Below are positions 1 through 64,000 of a DNA stretch of 64,000 bases, piece after piece. The notes beneath the pieces were generated by a model. It saw only the letters and a list, made by a program, of their open reading frames with translations, did not search any database and was not told the origin of the DNA. The translations under genes were made by a program, and so were the position numbers. Numbering within the stretch: position 1 is the stretch's first letter; each line of letters begins with the position of its first letter. The stretch is from contig NZ_CP028858.1 in the NCBI RefSeq assembly GCF_003058365.1, positions 558,001-622,000 on the forward strand, written 5' to 3'. Source of the stretch: Halococcoides cellulosivorans. Lineage in GTDB: Archaea > Halobacteriota > Halobacteria > Halobacteriales > Haloarculaceae.

Positions 1-2
1 CG

Positions 3-305
3 ATGAGCACCGACAAACGGCGCGTTCAGTTCCGCGCTCCCGAGCGATTGATCGAACGGACTGACGCGCTCGCGGCCGTCCTGGGCGAGGATCGGACTGA
101 CCTTCTGGTGACGGCGCTTCGGGAGTACCTCCAGGACGCCGCTCACGACGACGTGCTGACCCAGGAGATCGCCGCCGCGTACTACGACGACGAGATCAGT
201 TCGGACCAGCTCGAATCACTCCTCGGCGCGGAAGAAGCGGCGAACGTCCGCGTGCTGGATCGGCAACTCGACGAGGCGTTCGTCGAGGACGTGGCCGACA
301 CGTGA
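3..305 (+). CDS. Ribbon-helix-helix antitoxin-like protein (module 1)
   Basis: Small acidic protein of 100 residues. Its N-terminal half has a ribbon-helix-helix pattern: a short basic strand near residues 5-11, then two helices ending in ALREYL near residue 41. The C-terminal half is acidic and probably wraps the toxin. It overlaps the following PIN-domain gene by 4 nt (ATG/TGA type junction), the usual antitoxin-first order. The likely role is to bind its own promoter and neutralise the PIN protein. It is a paralogue of the antitoxin at 1411-1770. The promoter lies outside the window. Role inferred from fold pattern and partner. Confidence 0.75.
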   Translation: MSTDKRRVQFRAPERLIERTDALAAVLGEDRTDLLVTALREYLQDAAHDDVLTQEIAAAYYDDEISSDQLESLLGAEEAANVRVLDRQLDEAFVEDVADT

Positions 306-805
306 CCGACCTCGTCGCCGACACCTCGGCACTCGTGAGCCTCGGCGTGACGGCGGATAGCGATCCTGACGTGCTGAGCGTCGTCCTCGATCGCTACGAT
401 CTCGTCGTGCCCGAGACCGTCGTGGACGAACTGCGGGACGTCGCCGCCTACGAGGACGCCCACGCGAGCGGTGCGCAAGCAGTCCTCGACCGATCGGCCT
501 ATCGGGTCGCGTCGGTGTCGCTCGATCCCGAGTTTCCACTCGACGCCGGAGAGAACGCCGCCGTCACGCTCGCCAGCGAGCGCGGCGCAGCGTTGATGCT
601 CTGTGACGAGTTCAGCCAGATCGGGCTGATCCACGCGTCGCTGGCCGAGACGCGACTCGTCACGACGCCGACGCTACTCGCGGCGCTGGTCGAAGACGGT
701 CGATTGACTGGCGACGAGGCCGAGCGCGCGCTCGACCGGATCGCATCGGTCCGGGACTGGGCGGCGAACGCGTACGTCCAGCGGGCGCGGACGCTGTTCG
801 AGTGA
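302..805 (+). CDS. PIN-domain protein, putative toxin (module 1)
   Basis: Protein of 167 residues that opens with VADTSALVSL, the first acidic strand of a PIN nuclease. Later acidic positions include the E of VVDELR near residue 44, the E of DAGENAAV near residue 83, and the D of LMLCDEF near residue 100. These match a Mg-dependent ribonuclease core. The start overlaps the RHH gene before it, so the two are translationally coupled. The closest relative in view is the PIN gene at 859-1407, which faces it tail to tail. VapC-like toxicity is inference. A non-toxic PIN role such as RNA processing is also possible. Confidence 0.72.
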   Translation: MTDLVADTSALVSLGVTADSDPDVLSVVLDRYDLVVPETVVDELRDVAAYEDAHASGAQAVLDRSAYRVASVSLDPEFPLDAGENAAVTLASERGAALMLCDEFSQIGLIHASLAETRLVTTPTLLAALVEDGRLTGDEAERALDRIASVRDWAANAYVQRARTLFE

Positions 806-858
806 TCGCTAGATTCCTCTTCGACAATCGGTGCACCGAGGATTTGAACACGCTCTCG

Positions 859-1407
859 CTATCCATCCAGCGTCGCCCCCACGGCCTGCACGTAGCTGTT
901 CGCGTCCCAGCTCCGAGACGGTCCGATCACGTCCAGGAGGTCACGCGCCTGGTCGACCGTGAGGTGGCCGTTCCGGGCGTAGTCTCGGATCAATCGCGGC
1001 GTCGGCACGAGCGTCGCTCCCTCGACGAGTGCGTGAATGCGCGCGAGGTGAGTGAACTCGTCGGTCAGCAGTGCGTCGACTGCGTTGGTATTCGCGAGGA
1101 CGATCGCAGCGGTTTCGCCCGTATCGAGGCCGTAGGTCGGGAGTTCGTCCGGTCCGCCGTCCTCGGCCAGCGGATCGACGACGCGGAAGTGCTCGCTCGC
1201 GGCGAGGACGTTCGTCGCCGCGGCGGCGTGAACGTCGTCGTAGCCAGCCATCTCCCGGAGTTCGTTTTCGACCTGTGTCGGGACGCTCACCCGAGTGCTC
1301 GTGAGCAGGTACTGCAACGGGTCGGGGTTGCTCGCGGTGTCGCTCGCGTCGGCTCTGGGGATCGCCAGGCTCACCAGCGAGCAGGTGTCGGCGACGACGG
1401 TCTCCAT
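859..1407 (-). CDS. PIN-domain protein, putative toxin (module 2)
   Basis: Protein of 182 residues starting METVVADTCSLVSL, with the same PIN acidic positions as module 1: ENELREMAGY, DTGETAAIVL and ALLTDEFTH. It follows its RHH partner by 3 nt on the minus strand. It shares layout and many residues with the protein at 302-805, including the VP-x-x-V-x-x-ELR-x-x-A-x-Y-x-D-x-H segment, so the two arose by duplication. The two toxin genes converge and are separated by 53 bp. Confidence 0.72.
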   Translation of the reverse strand: METVVADTCSLVSLAIPRADASDTASNPDPLQYLLTSTRVSVPTQVENELREMAGYDDVHAAAATNVLAASEHFRVVDPLAEDGGPDELPTYGLDTGETAAIVLANTNAVDALLTDEFTHLARIHALVEGATLVPTPRLIRDYARNGHLTVDQARDLLDVIGPSRSWDANSYVQAVGATLDG

Positions 1408-1410
1408 CGA

Positions 1411-1770
1411 TCAGTCCTCGGGGTCGACCGTCGCCGTCTCCCCGTCGTAGATATCGACGCCATCCTCCGGCGCGGAGAGATCGAGCGGCTCGGAGTCGAG
1501 GTCCCGTTTGAGCAGCTTCGCGGTGCGGGCTCGTTCGGTCCCGACCAGCGCTTCGAGGCGGTCGTACCCGATCTGGCCGTCGTAGTACGCCTCGGTGATG
1601 TCGTGGCGGAATCGCTCGTCGTCGGTCGCGTCGGCGATGTACTCGCGGAGCGCCTCGATGATGACGTCCGTTCGGTCGGTCCCTTCGATTTCGGCCAGGG
1701 CGTCGGCCTGTCCGACGAGGTCCGCTGGCGACCGGAAGTGGACGCGCTTGTGTTCGGAGTCTGCGACCAT
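1411..1770 (-). CDS. Ribbon-helix-helix antitoxin-like protein (module 2)
   Basis: Protein of 119 residues. The frame stays open upstream to 1809, but the ATG at 1770 (MVADSEHKRVHFRSP) aligns with the start of the module 1 antitoxin and is preferred. The RHH part ends in EALREYI. The acidic C-terminal tail is longer than in module 1. The PIN gene follows after 3 nt. The AT-rich stretch just upstream probably holds the promoter, which the protein likely autoregulates. Confidence 0.72.
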   Translation of the reverse strand: MVADSEHKRVHFRSPADLVGQADALAEIEGTDRTDVIIEALREYIADATDDERFRHDITEAYYDGQIGYDRLEALVGTERARTAKLLKRDLDSEPLDLSAPEDGVDIYDGETATVDPED

Positions 1771-2114
1771 GTGCACAGTATGTGTTCCGGGGACTAAAAT
1801 CGTGTGCATGGCGTGTGTCTGGAATTCGTGTTTGGTTCCGCGGTTTCTGTAAGCTGGGAATTCTCTTTCGGTATTTTCCGAACGCCCCCTCGCGCTCGAC
1901 GGCTACGAACTGCTCACGGGTCGCTTCGCTCCCCGTTCGCATCTCGTGGCCTCACTCCGTTCGGCCACGCTACCGCTGCGCGCGCCTTCGGCGTGCTTGC
2001 GGGTTCTCGCTCGCCGACCGCTCGGCCCCGTTCGATTTCCCACCTCTGCCGGCTGGGGCGGCGCAATTCGATTAACCGAATACCGCACTCGACCGTCGGT
2101 CACACCGAGGCACT

Positions 2115-2143
2115 GTTCCAGACGGCCCTTCGTGGGCTCACAC
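2115..2143 (+). repeat. Orphan CRISPR-repeat-like element upstream of cas6
   Basis: The first 11 nt, GTTCCAGACGG, match the array repeat start GTTTCAGACGG with one change, the same T-to-C change seen in the terminal repeat at 12822. The centre forms a hairpin (GCCC-TTCGT-GGGC) like the CCCC-TTGT-GGGG hairpin of the array repeat, but with different stem bases. The last 8 nt differ from the GTTGAAGC handle. It lies 19 bp upstream of the likely cas TATA box and 86 bp before cas6. It could be a regulatory mini-crRNA gene or a relic of an old array. Confidence 0.6.
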
Positions 2144-2161
2144 TTTCACCGTGGTTGCAGG

Positions 2162-2171
2162 AAATTTATGA
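2162..2171 (+). promoter_or_regulatory. Probable cas operon TATA box
   Basis: AAATTTATGA, 58 nt before the cas6 ATG, is the only clear AT-rich box close to the operon. It would give a short leader in which TGGGAGTG near 2211 can act as a ribosome binding site. Assigned by position and composition only. Confidence 0.45.
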
Positions 2172-2228
2172 CGAAAGCAATCGATCACCGACGCGTCATG
2201 CCAACAGCAATGGGAGTGCGATAATCGA

Positions 2229-2993
2229 ATGCGGGTTCTCGTCCGTTTGCGCGCCAGACGGGACGCCGCATACGACAATGCGTATCATCACAAACTCAGG
2301 GGCCGACTCTGGGGGGCACTGGAGGGGACGGAGTTCGACGCGGTTCACGACGAGAACCGTCCGAAGCCGTTCACGTACTCCAACCCGTTCCCGCCGGGCC
2401 AAATGGAAGCTGGCGACGAGCGGACGCTGCTCGTCGCCTCGCCAGAGGAGGAGTTGCTCGCGCACATCGCGGCCGACCTGCAGGAGGATCCAGAGCTAAA
2501 CATCGGTGAGATGCCCTTTACCGTCGAGGACTTCTCGCCGCTCGCGCCCGACGTGGGCGAACCCGGGACGCGGGGGACGCTCTCGACCGGAACGGGTGTA
2601 CTCGTTCGGATCCCGCCGTGGCGGTTCGACGAGTACGGAATCGACAGCGATCACGACGAAGCGGAGTTCTGGCGCCCGGAGCACAGTATGGAGCCGTTCC
2701 GCAACCAGATCGAGGCGAATCTGGACCAGAAACACAATCTGTTCTGTCCGGAGTATCTGCCCGGTCCGTCGGAGACCGAGGGCGAGTTGTTCGACGGCTA
2801 CGAGTTGCTCAAGACGTTCGCGATTCCAGTCACGCCGACGACCGGTGTGACCGAGACGTGGGTGTTGAGCAAATGGAAGTTCGATTACACTGTTCGGGAC
2901 GACGACCATCGACGGCATCTCAATCTGTTGTTGGATGTCGGGATTGGTGAGCGTAACTCGCTCGGATTTGGGTTCGTGAATGTCCAACAATGA
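2229..2993 (+). CDS. cas6: Cas6, CRISPR repeat endoribonuclease (type I-B)
   Basis: Protein of 254 residues that cuts the array transcript within each repeat, leaving the 8-nt 5' handle (GTTGAAGC here). It has the Cas6 size and start (MRVLVRLRARRDAAYDNAYH; the His near residues 19-20 may be catalytic, as in other archaeal Cas6). The C-terminus carries the glycine-rich RNA-binding loop, GIGERNSLGFGFVNV. It is the first gene of the cas operon, in the usual haloarchaeal order. It overlaps cas8b by 4 nt. Confidence 0.93.
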   Translation: MRVLVRLRARRDAAYDNAYHHKLRGRLWGALEGTEFDAVHDENRPKPFTYSNPFPPGQMEAGDERTLLVASPEEELLAHIAADLQEDPELNIGEMPFTVEDFSPLAPDVGEPGTRGTLSTGTGVLVRIPPWRFDEYGIDSDHDEAEFWRPEHSMEPFRNQIEANLDQKHNLFCPEYLPGPSETEGELFDGYELLKTFAIPVTPTTGVTETWVLSKWKFDYTVRDDDHRRHLNLLLDVGIGERNSLGFGFVNVQQ

Positions 2994-5248
2994 TGGCGAG
3001 AAACGTTTTCGAGACTGAAACACATCAAGACCGGCTTGAGGAAATCCTACTGGATCGATCGTACTCCTCAATATATGATATCACGGACCTGTACGGTCGA
3101 CTTCACAGCACGTATCTCTCCCTGAAATACGAAGGCGTCGGTGTCGACCAGAAATATATTGAGCAACGATTGACGCCTGAAGCCAGACCCGATTACTTTG
3201 AGCAGGGGATCGGGATGGTCAGTGTTCCAGTCAACATTTCGGAGAACACTGTCAGCTTTGGTACCGCTGGTGACGTAGTGGCAGCCGAAGCCGATTATGA
3301 CATGGATAGTATCGATCCCACTGCGCCGCTCTACGCCGAGCCCGTTGATCGGAAGAAACTCTTGCGTGTCGGGTACAGTCGTCAGGATAGTCGGGCAAGC
3401 GGGCACAATATGTCTCTCGCACATGATATCACGGACAAATCGCCAGCGAAGTGTGCAGGGTACATTAGGGATCTATTCACTCAGTGGTTGCAGTCAGACA
3501 TGGCGAGTGAGGTAGCAGAAGAACATCCAGACGGTGACCTCATCAACCGCCTTGCATCGTTGGAGTCAGAAGATCTCTCGAAGTTAGAAGAATCTGTCAA
3601 AGCAGAGTTCGAGAATCGGTTCCCCAGCGGGTTTACCGGTGTTCTTTCACTTCGAATTTTAACCGAGAACGGAGATCGGTTCAAGTATCCGGGCGAGTTT
3701 GAAGTCTTGAACGAGGTCACAAAACGTCGCTGGGTTGCCAATCAGATGCGGAGCTACTCTGAAGCAAAAGACAGCTCAGGAACAGCGACGGACTTTGTTA
3801 CGGGAGAACAGGGCGAAGTGTTCGGTGTCAGTGACTCCCCGCTTGAGCGACACCAGGGGAAGATGGCTGAGTCCTTTCCCGACCTTTCACCGGACGAAAG
3901 TTGGCGAAACAGACCGCTAAGCAGTGAGACTGCCTTTGCCATCATCAGTGGATCGTCCGTCGTCAAAGAGTTCGTCCATCTCCTCCGAGACGATACACGT
4001 CTCTATGTCATCCCGTACCTATCGAACCCGAATCCTGGGGAAGCAGTCGCACTGTACGACCTGGCTCGCAAGGCAATGGACGACGATGGCCAGATCGTCT
4101 CGGTGATCAGTGACGAATTGACTGACCGAAGTAGTCGGTTGTACGATTCCGGCGTTCAATTGTACTACTCGGTCGTCTATGAACCTGGTCGGAAATCGAA
4201 AATCCTGATCGAGGAACCGAGCGTTTCGGTCCAGAAAATGCGTTCGATCGCCGAGGCGCACACCGAACTCCTCGGTAGTGCATTGCTGGTTAGCCAGCCA
4301 AACAGACTGCCGCTGTTCCCGAGTCCACCATATGGCCGAACAAATAGTCAAACGGACGGCGACGAATATGACGGAAGTGAGTATCTCATGTCGTCGATGT
4401 CCGATGCTGTGTTTAGTGGGTTATTGAGTGGCGGGTACTTCGCGAGTACGTTCTTCGATCGAAAAGCCGACGCAGATGACGACAACTACGGTGCCAACGA
4501 TCCGTGGACGACCGCTACCCGACAGTGCCTGGGGCCAGATACCAGGCTCAACCCGGAGTGGCTCATGGACCAATACGTGCCACGCCTCGAGAATGAACAA
4601 CGCAGTTCTTTCGGTGAGGACGATCTCCCGGTGCCAGACTCATTGTTGACTCGCCAGTACGTTCAATATCAGGCATTAGCACGCGCTGGCGTTCTCGGTA
4701 TATCGGGTCAGGAGCCCGGTGACGCGCCACCCCTCACGCAACCCGTTCAAATCGATACTATGACAGACGACAGTAATCCAGCACGGCAGATGGCCGAGGA
4801 ACAATCGTTCGAGAACCGCGAACAGCGCCTCAATAAGTTCATCGAGGCACATCCTGCCCTCGACAAGAACGAAGAACGGCAGGGTGCGTTCCTTCTGGGG
4901 GCGCTGGTCGGACGTCTCGCAGCCTACCAAACGAGTCCAAAGAAGGACCTCTCGCGGACCGTAATGCGGCAGCATCCGATCAACTCGCTCACACTGCAGC
5001 GGTTTTCGACGACACTCAATCAGGTTCTTGACAAGAATGCGGTATACTCCGAGGAAGACGAGAACGTGAACTCGATCATGAACACTCGCTACGTGGAACG
5101 GCTGAACGATATCGTTCACTCAAAGCCACCCACCGAGTGGGACCTGAGTATCTCAGACCTGCGGATGCACTATGGCCTCGGCCTCTCGTACGGTCGAAGC
5201 GACACGTCGATCGGTACGTACAATGACGACGAAAGCAATAGCGAATAA
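2990..5248 (+). CDS. cas8b: Cas8b, large subunit of the type I-B Cascade complex
   Basis: Protein of 752 residues, the expected length for haloarchaeal Cas8b (Csh1 family). This subunit recognises the PAM on invading DNA and helps recruit Cas3. Assignment rests on its position between cas6 and cas7, its size and its overall character. I see no zinc-finger cysteine cluster. The start ATG overlaps the cas6 stop (ATGA). There is a second ATG immediately after the first, so the start could be one codon later. The cas7 start follows its stop by 15 nt. Confidence 0.9.
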   Translation: MMARNVFETETHQDRLEEILLDRSYSSIYDITDLYGRLHSTYLSLKYEGVGVDQKYIEQRLTPEARPDYFEQGIGMVSVPVNISENTVSFGTAGDVVAAEADYDMDSIDPTAPLYAEPVDRKKLLRVGYSRQDSRASGHNMSLAHDITDKSPAKCAGYIRDLFTQWLQSDMASEVAEEHPDGDLINRLASLESEDLSKLEESVKAEFENRFPSGFTGVLSLRILTENGDRFKYPGEFEVLNEVTKRRWVANQMRSYSEAKDSSGTATDFVTGEQGEVFGVSDSPLERHQGKMAESFPDLSPDESWRNRPLSSETAFAIISGSSVVKEFVHLLRDDTRLYVIPYLSNPNPGEAVALYDLARKAMDDDGQIVSVISDELTDRSSRLYDSGVQLYYSVVYEPGRKSKILIEEPSVSVQKMRSIAEAHTELLGSALLVSQPNRLPLFPSPPYGRTNSQTDGDEYDGSEYLMSSMSDAVFSGLLSGGYFASTFFDRKADADDDNYGANDPWTTATRQCLGPDTRLNPEWLMDQYVPRLENEQRSSFGEDDLPVPDSLLTRQYVQYQALARAGVLGISGQEPGDAPPLTQPVQIDTMTDDSNPARQMAEEQSFENREQRLNKFIEAHPALDKNEERQGAFLLGALVGRLAAYQTSPKKDLSRTVMRQHPINSLTLQRFSTTLNQVLDKNAVYSEEDENVNSIMNTRYVERLNDIVHSKPPTEWDLSISDLRMHYGLGLSYGRSDTSIGTYNDDESNSE

Positions 5249-5263
5249 CACGCCACTACAACA

Positions 5264-6289
5264 ATGACTGACAACACGACGGAAGACGACTTTGTCGAGA
5301 ACCGTTCGGAGATCGCTCTCGTTCTCGACGCCAAGGACACCAACCCGAATGGTGACCCACTAACAGCCGATAATGAGCCACGAATCGACCCAAATACGGG
5401 CCAGTGTATCGTGACCGATGTCCGGCTCAAGCGCTATCTGAGAGACCAGATCGAAGACGACGGTGACGCAATACTGATCAAGAACCCTGACGACGGCGTC
5501 TATACCAGGGAGAGGATGTACGAGGCGCTGTACGAGGAACTCGACGGAGATCCTGCAGATCTGGATGACGACGAGATCGTCGAAGGATTCCTCGGTGCTG
5601 CGACTGACGTTCGGTACTTCGGCGCGACCATTTCGGTCGACACTGATCTCGCCGAGCGACTGCCGGATCAATTCCAAGGCCCGGTACAGTTTGGCCACGG
5701 CCGGAGCTATCACGAAGTCGACCGGAATACCGAATCCAAGGAGCTAGCAACCGTTATCGGGAATAACGAGGACGACGAGCAAGGGACGTTCGCAACTGAT
5801 CATCGTATCGAGTACGGTGTCATCGGATTTGGCGGTCGGATCAACGAGAACGGTGCGGATGCGACCCACCTTACGAAAGCGGATGTGGCACGATTGGATA
5901 CGCTCATCTGGCGGTCACTGAAAAACCAGACGATGACCCGTTCGAAGGTCGGACAGCAGCCCCGGCTCTACCTCCGGGTCGAATACGGTCCCGACGCGTT
6001 CGAAATCGGGAGAATCAATGATCTCATCGGCGTGGAACCGGAAACAACAGTCTCGGAGATGAGAAGCGTCACCGATTATCAGCTTGACGTTCACCAGCTG
6101 ATTGCGGCGCTTGACGAGCATAGCGAGCGGATCGATACCGTGTACCTGACTGCGGATACTGCCGTCGAGTTCAAATTCTCGGATCAAAACTCCGGCGACC
6201 GTGACGATTTCAGTGAGGTTCTTACCCAGAAAATTGGAGAAGATGCGGTCGAAATGTATGATGTCTACGAGCGATACACGAATGAGTGA
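5264..6289 (+). CDS. cas7: Cas7, Cascade backbone protein (Csh2 family)
   Basis: Protein of 341 residues that polymerises along the crRNA. The N-terminal strand IALVLDAKDTNPNGDP is the Cas7/Csh2 hallmark (DxxNPNGDP), followed by VTDVRLKRYLRDQI. A glycine-rich segment (YGVIGFGGRINENG) lies near residues 185-200. The acidic C-terminus is typical of halophiles. A 51-bp gap separates it from cas5, with no promoter-like box seen, so co-transcription is likely. Confidence 0.94.
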   Translation: MTDNTTEDDFVENRSEIALVLDAKDTNPNGDPLTADNEPRIDPNTGQCIVTDVRLKRYLRDQIEDDGDAILIKNPDDGVYTRERMYEALYEELDGDPADLDDDEIVEGFLGAATDVRYFGATISVDTDLAERLPDQFQGPVQFGHGRSYHEVDRNTESKELATVIGNNEDDEQGTFATDHRIEYGVIGFGGRINENGADATHLTKADVARLDTLIWRSLKNQTMTRSKVGQQPRLYLRVEYGPDAFEIGRINDLIGVEPETTVSEMRSVTDYQLDVHQLIAALDEHSERIDTVYLTADTAVEFKFSDQNSGDRDDFSEVLTQKIGEDAVEMYDVYERYTNE

Positions 6290-6340
6290 GCGAAATCGGG
6301 TGCTCTATATCGACGCTCAAGCCCGACACCTGGTGAGACT

Positions 6341-7165
6341 ATGACGCAGACGCAGATCAAGGCCTTCGACAACAAACGGTCTGAGTTTCGGCCCGAGAAC
6401 TGCATCGGGTTCACAGTTACTTCTGGGTTTGCTCATTTCAAGAAGGTCGGCAACAATAGCGCGAAACCGACGTATCGCATTCCTCCCCGGACAACGCTTG
6501 CCGGGTTGCTGGCAGGCATATTGGGATACGACCGTGATTCCTATTATGACCTCTTCCAGCCCGAAAACTCTGCTGTATCGGTTGTTCCGCTCAATAATCC
6601 ACATACTGTGTCGATCTCGAACACGACGGTCAACACGAAAGCCGATGAGGCGATAAAATATATCCCTCCGAATGTTCACTACACGAAAGGCGTCGAAGCG
6701 CTGACGCCCGAATCCTACGTCGAACTCGACCGACAGCGCGATCCGTACGAGATGCTCGTCGATCCAGTGTATCGCGTCTATGTGTCATTGGCCGATAGAG
6801 ATGTCGAGTCAGAACTCTTCGACCGACTCGCGGAGTCACGCTATCACTACTCGCCGTCGCTTGGACTCTCGGAGTGTCTCGCAAAGATCGATGATGTTGA
6901 GCGCCACTCGCTGACGGAAACGAGTGGCGAGAGAATCGAGATCGATTCGACAGTCTGTGAGTTTGACGAGTCGACAGTCGTGCCTGAGCCGGAGGTGACG
7001 GTTCGCCGGGAACGCTCCCCACTCTACATGGAAGCGACCGAAGGTGGAGGTCGACGCACCACTGCATTCGGGAACGTGACGTACACCGTTGAACGAGACC
7101 GAAAAATTACTGTGAAGGATCGGCCCGCGTACGATACTGGACGCCATATTGTGAGCTTCAGTTAA
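6341..7165 (+). CDS. cas5: Cas5, Cascade subunit that caps the crRNA 5' handle
   Basis: Protein of 274 residues, the usual length for Cas5 of type I-B. The N-terminal region has the Cas5 RAMP start with CIGFTVTSGFAHFKKVG, followed by PTYRIPPRTTLAGLLAGILGY, the conserved segment that holds the RNA 5' handle. It lies between cas7 and cas3 in the canonical order and ends a few nt before the cas3 start region. Confidence 0.92.
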   Translation: MTQTQIKAFDNKRSEFRPENCIGFTVTSGFAHFKKVGNNSAKPTYRIPPRTTLAGLLAGILGYDRDSYYDLFQPENSAVSVVPLNNPHTVSISNTTVNTKADEAIKYIPPNVHYTKGVEALTPESYVELDRQRDPYEMLVDPVYRVYVSLADRDVESELFDRLAESRYHYSPSLGLSECLAKIDDVERHSLTETSGERIEIDSTVCEFDESTVVPEPEVTVRRERSPLYMEATEGGGRRTTAFGNVTYTVERDRKITVKDRPAYDTGRHIVSFS

Positions 7166-7188
7166 ATTACTTGAGGACATTTCACCAT

Positions 7189-9819
7189 ATGACCATTGAA
7201 AAGTACATTTCCCACCCCGGTGACGAACAGGGGACAGACTCGGTACTCCTCACAGATCACCTGCGTGCAGTCCGTCACATTATGCAGTCTGAACTCCCAA
7301 CAGATGCGACGACCTCGCAAGGGGGAAAATTTTGCACGTTGGCGAATGTCGTTGGCTTAACCCACGACATTGCGAAGGCGACCACTTGGGCGCAGCAACA
7401 CCTCCGTGATATACCGCTTGACTGCACAGAAGAGTATCGATACCACGGGTTCCCCAGCGCCTTGGTTACGCTCTACTGTGCAGAAACGTACGATACGGTA
7501 GAAAGACGAGACGCTGGTCTCGCTGCGCTGGTAGTTGCTCACCATCACAAGCGTTCGGCACCACCAGATCCGACCCACAGTAAGCAGACCTATACGTCGA
7601 ACAAACAGAGTGTCCGAAACCGGTACGAGGTCGTCAATTACCAACTTCAAAATATACGCCAGCACCCCGGTGCTGAAGCAGTCGCGAACGAAATTCTTGA
7701 GGAAGCAGTCGCGCCGGGGTATTCCACATCGTGGGATGATTTTCTCGACTGGGTTGATCCTGAGCATGTGATGGATACACTCGCAGTGGCACTCGCCTCG
7801 CGAAGTCGAGGAAGTCAGTATTACGACGATCTGGTTCGGCTCTGGTCAACCCTGAAGTACGCGGACCAGCTGGCTGCGAGTCTCGGGGCGGACCTCACTG
7901 CTCACCTTGAGGAGACGGACTCAACGTCGAAATCGGTCTGGTCGATACTACAAGATTCTGGACGTAATTCTATGCGATCCTCAGCGGAAGCTTCGAACAT
8001 GGCTACCGAGACCCTCGAAGACTTCATCGAAGACGAGTTGCCCGAGGAATCCGGCATCAAGGGACAACTCAACGGACTTCGGAACCAGGCTCGGAACCAG
8101 GCAATAAACAACGCCAAGACGTTGATCGAGATGGACGATTCCGTTGGGCTTGTCACGCTACCGACGGGGTTCGGGAAGACGTTCACTGGACTTGCCGCAG
8201 GCCTCACCGCGTGCGAATTGACCGATAGTAACCTTGTCTACGTCCTCCCATACACAAGTATTCTGGACCAGACGGCTTCGGAGATCGAGCGGATATTCGA
8301 TGTCGATGTGACTGATCCATCTTTCACGCTTCACCATCACCTTTCGAGGACGCTCAGCGACCTCGGGGAGAAGTACACTGATGCCGATATCGGTCGGTCC
8401 GTTGGGGTGTTACACGCCGAATCCTGGCGGAGCAAGCTCACGCTCACGACAACCGTACAGCTCTTCGAGTCACTCGCCGCACCAACCGGACGGCAGGCAA
8501 CGAAAATTCCTGCGCTGCAGGATGCAGTTATTGTTCTCGATGAGCCACAAGCGATTCCAGAACGGTGGTGGAAAATCGTCACCGACTTGATTGAGATGCT
8601 TGCGACTGAATATAATGCGACTGTGATTCTGATGACGGCGACCCAGCCGCGACTAATCGAGTATGGAACGAGCAAGCTGGAATCGACAACGCTCGTGGGC
8701 GATAGCGGAGACTACGTCGACTTTCTCAAGGAGAATCCCCGTGTCGAATACGTCATCGACGAGAGCATTGGCGGCGATACTCGACCGATTGATTACAGAA
8801 CTGCGGCAGATCGACTAGTGGCTTCGGCCGCTTCTCGTGGCGACCCACTCGCCATTTGTAATACCAGGGCCAGTGCTCAAGAGCTGTATACTCAAACAGA
8901 TGATGTTCTTTCGGTGTCTGGAAACCGATCAGCAGTTGCGGTTGGCGAAGTGCTGAATTGCTATATAAAGCGAAGGGGGCGTTCACCGAGTGTCGATGAG
9001 TTGCGGAAACTCGTGATCGATGAAAAGACGAAGTCAGGGTCGGAGTCGGTCCCAATTCTGGCGTATCTCTCGGGAGATATTCGCCCCGATGACCGTCAGT
9101 TAATCATCGATATACTTTATGACGAGAACACGGAGACTGAGCCGCTATTGGCTTCGGATCACAGCGTCGTCTTGATTTCGACGAGCGTCGTCGAGGCGGG
9201 CGTCGACATCAGCTTTGACAAAGTGTATCGGGATATCGCACCGATTCCGAATATTGTCCAATCTGGTGGGCGATGCAATCGATCGTTTGATGGCTCGATG
9301 GGTCGGGTAACTGTCTGGGCGCTCGAAGCGCCAGACGATCGTGACCAACTTCCTTCGCACGTGATCCACGGATCGCGTGGAACCGAGAACCTTCCATTGT
9401 TGCATGCTACCGAGGCAGTTCTCACGGGAGAGGATTTGCGAACGATACCGGAGGGCAAGATGGTTGGTGCGATCGTGGAAAAGTTTTATCGACACATCAA
9501 TACGCAGTACGACCCGGGATCGGATTCACTCGCCGACTACGTCCACAACTGTCATATGAACGATCTAGCCGAGGAACATATGATCGAAGAGATCGACGAC
9601 TACGAAGACATAATTGTCTGCTCGACTGCCGCTGAGCGCCGCGCCGGTGCTATGGGTGAGTCGACAGCAATCGCGAAGGAGCCGCTACTTGAACGCTCCG
9701 GTACCCACGTATCAGCTCGCCCACCAGCGCAATCGACAACAATCGACATCGGGAACTCAGAGTACTATCTAGTCGATGCCCGCTCGGAGCAGTACGATCC
9801 AGTATTCGGACTTGCGTAG
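7189..9819 (+). CDS. cas3: Cas3, HD nuclease-helicase of type I-B interference
   Basis: About 876 residues. Single-stranded DNA nuclease and 3'-5' helicase that degrades the target. HD domain: GLTHDIAKA (His-Asp near residues 59-60), then the VVAHHHK motif. Helicase: Walker A LPTGFGKTF near residue 325, Walker B IVLDEPQA near residue 450 (DEPQ instead of DEAH, common in Cas3), and motif VI QSGGRCNR near residue 690. All key motifs are intact, so interference should be active. The ATG at 7189 is preferred over an in-frame TTG at 7171. Confidence 0.95.
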   Translation: MTIEKYISHPGDEQGTDSVLLTDHLRAVRHIMQSELPTDATTSQGGKFCTLANVVGLTHDIAKATTWAQQHLRDIPLDCTEEYRYHGFPSALVTLYCAETYDTVERRDAGLAALVVAHHHKRSAPPDPTHSKQTYTSNKQSVRNRYEVVNYQLQNIRQHPGAEAVANEILEEAVAPGYSTSWDDFLDWVDPEHVMDTLAVALASRSRGSQYYDDLVRLWSTLKYADQLAASLGADLTAHLEETDSTSKSVWSILQDSGRNSMRSSAEASNMATETLEDFIEDELPEESGIKGQLNGLRNQARNQAINNAKTLIEMDDSVGLVTLPTGFGKTFTGLAAGLTACELTDSNLVYVLPYTSILDQTASEIERIFDVDVTDPSFTLHHHLSRTLSDLGEKYTDADIGRSVGVLHAESWRSKLTLTTTVQLFESLAAPTGRQATKIPALQDAVIVLDEPQAIPERWWKIVTDLIEMLATEYNATVILMTATQPRLIEYGTSKLESTTLVGDSGDYVDFLKENPRVEYVIDESIGGDTRPIDYRTAADRLVASAASRGDPLAICNTRASAQELYTQTDDVLSVSGNRSAVAVGEVLNCYIKRRGRSPSVDELRKLVIDEKTKSGSESVPILAYLSGDIRPDDRQLIIDILYDENTETEPLLASDHSVVLISTSVVEAGVDISFDKVYRDIAPIPNIVQSGGRCNRSFDGSMGRVTVWALEAPDDRDQLPSHVIHGSRGTENLPLLHATEAVLTGEDLRTIPEGKMVGAIVEKFYRHINTQYDPGSDSLADYVHNCHMNDLAEEHMIEEIDDYEDIIVCSTAAERRAGAMGESTAIAKEPLLERSGTHVSARPPAQSTTIDIGNSEYYLVDARSEQYDPVFGLA

Positions 9820-9923
9820 TCTGTGTATTGTCCCGTTCGCCAGTCGCCGACCCCGATACCATATCGACTGGCCAGAAGGACCGAGGCCATCGATGGGACA
9901 TAGAGAATCACTGGATAATATCA

Positions 9924-9937
9924 TTCAAATAAAATCA
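9924..9937 (+). promoter_or_regulatory. Possible TATA box before the cas1 remnant
   Basis: TTCAAATAAAATCA sits in an otherwise GC-rich 139-bp gap after cas3 and is centred about 28 nt before the GTG at 9959. That is the spacing expected for a leaderless haloarchaeal transcript. If real, the cas1 fragment and cas2 are transcribed separately from the interference genes. Confidence 0.45.
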
Positions 9938-9958
9938 TGTAGTCGGTCTACCTGTTGA

Positions 9959-10192
9959 GTGGACCGTCGAGTGCCAGACGATTTCGAAGACGAGTTGAAT
10001 TCGTGCCTACTCAGCGACGACGGACGGAAAACGTACACGAAAGCCTTCGAGGAGACGATGGAGGAAACGATCGAGCATCCACGACTGAACAAGAAGGTGA
10101 GCTACCAGTACCTGCTGCGCGTCGAGGCGTACAAACTCAAAAAGCATCTCCTCACTGGCGAGGCCTACGAGCCGTTCGAGCGGTGGTGGTGA
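9959..10192 (+). pseudogene. cas1: C-terminal remnant of cas1 (adaptation integrase)
   Basis: 77 codons match only the C-terminal end of haloarchaeal Cas1: DDFEDELNSCLL, then HPRLNKKVSYQYLL, then the terminal LKKHLLTGEAYEPFERWW. Full Cas1 has about 330 residues, so roughly the first 250, with all catalytic Glu/His/Asp residues, are absent. An in-frame TGA directly precedes the GTG, and no cas4 lies between cas3 and here. The remaining frame is intact up to the normal stop, 2 nt before cas2. Best read as an internal deletion that removed cas4 and most of cas1. Confidence 0.88.
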
Positions 10193-10194
10193 GC

Positions 10195-10458
10195 GTGCCG
10201 TACGTGGTCGTGGTCTACGACGTCGAGGCCGACCGGACACGGATCATGCTCAAGTTCCTGCGTCAGTATCTGGTCCACGTGCAGAACTCGGTGCTGGAGG
10301 GGCAGGTCACCGAGGGTGATCTCGAAGCGATCCGTGCGGGAATCGACGACCGACTGGAGGATGGCGAATCGACGATCATCTACCACGTCGGCAGCGAGAA
10401 ACTCCTCGATCGGACCGTCTTCGGGGACGATCCCGCCGAGGACGATCAGTTTCTTTAG
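10195..10458 (+). CDS. cas2: Cas2, adaptation complex subunit
   Basis: 87 residues starting at GTG (MPYVVVVYDVEADRTR), with the ferredoxin-like fold start, the conserved Asp of YDV, and the HVQNSVLEGQ segment. It looks complete. The longer reading frame from 9955 runs through the cas1 remnant in another frame and is not the real start. Without Cas1 in this locus Cas2 cannot integrate spacers unless Cas1 is supplied from elsewhere. The CRISPR leader follows directly. Confidence 0.93.
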   Translation: MPYVVVVYDVEADRTRIMLKFLRQYLVHVQNSVLEGQVTEGDLEAIRAGIDDRLEDGESTIIYHVGSEKLLDRTVFGDDPAEDDQFL

Positions 10459-10561
10459 GGTGACCATCGACCCCCGGGGGTTTCGGGGCTATTGCGGGTC
10501 GATGGAAATTTTGATGTGAGATGGGGGAGTTGGGTGGGGTGAGGCCGGTGAAACGGCCATG
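10459..10561 (+). promoter_or_regulatory. CRISPR leader
   Basis: 103 bp without a gene between cas2 and the first repeat, containing an AT-rich patch (GAAATTTTGATG near 10505) that could be the array promoter. Its position next to cas2, with degenerate repeats only at the far end of the array, marks this as the leader side. Confidence 0.75.
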
Positions 10562-12852
10562 GTTTCAGACGGACCCCTTGTGGGGTTGAAGCGACCGTCT
10601 GTTCGGGCAGGAAGTCGTGGGTAAGGTCGTTTCAGACGGACCCCTTGTGGGGTTGAAGCTGTCGATCGACGAAGCGCACAACTGGATTCCAGTTTCAGAC
10701 GGACCCCTTGTGGGGTTGAAGCGTACGCGGTGGAAAAGTCGAACCCGTCCCCTACAGCGTTTCAGACGGACCCCTTGTGGGGTTGAAGCACCCGGCGGAA
10801 TGTCTATATCGACCGTATCGTCACTGTTTCAGACGGACCCCTTGTGGGGTTGAAGCGGGCGTCACCTCGTGAAGCTCGTGGGTCCCGTCGACGTTTCAGA
10901 CGGACCCCTTGTGGGGTTGAAGCGAGTTGGTCAACCTGACCGGCACGGAGGATAACGAGTTTCAGACGGACCCCTTGTGGGGTTGAAGCTTCGTGTTCGC
11001 CGCGATCGCGTACTCTCGCATGGTTTCAGACGGACCCCTTGTGGGGTTGAAGCGGTCTCTCATTGATCGATACCACTCGTTGAGCATCTGGTTTCAGACG
11101 GACCCCTTGTGGGGTTGAAGCTAACCCCTCGTCGATCAAATGGAGAGCGACACCCTGTTTCAGACGGACCCCTTGTGGGGTTGAAGCGCCTACGCGATGC
11201 TGGTCGCGTACGTCTATGACCGAGTTTCAGACGGACCCCTTGTGGGGTTGAAGCGACGTCGGTCCGAGAGCGCGCGAGATCGGCGGAGACGGTTTCAGAC
11301 GGACCCCTTGTGGGGTTGAAGCGCGCTGATCGAGGCGGGCAACTACTACGTGATCAGTGTTTCAGACGGACCCCTTGTGGGGTTGAAGCCGGTCGACGAT
11401 CGAGACGCACGTGGACGCGTGCGAGTTTCAGACGGACCCCTTGTGGGGTTGAAGCACTTCGTAGTTGCTCGTTTGGGCGTTCGCTTGCGTGTTTCAGACG
11501 GACCCCTTGTGGGGTTGAAGCTCGGGGAACTCGTCGAAGCTCGGTTCGTCGTCGTTGTTTCAGACGGACCCCTTGTGGGGTTGAAGCACCTGGTACAACG
11601 AAGGACCGCTTACGGCAGGGATGTTTCAGACGGACCCCTTGTGGGGTTGAAGCGGCAACCGCCACAGTCTCAACGGCCTGACTGACATGTTTCAGACGGA
11701 CCCCTTGTGGGGTTGAAGCACATCGGACTATCGGAGTCAAACGCACTCCTGGCCCCGTTTCAGACGGACCCCTTGTGGGGTTGAAGCGGGGGTGAGGGGT
11801 AACGATGGTCCGGATTAGCGCCTGGTTTCAGACGGACCCCTTGTGGGGTTGAAGCGTCGTTTGGAGGGTCCGATTGATGCCCGGTCGCGTTTCAGACGGA
11901 CCCCTTGTGGGGTTGAAGCGGCCCGCCGAGACCGCTGAGGACGCCGCGATTCGGTGGTTTCAGACGGACCCCTTGTGGGGTTGAAGCCGGTCCCTCTTTT
12001 CTCCAAACTCAGTTGCGTAACGGTTTCAGACGGACCCCTTGTGGGGTTGAAGCGCCGCCGGTCCATGGTCGCCCTCCTGCTTGCGGATCAGTTTCAGACG
12101 GACCCCTTGTGGGGTTGAAGCGGTCGCGACGAGGCCGACCGCGTCGCCCACGACTACGGTTTCAGACGGACCCCTTGTGGGGTTGAAGCAGTCTGATGGA
12201 AATGCTCCTCGTCGCCGCGATCGGCGTTTCAGACGGACCCCTTGTGGGGTTGAAGCGTCGCGGAGATAGATCGTCCGGGCGGAGTCGGTCGCGTTTCAGA
12301 CGGACCCCTTGTGGGGTTGAAGCTCAGACAATGGCCGTCTGAGCCATGAGCGCCAAAGTTTCAGACGGACCCCTTGTGGGGTTGAAGCTCTATCTTGTGC
12401 AGTCGGGGGTTGGACGTTGTGCCGTTTCAGACGGACCCCTTGTGGGGTTGAAGCCTATACGATTGAGACCGCCGTCATCAGCGATCGCGGTTTCAGACGG
12501 ACCCCTTGTGGGGTTGAAGCTGGGATGGGCGTGCGAACCCCATCAAGATCCACAAGTTTCAGACGGACCCCTTGTGGGGTTGAAGCGGGACCTACCAGAA
12601 GGTCGAACTCCTCAAAGACTGCGTTTCAGACGGACCCCTTGTGGGGTTGAAGCGCCGTACGTCGTGAGGTAGTCGTGACAGGTGCGAGTTTCAGACGGAC
12701 CCCTTGTGGGGTTGAAGCAACTCGTACGTCGTCGGTGTGTTTGCTGTTGTCCGTCGTTTCAGACGGACCCCTTGTGGAGTTGAAGCGCGAGCGTGGTCTC
12801 GTTGCCCGACGTCGCGTTGGCGTTCCAGACGGACTCCCATTGGGGTTGAAGA
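10562..12852 (+). CRISPR. Type I-B CRISPR array, 35 repeats and 34 spacers
   Basis: The repeat is 31 nt, beginning GTTTCAGACGG and ending GTTGAAGC, with the hairpin CCCC-TTGT-GGGG in the centre. The first 33 copies are identical. Copy 34 (12756) has one change (GGGG to GGAG). Copy 35 (12822-12852) has several changes and is the leader-distal end. Spacers are 32-37 nt, mostly 35-37. The leader is on the cas2 side, so the array is transcribed on the plus strand. Peptide-like frames across the array are repeat translations, not genes. Confidence 0.98.
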
Positions 12853-12899
12853 AAATCCGCGTGACGCTCTCGGGCAGACCAGTGCAACCCCCGCTGGCC

Positions 12900-13742
12900 T
12901 CAGTCGCCCTCAAGAAACGCGACGAGCCTCGCAGCCAGGTCCGCGGACCGTTCGTGAGGAACCTCGTGCCCGCAGTCGTCGACCAGCACCACCTCACTGC
13001 ACTCGACCGTCGCGTCGAGCGATCGTGCCGCGGCGACCGGGATCACCTGGTCCTCGCGTCCGTGGAAGATCAACATCGGCTCCTCCGCCGTGGACAGATA
13101 CGCCTCCACCGGGGCGAACGCCTCCGAGCGGCGCCCCCAGAGCGTCAGGTTCGCGTCGAGCACCGCGTAGAGCGCGTCCAGCCGGCCTGGTCGGGTCACC
13201 ATGTCGAGGGTCCGCTCGATCCACGCGTCGGTGCGATGCTCGGGCTGGTGGATGACCTGTCGGGCCATCCGTTCGACGCCCGCTCGATCGCTCGGAAGGC
13301 TGGCCGCGAACAACCGCCGCCCGATCAGCGGGACGAGTGGCAGCCGAAACTGCAGCGGGACCGTCCCGTCGACGAACGCCGGCGCGACGAGGGCGACGCG
13401 ATCGACGCGGTCCGAGCGCCCGGCCGCGGCGGTCACGACCGACGCCCCAAAGGAGAGCCCGACCAGATGGGCGCGCTCGATGCCGACTGCGTCGAGGAAC
13501 GTCACTAGAACGTCCGCGAGCGACGGGAGGCTGTAGTCCTGGGCGGTGTCGCTCTCGCCGTGCCCCGGAAGGTCGAGGGCGTACACCTCGAACTGATCGG
13601 CCAGCCGTGGCGCGACCGCGCTCCAGCTTTCGAGAAACCCGCCGAACCCGTGCACGAGGACGACGGGCGGGCCGTCGCCGCACGTGCGATAGCGCGTCTT
13701 CACACCCGCTACGTCGACGAATCGGTCGTCCCCGGACGACAT
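12900..13742 (-). CDS. Alpha/beta hydrolase
   Basis: 280 residues from the ATG at 13742. The fold signatures are clear: oxyanion strand VVLVHGFGG, nucleophile elbow GLSFGA (Ser), acid in HGREDQ (Asp), and catalytic His in DCGHEVPHE. The family covers esterases, haloperoxidases and lactonases, and the substrate cannot be named from sequence. The gene ends 48 bp beyond the CRISPR array and is convergent with it. A longer frame to 13910 is rejected because its first 56 residues are Arg-rich and off-family. Confidence 0.85.
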   Translation of the reverse strand: MSSGDDRFVDVAGVKTRYRTCGDGPPVVLVHGFGGFLESWSAVAPRLADQFEVYALDLPGHGESDTAQDYSLPSLADVLVTFLDAVGIERAHLVGLSFGASVVTAAAGRSDRVDRVALVAPAFVDGTVPLQFRLPLVPLIGRRLFAASLPSDRAGVERMARQVIHQPEHRTDAWIERTLDMVTRPGRLDALYAVLDANLTLWGRRSEAFAPVEAYLSTAEEPMLIFHGREDQVIPVAAARSLDATVECSEVVLVDDCGHEVPHERSADLAARLVAFLEGD

Positions 13743-13833
13743 ATCCCAGCGCGCACGCGCCACCGGGAAAGCTGCATCGTTCGCGACCGCCGACCGGCGG
13801 TGGGTTGATCCGATGGCCGCCCGTTGAGACCGC

Positions 13834-14106
13834 ATGGATCGTGGCGACGCCGACCCGATCACGCTGTATCGCCTCCAGGCGTGTCCGTTCTGCGAGCGCG
13901 TCGTTCGCACGCTCGACGAGCACGACCTCCCCTATCGATCGCGGTTCGTCCGCCCGCTGCACTCCAAGCGCAACGCCGTCAAGCGCCTGGTCGGCACGCG
14001 GACGGTCCCCGCCATCGTCGACCCCGCGACGGGCGTCACGATGGCCGAGAGCGACGCGATCGTCACCTACATCGAGCAGACCTACGGTGCGGAGGTGTCG
14101 GCCTGA
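13834..14106 (+). CDS. Glutaredoxin/GST N-terminal-like thiol-redox protein
   Basis: 90 residues with a thioredoxin-fold start, LYRLQACPFCERV, whose CPFC is the redox motif. The cis-proline element is TRTVPAIVDP, followed by AESDAIVTYIEQ, typical of GST N-terminal and glutaredoxin-like domains. It probably reduces disulfides or passes electrons to the peroxiredoxin-like protein encoded next, whose ATG overlaps its stop codon. Haloarchaea use gamma-glutamylcysteine rather than glutathione, so the thiol partner is inferred. Confidence 0.85.
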   Translation: MDRGDADPITLYRLQACPFCERVVRTLDEHDLPYRSRFVRPLHSKRNAVKRLVGTRTVPAIVDPATGVTMAESDAIVTYIEQTYGAEVSA

Positions 14107-14627
14107 TGGAGCTCCCCTTCGACGTCGTCGATCTGGATCCCGCCGATCCGCCCGAAGTGGGCGATCCCGCGCCCGAGTTCACCCGCCCGCTGGTCGGCCG
14201 GGAGTACTGGGAGGACACCGCGCTGTCCGCACTCACCGCCGCGGGGCCCGTCCTCCTGGTGTTCATGCCGATGCCCGGATCGTTCCCCGCGACCTATATC
14301 TGCTCGGCAATCGCCGACCGGGGCTGGACCGACGCGATCCAGGTCGTCGGCGTCTCGATCGGGACGCCTTACGCCACGGCGGACCTGCTGGACGACCACG
14401 ACCTCGACGCACGGATCTACAGCGACCCCGCGAACGACGTCGCCGCAGAGTACGGTCTGGCCCACGACCTCGACGGCATGACGGGACTCAGCGAGCCACG
14501 GCCGGCGACCGTCCTCCTCGACGAGAGCGGCGTCGTCAGACACACCTGGGTCGCGACCGAGTGGCCCGAGTTCCCCGATTACGACACCATCGAGGCTGCG
14601 CTGGACGATCTGGATGCCGAGGCCTGA
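14106..14627 (+). CDS. Peroxiredoxin/AhpC-TSA family protein
   Basis: 173 residues. It begins with a PAPEFTRPL segment usual for AhpC/TSA proteins. The peroxidatic site is FPATYICSAI (T-x-x-C); no clear resolving cysteine follows, so it is likely a 1-Cys type. It starts inside the stop of the glutaredoxin-like gene (TGATG), implying coupled translation and a shared role in peroxide detoxification. The in-frame extension upstream to 13824 belongs to a shadow frame. Confidence 0.83.
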   Translation: MELPFDVVDLDPADPPEVGDPAPEFTRPLVGREYWEDTALSALTAAGPVLLVFMPMPGSFPATYICSAIADRGWTDAIQVVGVSIGTPYATADLLDDHDLDARIYSDPANDVAAEYGLAHDLDGMTGLSEPRPATVLLDESGVVRHTWVATEWPEFPDYDTIEAALDDLDAEA

Positions 14628-14633
14628 CCCCGA

Positions 14634-14792
14634 TCAGAGTTCGATCTCGCGCAACGAGTCGGTCTGCCCACAATAGGGGCACTGGAAGTCCGCGACTCCC
14701 ACGTCGTCGGGCATTTGATACGTATAGTGCAACTCGACCATGTCGAGCTCACAGTCCTCGGCCTCGCAGGCGAGTTCCATCGTGTGTGGCAT
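14634..14792 (-). CDS. Small zinc-ribbon protein of unknown function
   Basis: 52 residues from the ATG at 14792 (MPHTMELACEAEDCEL); an earlier start at 14819 or 14843 is possible. It has two cysteine pairs, CEAEDC near the N-terminus and CPYC near residue 40, which fit a zinc ribbon. The rest is acidic. It converges with the peroxiredoxin gene and lies downstream of top6A on the same strand, possibly in its operon. No function assigned. Confidence 0.65.
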   Translation of the reverse strand: MPHTMELACEAEDCELDMVELHYTYQMPDDVGVADFQCPYCGQTDSLREIEL

Positions 14793-14857
14793 ACCTGCGT
14801 CCACGCCCGCCAGCGACATAACGGTCCGCCCTGGCGACGTCACCGCCCGTTCCGCGG

Positions 14858-15955
14858 TCAGACCACGCCCATTGCGGAGAGCCGCTCGGGCAGGTACGTG
14901 TCGGTCACGAAATCCAGGCCATAGGAGGCGAGCGCCTGCTGTTCGGACTTCTTGTCGATCTCCAGCTGGAGTTCGATCTGCTCTTCCCAGTAGTCGCTCT
15001 GGAAGCGCGGATCGTCGAGTTCCGACTGGAGCGCGTTGATATCGGAATCCGCCAGCGGGTCGGTCGGCAGGTCGTACTCGACGATGTCCTCGGGCTGGAC
15101 GCCGACGAACTGCGCGTCGGGCGTCGCGAGGTGTTTCGAGAGGTGCGCGGACTTGATCGAGCCGTACGCGACCGACCCGTAGATCCGATACGACCAGGGG
15201 TCACCGTCAGTGAAGACCACGACTTCGAGGCCGAGTTCGTCGTGCAACCGTTTGGTCAGCCGACGGGTCGCCCGCGCGGGCTGACCGCCGAGGTGGACGA
15301 CCAGGGCATCATACTCGTCGTCGAACCCGTTCTCGACCAGCCGATCGCGCATACCGCCGGTCTCCACACACAGCACGAACGCGGCGTCGTTGTCGAGAAA
15401 CTCGATCGTGTCGGGATCGTTCGGGATCTGATAGCCACCCTGGCCGACGTCGTGCTGGCAGTGGATCTCCCGATCCCCACGGTTGGTCTGCTCGCGAAGC
15501 CGCAACGGCCCCATCACCTTCGCGCCCGATTCCTCGGGGCGCATGTGGAACTCCTCGCGACGGACGTCCGAGACGATCTCCAGGTCCTCGATCAACTGGT
15601 TGGACTCGTCCTGGGAGGTGAACTGCGCGGGATCCAGCTCCCACGACTCGCTGAGATAGTACAACTCACGCAGGGTCGAGGATCGGTCCTGATCCAGCTG
15701 ATCGGCCAGGAAGTCGATCGTGTAGATCACCTTCAGGAGCTTCTGGGCGCCGCTGACGGTCTTCGCACTGCGGGTCGAGGTTCGATCGCCGTAGACCCAG
15801 ACGCGCTCGTCCTCGTCGTACTCGATGTTGGTTTTCGTTCGCGTCGGGAGCTCCATCGTGGGCACGTCGCCCGAATCGAACTGGTCGTAGAACTCGTCAG
15901 CGAGCGCGAGGAGGCGCTCGCGGGCACTCGTCTCGGGGGTTGGTGTACTCGACAT
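14858..15955 (-). CDS. top6A: DNA topoisomerase VI subunit A
   Basis: 365 residues. The A subunit cuts both DNA strands through a tyrosine ([10 protein letters not shown], Tyr near residues 99-100) in a winged-helix domain. A Toprim domain follows with the metal-binding Glu of VLCVETGG (about 198) and Asp pair FTDGDPW (about 250-252). Length and motifs are standard. It follows top6B by 2 nt, so the two are co-expressed to form the A2B2 enzyme that decatenates chromosomes. No gyrase genes adjoin it in this window. Confidence 0.95.
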
Positions 15956-15957
15956 GG

Positions 15958-18387
15958 TCAGTCGTCCAGGGTGAGTCGTTCGTCAGCGATGCCGTCGACG
16001 GCACCGCTGATCGTCGCGGGGCCGTCGATGTCGTATTCGAGCGTTTCGGTCTCGCCGGCGGCGACCGACGGCGACCACTTGATGTGGACCTCGCCGTCGA
16101 GGTCGACCGTCCGGGCGTCATCGGTCTCGGTGTCGCCGATCTCGACTGCGACGCTGTCGCCGTCGGGGGCGACCATCTCGGTCACCTCCAGATCGGCGAT
16201 CGACGTGCCGTTGTTCTCGACGGTGAGCGTGACCGTGCTCCCGTCGCGGTCGCGGTCGACGAGCACGTTGTTCATGATGCGCGCGAGGGTGTCCTCGATC
16301 GCGAGTTCGGGCCGCTCGGTCAGGTGTTCGAGTTTCGTCGCCATCGCGGGCAAGATCGTCGCGAGTTGGTCGCGTTTCTCGCGGCGCTGGGCGCGCGACC
16401 GTCGTTCTTTGAGGAAGCTCTTCAACTCGCGAGCGGCCTCCCGGACCGCGAGTTCGATCTCGTCTTCGATCTCGGGCAGGTTCGCGATGGCGTCTTTGGA
16501 CTCGCTCGTAAAGGGGACGTTCGTCGAGGCGACGTGGACGAGCACGACCGCGGGGCCCTGCGGCATCCCGCTCCCACCGGGCTGATCGAGTTCGTAGTTC
16601 CGCCAGTTGATCGATCGGACCACGTCGGTCGTCGCACACGCCCCGCGCTGGTAGACCAGCGGGACGCGGTTGGCGTACCGCATCAGGTCGATCTCGCCCT
16701 CGTCGGCAAGCTCACCGCCGTAGGCGATACCCGCCTCGACGACGAACGGGTCGCCGCCGTGGACGGCGGCGTCGCGCGTGCTCGCGGCGTAGAACTCCGC
16801 GTCGACCTCTTTGCGGAGGCCCGCCTCGATCAGATCGGCGGTGATCGGCGAGAGACAGTCGGTCGGCGGCGCGATGATGTCGGTCTCGCGCATCCCCTCC
16901 AGCAGCGCCGCCGCGGCGTCCCGATCGGCGGCCAACTCGTCGACGGTCGGCGGGTCGTCGGGCACCGTCCGGGCCGCGGTCCAGAACGCGTCCAGTGCGT
17001 TCTCACGGGCAGTCTCGCCGATGGTCGCGTCGTCGTACTCCTCGGTGCCGTCCGCTGCCGCGTCGATCAGGTCGCGCAACTTGTCGCGTGTCAGCCGACA
17101 CCGGTCGTCGTCGCGTCGGGCGATTCGACCGGCGAGCCGACTCGCCCACCCCTCGATCGTCGCCTCGTCTTTCCGCGAACTCGTCGCGTCGTCCAGCAGT
17201 GTGAAACAGTCGCCCCGAAGTCGGTCCCGCATGGCGTCGTCGGTCTCGCCACCGCAGATTGCCGTCCAGGTCGCTCGTCGGGCCTTCTCCCGGACGGTCA
17301 CGCCGAAGGTCACCTCGTAGTCGCCCTCGACGGCATCGCTCGCTTCGTCGACGATCGCCCCCACCTCGTGATGGGCGACCCGCTCGCGATTACCCAGCGC
17401 GTCGACGACCCGCTCGGCGAACGCGCGGGTCGCCTCGCGGCCCTTGTTCGCGACCGCGCCCCGGATCGCCGCTGCGAGGTCGGTCTCGTGAGCGCCCGGC
17501 GGTGCCCAGGCGAGTTCGCGGCCGTCCCATCGATCGCGAAAGGCGTCGGTGACGTTGTCGGCGGTCTTGCGCCCCACGCGGGTGAACTCCTCCTGGAGAA
17601 AGCCCGATAGCGAGTACGAATCGGTGTCTTCGAGCATCTTGATGAGCGTCCCCAACTGGACGCCGTGGGGATGGGGGCGAATCTCGCTGGTCTCGGCGGG
17701 CAACTGGTCGGTCGCGCGCTCGGAGGTCAGGTGGGCGTTGGGCTCGCGGAGTTCGATCCGGGCGTGTGGGTTGACGACCGCGGTGTGGGTGATGTAGTCG
17801 TGGAGTTGCGATCGGGCGCGCATGTTCGCCTCCAGATCGAGTTCGATGCGCGTCCCGTGTGGCCGATCCCACGTCGTCGACTCCTCGTTGTCGATCGACG
17901 GCTCGTTGGTGTCGGTGTCGATGGTCACCTCGAAGTAGGTCGCCGACCCGTTGCCCGTCCGGGAGGTGATCCGCGCTGGTTTCCCGCTGGTGAGTTGGGC
18001 GTAGAGGACGGCCGCGCTGATTCCGATACCCTGCTGCCCCCGACTCTGCTCGCGGGCGTGAAATCGACTCCCGTACAGGAGTTTCCCGAACACCTTGGGG
18101 ATCTCCTCGCGGGTGATCCCGGGGCCGTTGTCCTCGACGACGACCCGATAGTAATCGCCGCGATCGCTGATTTCGACGTAGACGTCCGGGAGGATCGCGG
18201 CCTCCTGGCAGGCGTCGAGAGCGTTGTCGACGGCCTCTTTGACGACGGTCACCAGCGCCCGGGCCCCCGAGTCGAACCCGAGCATGTGCTTGTTCTTCTC
18301 GAAGAACTCCGCGATGGAGATCTCCCGCTGGCCCTCAGCGAGGTCCTCAGCGACCGCGCCCTCCCCGAGGGTCGACTGCTTCGACAT
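15958..18387 (-). CDS. top6B: DNA topoisomerase VI subunit B
   Basis: 809 residues from the ATG at 18387. The GHKL ATPase domain shows the N box ([11 protein letters not shown]), the G1 box (VEDNGPGI) and the lid [14 protein letters not shown]. It is clearly longer than the roughly 530-620 residues of non-halophilic TopoVI-B; an acidic stretch in the middle (roughly residues 330-510) and a C-terminal beta-rich domain account for the excess, as seen in other haloarchaea. It is the upstream gene of the top6B-top6A pair. A 9-residue N-terminal extension to 18414 is possible but unlikely. Confidence 0.95.
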
Positions 18388-18527
18388 GACCCGTCCTGGG
18401 TCCCCGGTCCTCAAAGATTGCGCGGTCCCGGAGTGGAAGTGTGAGCGGTCGGTGGTCGGTGGGGCCGCGGCCGTCGGCCGACCCGAGGCCCGGAAGCATT
18501 TACCGACTGCCGACGAAAGAGCGATCG

Positions 18528-20027
18528 ATGGCCGAGACCGACCGCGAGATCGCCGTCACGCGTGACGACCTCACGCTGCCGATCATCGAGATCCTCACCG
18601 GACGAGGCTTTATCACGGGCAAGTCCGGCAGTGGCAAATCGAACACCGCGAGCGTGATCGCCGAGTCGCTGCTCGATCAGAACCTGCCCGTCTTCATCAT
18701 CGACACCGACGGCGAGTACTACGGTCTCAAAGAGCAGTACGAACTCTTACACGTCGGCGGCGACACCGAGTGTGACGTCACCGTCGACGTGACCCACGCC
18801 GAAGCGATCGCGACGCTCGCCCTGGAAGACAACGTCCCGATCATCCTCGACGTCTCTGGCTTTCTCGAAGAGGACCGCTCGCGGACGCTCATCACCGAGA
18901 CACTCAAACACCTGTTCAGCAAGGAAAAACGCCTGAAGAAGCCCTTCCTCGTCTTCGTCGAGGAGGCCCACGAGTTCATCCCTCAGCAAGGCGGGTTGGA
19001 CGACCTGGGCCAGATCCTCATCCGCATCGCGAAACGCGGGCGCAAGCGTGGCCTGGGCCTGTGTGCGATGAGCCAGCGGCCCGCGGCGGTCGACAAAGAC
19101 TACATCACCCAGTGTGACTGGATCGTCTGGCACCGCCTGACCTGGGACAACGACACTCGCGTCGTCGAGAAGATTCTCGGGCCACCGGCCGGCGACGACG
19201 TCCAGGAACTGGACGACGGGCAAGCCATTCTGATGACCGACTGGGACGAGCGCACCCGGACGGTCCGGTTCAAGAAGAAATCCACGTTCGACGCGGGCGC
19301 GACCCCCGGCCTCGACGATTTCGATCGGCCCGACCTCAAGTCCGTCAGTGACGACCTCGTCGATCGACTCGAACAGGTCGGCGGTGGGCCCGACCCCGAC
19401 GACGGCCAGCGCACGCTCGACGAATCGGCCGATTCCGCCGATCCGGACGACGCCGCAGACCCCGAAGAGGTGGTCGCGCCCGACGGCGACGGTGCAGAGT
19501 CGGGCGAGGCGAACGACGACAGCGCCGTCCCCGCGGATCGCGCACCGCCCGAACCGGGCCACACGGCGATCTCTGGGGATGCACTCGACGACATCACGGC
19601 CGATCCGACGCCGGCCAGTCCCGCCGAGACCTCGCGGAGCGCCGCCACGGGCGACCGGAGCACCGGCCGATCGCGATCCGGGTCGCGCTCTCGTTCGCGC
19701 GAGTTCGATCCGGACGACCGAGACAATCTGCTCTGGGAACTCGGGCAACTCGTCCAGTTTCTCGTGCTCAGCGCCGCGAGCGTGACCTATCGATCGGTCG
19801 CAGAACTCGGCTGGCGCGTGCGCAAGCGCGGGCGGCGACTGTACCGAGCGCTCCCGGCCCGACTCACCGGCGCGCGGCCGAACCCCTACGGTGGGTCACC
19901 CCGCCGACGCGGTGAGTACGGCCACACGGGCCCCGACCGGTATTCGACACAGAACGCCGCGATCGGCGTGCTCACGATCGCAGTCGTGCTCGCGATTCTC
20001 GCGGCGGTGGGCCTCGCGATCGCCTAA
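18528..20027 (+). CDS. HerA-like ATPase (DUF87) with a C-terminal membrane helix
   Basis: 499 residues from the ATG at 18528. Residues about 1-260 form a HerA/FtsK-type ATPase: Walker [11 protein letters not shown], Walker [11 protein letters not shown], and an arginine-rich [11 protein letters not shown] segment with SQRP. After that comes a long acidic low-complexity linker (about 280-400). The last 25 residues form a hydrophobic helix ([21 protein letters not shown]) preceded by an Arg-rich region. No nurA partner is next to it, so it is probably a membrane-tethered relative rather than the repair HerA. It overlaps the next gene tail to tail by 4 nt. Confidence 0.82.
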
Positions 20028-21382
20028 TCGCAGATCAGGTCGGCGGCGCGTTCGCCCGCTCGAATCCCGCCGTCGAGCGACCGCTCGGGGTACTGAGTCC
20101 GCGACCCCATCCCGGCGTAGTAGAGGCCGTCCGCGATCTCGCTCAGGTCGGTCGGCACGATCTTGTCGAGATACCCACGCTCGTAGACGGGCGCGGTCCG
20201 GGGGTTGCGAGCCGTCTCGATCCACTCGACAGCGGATCGGTCGAACTGCTCGAACAGATCGTCGAGGCCGTCGAGCCACGCGGCCTCGATGTCGTCGTCG
20301 GAGCGCTGGAAAAAGGGATCCTCGGGCCCGTCGACGTACTTGACGGCATAGAGGAGGTGCTCGCCGCCGTAGCGCTCGGGCGGGACGAAGTTGGTGTGCT
20401 CGATCAGCGCGCCGAAGGGTGCGTCGTCGACGACGTTCAGCCAGTACGTGTCGGTCAGCTGTTCGTCCATCGCGATGATCGAACAGACCGTGCCCTGGAA
20501 CTCGATCGGACACGAGTAGTCGGTGAGCGATTCGAGGACCGACGGCATCGCCGCGACGATGACAGCGTCGACGGGGTGAGCGGTGGTCGTGCGAGCGGTC
20601 TGTTCGCCGTCGTCGCTTCCCTCGGCGTCCGGACCGCTCGAATCCCCGCTCGTCTCGACGGTGATCCGATCGACAGCGCCGTCTGCGAGTTCGAGGTCGG
20701 TCACGCGCGCGCCGGTCTGGATCGCGTCCCGGCCCACGTCTTCGATCAGCGCGTCGATCAGGCGGCCGAACCCACCGTCGAGATAGCCGAGATACTCTCC
20801 GCGGATCGGGTCGCGCTCGCCGCGGAACTGCACGCGCCCGAGCAGCCACGCCGCGCTGACCTCGTCGGCCCGATCCCCGAACTTCGCCTCGATCAGCGGT
20901 TCGAAGAAGTGCTCGTAGACGCCGCGAGTCGTGTGCTCGGTGACGAACTGCTCGATCGGGACGTCGTCGTAGGCGTCGAGGCTGTCGTAACTGTCGAAAC
21001 TGGGAATCCCGCCGCGGAGATCGACGCCTTTCACGAGCATGCCCAGCCGGAACGTATCGTAGAGGGAGAGGTACGGATAGGCGAGGATCTCCCAGGGCTT
21101 GTCGAGCGGCCAGACCGTGCTGTCGACGTAGTTGGCGGTCTCACCCACTGGCCAGTGGAGATCCTCGCCCAGGCCCACCTCCTCGATGACTTCGACGATG
21201 CGCTCCTCGGACTTCGAGAGGTGGTGATAATACTGCTCGATCGGGTCGCCCCCGGTCTCGACGGTCGCAGCGAGGCCACCGATCTGTTCTGCGGCCTCGA
21301 AGACGGTCACCTCGCGGCCTGCGGCCTGAAGCCGTCGGGCCGCTGCGAGTCCGGCGATCCCGCCACCGACGATCGCGATCAT
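20024..21382 (-). CDS. FAD-dependent amine oxidase/protoporphyrinogen-oxidase-like protein
   Basis: 452 residues. The N-terminus is a Rossmann dinucleotide-binding motif (IAIVGGGIAGLAAARRL), followed by the FAD-ribose Glu in VTVFEAAEQIGG. The C-terminal FAD motif is GLYYAGMGSRTQYPERSLDGG. Such proteins oxidise amines, carotenoids or porphyrinogens, or act on UDP-sugars, and the substrate is not evident. An acidic insertion lies near residues 235-265. It overlaps the HerA-like gene at its 3' end and is divergent from homoserine kinase. Confidence 0.82.
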   Translation of the reverse strand: MIAIVGGGIAGLAAARRLQAAGREVTVFEAAEQIGGLAATVETGGDPIEQYYHHLSKSEERIVEVIEEVGLGEDLHWPVGETANYVDSTVWPLDKPWEILAYPYLSLYDTFRLGMLVKGVDLRGGIPSFDSYDSLDAYDDVPIEQFVTEHTTRGVYEHFFEPLIEAKFGDRADEVSAAWLLGRVQFRGERDPIRGEYLGYLDGGFGRLIDALIEDVGRDAIQTGARVTDLELADGAVDRITVETSGDSSGPDAEGSDDGEQTARTTTAHPVDAVIVAAMPSVLESLTDYSCPIEFQGTVCSIIAMDEQLTDTYWLNVVDDAPFGALIEHTNFVPPERYGGEHLLYAVKYVDGPEDPFFQRSDDDIEAAWLDGLDDLFEQFDRSAVEWIETARNPRTAPVYERGYLDKIVPTDLSEIADGLYYAGMGSRTQYPERSLDGGIRAGERAADLICD

Positions 21383-21480
21383 GGGAAGCGTTGCCGACGG
21401 GCCCCCAAGGCGCTTGTCCCTCGGACCGATCCAGCCCCCACTCCGCTACCTTTTTGAGAGGGCTCCGGTTAGCGGACGCT

Positions 21481-22359
21481 ATGGTGAGGGTGCGGGCGCC
21501 GGCGACGAGTGCGAACCTGGGGAGTGGGTTCGACGTGTTCGGCGTCGCGCTCGACCGACCGGCGGACGTGGTCAGCGTCGAACGCGCCGCCGAGACGACG
21601 ATCGAGGTGACCGGCGTCGGCAGCCAGTACATCCCCGAAGATCCCGACGCGAACACCGTCGGCGCCGTCGCGCAGGCCCTCGACGCGCCCGCGCACATCG
21701 TGATCGACAAGGGCGTTCGCCCGTCGTCGGGGCTCGGCTCGTCGGCGGCGAGTGCCGCCGCGGCGGCGGTCGCGCTCAACGAGCTGTACGACTGTGGGTA
21801 TTCCCGCGAGGACCTCGTCCCGATCGCCGCCGAGGGCGAGGCGCTCGTCTCGGGGACGGCCCACACCGACAACGTCGCGCCCGCGATCCTCGGTGGGTTT
21901 ACGATCGCGCGTGCGGACGGCGTCACCCGGGTCGGCGCGGACGTTCCGATGGTCGTCTGTCTGCCCGAGACGGCGGTATCGACGCGTGACGCCCGCGATC
22001 TCGTCCCCGAGTCGGCCAGCCTCGACGCGCTCGTCGAAACCGTCGGGAGCGCCGCGACGCTGACGACCGGGATGCACCGCGGCGACCCCGCGCTCGTCGG
22101 GCGCGGCATGGAGGAATCGATCGTCTCGCCCGCCCGCGCGAAACTCATCGACGGGTACGACGCCGTCGAGACGGCCGCGCGCGAAGCCGGCGCGACGGGC
22201 GTTACGGTCAGCGGGGCCGGCCCGGGCGTGCTCGCGGTCTGTCGCGGCGACGACCAGCGCGATGTCGCGGGTGCGATGGTCGATGCGTTCGAGGATAGCG
22301 GCGTCGAGGCGCGGGCCTACCGCACGCGGGTCGGTCGTGGAGCGTGCCGCCTCGAATAA
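21481..22359 (+). CDS. thrB: Homoserine kinase
   Basis: 292 residues. A GHMP-family kinase that phosphorylates homoserine in threonine synthesis. The N-terminus is VRAPATSANLGSGFDVFG, the ATP-binding glycine loop is PSSGLGSSAASAAAAA, and the third GHMP motif is VTVSGAGPGVLAV. The ATG at 21481 matches the family start; the longer frame to 21391 does not. The AT-rich CTACCTTTTTGAG about 35 nt upstream may be its promoter. It converges with the GH5-like gene with 16 bp between stops. Confidence 0.93.
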   Translation: MVRVRAPATSANLGSGFDVFGVALDRPADVVSVERAAETTIEVTGVGSQYIPEDPDANTVGAVAQALDAPAHIVIDKGVRPSSGLGSSAASAAAAAVALNELYDCGYSREDLVPIAAEGEALVSGTAHTDNVAPAILGGFTIARADGVTRVGADVPMVVCLPETAVSTRDARDLVPESASLDALVETVGSAATLTTGMHRGDPALVGRGMEESIVSPARAKLIDGYDAVETAAREAGATGVTVSGAGPGVLAVCRGDDQRDVAGAMVDAFEDSGVEARAYRTRVGRGACRLE

Positions 22360-22375
22360 CGTTCAGAGCGGACTC

Positions 22376-24397
22376 TCAGACCTGTTCGAACAGCGCGAGC
22401 ACGTCCTGCGGGTCGACACGACCGTCGCCGGTGAAATCGAAATACTGCACGTTCTCCTGGATCGTGTCTGATTGTGCGTTCTGGAACAGGTAGTTCACGT
22501 CCGGGAAATCGATCTTTCCGTTCCCCGAGAGGTCCTCGTACAGGCCGTCACCGTCGGGATCGGTCATCTGATCGGGCAGGGTAGGCGTTCCAGTCGTGGT
22601 GCAGTCCGGGAACACCCTGTCTATGAGGCCGGGAATCTCCCGCTTGCAAGGGTCTTCACCGGGTGGAGCGTTCGCGGCGTGATCGTCGAGATACTCCTGC
22701 CACCACAGGCCCGGCGCGTCGGCTCGGGCACGCAGCTGCCACTCCGAATCGGGGGGATCCTCGAACAGCTGTGGTGAGTAGTCCCAGTCGAACCGCTCGA
22801 CGATCGGATGCACGGGGTAGTTCTCGAAGAACGTCCGGAAGCCGACGAAGGCCTCGCTCGATGGGTTCGTGTCGCCGTCCATGCCGAAGCGGTTCAGTTG
22901 GTCCTGCTCGTCGGCGCTCAACTCGTGTGAGAGCGGTCGCCCTGCGGGGTCGCCCCACTGTTCGATCGCTGTGGGGTCACCCTCGCCCCAGACGCCGGTC
23001 GTGCCGGCGAGATACTGGAACCAGAGATTCGAGCCACCCGACTCCCAGCCGAACGCGGTCACGACGACGGGAACGCGTCGGGCGGGTGTGCCGAAGTATT
23101 TCGAGAGCGGGCGCAGCGACGACTGCGTGTGGATCTGGGCCGCATACGCGACGTTGGTGGCCCCCGAATCGACGCCGGTCAGCGATGCGGTGCCGTTCGC
23201 GCCGTTGACGGTCAGTTCGGAGGCCCAGTAGGTCCACTGGCTCCAGCGCGGGCTCCCGACGGTCACCAGTCGGTGGGGTGCGTGCTCCGCGACGACGTTC
23301 AACCAGGGCTTCGCGCGTTCGAGGAAGAGCCCCCAGTACGGTCGGCCGTTCTCCGCGTCGTCGATCGGTTCGGGGCCCATGGCGCGACCGGCCCTGTTGT
23401 CGTCGGGCCGGCCTTCACGAGGGGTTCGAAGTGGCGCACCCCAGTCGCCGTAGTACGGCCCCGTCGGTGAACTGAACAGGTCGAACAGGACGTGCTGGTC
23501 GGCATCGCCGCCGTAGCGGTCGGCGACGGTTTTCCAGAACAGCAGGAGCTCCTCGCCGAGGAGGTCCTTACCACCCTGTGCCCCACACCACGGGTCGAAC
23601 CACGGGTCGGGGCTGTCGGGATCGTTCAGTCTGGCCTGATTGTGGGGGACGGTCTCGACGTCGGCGATCTGATCGGGGCCGTGCCAGAGGACGCCGCGTT
23701 CGCCACACATGCCCAGATCGTTCGGAAAGGTCTCGTTGCCACACGGGGCGTCATACTCGAACTGTGGTGTCGTCCAGTACTCCAGTCCCTTGTGTCGCTT
23801 GCGCTCGTATCGGCGCTGAAAGAACGCGGGGTACTCCCGGTGGTAGTCGAGCATGAGGTACGCCCCGCGCTCCCGGGCCACCTCGACGATCGGATCGACG
23901 TGTTTTTCGAGATACGTCGTCAGGTCGGCCTCGTCGAACGCGCCCGGTCTGATCGGCCCCCAGTACACGTCGTGGGGCATGTACGTCTCGTCGTCGCGTG
24001 TGTCGCCTCGGGCCGTGGCGGCACCGATCGCTTGCGGGGTGCAGGGGACGCGGACGACACTGTGGGGCCACTCGTCGCTGGTGGCCAGGGCGAGGATGTC
24101 TTCGATGGACCGGTGGCGAAACGAGCGCCGCGTGACGAGTGGATCGACCGTCGTTGCCCCGTGTAACTGCACCGGGTAGCCCGATTCGTCGACGATCTGG
24201 TTCCCTCTCGTCTGGAGGAAATCGAGGGATTCGACAGGGGTCGCACTCGCTGCCCCCAGCGTCCCGATTCCGAGGCCCCCACTCGCTGCGAGTGCGCCGA
24301 CGCTTTTGAGGATCGCGCGCCGATCCACGGCAGACCGGGGCGATCGATCCCCGTCGTTCGATGCCGCTCGACCGTCGGAGTGGGTGCGCCGTGTCAT
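22376..24397 (-). CDS. Secreted GH5-like dockerin protein 1 (both catalytic Glu lost)
   Basis: 673 residues. The Tat signal DRRAILKSVGALAASGG lies near residues 27-43, then a GH5-like barrel, then a C-terminal pair of dockerin-like calcium repeats (DPDGDGLYEDLSGNGKIDF and FDFTGDGRVDPQDVLALF). At the strand-4 site, where GH5 enzymes have NEP, this protein reads SSP (Ser near residue 310), and at strand 7 EFG is AFG (Ala near residue 448). The HxY of strand 6 is also changed. It is therefore probably catalytically dead as a retaining GH5 and may bind polysaccharide. Paralogue of the next three secreted proteins; the frame is intact. Confidence 0.85.
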   Translation of the reverse strand: MTRRTHSDGRAASNDGDRSPRSAVDRRAILKSVGALAASGGLGIGTLGAASATPVESLDFLQTRGNQIVDESGYPVQLHGATTVDPLVTRRSFRHRSIEDILALATSDEWPHSVVRVPCTPQAIGAATARGDTRDDETYMPHDVYWGPIRPGAFDEADLTTYLEKHVDPIVEVARERGAYLMLDYHREYPAFFQRRYERKRHKGLEYWTTPQFEYDAPCGNETFPNDLGMCGERGVLWHGPDQIADVETVPHNQARLNDPDSPDPWFDPWCGAQGGKDLLGEELLLFWKTVADRYGGDADQHVLFDLFSSPTGPYYGDWGAPLRTPREGRPDDNRAGRAMGPEPIDDAENGRPYWGLFLERAKPWLNVVAEHAPHRLVTVGSPRWSQWTYWASELTVNGANGTASLTGVDSGATNVAYAAQIHTQSSLRPLSKYFGTPARRVPVVVTAFGWESGGSNLWFQYLAGTTGVWGEGDPTAIEQWGDPAGRPLSHELSADEQDQLNRFGMDGDTNPSSEAFVGFRTFFENYPVHPIVERFDWDYSPQLFEDPPDSEWQLRARADAPGLWWQEYLDDHAANAPPGEDPCKREIPGLIDRVFPDCTTTGTPTLPDQMTDPDGDGLYEDLSGNGKIDFPDVNYLFQNAQSDTIQENVQYFDFTGDGRVDPQDVLALFEQV

Positions 24398-24410
24398 GGC
24401 TGAAACGAGT

Positions 24411-24435
24411 GGTGGCACCGATTTCAAATGCCACC
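24411..24435 (-). promoter_or_regulatory. Inverted repeat at the start of the GH5-like gene 1 transcript
   Basis: Perfect 7-nt arms GGTGGCA (24411-24417) and TGCCACC (24429-24435) with an 11-nt spacer. A TATA-like box (CTATAAAC on the plus strand, 24463-24470) lies upstream on the minus strand, which puts the repeat at or just after the predicted start of transcription. It could be an operator or an RNA hairpin. Not seen before the other three paralogues. Confidence 0.5.
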
Positions 24436-24502
24436 GATAGTTTCTATTGTTGATTTAATATGCTATAAACTTAACTGACACACGATATCCGGTGACGCGG
24501 CG

Positions 24503-26494
24503 TCAAACCATCTCGAACAGCGCGAGGACGTCCTGCATGTCGACGCCACCGTCGCCGTCGAAGTCGTAGAATTCGGCGTTGTCTTGCACGCGGTTCGAGT
24601 CGGTGTTCTGGAACAGCCGATTCACGTCGGGGAAGTTCAGCGTTCCGTCGCCCGAGAGGTCCTCGAAGAGAGCGTCGCCGTCGGGGTCGGTCGCGCCCTC
24701 GGGCCAGTCGGGCCGGGTCGACTCGACGAGATACTCCTGCCACCAGACGCCAGGGGTCTTCGAACGGGGGCGCAGCTCCCAGTCCCCGTCGTCGATCTCC
24801 ATGTCGTCGAAAAATCGAGGGTTCCAGGTGTGATCGAAATACGCGGCGATCGGGTGAACGGGATGCTCCTGGAAAAACGCCCTGAATCCGACGTACTCGC
24901 TGGGTGCGGGATAGTGATCGGCCTCGGTCTGGTGGTCGTCGATCGGGCACTCACTGCGGTCCTCGGGACACATGCCGAAGTGGTTCAGGCGGTCTTTTTC
25001 GTCGGCGTCCAGCGTCCGCGGATCGGGGACGCCCTCTGGACGCCCCCACTGCTCGATGGCGTCGCTGTCGCCGTCACCGAACACCGCGGTCGTCCCGCCG
25101 ATATAGGAAAGCCAGCGAGACCCACCGCCAGCATCCCAGCCGAACTCGGTGATGACGACGGGGACGTGCTCGGCGGGCGTGCCGACGGACGTCGAGAGCG
25201 GGCGGAGGTACTCCTGCGTGTGAATCTGGGCGGTGTAGGCAACGTTGGTCATACCGGCGTTCACGCCGGAGAGTGATTCCGTCCCGTTCGTACCGGTGAC
25301 GGTCTTCTCGCTGGCCCAGTAGGTGTACTGTGACCACCGCGGACTCCCAAGCGTCACCAGCCGTCCGGGCGCGTGCTCACCGATCGTGTCGAGCCAGGGC
25401 TTCACACGGTCTAAAAAGAGGTCCCAGTACGGGCGACTTCGATCGGGGTCGGTCACGTCAGGCGTCTCGTACGGCCACGGGTTCCCGCCGTATTCGGGCG
25501 CGTACCAGTCGCCGCCGTGGGGCCCCGACGAGGCTCTGTCCGGGGTGCCCCAACTGCCGGCGTAGGGGCCCGTCGGCGCGTTGAACAGATCGAAGACGAC
25601 GTGCCGGTCGGCATCGCCGCCGTACCGGTCGGCCACGGTTTTCCAGAACAATCGAACTTCGTCACCGAGCAGGTCCTCGCCGTCACCCGCCCCACACCAC
25701 GGGTCGAACCACGGATCGAGCATGTCGGAGTCGTTCAGCCGCTTTTGATTGTGTGGGAGTGATTTGATCTCGGTGATCTGGTCGGGCCCGTGCCAGAGGA
25801 CGCCCCGATGCCCACACATCCCGTAATCCCAGTCCCAGTCGTACTCGTCACTCTCCAGACAAAACCTCTCCCAGCTATCGTTCCAAAACTCGGTACCGCG
25901 GTGTTCCTTTTCTTCGTACAGTCGCTGGAAGAAGACGGGATACTCGCGGTGGTAGTCGAGCATGAGGGTGACGCCACGCTCCCGAGCGGCGTCGACCAGC
26001 GGGTCGATGTACCGGTCGAGATACTCTTCCAGATGGTCGGCAGTGAACGTTCCCGGCTTGATCGGGCCCCAGACGTCCTCGTGGGGAATGAACGATGAGG
26101 TGCCCGTGGAGTCACCGCGGGCGAGTGTCGCCGCGATGTCCTGAGGCTGACAGGGGACGCGGACGAGGTTGTGCGGCCAGTCCCGACTCGTCGCGAGTTC
26201 GAACATCTCCGAAGCGGTCTTGCCCCGCCACTGGCGCTGGGCGCGCAGCGGGTCGATCAGCGTCGCCCCGTGCAATTGTACCGGCGATCCAGACGCGTCG
26301 ACGATCTGATTACCGTCGGTCGCGAGGTGATCGGGCGTCGGGTCGCCAGCGCTGGCCGACCCGAGGAGACTCGTCCCGAGGACGCCAGCGGCCGTCCCGC
26401 CGGTCGCCCGGAGGATCGATCGGCGCGATGCCGGCCGGCCGGCGATCGGTGTCGATGCGTCGACTGTGTCGCTGTCCTCGTGGTGGGGTGTCAT
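24503..26494 (-). CDS. Secreted GH5-like dockerin protein 2 (acid/base Glu lost)
   Basis: 663 residues. Tat signal SRRSILRATGGTAAGVLG near residues 23-40, then the GH5-like barrel, then a dockerin-like doublet (DPDGDALFEDLSGDGTLNF and YDFDGDGGVDMQDVLALF). The strand-4 motif is NAP (Ala near residue 306) instead of NEP, so the acid/base residue is missing. The strand-7 nucleophile is kept (ITEFGWD, Glu near 450). Strand 6 reads QIH instead of HxY. AT-rich boxes at 26529-26555 are likely promoter elements, so it is probably transcribed singly. Confidence 0.85.
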   Translation of the reverse strand: MTPHHEDSDTVDASTPIAGRPASRRSILRATGGTAAGVLGTSLLGSASAGDPTPDHLATDGNQIVDASGSPVQLHGATLIDPLRAQRQWRGKTASEMFELATSRDWPHNLVRVPCQPQDIAATLARGDSTGTSSFIPHEDVWGPIKPGTFTADHLEEYLDRYIDPLVDAARERGVTLMLDYHREYPVFFQRLYEEKEHRGTEFWNDSWERFCLESDEYDWDWDYGMCGHRGVLWHGPDQITEIKSLPHNQKRLNDSDMLDPWFDPWCGAGDGEDLLGDEVRLFWKTVADRYGGDADRHVVFDLFNAPTGPYAGSWGTPDRASSGPHGGDWYAPEYGGNPWPYETPDVTDPDRSRPYWDLFLDRVKPWLDTIGEHAPGRLVTLGSPRWSQYTYWASEKTVTGTNGTESLSGVNAGMTNVAYTAQIHTQEYLRPLSTSVGTPAEHVPVVITEFGWDAGGGSRWLSYIGGTTAVFGDGDSDAIEQWGRPEGVPDPRTLDADEKDRLNHFGMCPEDRSECPIDDHQTEADHYPAPSEYVGFRAFFQEHPVHPIAAYFDHTWNPRFFDDMEIDDGDWELRPRSKTPGVWWQEYLVESTRPDWPEGATDPDGDALFEDLSGDGTLNFPDVNRLFQNTDSNRVQDNAEFYDFDGDGGVDMQDVLALFEMV

Positions 26495-26525
26495 GGATCG
26501 TGGCCTGGTCCAGCAGCGTCAACAC

Positions 26526-26556
26526 AAAAATTTATATTCAATATGTATAAAATTAC
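26526..26556 (-). promoter_or_regulatory. AT-rich promoter region of GH5-like gene 2
   Basis: About 30 bp of nearly pure A/T, with two TATA-like boxes 35-60 nt before the start codon of the gene at 24503-26494, in otherwise GC-rich DNA. Confidence 0.5.
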
Positions 26557-26696
26557 AGGGTAACTCTCGGCCGTTCGTCAGTCACGCACCATTCACCGAT
26601 CGAATTACAGCGGTCGCACGGCGAACGCCCACGGCTGTAGCCGGAAGAGAACGTCGACGGTGTGATGCAGGTGGAAACGTGCCGGTCGACAGCCGA

Positions 26697-28607
26697 TCAG
26701 ACCGTCTCGAACAGCGTGAGGACGTCCTGCAGGTCGACGCGACCGTCGCCCGAGAAATCGAAGTAATCCGCCTGTGACTGGACGGCCTCGGTGTCGGTCC
26801 GCTGGAACAGGTCGTTCACGTCGACGAAGGTCACGCGCCCGTCGCCGTCGAGATCTTCGTATCGGCCGTCGCCGTCCGGATCGGTCGGCCCCGGATCGGT
26901 CGGCCAATGGGGCGGGTTCGGGTCGGCGTGGTCAGCGAGATACTCCTGCCACCAGACACCAGGCGTGTCCTCGCGCGGGTTCAACTCCCAGTCGCCCTCG
27001 GTGACGTGCTCGTCGGCAAAGAAGCGTGGGTCCCAGGTGTGATCGAAAAACCCGGCGATCGGGTGGACGGGGTGGTTCTCGAAGAACGGCCCGAACCCGA
27101 CGTAGTCCTCTTTCGGGGGGTAATGGTCGCCACCCATCCCGAAGTAGTTCATCTCCCGCTTTTCGCTCTCGGAGAGCTCGTTGGGATCGGGCTTGCCTTC
27201 GGGGCGGCCCCATTCTTCGAGAGCGGCCGGGTCGCCGTCGCCCCAGACCGCCGTCGTGCCCGCAAGGTGGGTCTCCCAGTCCGGGCCGCCGCCGGACTCC
27301 CAGCCGAACTCGGTGAACACGACCGGAACGAGTTCGGCGGGCTGTCCGAAGTACTTCGAGAGCGGGCGGAGCCCCTCCTGGACGTGAGCGTGGGCGGCGT
27401 ACGCGACGTTGGTCGCGCCTGAATCGACGCCTGTGACCGAGTCCGTCCCGTTGACGCCGTTGAAGGATGTCTCCTGGGCCCAGTAGGTGAACTGCGACCA
27501 GCGTGGGCTGCCGACGGTCACCAGGCGCTCGGGGGCGTGCTCGGCAACCGTGTTGAGCCAGGGTGTCGCGCGTTCGAGGAACAGGTCCCAGTATGGACGA
27601 CCGTTCTCGGGGTCGGTGAGATCGTACGTGATCTCATACCCGCCGGTGTTGGAGGGCATTCGGCCTGGCCCCGCCCAGTCGTTGACGTAGGGCCCCGTCG
27701 GTGCGTTGAACAGATCGAAGACGACGTGCCGATCCGAATCGCCGCCGTACCGATCGGCGACCGTCGACCAGAACAGGTCGAGTTCCTGACCGAGCAGGTC
27801 GTCGCCGCCATCGGCCCCACACCACGGATCGAACCACGGATCGGCCCTGCTGGGGTCGTTCAGCTTGTTCTGGTTGTGCGGAATGTTCTTGACGTCCTCG
27901 ATCTGGTCGGGGCCGTGCCAGAGGACGCCCCGGTGGCCACACATGCCTACGTCCCAGTCCCAGTCGTACTCGGTGCTCGGGCCACACCACTCCTCGCCGT
28001 AGTCGTTGTCGCCGTTCCAGTAGTCGACGCCACGGTGTCGCTTCTCGTCGTACAGTTGCTGGTGGAAGACGGGCGCCTCCCGATGGTAGTCGAGCATGAG
28101 GTAGACCCCGCGCTCGCGGGCGGCGTCGACCAGCGGGTCGATGTACCGGTCGAGATAGGCGTCGAGGTCGTCGCTGTCGAACGTGCCCGGCTTGATCGGC
28201 CCCCAGTTGTCGCCGTGGGGAATGAACGATCCGGTGGCCGTGGAGTCACCGCGTTCGAGGGTGGCCGCGATGTCCTGGGGCTGACAGGGGATCCGCACGA
28301 GCGAGTGCGGCCAGTCCGGGCCCGTTGCCAGCGCGAACATCTCCTCGGCGGTCTTCCCGCGCCACTCTCGTTGCGCACGGAGCGGATCGATCAGCGTCGC
28401 GCCGTGTAACTGGACTGCTTCCCCGGACTCGTCGACGATCTGATTGCCCTCGGTCGCGAGGTGATCGAGCGCGGGAGCGGCCCCACGGGCCGACCCGAGC
28501 AGACTCGCGCCGAGGACGCCGGCGGCCGTCCCGCCGGTCGCCCGCATGATCGATCGTCTGCTCGTGGTCACGCGCTCGTCGCCGGTGGTGGGTGAGGGTC
28601 TCGACAT
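26697..28607 (-). CDS. Secreted GH5-like dockerin protein 3 (acid/base Glu lost)
   Basis: 636 residues with Tat signal SRRSIMRATGGTAAGVLG near residues 16-33. The GH5-like barrel carries NAP (Ala near residue 302) in place of NEP, keeps the nucleophile motif FTEFGWE (Glu near 433), and reads HAH where the intact paralogue has HSY. The C-terminal dockerin-like doublet is DPDGDGRYEDLDGDGRVTF and FDFSGDGRVDLQDVLTLF. A TATA-like TTATTTTTATGA (minus strand, about 28646-28658) and a GAGAGGAGTG ribosome binding site precede the start. Closest overall to proteins 2 and 4. Confidence 0.85.
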   Translation of the reverse strand: MSRPSPTTGDERVTTSRRSIMRATGGTAAGVLGASLLGSARGAAPALDHLATEGNQIVDESGEAVQLHGATLIDPLRAQREWRGKTAEEMFALATGPDWPHSLVRIPCQPQDIAATLERGDSTATGSFIPHGDNWGPIKPGTFDSDDLDAYLDRYIDPLVDAARERGVYLMLDYHREAPVFHQQLYDEKRHRGVDYWNGDNDYGEEWCGPSTEYDWDWDVGMCGHRGVLWHGPDQIEDVKNIPHNQNKLNDPSRADPWFDPWCGADGGDDLLGQELDLFWSTVADRYGGDSDRHVVFDLFNAPTGPYVNDWAGPGRMPSNTGGYEITYDLTDPENGRPYWDLFLERATPWLNTVAEHAPERLVTVGSPRWSQFTYWAQETSFNGVNGTDSVTGVDSGATNVAYAAHAHVQEGLRPLSKYFGQPAELVPVVFTEFGWESGGGPDWETHLAGTTAVWGDGDPAALEEWGRPEGKPDPNELSESEKREMNYFGMGGDHYPPKEDYVGFGPFFENHPVHPIAGFFDHTWDPRFFADEHVTEGDWELNPREDTPGVWWQEYLADHADPNPPHWPTDPGPTDPDGDGRYEDLDGDGRVTFVDVNDLFQRTDTEAVQSQADYFDFSGDGRVDLQDVLTLFETV

Positions 28608-28704
28608 CAGTCTGGGGCACTCCTCTCAAAATTCGCGCTAAAGTATCATAAAAATAACGGTGAATTACTCCGATATCCTCGATCGGGCCGAGCGGGCTGG
28701 ACGG

Positions 28705-29211
28705 TCACCCGAGGCCTTCGCGCCGAGAGTGCGCCCAGACCGCGAGCGCGACGGCGACCAGCAGGCCCTGAAGCACGAACAGCGGGGTCAACTCCATCGC
28801 GAGGAGGTGGGCCAGAAACGACTGGTCGACCGTGTACGTCGGCGGGTCGAGCAGGGGCCACCCCAGATAGCTCAACTCACCGAATTCGCCCGCGAGAATC
28901 CCTCCAAGCCCGTCCGCCCCGAGATGCGACCCGATTCCGAGCGTGCCGGCGACGACCACGCGTCGGTGGCGACGCCCGGCGAGTATCGCGACGACGGCGA
29001 TCAGCGGCGCGAGCACGACCACCGAGTGCGCGAGCGATCGCCCGACGGGGAGGACGTCCAGTGTCCACGCGAGCGGCTTGTCGATCAGGTCCGGCAGTTG
29101 GCTGCCCACGAGTGCGACTGCCGTCACTCCGATCGTCGGCTCACGATCGCGATGCCACTCGAATCCCGCGAGCGCGAGGTACGCGACGGCGAGATGTCCC
29201 CATGGCCACAT
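28705..29211 (-). CDS. Membrane-bound metal-dependent hydrolase-like protein (DUF457/YdjM type)
   Basis: 168 residues from the ATG at 29211 (MWPWGHLAVAYLAL). Four or five hydrophobic segments are visible. The His of WGHLAVAY, the SQLPDLIDKP segment and the RSLAHSVVVL histidine match the metal-binding pattern of YdjM/DUF457 inner-membrane proteins. Substrate unknown. It sits between two of the GH5-like genes on the same strand but has no evident link with them. The longer frame to 29340 has a Cys/Arg-rich off-family start. Confidence 0.75.
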   Translation of the reverse strand: MWPWGHLAVAYLALAGFEWHRDREPTIGVTAVALVGSQLPDLIDKPLAWTLDVLPVGRSLAHSVVVLAPLIAVVAILAGRRHRRVVVAGTLGIGSHLGADGLGGILAGEFGELSYLGWPLLDPPTYTVDQSFLAHLLAMELTPLFVLQGLLVAVALAVWAHSRREGLG

Positions 29212-29293
29212 ACCGCTGTTCGGTGAGTGAATCGGGAAAAGCTGTCGACGGCAGAAAAGACGAACGACGACTCGACTGTGCTGGTCGTGCGCG

Positions 29294-31279
29294 TCAGACC
29301 ATCTCGAACAGCGCGAGGACGTCCTGCATGTCGACGTCACCGTCGCCGTCGAAGTCGAACTTCGCGTCGCTCGTTTCGCTGGTGTTCTGGAACAGCGAGT
29401 TCACGTCGGGGAAGTCGATCTTCCCGTTGCCGTTGACGTCCTCGTAGAGGCCGTCACCGTCGGGGTCGGTCGCGTCGGCACCGAATCCGCCGGTGCTACC
29501 GTCGTCGCCCGTTGGCCACTGCGCACCCGAGATGTCCTCCCAGGTGTTGTCGCCACCCGGCGGTGCGTCCTCGCCGTGGTCGTTGACGTACTCCTGCCAC
29601 CAGACACCGGGCGTGTCCGCGCGGTCGTTGAGCTCCCAGTTGCCGTTGCTGACCTGCTCGTCGCTGAAGAAGCGCGGCGCCCACGTGTGGTCGAAACACC
29701 ACGCGAACGGGTGGACGGGGTGGTTCTCGAAGAACTCACGGTAGCCGACGTAGTCCTCTTTCGGGGGGTAGTCCTCGCCACCCATCCCGAAGTGGTTCAT
29801 CATCTCTTTCTCGTTCTCTCCGAGTTCCTTGGGGTCGGGCTTGCCTTCGGGTCGGCCCCACTCATCGATGGCGCTCTCGTCGCCGTCGCCCCAGACGGCA
29901 GTCGTGCCGCCGAGGTGGGTGAACCAGTCGGGACCGCCGCCGGCTTCCCACCCGAACTCGCTGTACATGACCGGGACCTTCCACGAGGGCGTCCCGAAGT
30001 ACTTCGAGAGCGGACGGAGTCCTTCCTGGACGTAGGAGTGGGCGGTGTAGCCGATGTTGTTGGCGCCGCTGTCCATGCCGCTCATGGAGTCGGTGCCGTT
30101 GACACCGTTGTAGGTCAGCTCCGAGGCCCAGTAGGTCCACTGCGACCAGCGCGGGTTGCCGATCGTCATGAACCGTTCGGGGGCGTTCTCTGCGACCGTG
30201 TTGATCCACGGCTTCGACCGCTCCATGAACAGTTCCCAGTAGGGCTTGCCGTTCTCTTCGTCGGTGACGTCGGCGGTCCCCGAGTCGTACCCGTCGTCGC
30301 CGGAGGGCGTCCGGCCGGGTTCGCCCCAGTCACCGAAGTACGGCCCCGTCGGCTCGTTGAAGATGTCGAAGACGACGTGGTCGTCGGAGTCGCCACCGTA
30401 GTGGTCAGCGACGGTCTCCCAGAACATGCTGATCTCGTTTCCGACGAGGTCCTCGCCGCCGTCGGCCCCGGCCCACGGATCGAACCACGGATCCTCGGTG
30501 TCGGGGTCGTTCATTTTGTTCTGGTTGTGCGGAATCGACTTGATGTCCTCGATCTGGTCCGGGCCGTTCCAGAGGTAGCCACGGTGGCCACACATGCCCT
30601 CGTCCCAGTCCCAGTTGTACTCGCTGCTCGGGCCACACCACTCGTCACCGTACTCGTTGTCGCCCTGCCAGTAGTCGACACCACGGTGGACCTTCTCCGC
30701 GAACTGCTTCTGGTGGAACACCGGGATGTGGGTGTGCATGTCGATCAGGACATACGCGTTGGCCTCCCTGGCGGCGTTGACGAGCGGGTCGACGAAGTCG
30801 GTCAGATAGTCCTGCAGCGTGCTCTGCGAGAACGTGCCCGGCTTGATCGGACCCCAGTTGTCCCCGTGGGGGATCATCGATTCCGTCTGGGTTTCGTTGG
30901 GGCCGCGGTTGATCCGCGCGGCGATGTCCTGCGGCTGCGTCGGCAGGCGCACCATGTTGTGCTTCCAGTCCGCGTTGGTGGCCAGCGAGAACATCTCCTC
31001 GATGTTCTTGCCACGCCACTGCCGGTTGGCGCGCAGCGGGTCGATCAGGTTGACCCCGTTGAGCTGGACCGGGTTGCCGGACTCGTCGACGATCTTGTTG
31101 CCTTTCGTCGAGAGGTGGTCGAGCGAGTCGACCGGTGCCCCCGATGCCGTGCCCAGCAGCGACGAGCCCACGACGCCGGTGGCTGCCGCCGCACCAGCGC
31201 CTTTGAGCACGTTCCGCCGCGAGGCTGTCATGTCCGCACTACGCTTCGAGTCGTCGGTCGGTGTGTTTGATTTACTCAT
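29294..31279 (-). CDS. Secreted GH5-type cellulase-like enzyme with dockerin tail (active site intact)
   Basis: 661 residues from the ATG at 31279. Tat signal SRRNVLKGAGAAAATGVVG near residues 21-39. All GH5/clan A markers are present: MVRLPTQP, IDMHTH, IFNEPTGPY (acid/base Glu near residue 309), TAHSYVQ (HxY), and YSEFGWE (nucleophile Glu near 441). A Gly/Asp linker leads to a dockerin-like doublet (DPDGDGLYEDVNGNGKIDF and FDFDGDGDVDMQDVLALF). It probably hydrolyses cellulose or a related beta-glucan outside the cell. The 60-residue upstream frame extension is rejected because the Tat motif lies near the chosen start. Confidence 0.9.
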   Translation of the reverse strand: MSKSNTPTDDSKRSADMTASRRNVLKGAGAAAATGVVGSSLLGTASGAPVDSLDHLSTKGNKIVDESGNPVQLNGVNLIDPLRANRQWRGKNIEEMFSLATNADWKHNMVRLPTQPQDIAARINRGPNETQTESMIPHGDNWGPIKPGTFSQSTLQDYLTDFVDPLVNAAREANAYVLIDMHTHIPVFHQKQFAEKVHRGVDYWQGDNEYGDEWCGPSSEYNWDWDEGMCGHRGYLWNGPDQIEDIKSIPHNQNKMNDPDTEDPWFDPWAGADGGEDLVGNEISMFWETVADHYGGDSDDHVVFDIFNEPTGPYFGDWGEPGRTPSGDDGYDSGTADVTDEENGKPYWELFMERSKPWINTVAENAPERFMTIGNPRWSQWTYWASELTYNGVNGTDSMSGMDSGANNIGYTAHSYVQEGLRPLSKYFGTPSWKVPVMYSEFGWEAGGGPDWFTHLGGTTAVWGDGDESAIDEWGRPEGKPDPKELGENEKEMMNHFGMGGEDYPPKEDYVGYREFFENHPVHPFAWCFDHTWAPRFFSDEQVSNGNWELNDRADTPGVWWQEYVNDHGEDAPPGGDNTWEDISGAQWPTGDDGSTGGFGADATDPDGDGLYEDVNGNGKIDFPDVNSLFQNTSETSDAKFDFDGDGDVDMQDVLALFEMV

Positions 31280-31883
31280 GCTAAAGTCCACAGGCTGGAT
31301 GGCACTCCACTGGATCGATCCAGGCCCCGGGTGTCGAGACCGAACGGGCCGCCGGCCCGGCGTCCGCCCGGCCGAGCGCGCGTCGACACTCCCCGGTGAT
31401 CGCGTGGCATCGACTTCTCGGGTCCGAAACACTGTGTTCGTCCCCCCGTGTGCTGACACCCGCGTGGGACCGACCGGGGTCCCTGCCCCCCAGGGCCGTG
31501 ATCGATCGTACCATGTCTTGCCGTGGTGGCCTCTCCCAGCCGTAGTATAATTTCTTCCCGATCCTTATTTAGATTTTCGGTGGCGGACCACGTGGAACGA
31601 ACGCACGATCTGATCGCTATCGTCGGGGTAGAGGGCCTTAGACACCTTCTAACGGCCGATGACGCCGATAGGACGCCCTCGCGCGGGTCGAAACATCAAC
31701 GTACGGAACGGACTCCGACTGGTGACCGAGGCGCCGATCGAGCGGTGACAATGCGGGACGATATATAAATGTCGGTCACTCGGTGCTGTGAGCCCCGAAC
31801 GGACCGGATACGGGCGGGAGAGCGATCCTGGTTCGATCGAGTGAGCAACCTTTAAGACACTCAGGTCGGTAGATCCGAGTAAC
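31280..31883. other. Intergenic region between the GH5 enzyme and dnaK
   Basis: 604 bp with no supported gene. An AT-rich patch at 31541-31578 (TATAATTTC and CTTATTTAGATTTT) is the best candidate promoter for the minus-strand cellulase, which would give it a leader of more than 200 nt. The right end carries the dnaK promoter. Confidence 0.6.
31849..31858 (+). promoter_or_regulatory. dnaK TATA box
   Basis: CCTTTAAGAC lies 26-35 nt before the dnaK ATG, the expected position for a nearly leaderless haloarchaeal promoter. Confidence 0.6.
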
Positions 31884-33848
31884 ATGGCGACAGAAACCAT
31901 TCTCGGCATCGACCTCGGGACGACGAACAGCGCCGTCGCGATCATGGAGGGTGGCGACCCGGAGATCATCGTCAACGGCGAGGGCGACCGGACGACACCG
32001 TCGGTCGTCGCGTTCGACGACGGCGAACAGCTGGTCGGCAAGCCCGCGAAAAATCAGGCGATCAAGAACCCCGAGGAGACCGTCGGTTCGATCAAACGCC
32101 ACATGGGCGAGGACGACTACACCGTCGACCTCGACGGAGAGGAGTACACGCCCGAGCAGGTCTCCGCGATGATCCTCCAGAAGATCAAACGCGACGCCGA
32201 GGAGTACCTCGGAGAGGACGTCGAGAAGGCGGTCATCACCGTCCCGGCGTACTTCAACGACCGTCAGCGCCAGGCCACGAAAGACGCCGGCGAGATCGCT
32301 GGCTTCGAAGTCGAGCGCATCGTCAACGAGCCGACGGCCGCGAGCATGGCGTACGGCCTCGACGACGACTCCGATCAGACCGTGCTCGTCTACGACCTCG
32401 GTGGCGGCACGTTCGACGTCTCGATTCTCGATCTCGGCGGTGGGGTCTACGAGGTCGTCGCGACCAACGGCGACAACGACCTGGGTGGCGACGACTGGGA
32501 CGAGGCGATCATCGACTGGCTCCTCGAACGCGCACGCGAGGAACACGGGATCGACCTCTCGGACGACCGCGAGGCGATGCAGCGACTGACCGAGGCCGCC
32601 GAAGAGGCCAAGATCGAACTCTCCAGTCGCAAGGAGACCACGATCAACCTGCCCTACATCACCGCGACCGACGACGGTCCGGTCCACCTCGAAGAAGATC
32701 TCACGCGCGCGACCTTCGAGGGCATGACCGAAGACCTCATCGAGCGGACGGTCGGCCCGACCGAGCAGGCCCTCGACGACGCGGGCTACTCCGACAGCGA
32801 CATCGACGAGGTCATCCTCGTCGGCGGATCGACCCGGATGCCCCAGGTCCAGCAGAAAGTCGAGGAGCTCGTCGGCCAGGACCCCCAGAAGAACGTCAAC
32901 CCCGACGAGGCCGTCGCGCTCGGCGCGGCGATCCAGGCGGGCGTGCTCGCGGGCGACGTCGAGGACATCGTCCTCCTGGACGTCACGCCGCTCAGCCTCG
33001 GCGTCGAGGTCAAAGGCGGCCTGTTCGAGCGCCTGATCGACAAGAACACCACGATCCCGACCGAGGAGTCGAAGGTCTTCACGACCGCCGCCGCCAATCA
33101 GACGTCGGTGCAGATCCGTGTCTTCCAGGGAGAGCGTGAGATCGCCGAGGAGAACGAACTGCTGGGTGCGTTCATGCTCCAGGGCATCCCGCCCGCGCCC
33201 GCCGGGACCCCCCAGATCGAGGTCACCTTCTCGATCGACGAGGACGGCATCGTCAACGTCAGCGCCAAAGATCAGGGCTCGGGCACCTCCGAAGAGATCA
33301 CCATCGAGGGCGGCGTCGGCCTCTCGGACGACGAGATCGAACAGATGCAAGAAGAGGCCGAGGAACACGCCGAAGAGGACCAGAAACGCCGCGAGCGCAT
33401 CGAGGCGCGCAACGAGGCCGAGGCCTCGATCCGTCGCGCCGAAACGCTGCTCGAAGAGAACGAAGACGCCATCGACGAGGCCCTCGAAAGCGACATCGAG
33501 GCCGAGATCGAGGCCGTCGAGGCCGTCCTCGACGACGAGGACGCCACCACGGCCGACTACGAGGAGGCGACCGAAGACCTGACCGAGGCACTCCAGGAGA
33601 TCGGCAAGCAGATCCACCAGCAGGCCGCCGACGCGGGCGGGGCTGGCGCCGGAGCGGGTCCGGGCGGCGCGGCGGGTCCTGGCGGCATGGGCGGCGCTGG
33701 CCCCGGCGCGACCGCCGGTCCGGGCGGTGCGGGCCCCGGTGGGGCGAGCGAGGCCGCCGAGCAGGGCGAGGAGTACGTTGAGGCCGACTTCGAGGACGTC
33801 GACGTCGAGGGCGACGACGACGGCGAGACCGAAGCCGACGGGGAATAG
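31884..33848 (+). CDS. dnaK: Chaperone DnaK (Hsp70)
   Basis: 654 residues. The ATPase domain begins [19 protein letters not shown] and lacks the N-terminal insert of Gram-negative DnaK, as in other archaea. Phosphate motifs [18 protein letters not shown] and LVGGSTRMP are intact, and the substrate domain has the VTPLSLGVE linker. The C-terminus is a Gly/Ala/Pro-rich tract ending in a very acidic tail. Neither grpE nor dnaJ adjoins it; the upstream 600 bp are non-coding and the next gene is an aldo/keto reductase. Confidence 0.97.
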
Positions 33849-33912
33849 GGCCGACCCGTTGCGCGGCGATCGCTGACGACAGGCCCTTTTCGCTCGCCGT
33901 CGAACGCGGTGC

Positions 33913-34716
33913 ATGGAGCTACCGCCGATTGGACTCGGGACCTGGGAGAACGAGGACCCCGAACAGTGTGCCGAGAGCGTCCGCATGGCTCTCGACGCGG
34001 GCTATCGCCACGTCGACACCGCCGAAATCTACGGCAACGAGGAATGGGTGGGCGAGGGCATCGCTCGCGCCGATCTCGACCGCGAGGAGATCTTTCTTGC
34101 CTCGAAAGTCCACGCCGCCTCGACCAGTCTCTCCTACGACGGCGTGATCGACACCGTCGAGGGCTCACTCGACCGACTCGGCGTCGAATCGCTCGATCTG
34201 TGTTACGTCCACTGGCCGACCGGCGATTACGAGCCAGAGGAGACGCTCGCCGCGTACGACGAGCTCCGCGATCGAGGCCTGATCGATCGCGTCGGCGTCT
34301 CGAATTTCGAGCCGTTCAACGTCGATCGCGCGCTCGACGAACTCGACGCGCCACTGTTCGCCAACCAGGTCGAGTTACACCCCTGGCTCACCCAGGACGC
34401 CGTCCGCGAGCACGCCCGCGCGCACGACTACCACGTCGTCGCCTACTCGCCGCTCGCCCGCGGTGACGTCCTCGACGATCCGACGATCCACGAGATTGCC
34501 GAGGAGTACGGTGTCTCACCGGCACAGGTCACGCTGGCGTGGCATCTGAGCCTGGAGAACGTCACCCCGATCCCGAAAGCGACCTCTCGTGAGCACATCG
34601 AGGACAACCTCGCGAGTCTCGATCTCGATCTGGACAGCGATGCCCTCGAACGAATCGATGGGATCGATCGCGAGGAACGCAAACTCGATTTCGACGTCGC
34701 GCCCTGGAATCAGTAG
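33913..34716 (+). CDS. Aldo/keto reductase
   Basis: 267 residues, an NADPH-dependent (beta/alpha)8 oxidoreductase. The catalytic tetrad is visible: Asp and Tyr in YRHVDTAEIYGNE, Lys in FLASKVHA, and His in CYVHWPTGDY. The phosphate-binding segment near the C-terminus is TPIPKATSREHIEDN. Substrate not evident. The ATG sits 64 bp after dnaK, and it converges with panB with 23 bp between. Confidence 0.92.
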   Translation: MELPPIGLGTWENEDPEQCAESVRMALDAGYRHVDTAEIYGNEEWVGEGIARADLDREEIFLASKVHAASTSLSYDGVIDTVEGSLDRLGVESLDLCYVHWPTGDYEPEETLAAYDELRDRGLIDRVGVSNFEPFNVDRALDELDAPLFANQVELHPWLTQDAVREHARAHDYHVVAYSPLARGDVLDDPTIHEIAEEYGVSPAQVTLAWHLSLENVTPIPKATSREHIEDNLASLDLDLDSDALERIDGIDREERKLDFDVAPWNQ

Positions 34717-34739
34717 CGCGGGTCTCTGTCTCGCGGGCG

Positions 34740-35519
34740 TCAGTCCTCGCCCGGCGGGAACGCCCCAGACTGGACAGCCTCGACGTAGCCGTCGAGGGCA
34801 TCTTCGAACTCGGCGCGCAGGTCACCGAACGCCTCCGCGAACGGTGGCTGCTCGTCGCTCAATCCGACGGCGTCGTCGACGACCAGCACCTGGCCCGTGG
34901 TGTGCGGTCCGGCACCGATCCCGATCGTCGGCACGTCGATGCGCTCGGTGACCTCACGGGCGAGATCACTCGGCACGTGTTCGAGGACGACCGCGAACGC
35001 ACCCGCGTCGGCGTGCGCGACCGCGAGGTCCCGGATTTCGGCCGCGTCTTCGTCGCTCTGGCCTTGCTGGCGGTACCCGCCGAGTTCCTTGACGCGCTGG
35101 GGGGTCAACCCGAGGTGGGCCATCACGGGGATGCCGAGTTGGACGAGTCGCTCGGTGAGATCGACGGTGTGTGGCCCGGATTCGATCTTCACGGCGTCGG
35201 CGCCCGCCTCCTTGAGCATCCGCCCGCAGTGTTCGACGCTGTCACCCCGGTCGGCCCCGATCGAGAGGAAGGGCATGTCCGCGATCACGGGGACCGATTC
35301 GACGCCGCGAGCGACCGCCGCGACGTGGTGTTCCATCGCCGCTTGATCGACAGGCAGCGTCGAGTCGTGGCCGAGACGGACGTTCGCGACGCTGTCGCCC
35401 ACCAGGATGAGGTCGACGCCCGCGCGCTCGACGAGCGCGGCGGTCGTGGCGTCGTAGGCCGTCAGCATGGCGATCGGGCGATCGGCGTCCCAGGTGCGGA
35501 TCTCCCGGACGGTCGTCAT
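34740..35519 (-). CDS. panB: 3-methyl-2-oxobutanoate hydroxymethyltransferase
   Basis: 259 residues. It transfers a hydroxymethyl group from methylene-tetrahydropterin to 2-oxoisovalerate in pantoate (coenzyme A) synthesis. Family signatures: LTAYDATTAALVERAGVD, LVGDSVANVRLGHD, a metal-binding Asp in VIADMPFLS, PVMAHLGLTPQ and IGIGAGPHTTGQVLV. Length is standard. It is a single gene, without panC or other CoA genes adjacent. Confidence 0.95.
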   Translation of the reverse strand: MTTVREIRTWDADRPIAMLTAYDATTAALVERAGVDLILVGDSVANVRLGHDSTLPVDQAAMEHHVAAVARGVESVPVIADMPFLSIGADRGDSVEHCGRMLKEAGADAVKIESGPHTVDLTERLVQLGIPVMAHLGLTPQRVKELGGYRQQGQSDEDAAEIRDLAVAHADAGAFAVVLEHVPSDLAREVTERIDVPTIGIGAGPHTTGQVLVVDDAVGLSDEQPPFAEAFGDLRAEFEDALDGYVEAVQSGAFPPGED

Positions 35520-35594
35520 AGTCGGTCTGGCAGGCCGACGGGCAAAGCCGTTGTGGAGCGACAGGGTCAGGTGCCCCGCCTGCGATCGATCGCC

Positions 35595-35816
35595 ATGGCT
35601 TCGGGTCCCGACTACGCCTGGATCCTCCAGACGACGTTCGTCCTCTCGATTCTCCTCGGTGCGCCGCTGATCGCGATCGCGAGCCTCGCGAGTGAGTTGC
35701 CCACGTGGGAAGCACGCTCGACGTTCGCGATTCAGGCCGGGGCGATGGTCTGGGTCGCGATTTCGATCGGGACGCTCGCGTACGACTGGTGGGCACGTCG
35801 ATCCGGCGGCGCGTGA
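35595..35816 (+). CDS. Small two-helix membrane protein
   Basis: 73 residues from the ATG at 35595 (MASGPDYAWILQTT). Two hydrophobic helices (about residues 10-30 and 42-62) are joined by a short acidic loop, and the end is WWARRSGG, giving a cytoplasmic basic tail. It is divergent from panB. It resembles small conserved haloarchaeal membrane proteins of unknown function. No function assigned. Confidence 0.7.
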   Translation: MASGPDYAWILQTTFVLSILLGAPLIAIASLASELPTWEARSTFAIQAGAMVWVAISIGTLAYDWWARRSGGA

Positions 35817-35903
35817 GCAGACCCTCTCAATTCATCACGGAGGACCCGAGACTGGGGCACTCACACCAGAACGCACAACTGGCTGTCCAGCGCAGACGAC
35901 AGT

Positions 35904-36311
35904 ATGGCCGATTCAGGTTCGATCGTGGCGTTACGGCGGACGCCGTTCGTCATCGGGACGGTCGTGATCGGACTGGCAATCGGGTTGGTTTTCGTGCCAT
36001 TCGCCACTGCATTGATCGATTCGCCGGGCAACTCCCTCCCGCTGGCTCAGCTACTGGCGTTTCCCATCGCTGTTGCAGGCACTTACATCGGGAAACGACT
36101 GATATCACGATCCCTTTCGTGGCCAGATCCCGAGGTCGGGGCTCTCGTCGCGACTCTCCTCTCCGGGTGGGTCGTGGTCTGGGTCGCGGTGTCGATCCCC
36201 GTTCGAGGCTTCGATTCCCTTACTGTCGTCTTTCTTAGCCTCGGGCTTGGCGTACTGGCGATCCTTGGCGCCACGCTGGTGGCGATGCGACGGGACCCAC
36301 TCGCTGCCTGA
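35904..36311 (+). CDS. Four-helix integral membrane protein of unknown function
   Basis: 135 residues with four predicted membrane helices near residues 15-37, 47-63, 78-97 and 105-127. A basic loop GKRLISRSLSWPDPE lies between helices 2 and 3. No motif recognised. Base composition is slightly less GC-rich than its neighbours. Stops 2 nt before the stop of the convergent HAD gene. Confidence 0.65.
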   Translation: MADSGSIVALRRTPFVIGTVVIGLAIGLVFVPFATALIDSPGNSLPLAQLLAFPIAVAGTYIGKRLISRSLSWPDPEVGALVATLLSGWVVVWVAVSIPVRGFDSLTVVFLSLGLGVLAILGATLVAMRRDPLAA

Positions 36312-36313
36312 GG

Positions 36314-36847
36314 TCAGTCAAGCCCGTCGAACTCACTCGCCCACGCGAACGCGACGCCCGCGCGATGGGCCGTCTGCTCGTCGCTCGCGGAGTCACCGAC
36401 GAAAATAGCGTCCTCGGGGTCGACCCCCAACCGATCGATCGCGAGGAGGAGCGGTTCGGGGTGGGGTTTCTGGCTGTCGAGCGTATCGCGACCGACGACG
36501 GCGTCGACCCGATCGCTCAACTCGTGTTCGTCGAGGGCAATCTGTGCAGCGCGCTCGCCGTTGAGCGAGCAGACACCGACCGGTCGATCACGTGGGACGC
36601 CATCGGCCAGCGGGAGACGTTCCGAATTGCGAGCGCCGGGCTCTTCGTGCCTGGCGAGCGCCCGCTCGACGGGCTCCGTGAGGCCTTCCGATCGGGCGCG
36701 GTCCACCATCGTCCAGAGGTCGCCGTCGGTCGCGACACCCTCGTCGTCGAGCGCCGTGGCGACCGCGCGGCCGGCCGCCGCCCAGTCGACCGCGAGGCGG
36801 ACGAGTGTCCCGTCGAGATCGTAGACGACGGCTGTCCGATTGGTCAT
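36314..36847 (-). CDS. HAD-family phosphatase
   Basis: 177 residues. HAD motif I is VYDLDGTLVRL (two Asp), motif II is GVCSLNG (Ser/Asn), the Lys is in DTLDSQKPHPEPLL, and motif IV is AIFVGDSASDE. This is the phosphoglycolate phosphatase/pyrophosphatase-like subgroup; substrate unknown. It lies upstream of the DHH gene on the map but downstream in transcription on the same strand, with 40 bp between, so the two may form a unit. Confidence 0.88.
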   Translation of the reverse strand: MTNRTAVVYDLDGTLVRLAVDWAAAGRAVATALDDEGVATDGDLWTMVDRARSEGLTEPVERALARHEEPGARNSERLPLADGVPRDRPVGVCSLNGERAAQIALDEHELSDRVDAVVGRDTLDSQKPHPEPLLLAIDRLGVDPEDAIFVGDSASDEQTAHRAGVAFAWASEFDGLD

Positions 36848-36887
36848 ACCTGCACTGAGACCGCCACTCGAAAAGTCGTTCGGGCGG

Positions 36888-38765
36888 CTACTCGGCGTCG
36901 GGCAGGACGGCCGAACTCGACAGTGCTTCGTCGATGTCGGCGTCGGCCATCTTGTCGATCAACGCCGAGAGCACGGCCTCGCGACGCCCCTCGACGAACC
37001 GGATCGAACCGACGACGAGGTGCCCGCCACCGCTGACGCCGCCGTCGGTCTCTGCCTGGAGTGCGGTCACCATCTCGGGGATGTCGAGGCGGACGCCGTC
37101 ACTCCGGAGGACGGCGAAATCGGGGCCGTAGCCGATCGTGATGACCGGGCCCTCGGCGTCGGCGACCTCGCGGTCGTGGATCGCGCCGGTGGTCTTGCCC
37201 GGTGCGGGGTAGGTAAACCGGTGGGCGAACTCGTCGAGGTCCAACTGGACACACCGCGCGCCGTTCGCGAGGTCCTCCCGGTCGAGGTGGGGCTCGGCCG
37301 CGTCGACCTGGCGCTGGACGTCGCGCCGCGCGCGATCGGAGAGAAAGCGCACGAGGTCGGCGTGTCGCTCGTCGTCGGGACAGTCGACGTCGAGGGCGTC
37401 CCGGACGATCTGGCCGCCGTCGTCGTATCTGAGCCAGTGGGTGGCGTAATCGAGCGCCTCACCGATGCGCTGGAGGTCTTCGACCGCGTAGCCGCCGTCT
37501 TCGGCCAGTGCGAGGTAGTCGTCCATCGCGTCGGCCTCCGAGCGATCGGCCAGGCCGGCGACCGCGGGGACGTGTTCGAACGCGCCCGTCAGGGCGGGCG
37601 CGATCGAGCGCGCGAGTTCGACCGCGAGCATGCCCGTCGTGATGCGGTAGTCCTCGTCGTGAAGATAGGGGTTGACGTGGGCGTCGAGCAGGTCCGCGAC
37701 GGCGTCGGGATCGGGATGGTGGTGATCGATGACGACGATCGGGATGTCGTAGTGTGCGAGATTGCGGTATGCGGGGACGTCCTCGGCGGTCGATCCGTTG
37801 TCGAGCATCACGAGCAGGGGCAACTGCTGGCCGTGGCGCTCGCTTGCGCCCAGCGCGTAGTTCAGATCGCGCGTGACGTCTTCGAGTTCGTAATAGGGCG
37901 CTTTCGCGGGCAGGCGCTGGAGGCGATGCCGGGCGGGGTCGCCGCCGAGATGCACCGCGTCGAGGTACTGCTCCAGGGCGTGTTCGAGCGGGACCGCCGC
38001 ACAGATACCGTCGCCGTCGGCGTGATGACGGATCCGGATCGGCCGACCCTCCAGTGCCGCTCGGCGGAGGCGTCGCGCGACGCCGTCGAGATCCTCCAGC
38101 AGCGGCTCCATCGCCGGCCAGTCGATCAGCGGGTCGACCGACTCGGGGGCAGACCGCTCTTCGATCGCACTCGCGACCCGGTCGTGACAGTCCTCGGCCT
38201 CGCTGCCCGAAAGCGCTTCGAGGTCGTCGACCTCGATCTGGAGGCCTCCGTCGCGGGCTTCGAGTTGGCCGGTGATCCGCACGGGGTCCTCGATCGACAC
38301 GTCGGGATAGGCGCGGACGCCCGCCGCCTCGAAGGCCGCACACGGGATCAGGCCCGTCCCGTCGCGCAGCGTGAAGATCGTCGGCCCGCCGGTCTGGTTG
38401 ATCTGAGCGAGTTCGCCCGAGAGAGTGACGGTCTCGCCGACCGCGTCGGGCAGGGCCTCGATGGCCGGGCCGTCCGACCGGTCGACCGCCTCGGTGGTGT
38501 ACTCGCCGGGCCGGCGTTCGACGAAGCTCAGATCGCCGTCCGCTTTGATCTCGTCGAGGGCGACGATGACCTTGTCACCGACGCCGTACTCACCGAGCAG
38601 GTTCGACTCGTGGACGAGTCCGGAGACGTGTTCGGAGACGTCGACGAAGACGCCGTAGGGCACGACACCGTTGACGGTCGCGTGATAGAGCGCACCCTCT
38701 TCGAGGGCCTCCTCTCGGCAGCGTGGATCGAGGTCGTAGACGACCTCGCGATTTCCGGGAGTCAT
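36888..38765 (-). CDS. DHH phosphoesterase with S1 and OB domains (archaeal RecJ-like)
   Basis: 625 residues. Domains in order: an S1 RNA-binding domain (about 25-90, with PYGVFVDVSEHVSGLVH), an OB-fold nucleic-acid domain (about 110-185), the DHH catalytic domain (RHHADGDGICAA near 246-257 and IVVIDHHHPD near 324-333), and a DHHA1-type C-terminus (GGVSGGGHLVVGS). It probably degrades or processes single-stranded nucleic acid. Archaeal relatives bind the GINS replication complex; whether this one does is unknown. Confidence 0.9.
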   Translation of the reverse strand: MTPGNREVVYDLDPRCREEALEEGALYHATVNGVVPYGVFVDVSEHVSGLVHESNLLGEYGVGDKVIVALDEIKADGDLSFVERRPGEYTTEAVDRSDGPAIEALPDAVGETVTLSGELAQINQTGGPTIFTLRDGTGLIPCAAFEAAGVRAYPDVSIEDPVRITGQLEARDGGLQIEVDDLEALSGSEAEDCHDRVASAIEERSAPESVDPLIDWPAMEPLLEDLDGVARRLRRAALEGRPIRIRHHADGDGICAAVPLEHALEQYLDAVHLGGDPARHRLQRLPAKAPYYELEDVTRDLNYALGASERHGQQLPLLVMLDNGSTAEDVPAYRNLAHYDIPIVVIDHHHPDPDAVADLLDAHVNPYLHDEDYRITTGMLAVELARSIAPALTGAFEHVPAVAGLADRSEADAMDDYLALAEDGGYAVEDLQRIGEALDYATHWLRYDDGGQIVRDALDVDCPDDERHADLVRFLSDRARRDVQRQVDAAEPHLDREDLANGARCVQLDLDEFAHRFTYPAPGKTTGAIHDREVADAEGPVITIGYGPDFAVLRSDGVRLDIPEMVTALQAETDGGVSGGGHLVVGSIRFVEGRREAVLSALIDKMADADIDEALSSSAVLPDAE

Positions 38766-38908
38766 GTCCGAACTCTCGGTGGTCTCGGTGTTTCAAGCTT
38801 TGGAAGCGGCGGCGCGGGCCCAGGGTAGACGCCGAGTCGGCCGACAGAAGTGCCCCCTCGCGCCCGCAGTGCGGGTCGCTTTTCCGGATCCGTGCCGTCC
38901 GAGCGACC

Positions 38909-39337
38909 ATGTGCGATCACGAGGCGTTCCTCGCGGGCGATTGTCCGGCCCACGTCGGGATCTATCTGGCCGACGAGACGTTCACCGATCAGGGGTCGAT
39001 CGACTCGTTTGGCGAGCGCGTCGACGATGGCGTGATGCTCGTCGTCGAGGGCGATCGCGGACGGGCGGCCTTCGAGAAGGCGATCGGTGAGGATCCGATG
39101 AGTTTCGCCCGCTCGGCAGGCGATCGAGACGGCCAGGTGGATCCCGATCTGACCGGGGGGTCGTGTCCCGAGGGCGAGGAGGATGACGATGAGGGCCACG
39201 ACGCACACGTCGTCTTCGCGTTCGTCCAGGAACAACTCGACGACGCGGAGGGCATCTACACCGAGGGTGACGTGATGCACGCCTACGTCCAGTGTGCGTG
39301 TGGCGTCGAGTACAGTGAGAAGTGGCTGATCGAGTGA
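38909..39337 (+). CDS. Conserved acidic haloarchaeal protein of unknown function
   Basis: 142 residues from the ATG at 38909 (MCDHEAFLAGDCPAHV). Very acidic in the middle (EGEEDDDEGHDAH). Cysteines occur at the N-terminus (MCDH and GDCPAH), in GGSCPEG and near the C-terminus (QCACGVEYSEKW), and might bind a metal. It diverges from the DHH gene with about 140 bp between starts. No function assigned. Confidence 0.7.
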   Translation: MCDHEAFLAGDCPAHVGIYLADETFTDQGSIDSFGERVDDGVMLVVEGDRGRAAFEKAIGEDPMSFARSAGDRDGQVDPDLTGGSCPEGEEDDDEGHDAHVVFAFVQEQLDDAEGIYTEGDVMHAYVQCACGVEYSEKWLIE

Positions 39338-39417
39338 GGGGTGCCCTCTCGGTGTCGGTTCTCGATCGAACGCTGTCAGCATTCATGAACCGTCTCGCGG
39401 TTCAGAACACACCACGG

Positions 39418-39615
39418 TCAGGTGTCGTCGGCTCGCTCGGTTTCCTGGCGGGCGTGCCGGGCGGACTGTAATTGCGCGTCGACGAGCGTGTTGACTTGCC
39501 GCCCCCACTCCTCGTCGGGGTGGCTCCGAACGTATTCGGCCCAGCGTTCGATCTGTTCGATCCGCTGGGTCTGGTTGCGCCCGATCTTCTCGTCGAGATC
39601 AGTGGAGTCGGTCAT
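39418..39615 (-). CDS. Small acidic helical protein, unknown
   Basis: 65 residues, almost wholly helical in character, with a repeated charged pattern and a WAEYVRSHPDEEWGRQV centre. No motif recognised. It lies beyond the last cassette of the A/B array and is separated from it by 118 bp, so it is not clearly part of it. Confidence 0.55.
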   Translation of the reverse strand: MTDSTDLDEKIGRNQTQRIEQIERWAEYVRSHPDEEWGRQVNTLVDAQLQSARHARQETERADDT

Positions 39616-39733
39616 AGGCGTCAGTCACGTCGAGGTCTTCGGGATACGATTCGAGTCGGCGCGAAAGTCACCGGATAGTCGGGAATCGGCTGGATGAAAT
39701 AAGTCAGTTCTTCCCCGGTGGTTGACTGCGAGC

Positions 39734-40498
39734 CTACTCGATCATCGCGATGAAGTCCCGGTAGTACTCGTCGTCGGCAGCGGTGAGGAACTTGCCGACG
39801 ACGTCCACCTCGTCGTACGGTTCGGGCGGCCGTTCACCGACGTGGCGATAGACGTCACGGATCTTCGCTGCGAAGTGCTCTATGAGGAAGATCTGGAATC
39901 CCTCGGGGAACTCGTACGCCCCGTCGTCGAATTCGAGTGGTGGCAGCGTCGCGGTGAATTTGGTGTACTGTGGTTCGTCGACCAGTGCTTCGAATCGCGA
40001 CTCGCGATGGGTCATCGTCGTCTCGCCGGACGAATCTTGGTACTGGACGACGGGCGTGGGCACGTAGTCGATCTCGTTGTCGTCGGTCACGAGGAACGGC
40101 TGGTAGACACCCTCGACGCGATCGATCGGGACGTCCGCCGCAGACTCGGTGTCGGTGACGTAGCGGTAGTACGTTTCGAACTCCTCGGTGAAGGCGTCGA
40201 TATCCATCGTTCGGAGGGCCTCGATCGCCCGCGCGAGTTGGTCGGGGTTCCACTCCGGATCGAGGATGTCCTCGTCGGGGAACTCGCGCTGGGCGGCGAG
40301 TTTTGCGCGATGGGCGACCTGTGTTATTATTTTTTGTTCTTCCAAAGTCCGATCATTCGTATTGTTTGGATAATCTTCTGTTGCATGTTGTACTATTGAC
40401 CCACCCCAATCTACAGAAATGACGTGCCTATGTCCGCTTTGGTCGTATACTTCAATACCACAATCTTCCTCGTCGTGTCCCAAAATTCCGGTTTCCAT
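39734..40498 (-). CDS. Array family A protein, copy 1
   Basis: 254 residues. Member of the five-copy A family in this window. The N-terminal ILGHDEEDCGIEVYD, then HVISV-DW, then a Pro-Tyr (DYPN) and DRT-x-EEQ segment, then AAQREFPDEDIL are shared by the copies, while the middle and C-terminus vary. No signal peptide or membrane segment, so a cytoplasmic partner of the B protein is likely. The ATG lies 2 nt after the stop of B copy 1. The first 60 codons are strikingly AT-rich (30% GC in one 60-nt stretch). Function unknown; immunity protein is one reading. Confidence 0.75.
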   Translation of the reverse strand: METGILGHDEEDCGIEVYDQSGHRHVISVDWGGSIVQHATEDYPNNTNDRTLEEQKIITQVAHRAKLAAQREFPDEDILDPEWNPDQLARAIEALRTMDIDAFTEEFETYYRYVTDTESAADVPIDRVEGVYQPFLVTDDNEIDYVPTPVVQYQDSSGETTMTHRESRFEALVDEPQYTKFTATLPPLEFDDGAYEFPEGFQIFLIEHFAAKIRDVYRHVGERPPEPYDEVDVVGKFLTAADDEYYRDFIAMIE

Positions 40499-40500
40499 AG

Positions 40501-41259
40501 TTAATCGTATTTGTCATGGCTGTCGGTGGTGTTACCCATCCCGACGTAGTCACCGACCTTCCCGGTGAGGCCCTCGCTCATTTCGAAGTCGGTCCAGCCG
40601 TCACGCACCTCGGAGCCGAGGTTTTTGATCGAGCCGGCGACCGACCGGGGAAGGCTTTTCGCCCGGCTCATCCGGCTGGTCGTGTCTTCCGCTCCTTTGC
40701 CAGCGAGGCCCTGGAACCCGCCTTTCCCGGCCCCGATGACGGCACCGGCAGTGACCATCGCCATCGTGCCGGTCTTTCCGACAGGGTGCTTGCCCGCTTC
40801 TTTGTATCCGCTGATCCCGCCGCTGATCGCGCCTTTGACCGCATCGTTCGATATCGCCTCCAGGTATTCGTTGCCCGTTTCGTGGCTGCCGAACTGCTGG
40901 CTGACGAACCGGCCGCGCTCTTCGGAATTCATGCGGTCCCAGGCGTCTGTGAACTCCTCTTCGTCCATCGCATCGGGATCGAGAGATTCGGCGTACGGGC
41001 CGGTGTAGACGCCATCGTAGTCGGGTTCGGCGTCACTACCGCGAACGGCTTCGTGGTCCGCTGCAGGTTCGAGGTCCTCACCGTCGTCTGTTACCGTGGT
41101 CCCGTCCTCACTCGCGAGACGGTCGATCTTCGCTTCCAGCGCGGCAACGGGCTGTTCGAGGTTCGCCGCCAGAACGAGACTGGTATCGACCACTGGCTGC
41201 CGGGACGAATCGGTTCGTGTCCCCTGGCAGTCACTGGGCCGGTCCATCAGTTCACCCAC
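40501..41259 (-). CDS. Array family B protein, copy 1 (lacks the N-terminal membrane module)
   Basis: 252 residues. It begins close to the coiled-coil segment (QPVAALEAKIDRLASED), then the shared LDPDAMDEEEFTDAWD block, then a Gly/Ala-rich hydrophobic region (TAGAVIGAGKGGFQGLAGKG near 165-185), and ends with SHDKYD. It lacks the membrane module, basic Gly/Ala region and acidic linker present in copies 2, 3 and 5. It is best seen as a C-terminal cassette without its own export or membrane part. Family A copy 1 follows immediately. Confidence 0.7.
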   Translation of the reverse strand: MGELMDRPSDCQGTRTDSSRQPVVDTSLVLAANLEQPVAALEAKIDRLASEDGTTVTDDGEDLEPAADHEAVRGSDAEPDYDGVYTGPYAESLDPDAMDEEEFTDAWDRMNSEERGRFVSQQFGSHETGNEYLEAISNDAVKGAISGGISGYKEAGKHPVGKTGTMAMVTAGAVIGAGKGGFQGLAGKGAEDTTSRMSRAKSLPRSVAGSIKNLGSEVRDGWTDFEMSEGLTGKVGDYVGMGNTTDSHDKYD

Positions 41260-41303
41260 CTCGCGGGATCGAGGAATGCGTACCGATCGGCGCCCGAGTG
41301 CGT

Positions 41304-42062
41304 TCAGGGCGAATGCTGGTCGTAGTACTCGGGATCGTCGGCCGTCAGACCGTGGCCCATGACGTCGATCTCGTCGTACCCCTCCGGTACTCGCTCACCG
41401 ATGTGGCGGAAGACATCCCGAACCTTCGCTGCCAGATGCTCGATGACGAACACCTGGAACCCGTCGGGGAACTCGTAGGCACCGTTTTTGAATTCGAGTG
41501 GCGGGAGAACGACCGCGAATTTCGTCAGGTCAGGATCCTGTCGGCGCTCCCGGAACGACGGGTCGTGGGCCGTCATCTCTCCGGTGTCGCTGCCCGGCGG
41601 GTAATACTGAATCACCGGGGTCGGAACGTCGACGACCGTATTCGACCGATCGATCAGAAACGGCTGGAAGATCATCTCCGCCTCGTCGGCGCTCACACCC
41701 TCCACACTCGCCGGATCCGTGACGTACCGATAACAGTCCTCGAACGCGTCGGCGAAGTCGTCAACCTGCATCGTTCTGATCGCGTCGATCGCGCGTTCGA
41801 GTTCCTCGGGAATCCACGGTGGATCGAGGATGTCCGCATCGGGGAACTCGCGCTGGGCGGCCAGACGGGCCCGTTCCTCGACCTGGGTCATCAGCTTCTG
41901 TTCTTCGTAGGTGCGGTCTGAAGGACTGTTAGGATATTCCTCTACAGCATGCTGATTTATACTACCATCCCAATATACTGATATAACGTGCCTTTTTCCA
42001 TTCTCATCAAATACTTCAATGCCGCAATCCTCGTCATCGTGTCCAAGTATGTTTGCTTTCAT
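41304..42062 (-). CDS. Array family A protein, copy 2
   Basis: 252 residues, closest to A copy 1 (ILGHDDEDCGIEVFD, HVISVYWDGSINQH, TKFAVVLPPLEF). Soluble and acidic. Starts 2 nt after the stop of B copy 2, so the pair is translationally coupled. The 5' 180 bp are AT-rich against the GC-rich remainder, as in every A copy. The shared C-terminal RDVFRHIGER segment is followed by a divergent end. Function unknown. Confidence 0.75.
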   Translation of the reverse strand: MKANILGHDDEDCGIEVFDENGKRHVISVYWDGSINQHAVEEYPNSPSDRTYEEQKLMTQVEERARLAAQREFPDADILDPPWIPEELERAIDAIRTMQVDDFADAFEDCYRYVTDPASVEGVSADEAEMIFQPFLIDRSNTVVDVPTPVIQYYPPGSDTGEMTAHDPSFRERRQDPDLTKFAVVLPPLEFKNGAYEFPDGFQVFVIEHLAAKVRDVFRHIGERVPEGYDEIDVMGHGLTADDPEYYDQHSP

Positions 42063-42064
42063 GA

Positions 42065-43438
42065 TTAATCGTATTTATCGTGGGTATTGACCGATTCGCT
42101 GGACTCTCTCGTCACGGAACCAGGCGTGAGGTGGTCCCGAAGCGAATAATCGAACGTAACCTGTTTCGCTTCACCGAGAATGTCACCACTGACATCCTCG
42201 ATGGACTGCGTGAAGGTTTCACCGCTGCGTTGTTTCCGGACGACATCCGCCATGCCTTTGCCCGCTACTCCTTTCATCCCCCCGGCGAACGCGCCCATGA
42301 CCGCGCCCGGGATCGCACCGACTCCACCGAGCATCACACCTCCTGCAGCACCAGTTATCGCGCCTTTCGCGGCGTCGTTGGCGAACGCTTCGAGATACCT
42401 ATTCCCGGTCCCTCCGAGTTGATCTCGGACGAACTTCGCCTGCTCGTCCTCGTCCAGACTCGTGTAGGCGTCCACGAACTCGTCTTCGTCCATCGCGTCG
42501 GGATCGAGGTCCGCTGCGGTCAGCCCGTCGTCTGACGGATCGTCCGATGACTGCTCGGTATCGGGCGAATCTGGCGTGGCCGTCTGGACTGGCGTCTCGT
42601 CCTCGCCGGCGAGCGAGTCGATCTTCGCTTCCAGCGCGGTGATGCGCTGTTCGAGGTCGCGTGTCGAGGGCGCGTCGTCGCCAGCGCCAGTCTCACCGTC
42701 GTCAGGTGGCGGACTCCCTGGGCTCCCACCAGTGCTGGCACGCTCGTCGGTGCTGTCGCCAGTCTGGGTCGCCTCAGTCCCTGCGGCGACGGCCGCGTCG
42801 TCGACCGTACCGGTCGAGTCGGCTCCAGTCTGGCCGTCGTCGGGCGCGTCGGCCTCGCTCGTCGAACTCGTCCGACTGGAACGCTCGTCGGTCGCGTCGG
42901 CAGTTCGGGTCGCCCCGGTCCCCGCGGGCACGGCTACGTCACCGGCCGAGTCGCTCCCAGACTGACCGTCGTCGAGAACGGTGTCAGTAGTGTACTCTTT
43001 CCCCTGATCGGCGGCGGGGAGCGCAGGGACATCCTGGGGCGCGTCGGTCATGGAGTTGTCGTGACCGCGATTGTTCGAGGACCCGCCGTCGCTGAAGCCC
43101 TGTGGGAGCACGCCCCCGATGCCGACGCGATTGGCGACGGAGCCGACGCCGCTGCCGACCGAGCCCTTGAGCGCGCCGACGCCTTTGCGTCCGGCGGCGC
43201 CGACGACTCTGGTGCCGGCCCCGATGGTCTTGGAGGCGATGCCGGAGGCGGCCGTGGAGGCAGCGCCGAGCCCAGCCATGGTGAGGGTGCCGCCCAGGAG
43301 CATGATGTCGATGCCGGCGCTGACGTCACTCGGAGTCACCGAAAGCTGTCTCAGAGCAGTCGCTCCTCGGAGGGGAGCTACAGTCCCCGACGACTGGCCC
43401 GTAAGGACCACGAACGACTCTCTTGTTGTGATAGTCAA
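42065..43438 (-). CDS. Array family B protein, copy 2 (full architecture)
   Basis: 457 residues from a TTG at 43438; an ATG at 43303 is possible. Order of parts: hydrophobic segment (IMLLGGTLTMAGLGAAS), basic Gly/Ala region (VVGAAGRKGVGALKG), a long acidic Thr/Asp/Gly linker with internal repeats, a coiled coil (DLEQRITALEAKIDSLAGE), the LDPDAMDEDEFVDAY block, a glycine-zipper-like hydrophobic region (VMLGGVGAIPGAVMGAFAGG), and a tail ending VNTHDKYD. The linker DNA is a near copy of that in B copy 3. A membrane-anchored effector or pore-former is plausible but unproven. Confidence 0.72.
   Translation of the reverse strand: MTITTRESFVVLTGQSSGTVAPLRGATALRQLSVTPSDVSAGIDIMLLGGTLTMAGLGAASTAASGIASKTIGAGTRVVGAAGRKGVGALKGSVGSGVGSVANRVGIGGVLPQGFSDGGSSNNRGHDNSMTDAPQDVPALPAADQGKEYTTDTVLDDGQSGSDSAGDVAVPAGTGATRTADATDERSSRTSSTSEADAPDDGQTGADSTGTVDDAAVAAGTEATQTGDSTDERASTGGSPGSPPPDDGETGAGDDAPSTRDLEQRITALEAKIDSLAGEDETPVQTATPDSPDTEQSSDDPSDDGLTAADLDPDAMDEDEFVDAYTSLDEDEQAKFVRDQLGGTGNRYLEAFANDAAKGAITGAAGGVMLGGVGAIPGAVMGAFAGGMKGVAGKGMADVVRKQRSGETFTQSIEDVSGDILGEAKQVTFDYSLRDHLTPGSVTRESSESVNTHDKYD
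42684..42803. repeat. 120-bp linker repeat, copy in B2
   Basis: Matches 45851-45970 without a length change and with only scattered substitutions. It encodes the acidic Thr/Asp linker of B copies 2 and 3, indicating recent duplication or gene conversion between the cassettes. Confidence 0.7.
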
Positions 43439-43560
43439 GAATCTATCTGAACCCAGGACGAACGGTGACGATGCTGTATTTCCGTCTCTTGGATCGTCAA
43501 CAGCCGGTAGATCGCATTCGATGATCCTCTCTCTGGGAGAAACCGCGACGACCTAGGGTC

Positions 43561-43803
43561 TCACCGATGGCTCTCGATCCACCGGCACCACTCGTCGAAC
43601 TTGGTGGCCCCACATTGGTCGGCGATGGAGTGCAAGGTGTCCGTGTGGACACGGTCTTTCGTGGGGATCGTCACGTTTCTGACTGTCCCGCCGTCGGTGA
43701 CGTATCGCATCTGGACGTGACTGCCGGTCCGGGTGACGAACTGGTAGTCGTGCTTGCGAAGCACCTTCATGCTGTCTCGCCCGGAGAAGTCGGTGGTCGG
43801 CAT
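43561..43803 (-). CDS. hicA: HicA-type mRNA interferase toxin
   Basis: 80 residues with the double-stranded RNA-binding-like HicA fold. The start is DFSGRDSMKVLRKHDY, and the catalytic His lies in the hallmark TGSHVQMRY. TVRNVTIPTKDRVHTDTL completes the domain. Follows hicB by 6 nt, the antitoxin-first order. The module sits between two cassettes of the A/B array and is probably an insertion or stabilising module. Confidence 0.88.
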   Translation of the reverse strand: MPTTDFSGRDSMKVLRKHDYQFVTRTGSHVQMRYVTDGGTVRNVTIPTKDRVHTDTLHSIADQCGATKFDEWCRWIESHR

Positions 43804-43809
43804 TGCAGG

Positions 43810-44085
43810 TTACGCCAAGAAGTCGGGCAAGTCGTCGGTCGGTTCGACGCTGTCGGGGTCGATACCGATCTCCTCCATGAACGCCGCTTCGTCTTCGATC
43901 GGGTCGCCGATCTCTCCGCGATGGAGCGCCACCGCTTCGTCGAGCATCGCCAGCGCCTCCTGTCTGGATTCGCCCTGGCTGGCGACGCCAGTGGCCACGT
44001 CCTTCGCGACCCACCCGTCGTCCGCTTCGATCAGGCGGATCTCCTGGTGATCTGGCTCGTCGCCCGAACGCGCGGAACTGGCCAC
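43810..44085 (-). CDS. hicB: HicB-type antitoxin
   Basis: 91 residues with the partial RNase H-like fold of HicB: IRLIEADDGWVAKDVATGVASQG, then SRQEALAMLDEAVALHRGE. The acidic C-terminal tail has no obvious DNA-binding domain. It lies upstream of hicA with 6 nt between, and the 190 bp before it should hold their promoter. Confidence 0.86.
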   Translation of the reverse strand: MASSARSGDEPDHQEIRLIEADDGWVAKDVATGVASQGESRQEALAMLDEAVALHRGEIGDPIEDEAAFMEEIGIDPDSVEPTDDLPDFLA

Positions 44086-44275
44086 GATACCCGAACGTGC
44101 CGGGTGCGAGCGAATATGGGTTCGGGGGCCGTGATGCGGTCGGAATACTCGGCTTCAAACGGGACTGTGTTCTCGCCACGAACGAGTATCGAGCGCGCTA
44201 AAGGCACGGTAGTGGTCGGAAACGAGTGGGCTATTGACGATCGCTCGGTTCCTCGAACGACACCTGCTCGGATAC

Positions 44276-45025
44276 TCACGCGTCCGGTGTGTGAGGGCGG
44301 GTGTCGATGCCATCACCGTGATAGGAGAACTTGCCGAAACCACTCACTTTGTACTCGTCTGGTGGTTCCATCCCCATGTTGTAGTGGACGTCACGAATCT
44401 GAGCGTGGAGGTGTTCGACGATCAACCGGTGGAACTGTGCATCGAAATCGTAATTGGGATCGAACTCCATCTTGGGATGGTTCAGATCGATCGCGTGTGA
44501 CCAGTCGTCGGGAGCGTCACCGACCGAACGGAAGGTACCGTCTTCGAGGTCGTAGTTGATCATGGTGTCGTAGACCTCGTCGATCCGGTTGTCCTCGGTG
44601 ATGGTGAACGACTTGTAGATGCGGAGAGTGGCTTCGTCGATGTCGGCGGGGTCGTCCGGGACGAACTCCTCGGGTCGCTGGAGCGCCTCGTAGTAGTCCC
44701 GGAAGTTCGTGCGGAACTCACCGAGCGTGTAGTTCACGAGGGCTTCGACGCCACGTTCGAGGTGGTCGGGATCCCAGAGGGGGTCGAGGATGTCTTCGTC
44801 GGGGAACTCCCGCTGAGCGACGTATTTCGCCCGGGCCTCGACCTGGCCCATGATCGCCTGTTCCTCCTGGGTTCGGTCGGCTGGGTCGTGGGGGTAGTCG
44901 TCGGTTTCGTGGCCTCGAATAGACCCATCCCACATAACAGCTAACCAATGGTAGTTGTCTCGTTCATCAGTTACTTCGACACCAATCCCTTGATCTGGAT
45001 CGTTACCGGTTATATTAACGTTCAT
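44276..45025 (-). CDS. Array family A protein, copy 3
   Basis: 249 residues, more diverged at the N-terminus (GNDPDQGIGVEVTD, then WLAVMWDGSIRGH) but with the same DRTQEEQAIM and AQREFPDEDIL blocks. It overlaps the B copy 3 stop by 4 nt. The middle part is closest to A copies 4 and 5 (FTITEDNRI). Soluble and acidic. Function unknown. Confidence 0.75.
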   Translation of the reverse strand: MNVNITGNDPDQGIGVEVTDERDNYHWLAVMWDGSIRGHETDDYPHDPADRTQEEQAIMGQVEARAKYVAQREFPDEDILDPLWDPDHLERGVEALVNYTLGEFRTNFRDYYEALQRPEEFVPDDPADIDEATLRIYKSFTITEDNRIDEVYDTMINYDLEDGTFRSVGDAPDDWSHAIDLNHPKMEFDPNYDFDAQFHRLIVEHLHAQIRDVHYNMGMEPPDEYKVSGFGKFSYHGDGIDTRPHTPDA

Positions 45026-46335
45026 TTATTTGGATTGATTTCGTCAGAGTTGTCTAACTCTCCAACACCATCCGCCCCACCCGGGCCACCCGAAATGGCC
45101 GTCCGAAGCTCTCGGCCCTTCTTGCGGACGGATCCACTGAGATCGCTCAGCCGACGATTGGCCGCCGTGGCGGTCGTGCCTTTGAGCATCTTCGCGCCGA
45201 CGTATCCACCGAGGGCGAGACCTGTCGTCGCGATCTCGCCGCCGGGGACGCTCTGCATGGTGTTGATGGCCGTATGGGCGATATCGGGGGCGTGGGCCAT
45301 GGCGATGGTCCCGGCGGTCATCAGTCCCTCTTTGGACGTCACTGCATCGATCGTGTCGTCTTTCAGGTCGCCGAGAACGTCCGCCCCAGCGTCTTTGAGG
45401 TCCGCACCGATCTTTTTCGACACGTCTTCGGCCGCGTCGCCCGCCGTCGCACTTCCCGCTCCGGCAACGTACTCGTCGGCGACGTGGTCTTCGTCGAGTT
45501 TGTCAGAGAGTTGCTTCTGGAAGGCCATATCTCGACGTTTTGCCTGGGTCGCGGCCTCGCGGTCGCCGCCCGTCGCACTCATGTAGAACGCGTCAGACCG
45601 CACGAGATCGTCGTCACCGAGACCCTCGTCGTCGACTTCCAGCGGCTCGTGGTCGGCGTCATCGTCTGCCTGGGTGTCGCCGTCGTCGGGCGGCGCGGTC
45701 GCCGCGTCGCCGGTCTCGACCGCGTCGGACTCGCCGTCCGCGGGTACGTCAGTGTCCTCACTCGCGAGCCGGTCGATCTTCTGCTCTAACTGCGCGATAC
45801 GCTGTTCGAGGTCGCGCGTCGAAGGCCCGTCGTCGCTCGTGCCCTCACTCGCGCCAGTCTCGCCGTCGTCAGGTGGCGAACTCTCTGAGCTCCCACTCGT
45901 GCTGGCACGCTCGTCGGTGCTGTCGCCAGTCTGGGTCGCCTCAGTCCCAGCGACGACGGCCGCGTCGTCGGCCGTGCCAGTCGAGTCGGCCGTTCCGGTC
46001 GAGTCGATCTGGCTAGTCTGTCCGTCGTCGGGAACGTCGGCGTACTCCTGGCCGGCGGTGTCGCCAGCGGCGGCAACCGGCTCTGGTGCGTCTGCGATGG
46101 AGTCGTCCATGCCGGTGTTGCTGGAAAACGACTGGCTGCCGTCGTCGTCGCTCGCGAGAAAGCCCCCGGCCACGCCACCCATGAGCGCGCTATCGGAGCC
46201 ACCGAGCCGATTCGTCGCCTTCGAGCCGAGGCTCCTCCCACCGCGAGCGCCCTTCTTGGCCAGCCCGGCGGCCATGTTGGTGGCCGGTCGACTCGACGGC
46301 TGAGCGAGCACGAGACCGCCGACGGCGACGCTCAC
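45022..46335 (-). CDS. Array family B protein, copy 3
   Basis: 437 residues from a GTG at 46335; an ATG at 46275 (MAAGLAKKGARGG) is an alternative and coincides with the boundary where copies 3, 4 and 5 start to match. It has the basic Gly region, the FLASDDDGSQSFSSNTGMDDSIADAPEPV block, a long acidic linker, and a coiled coil (DLEQRIAQLEQKIDRLASED). Its C-terminal half has no match to the other copies. It lacks the HDKYD tail, ending instead in NPNK. The A copy 3 gene overlaps its stop. Confidence 0.72.
   Translation of the reverse strand: MSVAVGGLVLAQPSSRPATNMAAGLAKKGARGGRSLGSKATNRLGGSDSALMGGVAGGFLASDDDGSQSFSSNTGMDDSIADAPEPVAAAGDTAGQEYADVPDDGQTSQIDSTGTADSTGTADDAAVVAGTEATQTGDSTDERASTSGSSESSPPDDGETGASEGTSDDGPSTRDLEQRIAQLEQKIDRLASEDTDVPADGESDAVETGDAATAPPDDGDTQADDDADHEPLEVDDEGLGDDDLVRSDAFYMSATGGDREAATQAKRRDMAFQKQLSDKLDEDHVADEYVAGAGSATAGDAAEDVSKKIGADLKDAGADVLGDLKDDTIDAVTSKEGLMTAGTIAMAHAPDIAHTAINTMQSVPGGEIATTGLALGGYVGAKMLKGTTATAANRRLSDLSGSVRKKGRELRTAISGGPGGADGVGELDNSDEINPNK
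45851..45970. repeat. 120-bp linker repeat, copy in B3
   Basis: Partner of the repeat at 42684-42803; it codes for the same acidic linker in B copy 3. Confidence 0.7.
46081..46276. repeat. N-terminal module repeat, diverged copy in B3
   Basis: Related to 47823-48052 and 49555-49784 but with more substitutions. It codes for MAAGLAKKGARGG to GMDDSIADA. Similarity to the other two copies stops just upstream of the MAAGL codons. Confidence 0.65.
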
Positions 46336-46405
46336 GCTTCAAGCGAGTCGTCCCGCGACAAAAATCCCTCTGAAGACAGGGACCGATCGAGACGACTGAC
46401 TCGCC

Positions 46406-47203
46406 CTACTTCGGCCCGATGAGGTCGCCGTTCTCGTCGGTGACACCCCGCCACTCGGCGTGGGTGCGATCGCCGTTGATCGAGAACTTGCCAAAGCCTT
46501 CGATCTGGTACTCCTCGGGTGGCTGCTCGCCCATGTGGAGATAGAGATCGCGAACCTGTGCCATGAGGTTGGCGACGACGATCTCGTGGAACTCGGCCTC
46601 GAAGTCGAAGTCGTCGGCGAAGTCCATCATGGGCATGCCCGCAGTGATGGCATACTCGTAATCGGTGGGTTCGGGCCCGACCTCGATGGAATCGCCGTCG
46701 TCGGTCGCGGCGACGAGTGCGACATCGAGGACGTCCTCGATGCGATTGTCTGGCGTGATGGTGAACGACTTGTGGATCTCCCACGTGCGATCGTCGACTC
46801 GACTCGCGTCGGAGACGAACTCGGCGGGCGATTCGAGCGCCTCGTAGAAGTCCCGGAAGGTGCGGTGGAACTCACCGATGGGGTAGTTCGAGATGGCTTC
46901 GACGCCCCGCATGAGGTGGTCGATGTCCCACATCGGGTGGAGGATGTCGGCATCGGGGAACTCCCGCTGGGCGGCGTACTTCGCACGGGCCTCGACCTGG
47001 GCCATGATGCGCTGCTCGTCGTTGGTTCGGTCGGTGGGATTTACTGGGTAGTCGTCTACATAATGTTCTGTTATATTTCCTTTCCACCCCACGTGAACCA
47101 TATGTTTGTTCTGTTTTTGATCAAATATTCGAATACCAATTTCGGACTCGTCACTACCTGCGAGTTCTGCGTTCATTGCCCCTCCACTCAGTTTTCCACT
47201 CAT
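46406..47203 (-). CDS. Array family A protein, copy 4
   Basis: 265 residues, with a slightly longer N-terminus (MSGKLSGGAMNAELAGSDES) than the other A copies; the ATG nine codons in is an alternative start. Shared blocks: DRTNDEQRIMAQVEARAKYAAQREFPDADIL and YLHMGEQPPEEY. The gene starts 15 nt after the B copy 4 stop. The 5' part is AT-rich. Function unknown. Confidence 0.75.
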   Translation of the reverse strand: MSGKLSGGAMNAELAGSDESEIGIRIFDQKQNKHMVHVGWKGNITEHYVDDYPVNPTDRTNDEQRIMAQVEARAKYAAQREFPDADILHPMWDIDHLMRGVEAISNYPIGEFHRTFRDFYEALESPAEFVSDASRVDDRTWEIHKSFTITPDNRIEDVLDVALVAATDDGDSIEVGPEPTDYEYAITAGMPMMDFADDFDFEAEFHEIVVANLMAQVRDLYLHMGEQPPEEYQIEGFGKFSINGDRTHAEWRGVTDENGDLIGPK

Positions 47204-47218
47204 GTTATCTAATTGATC

Positions 47219-48124
47219 TCAGTTCTCAAACTGACTATTGTCCGTACCTTTCGTTGCTGTCGACGGCCCACTGTCGCCGGAGTTGAGCACGTAGTCGCGG
47301 CCCTTCTGGTAGGCCGCGCTGAACGAGACCTCCTGAGTCTCGTACCAGGCCTTGGCGGAGACGGCGCGGTCGTGGAACCCCTCTCGGACGGAGTCGGGCA
47401 TCGCGCGAGCGACGGTCCCGCCGTAGCGGCCGACGGCCTTCTGTCCGGCGTAGCCGACGAACGCGCCGCCTCCAGCGGCCGCAGCGGTGCCGATTGCGCC
47501 GGGACCGAGTAGCGTTCCGATGAGCGCGGTCGCACCCGTGCCGGCGAGCGTCTTGACGACTTCCTTGGCCGCACCCTCGGTGAGGGTGCCGCCGGAGCCG
47601 TCGTCGGTGAGCCCCCCGATCTCGCGTCGCATGGCGGCGGCGTTCTGATCCTGCGCCTGGAATCGCGCGGCGAGGGCGCGGTCGCCGTCCGCGAGGTTCG
47701 TGTACATCGGATCGATGTCGTGGTCCGCGCCGGTGTCGCGGGTCTGGGTGACGCGCTCGACGTCGCGGTCCTCGGTGTCGAACGGCGTGGTGTACTCGCG
47801 ACGACTGCCATCGTCGGCGGCCCCAGTCGCACCGACCGCAGAGACCGGTTCCGGCGCGTCGGTGATGGAGTCGTCCATGCCGGTGTTGCTGGAGAACGAT
47901 TGAGTGCCGTCGTCGTCGCTGGCGAGAAAGCCCCCGGTCATGCCACCCATGAACGCGCTATCGCCACTGCCGAGCGTGGAGCTGGCCTTCGAGCCGACCC
48001 GCTTGCCCCCGCGAGCGCCCTTCTTGGCCAGCCCGGCGGCCATGCCGGCGGCGGTAATACACCATGGCCAACGCCTCGGCTGGTGGGAGATGCGAGACGC
48101 GATCGGTGCCGAGGCGTGAGTCAC
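47219..48124 (-). CDS. Array family B protein, copy 4 (N-terminus replaced)
   Basis: 301 residues from a GTG at 48124, which has a TATA-like box about 30 nt upstream. The first 25 residues are not hydrophobic and match no other copy. From AAGMAAGLAKKGARGGKRVG to APEPVSAVGATG it is nearly identical to copy 5 at DNA level (230 bp, 6 differences). After that come a different Asp-rich region and a Gly/Ala-rich hydrophobic stretch (LIGTLLGPGAIGTAAAAGGG). It lacks the membrane module that opens copy 5 and also the HDKYD tail. Confidence 0.72.
   Translation of the reverse strand: MTHASAPIASRISHQPRRWPWCITAAGMAAGLAKKGARGGKRVGSKASSTLGSGDSAFMGGMTGGFLASDDDGTQSFSSNTGMDDSITDAPEPVSAVGATGAADDGSRREYTTPFDTEDRDVERVTQTRDTGADHDIDPMYTNLADGDRALAARFQAQDQNAAAMRREIGGLTDDGSGGTLTEGAAKEVVKTLAGTGATALIGTLLGPGAIGTAAAAGGGAFVGYAGQKAVGRYGGTVARAMPDSVREGFHDRAVSAKAWYETQEVSFSAAYQKGRDYVLNSGDSGPSTATKGTDNSQFEN
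47823..48052. repeat. 230-bp N-terminal module repeat, copy in B4
   Basis: Aligned by eye with 49555-49784, it shows 6 differences over 230 bp and no gaps. Similarity ends sharply at 48052/49784, next to the codons for the MAAGL boundary. Confidence 0.85.
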
Positions 48125-48150
48125 ACTTGTCGAACTGTCGAATGCAACGG

Positions 48151-48162
48151 TCTAAAATCCAG
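48151..48162 (-). promoter_or_regulatory. Possible TATA box for B copy 4
   Basis: On the minus strand the sequence reads GGATTTTAGACC, centred about 30 nt before the GTG at 48124, in the 53-bp gap after A copy 5. It suggests that cassette 4 can be transcribed on its own. Confidence 0.4.
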
Positions 48163-48177
48163 TTGATCGGGCAGCGG

Positions 48178-48978
48178 TCACGGGTCGGGAAATTCGATGG
48201 TGAAATCGTAGTCGTCAGGAACGTGGATCTCGTCGGGATCGCGTCGAATGCCGTCACCGTGGAAGCCCGAGACCTTGCCCGGCCCGTCGACCAGATAGGC
48301 CTCTGGCGGTTGCTCGCCCATGTGGAGATAGGTGTCTCGGACCTGAGCGAGCAGGTGTTGCATGACGAGCACGTGGAAGTGATCCTCGTAGGGATAGTCC
48401 TCGACGAACGGAATCGGAATCAACTCACAGGTCACGACATCCGCGTCGAAATCGTCGTACGTTGGGCCGACGAAGCGAGGCTCGGATTCCCCCGCGAGGA
48501 CGTACTCGACCGAGACGTCTGCGACGCGTCCGATGCGATTGTCGGCGGTGATCGTGAACGGCTGTCTCACGACAATCGAGGCGTCCTGGACGTTCGATCG
48601 GTCGTGGTCGATCAGCGGCCAGGGATCGTCCAGCGCCTCGTAAAACGGACGGAATTCGCGGTTGAACGCGCTCATGGAGTAGTTCGAGAGCGCCTCGACG
48701 CCGCGTTTGAGGAACTCCGGGTTCCAGAGGTCGGGGAGGATGTCCTCCTCGGGGAACGCTCGCTGGGCCTCGTATCGGGCCCGCGCGGCGACCTGATTCA
48801 TGATCTGCTGTTGTTCGTCCGTGCGGTCTTCAGGTTTGTTCGGATAATCTGGTGTAGCGTGCTGGTTTATGTCTCCATTCCAATATATTGATATTACGTG
48901 CCTGTTGCCTCTCTCATCAAAAACTTCGACACCGCAGTCCTCTTCGTCGTGGCCTAGTATGTTCGATTCCATTCTCAT
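48178..48978 (-). CDS. Array family A protein, copy 5
   Basis: 266 residues. N-terminus ESNILGHDEEDCGVEVFD, HVISIYWNGDINQH; shared AQRAFPEEDIL and YLHMGEQPPEAY blocks. It overlaps the B copy 5 stop by 4 nt (ATGA), so the pair is coupled. The C-terminus is distinct and ends in a short acidic tail. Soluble. Function unknown; partner of the head B gene. Confidence 0.76.
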   Translation of the reverse strand: MRMESNILGHDEEDCGVEVFDERGNRHVISIYWNGDINQHATPDYPNKPEDRTDEQQQIMNQVAARARYEAQRAFPEEDILPDLWNPEFLKRGVEALSNYSMSAFNREFRPFYEALDDPWPLIDHDRSNVQDASIVVRQPFTITADNRIGRVADVSVEYVLAGESEPRFVGPTYDDFDADVVTCELIPIPFVEDYPYEDHFHVLVMQHLLAQVRDTYLHMGEQPPEAYLVDGPGKVSGFHGDGIRRDPDEIHVPDDYDFTIEFPDP

Positions 48979-49892
48979 TCGTATTTATCGTGCGAATTGA
49001 CTGTCTCGTCGATCCCGCCAAGCTTCTCGTCCATCCACCCTTTCCCAGCATGGTAGCCGATCGAGAAGTTCTGCCGCTGTCGATTGAGCCATTGCTTGCC
49101 GTCGTCGTAGGCTTTGCCAGTTCCCTCCGCTCCGAAGTAGGCGCCCGCTCCAGCCAGCCCGGTGATGGTAATCGCCATCTCGGGACTGGAGCCCGCCGCC
49201 TCGGCACCTCCTCCTGCGAGGACAGGCGTCGCAATTTTCTTGATTCCCTCCGCAACCATCGACTTGTTCGACTCTTTCAACAGCCCCTTCCCGACGCTGT
49301 CGTCGCCACCGCTGTCGTCAGTCAGCGACTGAATCTCTTGCTGGAGTGACTCCATCTGCTGCTCTTGGGCGACGAGTTCGCGCTGCTGGGCGACCATCTG
49401 ACGGTCATTCTGCATGAACTCGTGGGCGACGGCCTCGTCGCCGCCGGCCTTTGCGACGTAGGTGTCCCACTCGTCGACGTTGGGATCGGGCGCGCGGTCG
49501 GCCTGGGTGGGACGGCCCGGACGATCCACGCGCTCGAAGCTGTCGGGCGTGTCGCCAGTCGCACCGACCGCAGAGACCGGTTCCGGCGCGTCTGCGATGG
49601 AGTCGTCCATGCCGGTGTTGCTGGAGAACGATTGAGTGCCGTCCTCGTCGCTGGCGAGAAAGCCCCCGGCCATGCCACCCATGAACGCGCCATCGCCACT
49701 GCCGAGCGTGGAACTGGCCTTCGAGCCGACCCGCTTGCCCCCGCGAGCGCCCTTCTTGGCCAGCCCGGCGGCCATGCCGGCGGCACCCATGCCGGCCGCG
49801 GAGAGCGCGCCGAGCATGAGCATGGTGACGATCATGGCGATGGCGAGCATCCCGCCGAAGGGGAAGGTGATCTGCTGGATGGTGGTGACCAT
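48975..49892 (-). CDS. Array family B protein, copy 5 (head gene with membrane segment)
   Basis: 305 residues from the ATG at 49892. The N-terminus is strongly hydrophobic (GGMLAIAMIVTMLMLGALSAAGMGAAG), followed by the basic AKKGARGGKRVGSKAS stretch and the shared FLASDEDGTQSFSSNTGMDD block. Then comes a Gln/Glu-rich coiled coil (VAQQRELVAQEQQMESLQQ), a Gly/Ala-rich hydrophobic region, and the tail NSHDKYE. The frame stays open for 35 more codons upstream, back to a TGA near 49999, without a start codon. That suggests it may be cut from a longer ancestor. Confidence 0.74.
   Translation of the reverse strand: MVTTIQQITFPFGGMLAIAMIVTMLMLGALSAAGMGAAGMAAGLAKKGARGGKRVGSKASSTLGSGDGAFMGGMAGGFLASDEDGTQSFSSNTGMDDSIADAPEPVSAVGATGDTPDSFERVDRPGRPTQADRAPDPNVDEWDTYVAKAGGDEAVAHEFMQNDRQMVAQQRELVAQEQQMESLQQEIQSLTDDSGGDDSVGKGLLKESNKSMVAEGIKKIATPVLAGGGAEAAGSSPEMAITITGLAGAGAYFGAEGTGKAYDDGKQWLNRQRQNFSIGYHAGKGWMDEKLGGIDETVNSHDKYE
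49555..49784. repeat. 230-bp N-terminal module repeat, copy in B5
   Basis: Partner of 47823-48052 (6 differences seen). Beyond 49784 this copy continues into the membrane-segment codons that B4 lacks. Confidence 0.85.
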
Positions 49893-50094
49893 CGAGGCGG
49901 AACTGGAGTTGAAGGCGGCGTCGGTGGCGACGGGGGCGGCCCCGCCCGCGGCGATCTCGACCCAGTCGCTCCACGGCGGCCTCCGACTGTCGAGGGCGAC
50001 TCACCGATGGCGACCACAGGCGATCACCTCGATCGGGATCATCGAAACTCTGTCCAGGTGCTGGCCGACCGACGGCGTCGATCTGACGGCCCGA

Positions 50095-50628
50095 TCAGGC
50101 GAACTGCTCGTCGTACAGATCCATCGCGTGGGCGATGGCGTCCTCGGCGGCCGCACGATCTTTCCAGCCCTCGACGGTCGTCTCCTTGTCGGCTTCGAGG
50201 TTCTTGTAGGTCTCGAAGAACTCCGCGATCTCGTCGCGCTGCTGGTCGGTGAGGTCGTCGAGGTCCTGCACGGCGTCGTAGCGGGGGTCCTCGGTCGGAA
50301 CGGCGATGACCTTGTCGTCCTGTTCGCCGTCGTCGTCCATGTTCATCAGCGCGACCGGGCGCGCTTCGATCGCACACCCGGGGAACGTCTGGTCCTCGAC
50401 GAGCACGAGGACGTCCAGTGGGTCACCGTCGTCGTAGTACGTCCGTGGGATAAAGCCGTAGTCGGAGGGGTAGTGGACGTTCGAGTGCAGCACCCGATCC
50501 AGAACGACACCGGGCACCGACTTGTCGTACTCGTATTTGTTACGTTCGCCTTTGAGACACTCCACGACCGCCGTGATCGTCTCCGGCGGGTTCGGGCCCG
50601 CAGGAACGTCTTCCCAGAGGTTGGACAT
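50095..50628 (-). CDS. ppa: Inorganic pyrophosphatase
   Basis: 177 residues, a soluble family I pyrophosphatase. The metal signature is DDGDPLDVLVL, preceded by HYPSDYGFIPRTYYD and followed by DDKVIAVPTEDPRY. Length is standard. It hydrolyses pyrophosphate released by biosynthesis. It lies upstream of the A/B array on the same strand, with a 202-bp gap, so a link is not implied. Confidence 0.96.
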   Translation of the reverse strand: MSNLWEDVPAGPNPPETITAVVECLKGERNKYEYDKSVPGVVLDRVLHSNVHYPSDYGFIPRTYYDDGDPLDVLVLVEDQTFPGCAIEARPVALMNMDDDGEQDDKVIAVPTEDPRYDAVQDLDDLTDQQRDEIAEFFETYKNLEADKETTVEGWKDRAAAEDAIAHAMDLYDEQFA

Positions 50629-50847
50629 TGCAAGCGACGTTCCGAGTCGATTCCCTTAGGCCCTTCCGGATCGGATCTGAAACAATCACGACCGGTTCAG
50701 TTTCACGCAGATATTTATCAAAAGTTACAATGAAAATCGGTTCAATTACTACTACGGCGATGATTCGAAAGTAATTCGATACACCGGACTGCCGGCCGAG
50801 GCGGTTCAGACCCGTCGTCGGACCGGTAACCCAATCGCTTTAACAAC

Positions 50848-50858
50848 TCTTAAATACC
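50848..50858 (+). promoter_or_regulatory. TATA box of the PadR-like gene
   Basis: TCTTAAATACC, about 25 nt before the ATG at 50879, which fits a leaderless haloarchaeal transcript. The rest of the 250-bp gap after ppa is AT-rich near 50700-50780 and holds no gene. Confidence 0.6.
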
Positions 50859-50878
50859 GTGATGACATTTCACTAACC

Positions 50879-51238
50879 ATGTCAGAGTCACAAAGCGTGG
50901 CCGAGTCGCCAACCGTCGCACGAGAGTTGACCGCGTTCCAGCACAATATCCTGATGATTCTCGCGGACGAGGCCCGCTACGGCCTCGCCATCAAACGCGA
51001 ACTCGAAGATTACTACGAATCCGAAGTCAACCACGGCCGACTCTACCCGAACCTCGACGACCTCGTCGAGATGGATCTCGTCGAGAAGAGCGAACTCGAC
51101 AAACGGACCAACCAGTACGCGCTCACCGAAGCGGGCTACGACGCCATCCTCGAACAGCTGTCCTGGGAGTTCTCCCGTCTGCTCTCCGAAGACGGTCGGC
51201 GTGGGGACATCGAGGCGCTGCTCGAAGCCGCGAACTAA
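50879..51238 (+). CDS. PadR-like winged-helix transcriptional regulator
   Basis: 119 residues. The winged helix runs from FQHNILMILADEARYGLAIKREL through VNHGRLYPNLDDLVEMDLVEKS and the wing LDKRTNQYALTEAG. The C-terminal helix probably dimerises. The N-terminus has a short Ser/Glu tail. It converges with rnhA, with 5 bp between stops. Target unknown. Confidence 0.88.
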   Translation: MSESQSVAESPTVARELTAFQHNILMILADEARYGLAIKRELEDYYESEVNHGRLYPNLDDLVEMDLVEKSELDKRTNQYALTEAGYDAILEQLSWEFSRLLSEDGRRGDIEALLEAAN

Positions 51239-51243
51239 CCCCG

Positions 51244-51834
51244 CTAGTTTTCGAACGCGTCGTTCGCGAGTTCGTCGGCCCTGTCGTTGAGTTCGCGCGG
51301 GACGTGTTCGATGTCGAACTCCTCGAAGTTCTCCAGCAGTTGCCGCACCCGAATCCGGCGTTCGCGCAGGTCAGGGTCGTTCGTGTCGTACGCCCCGGTG
51401 ACCTGCTTGACGATCAACTCCGAGTCCCCGCGGACGACGACCGCACCGAACCCGTGGTCGGCGGCGACCTCCAGCGCGCGGATCAGGGCCTCGTACTCCG
51501 CGACGTTGTTGGTCGCTCGGCCGATGCGCTCGGAGCCCTCCGCAACGATGCCGTCCTCGGCAGCGACGACCACGAACCCGATGGCCGCCGGTCCGGGATT
51601 GCCCCGACAGGCACCGTCGAAATAGACGTGGGCGCGCCCGCCGCCGTCGCTCAACAGGCCACGCAGGCGGGCCGAGTCGCCCTGGAGGACGACTTTCTCG
51701 TCGTAGGCGACGGCCGTCCCGCCGGCGTGGCGCGCCCGCCAGCGCTCGTGGTCGGTGTTGCCCTCCTCGACGGACACTCCTGCCTCGACGAGTCGGTCCC
51801 GCGCCGCACTCGGATCGCACTCGATGACTGGCAT
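51244..51834 (-). CDS. rnhA: Ribonuclease HI with N-terminal extension
   Basis: 196 residues. The RNase H domain (about 67-196) shows all four acids: VYFDGACRGNPGPAA, NNVAEYEALIRALE, VVRGDSELIVKQV and LNDRADELAND. The first 65 residues are a separate small domain common in haloarchaeal homologues. It removes RNA from RNA-DNA hybrids. It diverges from tfb with about 120 bp between starts. Confidence 0.94.
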   Translation of the reverse strand: MPVIECDPSAARDRLVEAGVSVEEGNTDHERWRARHAGGTAVAYDEKVVLQGDSARLRGLLSDGGGRAHVYFDGACRGNPGPAAIGFVVVAAEDGIVAEGSERIGRATNNVAEYEALIRALEVAADHGFGAVVVRGDSELIVKQVTGAYDTNDPDLRERRIRVRQLLENFEEFDIEHVPRELNDRADELANDAFEN

Positions 51835-51904
51835 ACCCGCCAGAGAACTCCCAAGCCCTTGGATCTGTGGATATTCTCGTTCCTGTCCCTTCGCAAAGGA
51901 CCGA

Positions 51905-51930
51905 AAGATTTATGCCCAAGAGCTTAAGGG
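51905..51930 (+). promoter_or_regulatory. tfb promoter region
   Basis: Two TATA-like boxes, AGATTTATGCCC and GAGCTTAAGGG, lie 28-53 nt before the tfb ATG. The second has the better spacing for a short-leader transcript. Confidence 0.5.
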
Positions 51931-51957
51931 GGCTGGATCTACTACCATAAAAGTGCG

Positions 51958-52923
51958 ATGACACGGTCCACCCGCCAGCGAGAGCGCGCGTCCGAGACCC
52001 GAACCCAGGAGGACACCGAGGAAGGCGTCCGTGTCTGTCCAGAGTGTGACTCCGAGAACCTCGCACGGAGTTCGGACCGGGGGGAACTCATCTGCGAGGA
52101 CTGCGGCCTGGTCGTCGACGACGAGAACATCGACCCGGGTCCAGAGTGGCGCGCGTTCAACCATCAGGAACGACAGGAGAAATCGCGGGTGGGGGCACCG
52201 ACGACGAAGACGATGCACGACAAGGGGTTGACGACGACGATCGACTGGAAGGACAAAGACGCCTACGGTCGATCGATCTCCTCGAAAAAGCGGTCCCAGA
52301 TGCACCGCTTGCGGAAGTGGCAGGAACGCATCCGGACCAAAGACGCGGGCGAGCGCAACCTGCAGTTCGCGCTCTCGGAGATCGACCGCATGGCCTCCGC
52401 ACTGGGCGTGCCGCGCTCGGTGCGGGAGGTCGCGTCGGTGATCTACCGGCGCGCACTCGACGACGACCTCATCCGCGGCCGATCGATCGAGGGCGTCGCG
52501 ACGAGCGCGTTGTACGCCGCGTGCCGGAAAGAGGGCATTCCCCGTAGCCTCGAAGAGATCGGTGAGGTCTCGCGGGTCGAACGCAAGGAGATCGGGCGCA
52601 CCTATCGGTATATCTCCCAGGAACTCGGCCTGGAGATGGAGCCCGTCGATCCCAAAAAGTACGTGCCGCGATTCTGTTCGGAACTCGACCTCTCCGAGGA
52701 GGTCCAGACGAAAGCCAACGAGATCATCGAGGAGACCGCCAACCAGGGGCTGCTCTCCGGGAAGTCACCCACGGGCTACGCCGCCGCGGCGATCTACGCG
52801 GCAAGCCTGCTCTGCAACGAAAAGAAGACCCAGCGCGAGGTCGCTGACGTCGCGCAGGTCACCGAGGTGACGATCCGGAACCGGTATCAAGAGCAGATCG
52901 AAGCGATGGGCATCCCCAGTTAG
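51958..52923 (+). CDS. tfb: Transcription initiation factor IIB (TFB)
   Basis: 321 residues. The N-terminal zinc ribbon has two cysteine pairs ([11 protein letters not shown] and [10 protein letters not shown]). The B-finger/linker is [18 protein letters not shown]. Two cyclin repeats follow (about 125-210 and 220-310), the second with [17 protein letters not shown] and an end helix [15 protein letters not shown] that reads the BRE. It recruits RNA polymerase to TBP-bound promoters. Haloarchaea carry several TFBs; this one is next to rnhA, a common arrangement. Confidence 0.97.
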
Positions 52924-52945
52924 ACGGTCTTCCAGTTAGAGAATA

Positions 52946-52979
52946 CCATCTGGGGGATTGAATTACAGTACCCAGATGG
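52946..52979. terminator. Hairpin between convergent tfb and GT87-like genes
   Basis: Perfect 9-nt arms CCATCTGGG (52946-52954) and CCCAGATGG (52971-52979) with a 16-nt AT-rich loop, in the gap between two convergent genes. It may end transcription from both sides. Confidence 0.55.
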
Positions 52980-53027
52980 CCCCTATCACACTGAATATCA
53001 GAGATTGCGATTCGATTTGTCTGGCGA

Positions 53028-54338
53028 TCATTGGAATCGGTTTCGAAATGAATTTCCTTTCAACAGATTGCCGTCAGTTCCATCTCCAAGTTGGTGCAGC
53101 CTGATGAGGATCAGACTGAAAAGAATCAAAACACCCCACAATGCCGGCTGAATAATTGGAATGAAAGTTGAGATCGATCGCATTGAGGGAAAGTGCGATG
53201 GTCCAAATTTGGCGAGGAACTCGACGGTGTATGGATGCGCGTGTACCAGAACGAACGAAAGTACCACAAGCGACGGTCGGCCGACGTACGTCTCACCCGC
53301 CCGCGATTCCGTGACATAAGCAATGATGAAGGCAGGAACGAGCGCGTTTAATTGGAGTGTATTGACACTCGGTGTAACCATGGGTATCAATGTGAATCCA
53401 AGAGCCATCGACAACCACTCCACACGCATGTTTCCGTCATCCAGTGTGTTGATCGAATGCCAAATTACAAGAAGTATGAGCGAAATACGCAGTGCGTTTT
53501 TCACCACCAGGGGTTGGATATAGTAGAAGGGACGGAAATGCGTCGCTGTCCACATCGAGGGGGCTGAGGCCGCCCCCCAGCCTTTTCCACCGGCAATTGT
53601 GGCAACATAATCGAAATGTGGAGTGATACCGAAAACCGCCAAACTCACTCCAGCAATGAAAAGGCCAAATAGAGTAGCACCATAGAGCCTCTCCCGGTCT
53701 CGAAGTAAGTGGGCACCGGCCGGAGCCCAATACGGCTTGAATAGCGCCGGTATCGTCGTCAGACAGCCGCTTATTTTGCGGTTATATTTCCATTTGGAAT
53801 TTAAAATAGCCGCTGCAAAACACAGAGAGGCTGCGAGTAACCCCGAAACTTGACCCAACTTCAGCCAAGTGATCGTCGGGCCGAATCCGAGAATCATCGC
53901 GCCTACCAGGAAATAATGAACTATTCCGAGCTCAACGTCAAGAGCACGCAACAGAGAGACGACCCCGACAAATATAGTCAGCAACGACAATATGTCCCAG
54001 AGCACACCAGCAACGAACAGCGGGAGCGATGTGAAGGGAACGAACAATAAAACGATTATCGGTGGATATAGCCACCGCATCCCTTCGGGATACTCTGGGT
54101 GTGAGGTGATCTGGCCGCGTTCATACTGAGGGAGGTGATCATACAGTGGGTACCCGTGAAGGAACCGGCGTGCTGCATCGTAATAGGCGCTAAAATCATG
54201 GAAACGAGGACCTGAGAAAACACCGGCCACATGCAGTACCACATTCAATAAAATATACAGAATACACAATAATATCGCGACAGAAAGGAAAGGATAGCTT
54301 CTTATTTTTGACACCCATTGGGTAGAGAATGAGTCCAT
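53028..54338 (-). CDS. Polytopic membrane protein, GT87-like mannosyltransferase family
   Basis: 436 residues from the ATG at 54338, with about ten hydrophobic helices. The segment GPRFHDFSAYYDAARRFLHG and the later YPPIIVLLFVPF are typical of DUF2029/GT87 transferases that use lipid-linked sugars; the Asp in HDF is the likely catalytic residue. Base composition is much more AT-rich than the neighbours on both sides, which suggests transfer. A TATA-like AATTTATTT lies near 54426-54437, overlapping the end of the next gene. Confidence 0.72.
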   Translation of the reverse strand: MDSFSTQWVSKIRSYPFLSVAILLCILYILLNVVLHVAGVFSGPRFHDFSAYYDAARRFLHGYPLYDHLPQYERGQITSHPEYPEGMRWLYPPIIVLLFVPFTSLPLFVAGVLWDILSLLTIFVGVVSLLRALDVELGIVHYFLVGAMILGFGPTITWLKLGQVSGLLAASLCFAAAILNSKWKYNRKISGCLTTIPALFKPYWAPAGAHLLRDRERLYGATLFGLFIAGVSLAVFGITPHFDYVATIAGGKGWGAASAPSMWTATHFRPFYYIQPLVVKNALRISLILLVIWHSINTLDDGNMRVEWLSMALGFTLIPMVTPSVNTLQLNALVPAFIIAYVTESRAGETYVGRPSLVVLSFVLVHAHPYTVEFLAKFGPSHFPSMRSISTFIPIIQPALWGVLILFSLILIRLHQLGDGTDGNLLKGNSFRNRFQ

Positions 54339-54429
54339 ACTGGCCCGAGAAGGGGGCAAGAAAAAAACACATCGCTCAACACACCACCAGAATCCCCAAG
54401 CCACATCCCCTCCATTAGTAACACACAAT

Positions 54430-55056
54430 TTATTTGGATAATATTATTCCATCAGATCGATGGTTGATCACGTCCTCGCGGGCGAGGACGGCGAGCACGT
54501 GCGCGACGTCTTCGGGCGGTATACCTACCCGAGCGGCGATCTCCGCCCGTGATCGGGCGCCGTTTGCGATCGCGAGGGCGACCGCCGCGCCGAGTCTGTC
54601 GGCTTCGGACTCCTCGGCCAATCGATCCAGCGTGCCCGCGACCCGACCTTCGAGACGGCGCTGGGCCAGCGAGAGGTCTTGCCGGAGCGCGAGCAACTGA
54701 TCGAGTTCCGTCGCGAGATCGTCTGTGTCGAGATCGACGTCGACGTGATCGCCCTCGCCGGGGGACGGCCCCGATGACTGTGGATACGATCGCTTGACGG
54801 TGAACTCGTACGGCGAGAGTGTCACCTCCAGACGGAGCGGGTCGACGATCGAGAAGTACTTTCGTCGAGCACGGCCCTCCGTACTCTCGATGAGGCCCGC
54901 AGCTTCGAGTTTGCGCAGGTGACCGATCACGGCTTTCGGGCTCAACCCAAGCAGATCACCGATCTCGGTGACGTAGCGTGGCTTCCGGGCGAGGACGGCG
55001 AGGATGCGCCGACGGTTCTCGTTCCCGAGCAGATCCAGGAGATCGGCGGCATCCAT
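54430..55056 (-). CDS. ArsR-like winged-helix regulator with an extended C-terminus
   Basis: 208 residues. The N-terminal HTH is DLLDLLGNENRRRILAVLARKP, with recognition helix SPKAVIGHLRKLEAAGLI and wing EGRARRKYFSI. The C-terminal part includes a helical segment and a second small HTH-like end (GARSRAEIAARVGIPPEDVAHVL). Ligand unknown. It is upstream of the AT-rich GT87-like gene on the same strand; its last codons mark where GC content falls. Confidence 0.85.
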   Translation of the reverse strand: MDAADLLDLLGNENRRRILAVLARKPRYVTEIGDLLGLSPKAVIGHLRKLEAAGLIESTEGRARRKYFSIVDPLRLEVTLSPYEFTVKRSYPQSSGPSPGEGDHVDVDLDTDDLATELDQLLALRQDLSLAQRRLEGRVAGTLDRLAEESEADRLGAAVALAIANGARSRAEIAARVGIPPEDVAHVLAVLAREDVINHRSDGIILSK

Positions 55057-55480
55057 TTACCTGACGTTAGGGTCGAAGATTGATAAAGAGCGTGCCGATT
55101 CTCGACGGGCCCGCCGAGGGCGACGACGACCGTGACCCCGAACGCGATCCTTTCGTCCGCTCTGCGTCGTATCGAAGCGGTGATGGACCCGAAAGAAGGT
55201 CGTTATCAAAAATAAAGGCACGAGGGCGGAGGGATTTCCCCGCGTTCGGCAAACCCGGGAGTCATTAAGGTGACCCTTCCCCTACGCTGTGTTGTCGTCT
55301 CACACCGGAGGGGTGTGGGACCAACCGATTTCCACTGGGGTGGAGTCGGGAGGGGACGACGCGGGGCCAGTTGGGGAACTGGTCACCGCCGCACCGGGCT
55401 GACACACGCCGGGGATGGCACTCACACGCGTTCCGCGCTGTTCTGTGGATGGTTTCGACACGAAAATCGACCCGTCAGCG
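55057..55480. other. Intergenic region with small hairpins
   Basis: 424 bp without a supported gene between the 5' end of the ArsR-like gene and the 3' end of the hydrogenase L gene. It holds an AT-rich patch (TTATCAAAAATAAAGG near 55202), the hairpin CACACC-GGAGG-GGTGTG near 55304-55320, and TTTCCACTGGGGTGGAGTCGG near 55329. The last two faintly resemble haloarchaeal origin boxes, but no orc1/cdc6 gene is present. Confidence 0.5.
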
Positions 55481-57388
55481 TCAGAGCAAGAGGACGACCG
55501 CCGCGACGAGGATCGCCACCGAGAGGCCAGCGAGTCGAGTCGCGTGTCCGCCACGGTGGACGGCGAGAACGCCCGCGACCACGGCTTCGTACGCCCCTGG
55601 CGTCGCCTCGACGAATCGATCGATACCGTAGCCCGCGTCGAGCACGGTACGGACCGGGCCGGGCACGACAGCGCCGACCGTCTCGCGAGCGATCCAGCCG
55701 CCGAGGCCCGCACCCAGAATCCCGACCGTCAGGACCGCCGTGCGTGGCGTGAGGACGTGTTCGAGGAGGCCACCCAGTCCGTGGATCTCCGTGTGGACGC
55801 CCGGCGTGGCGAGGGCCAGTCCCGCCGCGAGGTCCGGGACGACGAGCCAGGAGGTGAGCGTTCCGATCGCGAGCACGCCCAACGCGACCGCCATCTCCAG
55901 CGGGACGGTCTCGCCGTCGCGCAGGCGTCGCGCGGCGGCGGCCAGGCCCCCGAGTCCGTCCCGCGTGAACACCAGCGCGTAGATCCGAACGCCGTAGCCG
56001 ACGGTGAGGACGGCCGTGACGATCAGGACCGCGGCGGTCGCGCGTTCGATCGGCCCGCCCGCGAGCCCCACGCCGAAGATCAGTTCTTTCGACCAGAACC
56101 CGTTGAACGGCGGAACGCCCGCGAGGCCGGCGATCCCGACGAGGAAGGCCAGATTCGTCACGGGCATCGCGTCGAGCGCGCCGACGCCACGGGCCTCGCG
56201 CATGTCGACGTGTTTGTGGACCGACCCACCGAGTCGGAAGATCACCGCACCGGCACCAAGGAACAAGAGCGCCTTGAACACCGAGTGGCTGGCGAGGTGG
56301 GCCGCCGCGGGGACGAGTCCACCCGAGAGGCCGACCGCGGCGGTGACGTAGCCCAACTGGCTGATCGTACAGTACGCGAGCGCGCGCTTGAAGTCCCACT
56401 CGACGGTCGCGAGCAGTGCCGCCGCGAGCGCCGTCGCCGCGCCGACGCCCATCAGGAGTGGGCGATACCAGCCGACGCCCTCGAAGATCGGGATCGTCCG
56501 GGCGAGCAGGTAGACCCCGGCGTTGACCATACACGCCGCGTGGATGAGCGCCGTGCTCGTCGTCGGCGCTTCCATCGCGTCGGGCAGCCAGACAAAGAGA
56601 GGGAGTTGGGCGGACTTGCCGACCGCCGCGAGGACGAACAGTGCGCCCGCGAGCGCGAGCGTGCCCTCGGGGATCGCGCCCTCGCTGGCGAGCGTGATCG
56701 TCTCCGCGATCGAAAAGGTTCCGGTGTCGGCAACGAGGACGGCGATCCCCGCGAGCAGGCCGATGTCACCGAAGCGCGTGACGACGAACGCCTTCAGCCC
56801 GGCACGACGGCTCGTGGGCGACTCCAGCCAGAACGCGATGAGCGCGAGCGAACAGAGCCCCAGCACCTCCCAGAACACGTAGAGCGCGACGAATCCGTCG
56901 ACGAGCGCGAACGCGATCATCCCGCCGACGAAGAGGAGCGTGAGCGCGTAGTACCGGTCGAGATTCGACTCGCGCTCCATGAAGCGCGTCGAAAAGAGCA
57001 CGACGAGCGCGCCGACGACGCCCGCGACCGCTGCGAGGACCGTCCCCAGCGGGTCGAGCACGAGATCGATCGAGACCGCGGCCGACCCGGGCAAGGTGAG
57101 CCACGCGATCGCGAATCGGGGGGCCGATCCGGTGAGCCCCTCACCGAGGACGACGAGCGAGAGCGCCGCAGTGAGCGTCGCAACCGCGACCGCAGCGCCC
57201 CGACGGGCCGCCGGACCGCCTCGTCCCGCGATCACGACCAGCGGAACGCCGAGCAGCGGAACGGCGATCGCGCCCGCCGCGGCAGTCGCCAGCGGGCCCA
57301 GACCGGCGACGCCGCCGACCAGGCCGACCGCCGCGAGCAGGGCTGCGACGACGAGCGTGCCGGTGAGCACCGATCGATCGCTCACCAC
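55481..57388 (-). CDS. Membrane hydrogenase antiporter subunit, NuoL/MrpA-like
   Basis: 635 residues with at least 14 membrane helices. The proton/Na antiporter core includes DGFVALYVFWEVLGLCSL (Glu of TM5), AAVGKSAQLPLFVWLPDAM (Lys of TM7), and LIHAACMVNAGVYLLAR. The C-terminus lacks the long lateral helix motif of respiratory NuoL. It is the last gene of the N-J-K-L block and overlaps the K gene by 7 nt. It probably moves ions during H2 formation or uptake. Confidence 0.88.
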   Translation of the reverse strand: MVSDRSVLTGTLVVAALLAAVGLVGGVAGLGPLATAAAGAIAVPLLGVPLVVIAGRGGPAARRGAAVAVATLTAALSLVVLGEGLTGSAPRFAIAWLTLPGSAAVSIDLVLDPLGTVLAAVAGVVGALVVLFSTRFMERESNLDRYYALTLLFVGGMIAFALVDGFVALYVFWEVLGLCSLALIAFWLESPTSRRAGLKAFVVTRFGDIGLLAGIAVLVADTGTFSIAETITLASEGAIPEGTLALAGALFVLAAVGKSAQLPLFVWLPDAMEAPTTSTALIHAACMVNAGVYLLARTIPIFEGVGWYRPLLMGVGAATALAAALLATVEWDFKRALAYCTISQLGYVTAAVGLSGGLVPAAAHLASHSVFKALLFLGAGAVIFRLGGSVHKHVDMREARGVGALDAMPVTNLAFLVGIAGLAGVPPFNGFWSKELIFGVGLAGGPIERATAAVLIVTAVLTVGYGVRIYALVFTRDGLGGLAAAARRLRDGETVPLEMAVALGVLAIGTLTSWLVVPDLAAGLALATPGVHTEIHGLGGLLEHVLTPRTAVLTVGILGAGLGGWIARETVGAVVPGPVRTVLDAGYGIDRFVEATPGAYEAVVAGVLAVHRGGHATRLAGLSVAILVAAVVLLL

Positions 57389-57645
57389 GGCGATCCCTCC
57401 AGGTCGATCGATCCGGTCTGGCGATGCACGGCGATCGCGACCGCCATGAGCACGGCCACGACGACGGCGTCGGCCACAATGAGGAGGATCAACAGTTCGC
57501 CGACCGGCCCGCCAGCGGCCAGGAAGGCCACCAGCGCGGCTTTCGAGACGACCTCGACGGCGATGACCGCGTCGAGGAGGTCACGCGCGAGCGTCACGCC
57601 CGCGATGCCGGCGACGAGCAACGCGATCCCGACGGCGAGGATCAC
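57382..57645 (-). CDS. Membrane hydrogenase subunit, NuoK/MrpC-like
   Basis: 87 residues with three membrane helices. The buried Glu is in AVIAVEVVSKAALVAF and a second acid is in LLILLIVADAVVVAV, both typical of NuoK/MrpC. It overlaps both neighbours by a few nt, so the block is translated as a unit. Confidence 0.83.
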   Translation of the reverse strand: MILAVGIALLVAGIAGVTLARDLLDAVIAVEVVSKAALVAFLAAGGPVGELLILLIVADAVVVAVLMAVAIAVHRQTGSIDLEGSPW

Positions 57646-58100
57646 GCCGACTCACCTCCCGGCCCGGAGAGACGGACGACGCCGAGGACGCCGACCAACA
57701 CGAGCACGGCGACGAGGACGACATCCAGCGGGTGGGCCGCCCAGAACGAGGCCGCAGCGGTCGCCGGTTGGGGCTCGACATCGAGTCCGCGACTCAACGC
57801 ACCGACGCCGGCGATCGCGGCGACGACGCCCACGACCGCGATCACGGCGCGTGTTCCACGCGGATAGTGTCGTCCGCCGGTGAGATCGACGACGAAGAGG
57901 AAGAGCACAGAGATCAACCCGGCGGCGACGGTCGCCTCGAACACCGCCGCGATCGGGTAGCCAGCGAGGAAGATCGCGACCGCGAGCGCGACGCTCGCGC
58001 CCGCCAGCGCGAGGATCGACCCGATCGGGCGTGGCCATGCGATCGCGACGATCGCGCCGACGAGCACCGCCGCGAGTGCGGTGAGCATCGGGTCGATCAC
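57642..58100 (-). CDS. Membrane hydrogenase subunit, NuoJ/MbhD-like
   Basis: 152 residues starting at a GTG that overlaps the N-gene stop (GTGA). Five hydrophobic helices. The EATVAAGLISVLFLFVVDL segment matches the conserved TM3 of NuoJ and MbhD/MrpB (DUF4040-type) subunits. An extended Arg-rich frame running to 58805 belongs to the antisense shadow of the N gene and is not part of the protein. Confidence 0.78.
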   Translation of the reverse strand: MIDPMLTALAAVLVGAIVAIAWPRPIGSILALAGASVALAVAIFLAGYPIAAVFEATVAAGLISVLFLFVVDLTGGRHYPRGTRAVIAVVGVVAAIAGVGALSRGLDVEPQPATAAASFWAAHPLDVVLVAVLVLVGVLGVVRLSGPGGESA

Positions 58101-59563
58101 GGCACCACCTCCCCGACGGGGGCGATCGCGTCCGCGCCCGCCGACGCGGCGTCCAGTCCGACCATCGGCGCGATCCCCACGACGACGATCGCGAGGAGTG
58201 CGATCGCCAGACTCGCGGTCAGCGCCCGGGAGGGTCGGCCCAGATCGCGATCGCCCGGACTGGCGTACAGCGAGCGGACGATCGGGAGGTAATAGCCCAG
58301 CGACAGGAAGGAGTTCGCGACGACCGCGATCCCGACCGCGACGCCGAGCGCACCGAGGTTCGCGCTCCCGACGACGATCAGGAGTTTGCCCCAGAATCCG
58401 ACCAGCGGGGGCACGCCCGCGAGCGCGAGGACGGCGACCGCGAGGGTCGCGCCCGCGAGTGGGAGGCGATGGCCCAGGCCGGCGATCTCGTCGTGGGTGG
58501 CGTCCGCACCCGCACCGATTGCGCCGAGCAGCGCGGCGATCGCGACGAACGCTCCGGCTTTCATGATCGCGTTCGCGACGACGTGAAACAGGGCGCCCTG
58601 CGCGGCGAGCGACCCGCCGCCGGCCGCGAAGGCCGCACCGAGACCGACGAGGATGTAGCCGACGTGCGGGATCGACGAGCATGCGATCACGCGCCGCACC
58701 GTCGACTGGCCGTACGCCAGGAGGTTGCCGACGGTCATCGATCCGACGCCGGCGACGACGAGGAGCGTCCCGACGGGCAGGTCCGCAGGCGCAAGGCGGA
58801 GACACCGCGCCATCGCGACGATCGCGGCGGGCGTCGCGAGTGCGGCGAGCAGCACCGTCGCGGCATAGGGCGCCTCGGCGTAGGCGTCGGGCACCCAGGC
58901 GTGCAGCGGGACGACCGCGCCCTTGACGCCGAACCCGACGACGATCGCCGCCGCGGCCAGCCCCCAGACGGGCGCGGCCGGGCCGGCCGACGGCTCGACC
59001 AGCGAGAGACCGCCCTCGGTCGTCGCGAGCAGGGCGATCCCGAAGATCGCGACCGCCGACCCGACGGCGTTCAAGACGACGTACTGGCGGCCCGCGACGA
59101 CCGCGCTCGACCGATCGATCGCAAAGGGGACGAGTGCGTAGGTCGCGACCGCGAGCAGTTCGAAGCCCAGGTAGAGGGTGAAGGCGTCGGGTGCATAGCC
59201 GATCGTGACGACACCGGCGACGACCGCGAGCGCGAGCGGGCGGCCCGCACCCGTCGGATCGTCGAGCGAGTCTCCGAGTCCGATCAGTGCGACCAACGCG
59301 ACCGCCGGCGCGAGCACGCCCAACAGCGTCCCCAGCCCCGAGACGAGGATCGTCGGTGACGCACCGAACGCCGAATAGACGCCGCCCGAGCCCCGGGCGA
59401 GTGCCAGTGAGGCCGCCAGTGCGACGATCAGCGAGACGGCGGCGACCCCGTCGGCCGCACGTCGGTCGTCCAGATACGTATCCAGAAGATATGTCGCGAC
59501 GATGCCGGCCAGTAGAGCGACGATCGGCACGACCGGCAGGTGGCCGTCGATCACCGATCGCAC
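58097..59563 (-). CDS. Membrane hydrogenase antiporter subunit, NuoN/MrpD-like
   Basis: 488 residues with about 14 helices. Core motifs: DAFTLYLGFELLAVATYAL (Glu of TM5), GVKGAVVPLHAWVPDAYAEAP (Lys of TM7 with the His), and an acid-free end. It opens the second block of the hydrogenase locus, 133 bp from the divergent protease gene. No separate NuoM gene is seen, so the complex has two antiporter-type subunits. Confidence 0.88.
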   Translation of the reverse strand: MRSVIDGHLPVVPIVALLAGIVATYLLDTYLDDRRAADGVAAVSLIVALAASLALARGSGGVYSAFGASPTILVSGLGTLLGVLAPAVALVALIGLGDSLDDPTGAGRPLALAVVAGVVTIGYAPDAFTLYLGFELLAVATYALVPFAIDRSSAVVAGRQYVVLNAVGSAVAIFGIALLATTEGGLSLVEPSAGPAAPVWGLAAAAIVVGFGVKGAVVPLHAWVPDAYAEAPYAATVLLAALATPAAIVAMARCLRLAPADLPVGTLLVVAGVGSMTVGNLLAYGQSTVRRVIACSSIPHVGYILVGLGAAFAAGGGSLAAQGALFHVVANAIMKAGAFVAIAALLGAIGAGADATHDEIAGLGHRLPLAGATLAVAVLALAGVPPLVGFWGKLLIVVGSANLGALGVAVGIAVVANSFLSLGYYLPIVRSLYASPGDRDLGRPSRALTASLAIALLAIVVVGIAPMVGLDAASAGADAIAPVGEVVP

Positions 59564-59696
59564 CCCCTCACGACGTACATACCACAGGTGTGCCAGCGTC
59601 TCGGCCTTGAATCCATCTGTTCGGCGCTGTGTTCGTGATCAACGACGATGATGGACGAGTCCGAACCCCCAAATCGGTGGGCCCCGATCGGCGGGT

Positions 59697-60155
59697 GTGA
59701 GCGACATCGTCCCGTCGGCCCGCCCGCTCGTCGTCCTCGGTGTCGGTTCCGGGCAGGGCGACGACCGCGCGGGGGTCGCACTCGTCGACCGCCTGGAGGC
59801 GATGGACCCGCCCGACGTGACCGCGATCGCGGGCGGGGTCGCCCCGGAGAACTACACAGGCCCGATCCGGGAGGCCGATCCACGCGCGATCCTCGTCGTC
59901 GACGCCGTCGAATCGGGGGCCGATCCGGGCGCGATCGGGGCGTTCGGGATCGACGACCTCCGGATGGGGTCGATCTCCACCCACAGCGCGCCCCCGACGA
60001 TGCTCGTCGACTTCCTGGAAGGGACGACCGACGCGACGGTGTCACTCGTCGGGATTCAGCCCGCGACCCTCGACGGCGCGACGCTCTCGGTGCCGGTCGC
60101 CCGCGCGGTCGAAGCCCTCGCCACGACGATCGCGTCACCGCGGGAAGGTGTGTGA
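59697..60155 (+). CDS. hycI: [NiFe]-hydrogenase maturation endopeptidase, HycI-type
   Basis: 152 residues from a GTG. It shows the protease motif LGVGSGQGDDRAGVAL (Ni-sensing Asp near residue 22) and a second acid in ILVVDAVESG. Such enzymes clip the large-subunit C-terminus after Ni insertion. The large subunit here has a 29-residue tail after its DPCISCTSR motif, a suitable substrate. The gene lies on the opposite strand between the two hydrogenase blocks and overlaps the 3' end of the ferredoxin-like gene by 21 bp. Confidence 0.88.
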   Translation: MSDIVPSARPLVVLGVGSGQGDDRAGVALVDRLEAMDPPDVTAIAGGVAPENYTGPIREADPRAILVVDAVESGADPGAIGAFGIDDLRMGSISTHSAPPTMLVDFLEGTTDATVSLVGIQPATLDGATLSVPVARAVEALATTIASPREGV

Positions 60156-60488
60156 CTCGCGCAGCGTGTCACTGTCGCTATCCGCGAGATCGTACTCGTC
60201 GGTCGATTCGAGCGCGTTCGTCGGGCAGGATTCGACACACTGCCCACAGAACATACACCGCGCAGTGTCGTACGCCCAGGTCACCTCGTCGGCGTCGCCG
60301 TCGACGACGATGGCGTCGGCCGCACAGTGGCGTTCACACATGCCACAGCCGGTACACGGCGTCGCCTCGAAGGCGATCTTCCCGCGGAATCGATCGGGGA
60401 GTTCGCGGGACTCGTTGGGGTAGTCGATCGTCGCGCTGTCCATCCGGAGGGTTCGGAGTGCTTCGGTCAGGAATGTTCCAACGCTCAT
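60135..60488 (-). CDS. Membrane hydrogenase 2[4Fe-4S] subunit, NuoI/EchF-like
   Basis: 117 residues. Two clusters: TPCTGCGMCERHCAADAI and ARCMFCGQCVESCPTNAL. It passes electrons from a soluble donor, probably ferredoxin, to the B subunit. The ATG at 60488 overlaps the H-gene stop. The huge Arg-rich frame upstream is a shadow. The acidic C-terminal tail is typical for halophiles. Confidence 0.92.
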   Translation of the reverse strand: MSVGTFLTEALRTLRMDSATIDYPNESRELPDRFRGKIAFEATPCTGCGMCERHCAADAIVVDGDADEVTWAYDTARCMFCGQCVESCPTNALESTDEYDLADSDSDTLRESHTFPR

Positions 60489-61465
60489 GGGATCACCTCG
60501 ACGGTTCCGAGTGCGATGACGATCACGATCTGTGCGATCGCGAGGCCGAGCAGCCAGGTCAGATGCACCCGGACCATCTGCTCGATGCGGAGTCGGGCGA
60601 CGACCGCCGCGAGCACCGACAGCGTCGCGACGACCGCCAGGGTCTTGACGACGAACACCCCGAGGCCGGCCGCGATCGCCGCCGGGCCACCGAGGACGGT
60701 CGCGGGGAAGGGCCCGCCGAGAAACAGCGCGGCGATCAGCGCCGCGCCGACGACGAACTCGACGTCTTTCGTGAGTTCGAGGGCGGCGAGTTTCCGGCCC
60801 GAATACTCGACGGTCGCGCCACCCGCGAGTTCGGTCTTCGCTTTCGGGATGTCGAACGGGAGGCGTTCGAGTTTGGCCTGCAAGCCCGCGAGCGCGACGA
60901 TCAGGCCCGGGACGAAGACGACGATCGTGAGCGGATGCGCGGCGACGTACTGGGTCACCGCGCTGATCGACCAGCTTTCGGCGGCGATCGCCGGCGCGAG
61001 ACACGCGAGGAAGAAGGGCACCTCGTAGCCGAACAGTTGAGTCAGCGTGCGGTGGGTGCCGATCCGCGAGAAGGCGTTGCCCGAGTGCCAACCGCCAAAG
61101 ACGAGCGCGACCGACGGGACCGCCAGGAGCGCGAGCACGACGACCAGATCGCCCTCGAACGCGGCGGCCGCACTGGTCGCGTAGGTCGGGACATAGAGGA
61201 TCGCGGTGAGCACGGCGGCGAGTGCGACCAGCGGCGCGACCCGGAACACCGCACTCGTCGCGTCCTCGGGGACGATCGACTCGTTCGAGAACAGCTTGAC
61301 GTAGTCCGCGATCGGCTGGGTCGGGCCCGGTCCGACGCGGTTCTGGAGCCGCGCGGTCAGCTTCCGGTCGAAAAACTCCGCGAACAGGCCGTAGCCCACG
61401 GCGAACGCCAGTCCCGGGAAGACCAGCAGTGCAAACGCGCCCTCGGCGATCGTGGTGGTCGTCAT
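60485..61465 (-). CDS. Membrane hydrogenase anchor subunit, NuoH/EchB-like
   Basis: 326 residues from the ATG at 61465, with eight helices. Signature loop: DRKLTARLQNRVGPGPTQP. A second conserved region is PFDIPKAKTELAGGATVEYSG with the charged residues that meet the quinone or ferredoxin-side channel in the family. It links the hydrophilic and membrane arms. It overlaps its two neighbours by 4 nt each. Confidence 0.92.
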   Translation of the reverse strand: MTTTTIAEGAFALLVFPGLAFAVGYGLFAEFFDRKLTARLQNRVGPGPTQPIADYVKLFSNESIVPEDATSAVFRVAPLVALAAVLTAILYVPTYATSAAAAFEGDLVVVLALLAVPSVALVFGGWHSGNAFSRIGTHRTLTQLFGYEVPFFLACLAPAIAAESWSISAVTQYVAAHPLTIVVFVPGLIVALAGLQAKLERLPFDIPKAKTELAGGATVEYSGRKLAALELTKDVEFVVGAALIAALFLGGPFPATVLGGPAAIAAGLGVFVVKTLAVVATLSVLAAVVARLRIEQMVRVHLTWLLGLAIAQIVIVIALGTVEVIP

Positions 61466-62649
61466 GGCGCCTCCTGGTCGTAGTACTCGAAGGCGTACGC
61501 CCGGAGGTCGTCCAGCGTGTGGTCGTCGCCACCCGCGACGTCGACGCCGATCCGGGACGTACAGCTGATACACGGGTCGATCCCCGCGACGACGATCGGC
61601 GTGTCCGCGAGGTTCGCCCCGCGCAGGCTCTCGACGACGGTCGGCCAGTTCGCCAGCGTCGGCACGCGGACGTGAACCCGGGCGGGTTCGTCCGACCCGT
61701 CGCTCGCGACGTAGTGGAACAGTTCGCCACGCGGCGCTTCGTACCGACTGGTGACGGTGCCCTCACCGAGGCCGGCGAGGCGGGCCTGGAGTGGCGTCTC
61801 GGGGGCGATCGGGCCCTCGGGGATCCGATCGAGGACCTGCTCGATGAGATCCAGACTCTGCTGGATCTCGCGAATGCGCACGACCGTGCGCGCGAGGAGG
61901 TCGCCGCCGTCCTCGGTGACGACCTCGAAATCCAACTCGTCGTAGGCGGCGTAGGGGTCGTCCCGGCGCACGTCGGTGTCGACGCCCGACGCCCGTGCGG
62001 TCGGCCCGGCGGCACAGAGTTCTTTCGTGCGTTCTTTCGAGACGTGCCCGACGCCAGCGAGGCGCATCCGGACGGTCTCCTCTTCGGGAACGGTCCGCGC
62101 GTAGAAGTCCATCCGCTTGCGGAGGTCGTCGATCCCGTCGCGGAGTTCCGCGCGGTGGTCGTCGGTGAGGTCTTCGCGAACGCCGCCGGGCGTGTTGATC
62201 GCGTAGTGGACGCGATTGCCCGTCAGCGATTCGAGCAGGTCGAGGACGATCTCGCGGTCACGCCAGGCGTACTGCCAGAGCGTCTCGAAGCCGATCTCGT
62301 GGCCCGCGACGCCCAGCCAGAGCATGTGGCTGTGAATGCGTTCGAGTTCGCCCACCAGCGATCGCAGGTAGCGCGCTCGCGGCGGCACGTCGAGGTCCGC
62401 CAACTCCTCGATCGCGCCGACGAAGGCCGTGGTGTGGCTGTGTGAACAGATGCCACAGATGCGTTCGAGCAGGTAGATGTTCTCGATGTAGCTTTTCGAC
62501 AGCGCGGCCTGTTCGATCCCCCGGTGGTTGTGCGACAGCGAGAGGTGCGCGTCGACGATCTCCTCGCCGTCGACGGTCAACTCGAAGCTCGCAGGCTCTT
62601 TGAGCGCGGGATGCTGAGGGCCGACCGGCAGGGTGGTCTCCTCGGTCAT
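61462..62649 (-). CDS. Group 4 [NiFe]-hydrogenase large subunit (EchE/NuoD-like)
   Basis: 395 residues. Both Ni-binding motifs are present: RICGICSHSHT (Cys65 and Cys68) and DPCISCTSR (Cys360 and Cys363, at 61555-61581). Respiratory NuoD lacks these cysteines, so this is a hydrogenase and not complex I. A 29-residue C-terminal tail follows Arg366 and could be removed by the nearby protease. It overlaps the C and H genes by 4 nt on either side. Catalyses H+ reduction or H2 oxidation; direction not shown by sequence. Confidence 0.94.
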   Translation of the reverse strand: MTEETTLPVGPQHPALKEPASFELTVDGEEIVDAHLSLSHNHRGIEQAALSKSYIENIYLLERICGICSHSHTTAFVGAIEELADLDVPPRARYLRSLVGELERIHSHMLWLGVAGHEIGFETLWQYAWRDREIVLDLLESLTGNRVHYAINTPGGVREDLTDDHRAELRDGIDDLRKRMDFYARTVPEEETVRMRLAGVGHVSKERTKELCAAGPTARASGVDTDVRRDDPYAAYDELDFEVVTEDGGDLLARTVVRIREIQQSLDLIEQVLDRIPEGPIAPETPLQARLAGLGEGTVTSRYEAPRGELFHYVASDGSDEPARVHVRVPTLANWPTVVESLRGANLADTPIVVAGIDPCISCTSRIGVDVAGGDDHTLDDLRAYAFEYYDQEAP

Positions 62650-63071
62650 CGCGATTCCTCCCGGAGCGGCGGGCCGCCGTCGTAGTCGTCGGCCAGCAGG
62701 AGTGGCTCGGGGTTGGGGTGGCCCTCGACCCGGACGCCGACCATGTCCATCAGTTCGCGCTCGTAGAGGGCGGCGCCGGGCACAAGATCGGTGATCGTCG
62801 GGATCGACCCGTCGTATGCGACCGTGGCTTCGAGCGTGACCAGACGGTCCGCGCCGGGCCCGCGCGCGAGGAAGTGATAGTACACCCCGATGGCCTCGCC
62901 CTCGTCGACGCCGGTGATCGCCGTCAGGTGCTCGACGCCCGCCGCCTGGAGGGCCTCGACGACGCGCTCGATCCGGTCGGCGTCGACGGCGACGCGCAGG
63001 CGGTCCTCCTCGACGACGCGACCGATCGCGTCGCCGGCCTCCTCGCGGAGTTCAGTCTCCAGCGACGACAT
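62646..63071 (-). CDS. Membrane hydrogenase subunit, NuoC/EchD-like
   Basis: 141 residues. C-terminal half holds the NuoC signature in short form: ITDLVPGAALYERELMDMVGVRVEGHPNPEPLLL. It lacks the long N-terminal domain of some NuoC proteins. It overlaps the B gene by 20 nt at its start and the large-subunit gene by 4 nt at its end. Confidence 0.88.
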   Translation of the reverse strand: MSSLETELREEAGDAIGRVVEEDRLRVAVDADRIERVVEALQAAGVEHLTAITGVDEGEAIGVYYHFLARGPGADRLVTLEATVAYDGSIPTITDLVPGAALYERELMDMVGVRVEGHPNPEPLLLADDYDGGPPLREESR

Positions 63072-63555
63072 TGCTCCCCTCCGGATCGTCCGCGAACAGT
63101 TCGGTCGCGCGGGCGTCGATCTCGGCGGCCTGGCCCTCTCGTCCGCCCGCTTCGAGCGCGGTGACGATGCCGTCGATCAGCGCCTCGGGGCTGATCGGAC
63201 AGCCCGGGACGTACGCGTCGACGGGGACGACCTCGTCGACGCCGCCGGCGCAGTTATAACAGTCCCGGAAGACGCCGCCCGAGGAGGCACACGACCCCGC
63301 GGCGACGACGAGTTTCGGCTCGGGCATCTGTGCGTACACCCGCTCCAGGCGGGGGCGCATCTGTTCGGTCACGGGCCCCGTCGCCACGAGCACGTCGGCG
63401 TGGCGCGGCGAGCCCTGTTGTTTGATCCCCAGTCGTTCGACGTCGTACCGGGGCATCAGTGCGTCCAGCGTCTCGATATCACAGCCGTTGCAACTCCCGC
63501 AGTTCAGATGCAGGATCCACGGCGATTCCCGTCGTGCCCAGTCGATGAGTCCCAT
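63052..63555 (-). CDS. Membrane hydrogenase small subunit, EchC/NuoB-like
   Basis: 167 residues. The proximal [4Fe-4S] ligands lie in LNCGSCNGCDIE (two Cys), AGSCASSGG and VPGCPISPE. The CNGCDIE form is typical of group 4 hydrogenases rather than respiratory NuoB. It transfers electrons to the Ni site of the large subunit. It follows the A gene by 2 nt. Confidence 0.93.
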   Translation of the reverse strand: MGLIDWARRESPWILHLNCGSCNGCDIETLDALMPRYDVERLGIKQQGSPRHADVLVATGPVTEQMRPRLERVYAQMPEPKLVVAAGSCASSGGVFRDCYNCAGGVDEVVPVDAYVPGCPISPEALIDGIVTALEAGGREGQAAEIDARATELFADDPEGSNVVAGD

Positions 63556-63557
63556 GG

Positions 63558-63902
63558 TTAGTGTGGTGTCGTCGATCGTACGGTTCGGCCCAGCGCCGCC
63601 ATCGCGATGCCCAGGATGGCCGCGACCGGCAGGCCGACGATCAGGCCCGCCAGATCGAGCGGCGCAGTCGCGAGCAACAGGACGGCGACGTGGACGATCG
63701 TAAAGCCGATGCCGAGATGGTACAGCCGGTATCGCGGCGCACTCGCTTCGGGCGGGGCCTCACCGCTGGCGTAGGCCTCGCGGTGGAGGCCAGTGCCCCC
63801 GCGATCGTCGGCTATCACCTTTCCCACATAATTTATAATGCCACTAATCGCGAGGAAGACGGCGAATGCGACCGGTGGAGCGAGTAGAGCGGACCCCGAC
63901 AT
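63558..63902 (-). CDS. Membrane hydrogenase subunit, NuoA-like
   Basis: 114 residues with three helices (about 8-28, 60-82 and 86-104). The loop between the first and second (GEAPPEASAPRYRLYHLGIGF) resembles the conserved NuoA loop, though the usual Glu/Asp run is shortened. First gene of the A-B-C-D-H-I block; the ATG is 30-38 nt from the TATA box. Confidence 0.78.
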   Translation of the reverse strand: MSGSALLAPPVAFAVFLAISGIINYVGKVIADDRGGTGLHREAYASGEAPPEASAPRYRLYHLGIGFTIVHVAVLLLATAPLDLAGLIVGLPVAAILGIAMAALGRTVRSTTPH

Positions 63903-63904
63903 AT

Positions 63905-63940
63905 CCTACCGGTGGTAGGTACCCACCCATCCTAAAGCTT
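63905..63940 (-). promoter_or_regulatory. Hydrogenase promoter with an inverted repeat at the start site
   Basis: On the minus strand a TATA-like AAGCTTTAGG (63931-63940) lies 29-38 nt before the ATG at 63902. An inverted repeat with perfect 6-nt arms, CCTACC-GGT-GGTAGG (63905-63919), covers the expected transcription start, where a bound repressor would block initiation. The remaining 60 bp to the window end hold no recognisable gene. Confidence 0.55.
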
Positions 63941-64000
63941 GCCTCGATTATCAGGGTGTTGTGACGGTCGAAGGCAGCGATCGGGCGGCGACGAGTGGTC

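Follow-up and report, generated by a model that had tools for sequence, protein, structure and literature searches.

GH5 proteins devoid of catalytic residues have been described before, and known examples of such non-catalytic modules are GH5_30, a Xanthomonas subgroup of GH5_1 and a GH5_8-like lipoprotein group, some groups of which evolve rapidly (PMC3526467). As that source describes it, Rsi24C-GH5 of Clostridium thermocellum is a GH5 without the acid/base residue that binds crystalline cellulose and acts as a carbohydrate biosensor, forming the outer part of a membrane anti-sigma factor. A related situation is that of the pseudo-chitinase lectins, such as YKL-39 (GH18; PMC7828330), which are secreted relatives of glycosidases that have lost activity and kept glycan binding. 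On the side of the organisms, cellulose-growing isolates of the haloarchaeal group considered here attach firmly to the polymer, and insoluble cellulose is degraded only by cell-bound activity (PMC4569967).

The breakdown of cellulose by archaea is still poorly understood, and the genome of Halococcoides cellulosivorans HArcel1 offers an instructive case. In the window, i.e., the whole stretch of 64,000 nucleotides that was analysed, the minus strand carries an array of four genes, each encoding a protein with a Tat signal, a GH5 domain and a dockerin-like tail. These are protein 4 (29294..31279), protein 3 (26697..28607), protein 2 (24503..26494) and protein 1 (22376..24397, with the ATG at 24397, while a TTG at 24427 offers a longer alternative). 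Between proteins 4 and 3, and on the same strand, lies the gene of a YdjM-domain membrane protein (28705 to about 29214), which is outside the GH5 set.

The preliminary description of the locus reported four intact frames with Tat signals and dockerin-like tails, and this picture holds. All four reading frames are open, and GH5 (PF00150, Pfam) scores above the cut-off in each of the four products; together with this family-model match, the GH5 enzymes that Foldseek and VIA retrieve for proteins 4 and 1 place the proteins in clan GH-A. Proteins 1 and 3 exceed the Pfam cut-off for Dockerin_1, and 2 and 4 fall just short of it; in the genome search protein 4 passes the cut-off, and so does protein 2 together with its neighbours. 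Judged by this match, the tails belong to the type I dockerins, a domain defined by two calcium-loop repeats, though such a match is no proof that they bind cohesins. As for export, TIGR01409 recognises protein 4, and in proteins 1-3 a hydrophobic stretch can be seen after an RR motif. The genome as a whole has 56 dockerin matches and two cohesins, one of which is membrane-anchored judging from its sequence.

The four proteins differ in the residues of the active site. Using the numbering of protein 4, eight residues are conserved in GH5: R111, H182, N308, E309, H414, Y416, E441 and W527. All eight are present in protein 4, five in protein 3, four in protein 2 and two in protein 1. Protein 3 keeps R111, H182, N308, H414 and the nucleophile E441, and carries E309A, Y416H, W527G and H184E. 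Protein 2 keeps R111, H182, N308 and the nucleophile E441, with E309A, H414Q, Y416H, W527A and H184E. Protein 1 is the most degenerate, since only R111 and H182 remain, accompanied by N308S, E309S, H414Q, Y416H, E441A, W527E and H184E. The motifs are those given in the preliminary description: NEP, HSY and EFG in protein 4, NAP and EFG in 2 and 3, SSP and AFG in 1. Its assignment of the NEP Glu as acid/base and of the EFG Glu as nucleophile agrees with the homology to solved GH5 enzymes. The glutamate that follows Asn on strand 4 is therefore replaced by Ala in proteins 2 and 3 and by Ser in protein 1, and the strand 7 nucleophile is Ala in protein 1 (TAFGW) and Glu in 2 and 3. On the DNA, the N308-E309 codons of protein 4 fall at 30353..30358 and its E441 codon (SEFGW) at 29957..29959, both on the minus strand and calculated from the residue numbers; the codons aligned to the first pair encode Asn-Ala in proteins 2 and 3 and Ser-Ser in protein 1, and the one aligned to E441 reads Ala in protein 1. 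The changes at Tyr416, His414, Trp527 and His184, plus Asn308, come in addition to those noted earlier.

Chance does not account for these losses, because N308, E309, H414, E441 and W527 are kept in 74 of the 78 aligned haloarchaeal GH5 frames, a set in which H. cellulosivorans is the sole species of its genus and a few frames were fetched twice. With its full residue set, protein 4 is predicted to be an active endoglucanase-like enzyme.

What, then, do the other three proteins do? The best explanation, and on balance a probable one, is that proteins 1-3 are non-hydrolytic, secreted, dockerin-tagged pseudo-glycosidases that bind carbohydrate. They would derive from a GH5 gene of the cellulase type that was duplicated in tandem and whose present representative would be the intact protein 4. 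Hydrolysis of glycosidic bonds would have been lost in proteins 1-3 because they lack the acid/base Glu, the Tyr and Trp of the -1 subsite and, in the case of protein 1, also the nucleophile. The predicted barrel, most conserved aromatics (20-21 of the 24 family-invariant ones), Tat export signal and dockerin-like tail have been retained, and the old cleft would most likely hold a glucan chain or a cellulose surface with no cutting. Through its tail, each protein would be linked to further secreted components or to the genome's membrane-anchored cohesin, and such tethering may help cell attachment or substrate presentation. Active-site Trp and Tyr residues help to hold the sugar in the -1 subsite; as both are missing, proteins 1-3 may bind more weakly than the enzyme.

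This reading, close to the binding, scaffold or helper role proposed in the preliminary description, is strengthened by a second case. The acid/base Glu is present in every other GH5 read, from the same genome and from relatives, except for one protein, L122, of Natronobiforma cellulositropha, a member of a different haloarchaeal family. L122 carries N308S, E309A, Y416F, W527T and H184D. Among the 78 aligned frames, an acidic residue at position 184 is confined to proteins 1-3 (Glu) and L122 (Asp), and it has two origins. Of 81 otherwise invariant positions, four are changed in all of proteins 1, 2 and 3, and all four are changed in L122 as well (p about 0.003, by hand from the counts). Could L122 simply be orthologous to proteins 1-3? 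A tree constrained to unite them in a single clade is worse by 156 log-likelihood units, on a reduced set of taxa, which rules this out. As for the search itself, a contig profile scan with the four window proteins only gave no relative, and a broader alignment retrieved the relatives. In published work, Halococcoides cellulosivorans and Natronobiforma cellulositropha are grouped as "specialist" cellulotrophs. Given the similar and independent change in a second specialist, the dead copies probably have a useful job other than cutting, e.g., gripping cellulose.

That job might also do without sugar binding. Proteins 1-3 could be structural surface proteins, modulators of the active cellulases or fillers of cohesin sites, and the loss of Trp and Tyr, with acidic replacements such as W527E in protein 1, should weaken the hold on sugar, while export signal and tail are retained. 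Yet the barrel and most conserved aromatics are still there, and the sole characterised inactive GH5 named in PMC3526467 does bind cellulose; a role of this kind is accordingly rather unlikely.

Another possibility is that proteins 2, 3 and L122 are enzymes still, with E441 as nucleophile and the acidic residue 184, or a base from outside, in place of the acid/base. The nucleophile is indeed kept in three of the four proteins devoid of acid/base, and the restricted, twice-arisen acidic 184 goes in the same direction. However, Tyr416 and Trp527 have disappeared too, protein 2 has Gln in place of His414, and protein 1 has Glu184 despite its missing nucleophile, so that continued enzymatic activity looks distinctly improbable. 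A variant deserves mention as a long shot: because two lineages lost the strand 4 acid/base, gained an acidic 184 and mostly kept the nucleophile, the active site might have been remodelled to carry out a different reaction, or to capture glucan covalently or by tight binding, as a trait linked to specialist life on cellulose.

Coming back to proteins 1-3 as binding proteins, one may ask whether they are doing anything at all, or are early pseudogenes drifting after duplication. Protein 1 sits on a long branch, and active-site residues are often the first to go. Against drift, the three genes of the inactive copies (636-673 codons) have no stop or frameshift, and about nine stop codons would be expected per gene of such length had 0.2 substitutions per site accumulated neutrally. 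The pairwise dN/dS (NG86) of 0.35-0.48, with 0.36 for the inactive copies 1 and 2, is well below 1, and a parallel case exists in another family. Pseudogenes are thus a very poor prospect, and the earlier view that these changes are not simple gene decay is borne out.

The word "stepwise", used in the preliminary description, calls for more caution. The residue pattern is nested, but the evolutionary order that the word implies is weakly supported. The closest relatives of the array proteins in the tree are intact haloarchaeal GH5 proteins. With the active-site columns included, proteins 1-3 form a clade (98%), and the AU test is also compatible with ladder trees in which protein 4 is nested inside proteins 1-3; once nine active-site columns are removed, the alternative trees are about equal. 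Trees of segments conflict: the first third places protein 3 with proteins 1 and 2, the last part with protein 4. Protein 3 looks mosaic, gene conversion between the copies is likely, and such possible recombination is the reason for the weak support of the order.

The comparison with solved enzymes completes the picture. In the profile alignment, the segments bearing the acid/base, the nucleophile and the Trp align with solved GH5 enzymes. Structure models of modest confidence (mean pLDDT 64 and 60) match the GH5 structure 4hty with Z 28.8 for protein 4 and 28.2 for protein 1. An alignment artefact, with other glutamates in the catalytic positions, is hardly credible even at an identity to solved enzymes of only ~20%, because identity among the four proteins is 53-70%, with no gaps at the motifs, and the motif segments match by profile. 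Among solved folds, proteins 4 and 1 come closest (Z ~28) to the glucanases SdGluc5_26A, CjCel5C and metagenomic Cel5A 4hty; these have the catalytic glutamates, their catalytic domains are far shorter, and the solved chains have no dockerin-like tail.

All of this has consequences beyond one locus. An array that runs from a complete to a nearly lost active site is a ready test system for the passage from glycosidase to binding protein, and its recurrence in a second specialist cellulotroph yields a testable prediction of what specialists need. In addition, automatic GH5 counts in such genomes give too high a figure for active cellulases. With respect to known systems, the lectins of the YKL-39 type belong to another GH family and to animal hosts. 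Rsi24C-GH5 differs in being part of a membrane sensor; proteins 1-3 have no transmembrane sensor and are free secreted proteins carrying a dockerin-like tail. The non-catalytic GH5 modules of PMC3526467 likewise lack catalytic residues, whereas here an archaeal tandem set is graded beside an intact paralogue and combined with Tat signal and dockerin tail. Pseudo-GH5 proteins as such are familiar; the novelty lies in finding them as a graded tandem array in an archaeon, with a parallel case in the other specialist.

Four open reading frames on the minus strand of the window all match the GH5 model: protein 1 (22376-24397, with its start at an ATG at 24397 or, alternatively, a TTG at 24427), protein 2 (24503-26494), protein 3 (26697-28607), and protein 4 (29294-31279). 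The preliminary description had taken these frames to be intact and to carry Tat signals and dockerin-like tails, and it was right on each point: they are real open frames, all four proteins start with an RR motif followed by a hydrophobic stretch (recognised as a Tat signal by TIGR01409 in protein 4), and all four end in a C-terminal dockerin-like domain. Identity to protein 4 is 67% for protein 3, 58% for protein 2, and 53% for protein 1. A gene for a YdjM-domain membrane protein (28705-29214, minus strand) lies between proteins 4 and 3, so that the array is no plain run of four; the other genes nearby have housekeeping functions (topoisomerase VI B, HerA-like helicase, amine-oxidase-type flavoprotein, GHMP kinase, and Hsp70).

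GH5 enzymes share eight near-invariant residues: Arg, His, Asn, the acid/base Glu, His, Tyr, the nucleophile Glu, and Trp. In protein 4, which has the complete set, these are R111, H182, N308, E309, H414, Y416, E441, and W527. The catalytic motifs first read in the four proteins are correct as stated, and the losses exceed those described then. Protein 3 keeps five residues (changed are E309A, Y416H, and W527G), protein 2 keeps four (E309A and Y416H as in protein 3, plus H414Q, and W527A), and protein 1 only two (N308S, E309S, H414Q, Y416H, E441A, and W527E); in addition, His184 is replaced by Glu in all three. The catalytic identity of both glutamates is supported by homology: profile alignment matches the segments that carry the two Glu and the Trp to those of solved GH5 cellulases, e.g., 4hty. 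Models of modest confidence (mean pLDDT 64 and pTM 0.77 for protein 4; 60 and 0.72 for protein 1) superpose on 4hty over 295 residues at 2.8 Å (Z 28.8) and 286 residues at 2.8 Å (Z 28.2), respectively, and SdGluc5_26A and CjCel5C tie with 4hty as matches to both. Together, the residue losses, the profile alignment, and the structure matches identify proteins 1-3, as judged from sequence and models, as GH5 members by descent and fold that lack the catalytic set.

How uncommon is this? Among the 78 haloarchaeal GH5 frames in the alignment, a few of which were fetched twice, 74 keep all of N308, E309, H414, E441, and W527, none of these 74 has an acidic residue at 184, and the acid/base is present in every other GH5 protein fetched from the window's genome, including that at locus L018. 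Another GH5 of this genome, L017 (G000:C1:1602075-1603010), has HxH for HxY and keeps both glutamates. Protein 4 itself deviates at family-invariant residues (DMHTH for DYHRH, C410G, and F438M), and for this reason its activity or substrate may be unusual too.

Are the three copies simply decaying, as the loss of catalytic residues might suggest? Pairwise dN/dS (NG86) lies at 0.35-0.48 for each of the six pairs, with 0.36 for the pair of inactive copies 1 and 2; these values are approximate because synonymous divergence is high (0.7-1.1). Random substitution of protein 3, simulated at 0.2 per site, produced a mean of 9 stop codons (minimum 3, 300 runs), against none seen in the real genes. The low dN/dS and the lack of stops make simple decay unlikely, in line with the preliminary description. 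Outside the active site, most conserved positions are retained, and so are 20-21 of 24 invariant aromatic residues.

The proposal of a stepwise loss from protein 4 to protein 1 stands as a nested residue pattern (5, 4, and 2 of 8 kept), not as a proven history. The tree from all columns unites proteins 1-3 to the exclusion of protein 4 (98%) and, within this clade, pairs 1 with 2 (96%); it would give the order E309, Y416, W527, and H184 first, then H414, then N308 and E441. However, some topologies that place protein 4 inside the group of copies survive AU tests, and they are equally good once the nine active-site columns are removed. Segment trees disagree as well: over the first third, protein 3 is closer to 1 and 2, and over the last part it is closer to 4, a shift that sliding identity reproduces. 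Protein 3 looks like a mosaic, its first third nearest protein 2 and its last part nearest protein 4; this suggests gene conversion within the array, which is the likely reason for the discordant segment trees.

This GH5 type turned up in 31 genomes when 146 genomes of the window's own family, 392 sampled from the order, and 125 of a second family were searched; all 31 belong to those two families. With one exception, every homologue that was read is intact. The exception, L122 (L122:994-2736, on a 131,303-base contig), is a protein of 580 residues from Natronobiforma cellulositropha JCM 31939, in which an RR signal and, by eye, a tail resembling a dockerin can be seen. It carries D180T, H182Q, H184D, N308S, E309A, Y416F, and W527T, and retains the nucleophile. 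It lies within a large GH5 gene cluster together with an intact sister, L121, and the remaining 16 GH5 matches in the N. cellulositropha genome have the acid/base. A single clade of L122 and proteins 1-3 costs 156 log-likelihood units and is ruled out (AU p 3e-52); on these trees, the GH5 active site has been lost at least twice, in separate events. Protein 4 and 27 intact relatives agree without variation at 81 positions. Proteins 1, 2, and 3 are all changed at four of these (184, 309, 416, and 527), and L122 is changed at 20, including all of the four; the overlap (hypergeometric p about 0.003, by hand from the counts) is descriptive, since interest in the active site preceded the comparison. 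That the acidic residue at 184 serves a rebuilt active site seems unlikely. HArcel1 (Halococcoides cellulosivorans), AArcel2, and AArcel5 were grouped as "specialists" among 13 cellulotrophic strains, AArcel2 and AArcel5 being N. cellulositropha (PMC10267330); by this grouping, the two specialist lineages coincide with those that carry pseudo-GH5 copies, a correlation of two cases.

What, then, could non-cutting copies do? In this group, isolates adhere tightly to the insoluble polymer, and insoluble cellulose is degraded by cell-bound activity (PMC4569967). A GH5 barrel that does not cut and bears a dockerin-like tail could act as a subunit that binds glucan on the cell surface or close to it, with the tail linked to cohesin; proteins 1-3 fit this role, for which we infer both the binding and the tail-cohesin link. 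A search of the genome (one contig, 2,723,120 bases) gave 23 GH5 matches and 56 dockerin matches, versus only two cohesin domains, which sit in adjacent genes outside the window (L155:2220-3728 and 3737-4363; G000:C1 about 2196219-2198362). One encodes a beta-helix/cohesin/dockerin protein, the other a small single-cohesin protein with a transmembrane stretch at its C-terminus; two cohesins with this many dockerins could make up a minimal archaeal surface complex.

No report of inactive GH5 proteins in haloarchaea was found in the open-licence papers searched. Inactive GH5 modules as such have been described before (PMC3526467), and other families include lectins that are pseudo-glycosidases (PMC7828330). 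In function, the closest precedent is the C. thermocellum biosensor, whose GH5 lacks the acid/base and binds crystalline cellulose (PMC3526467).
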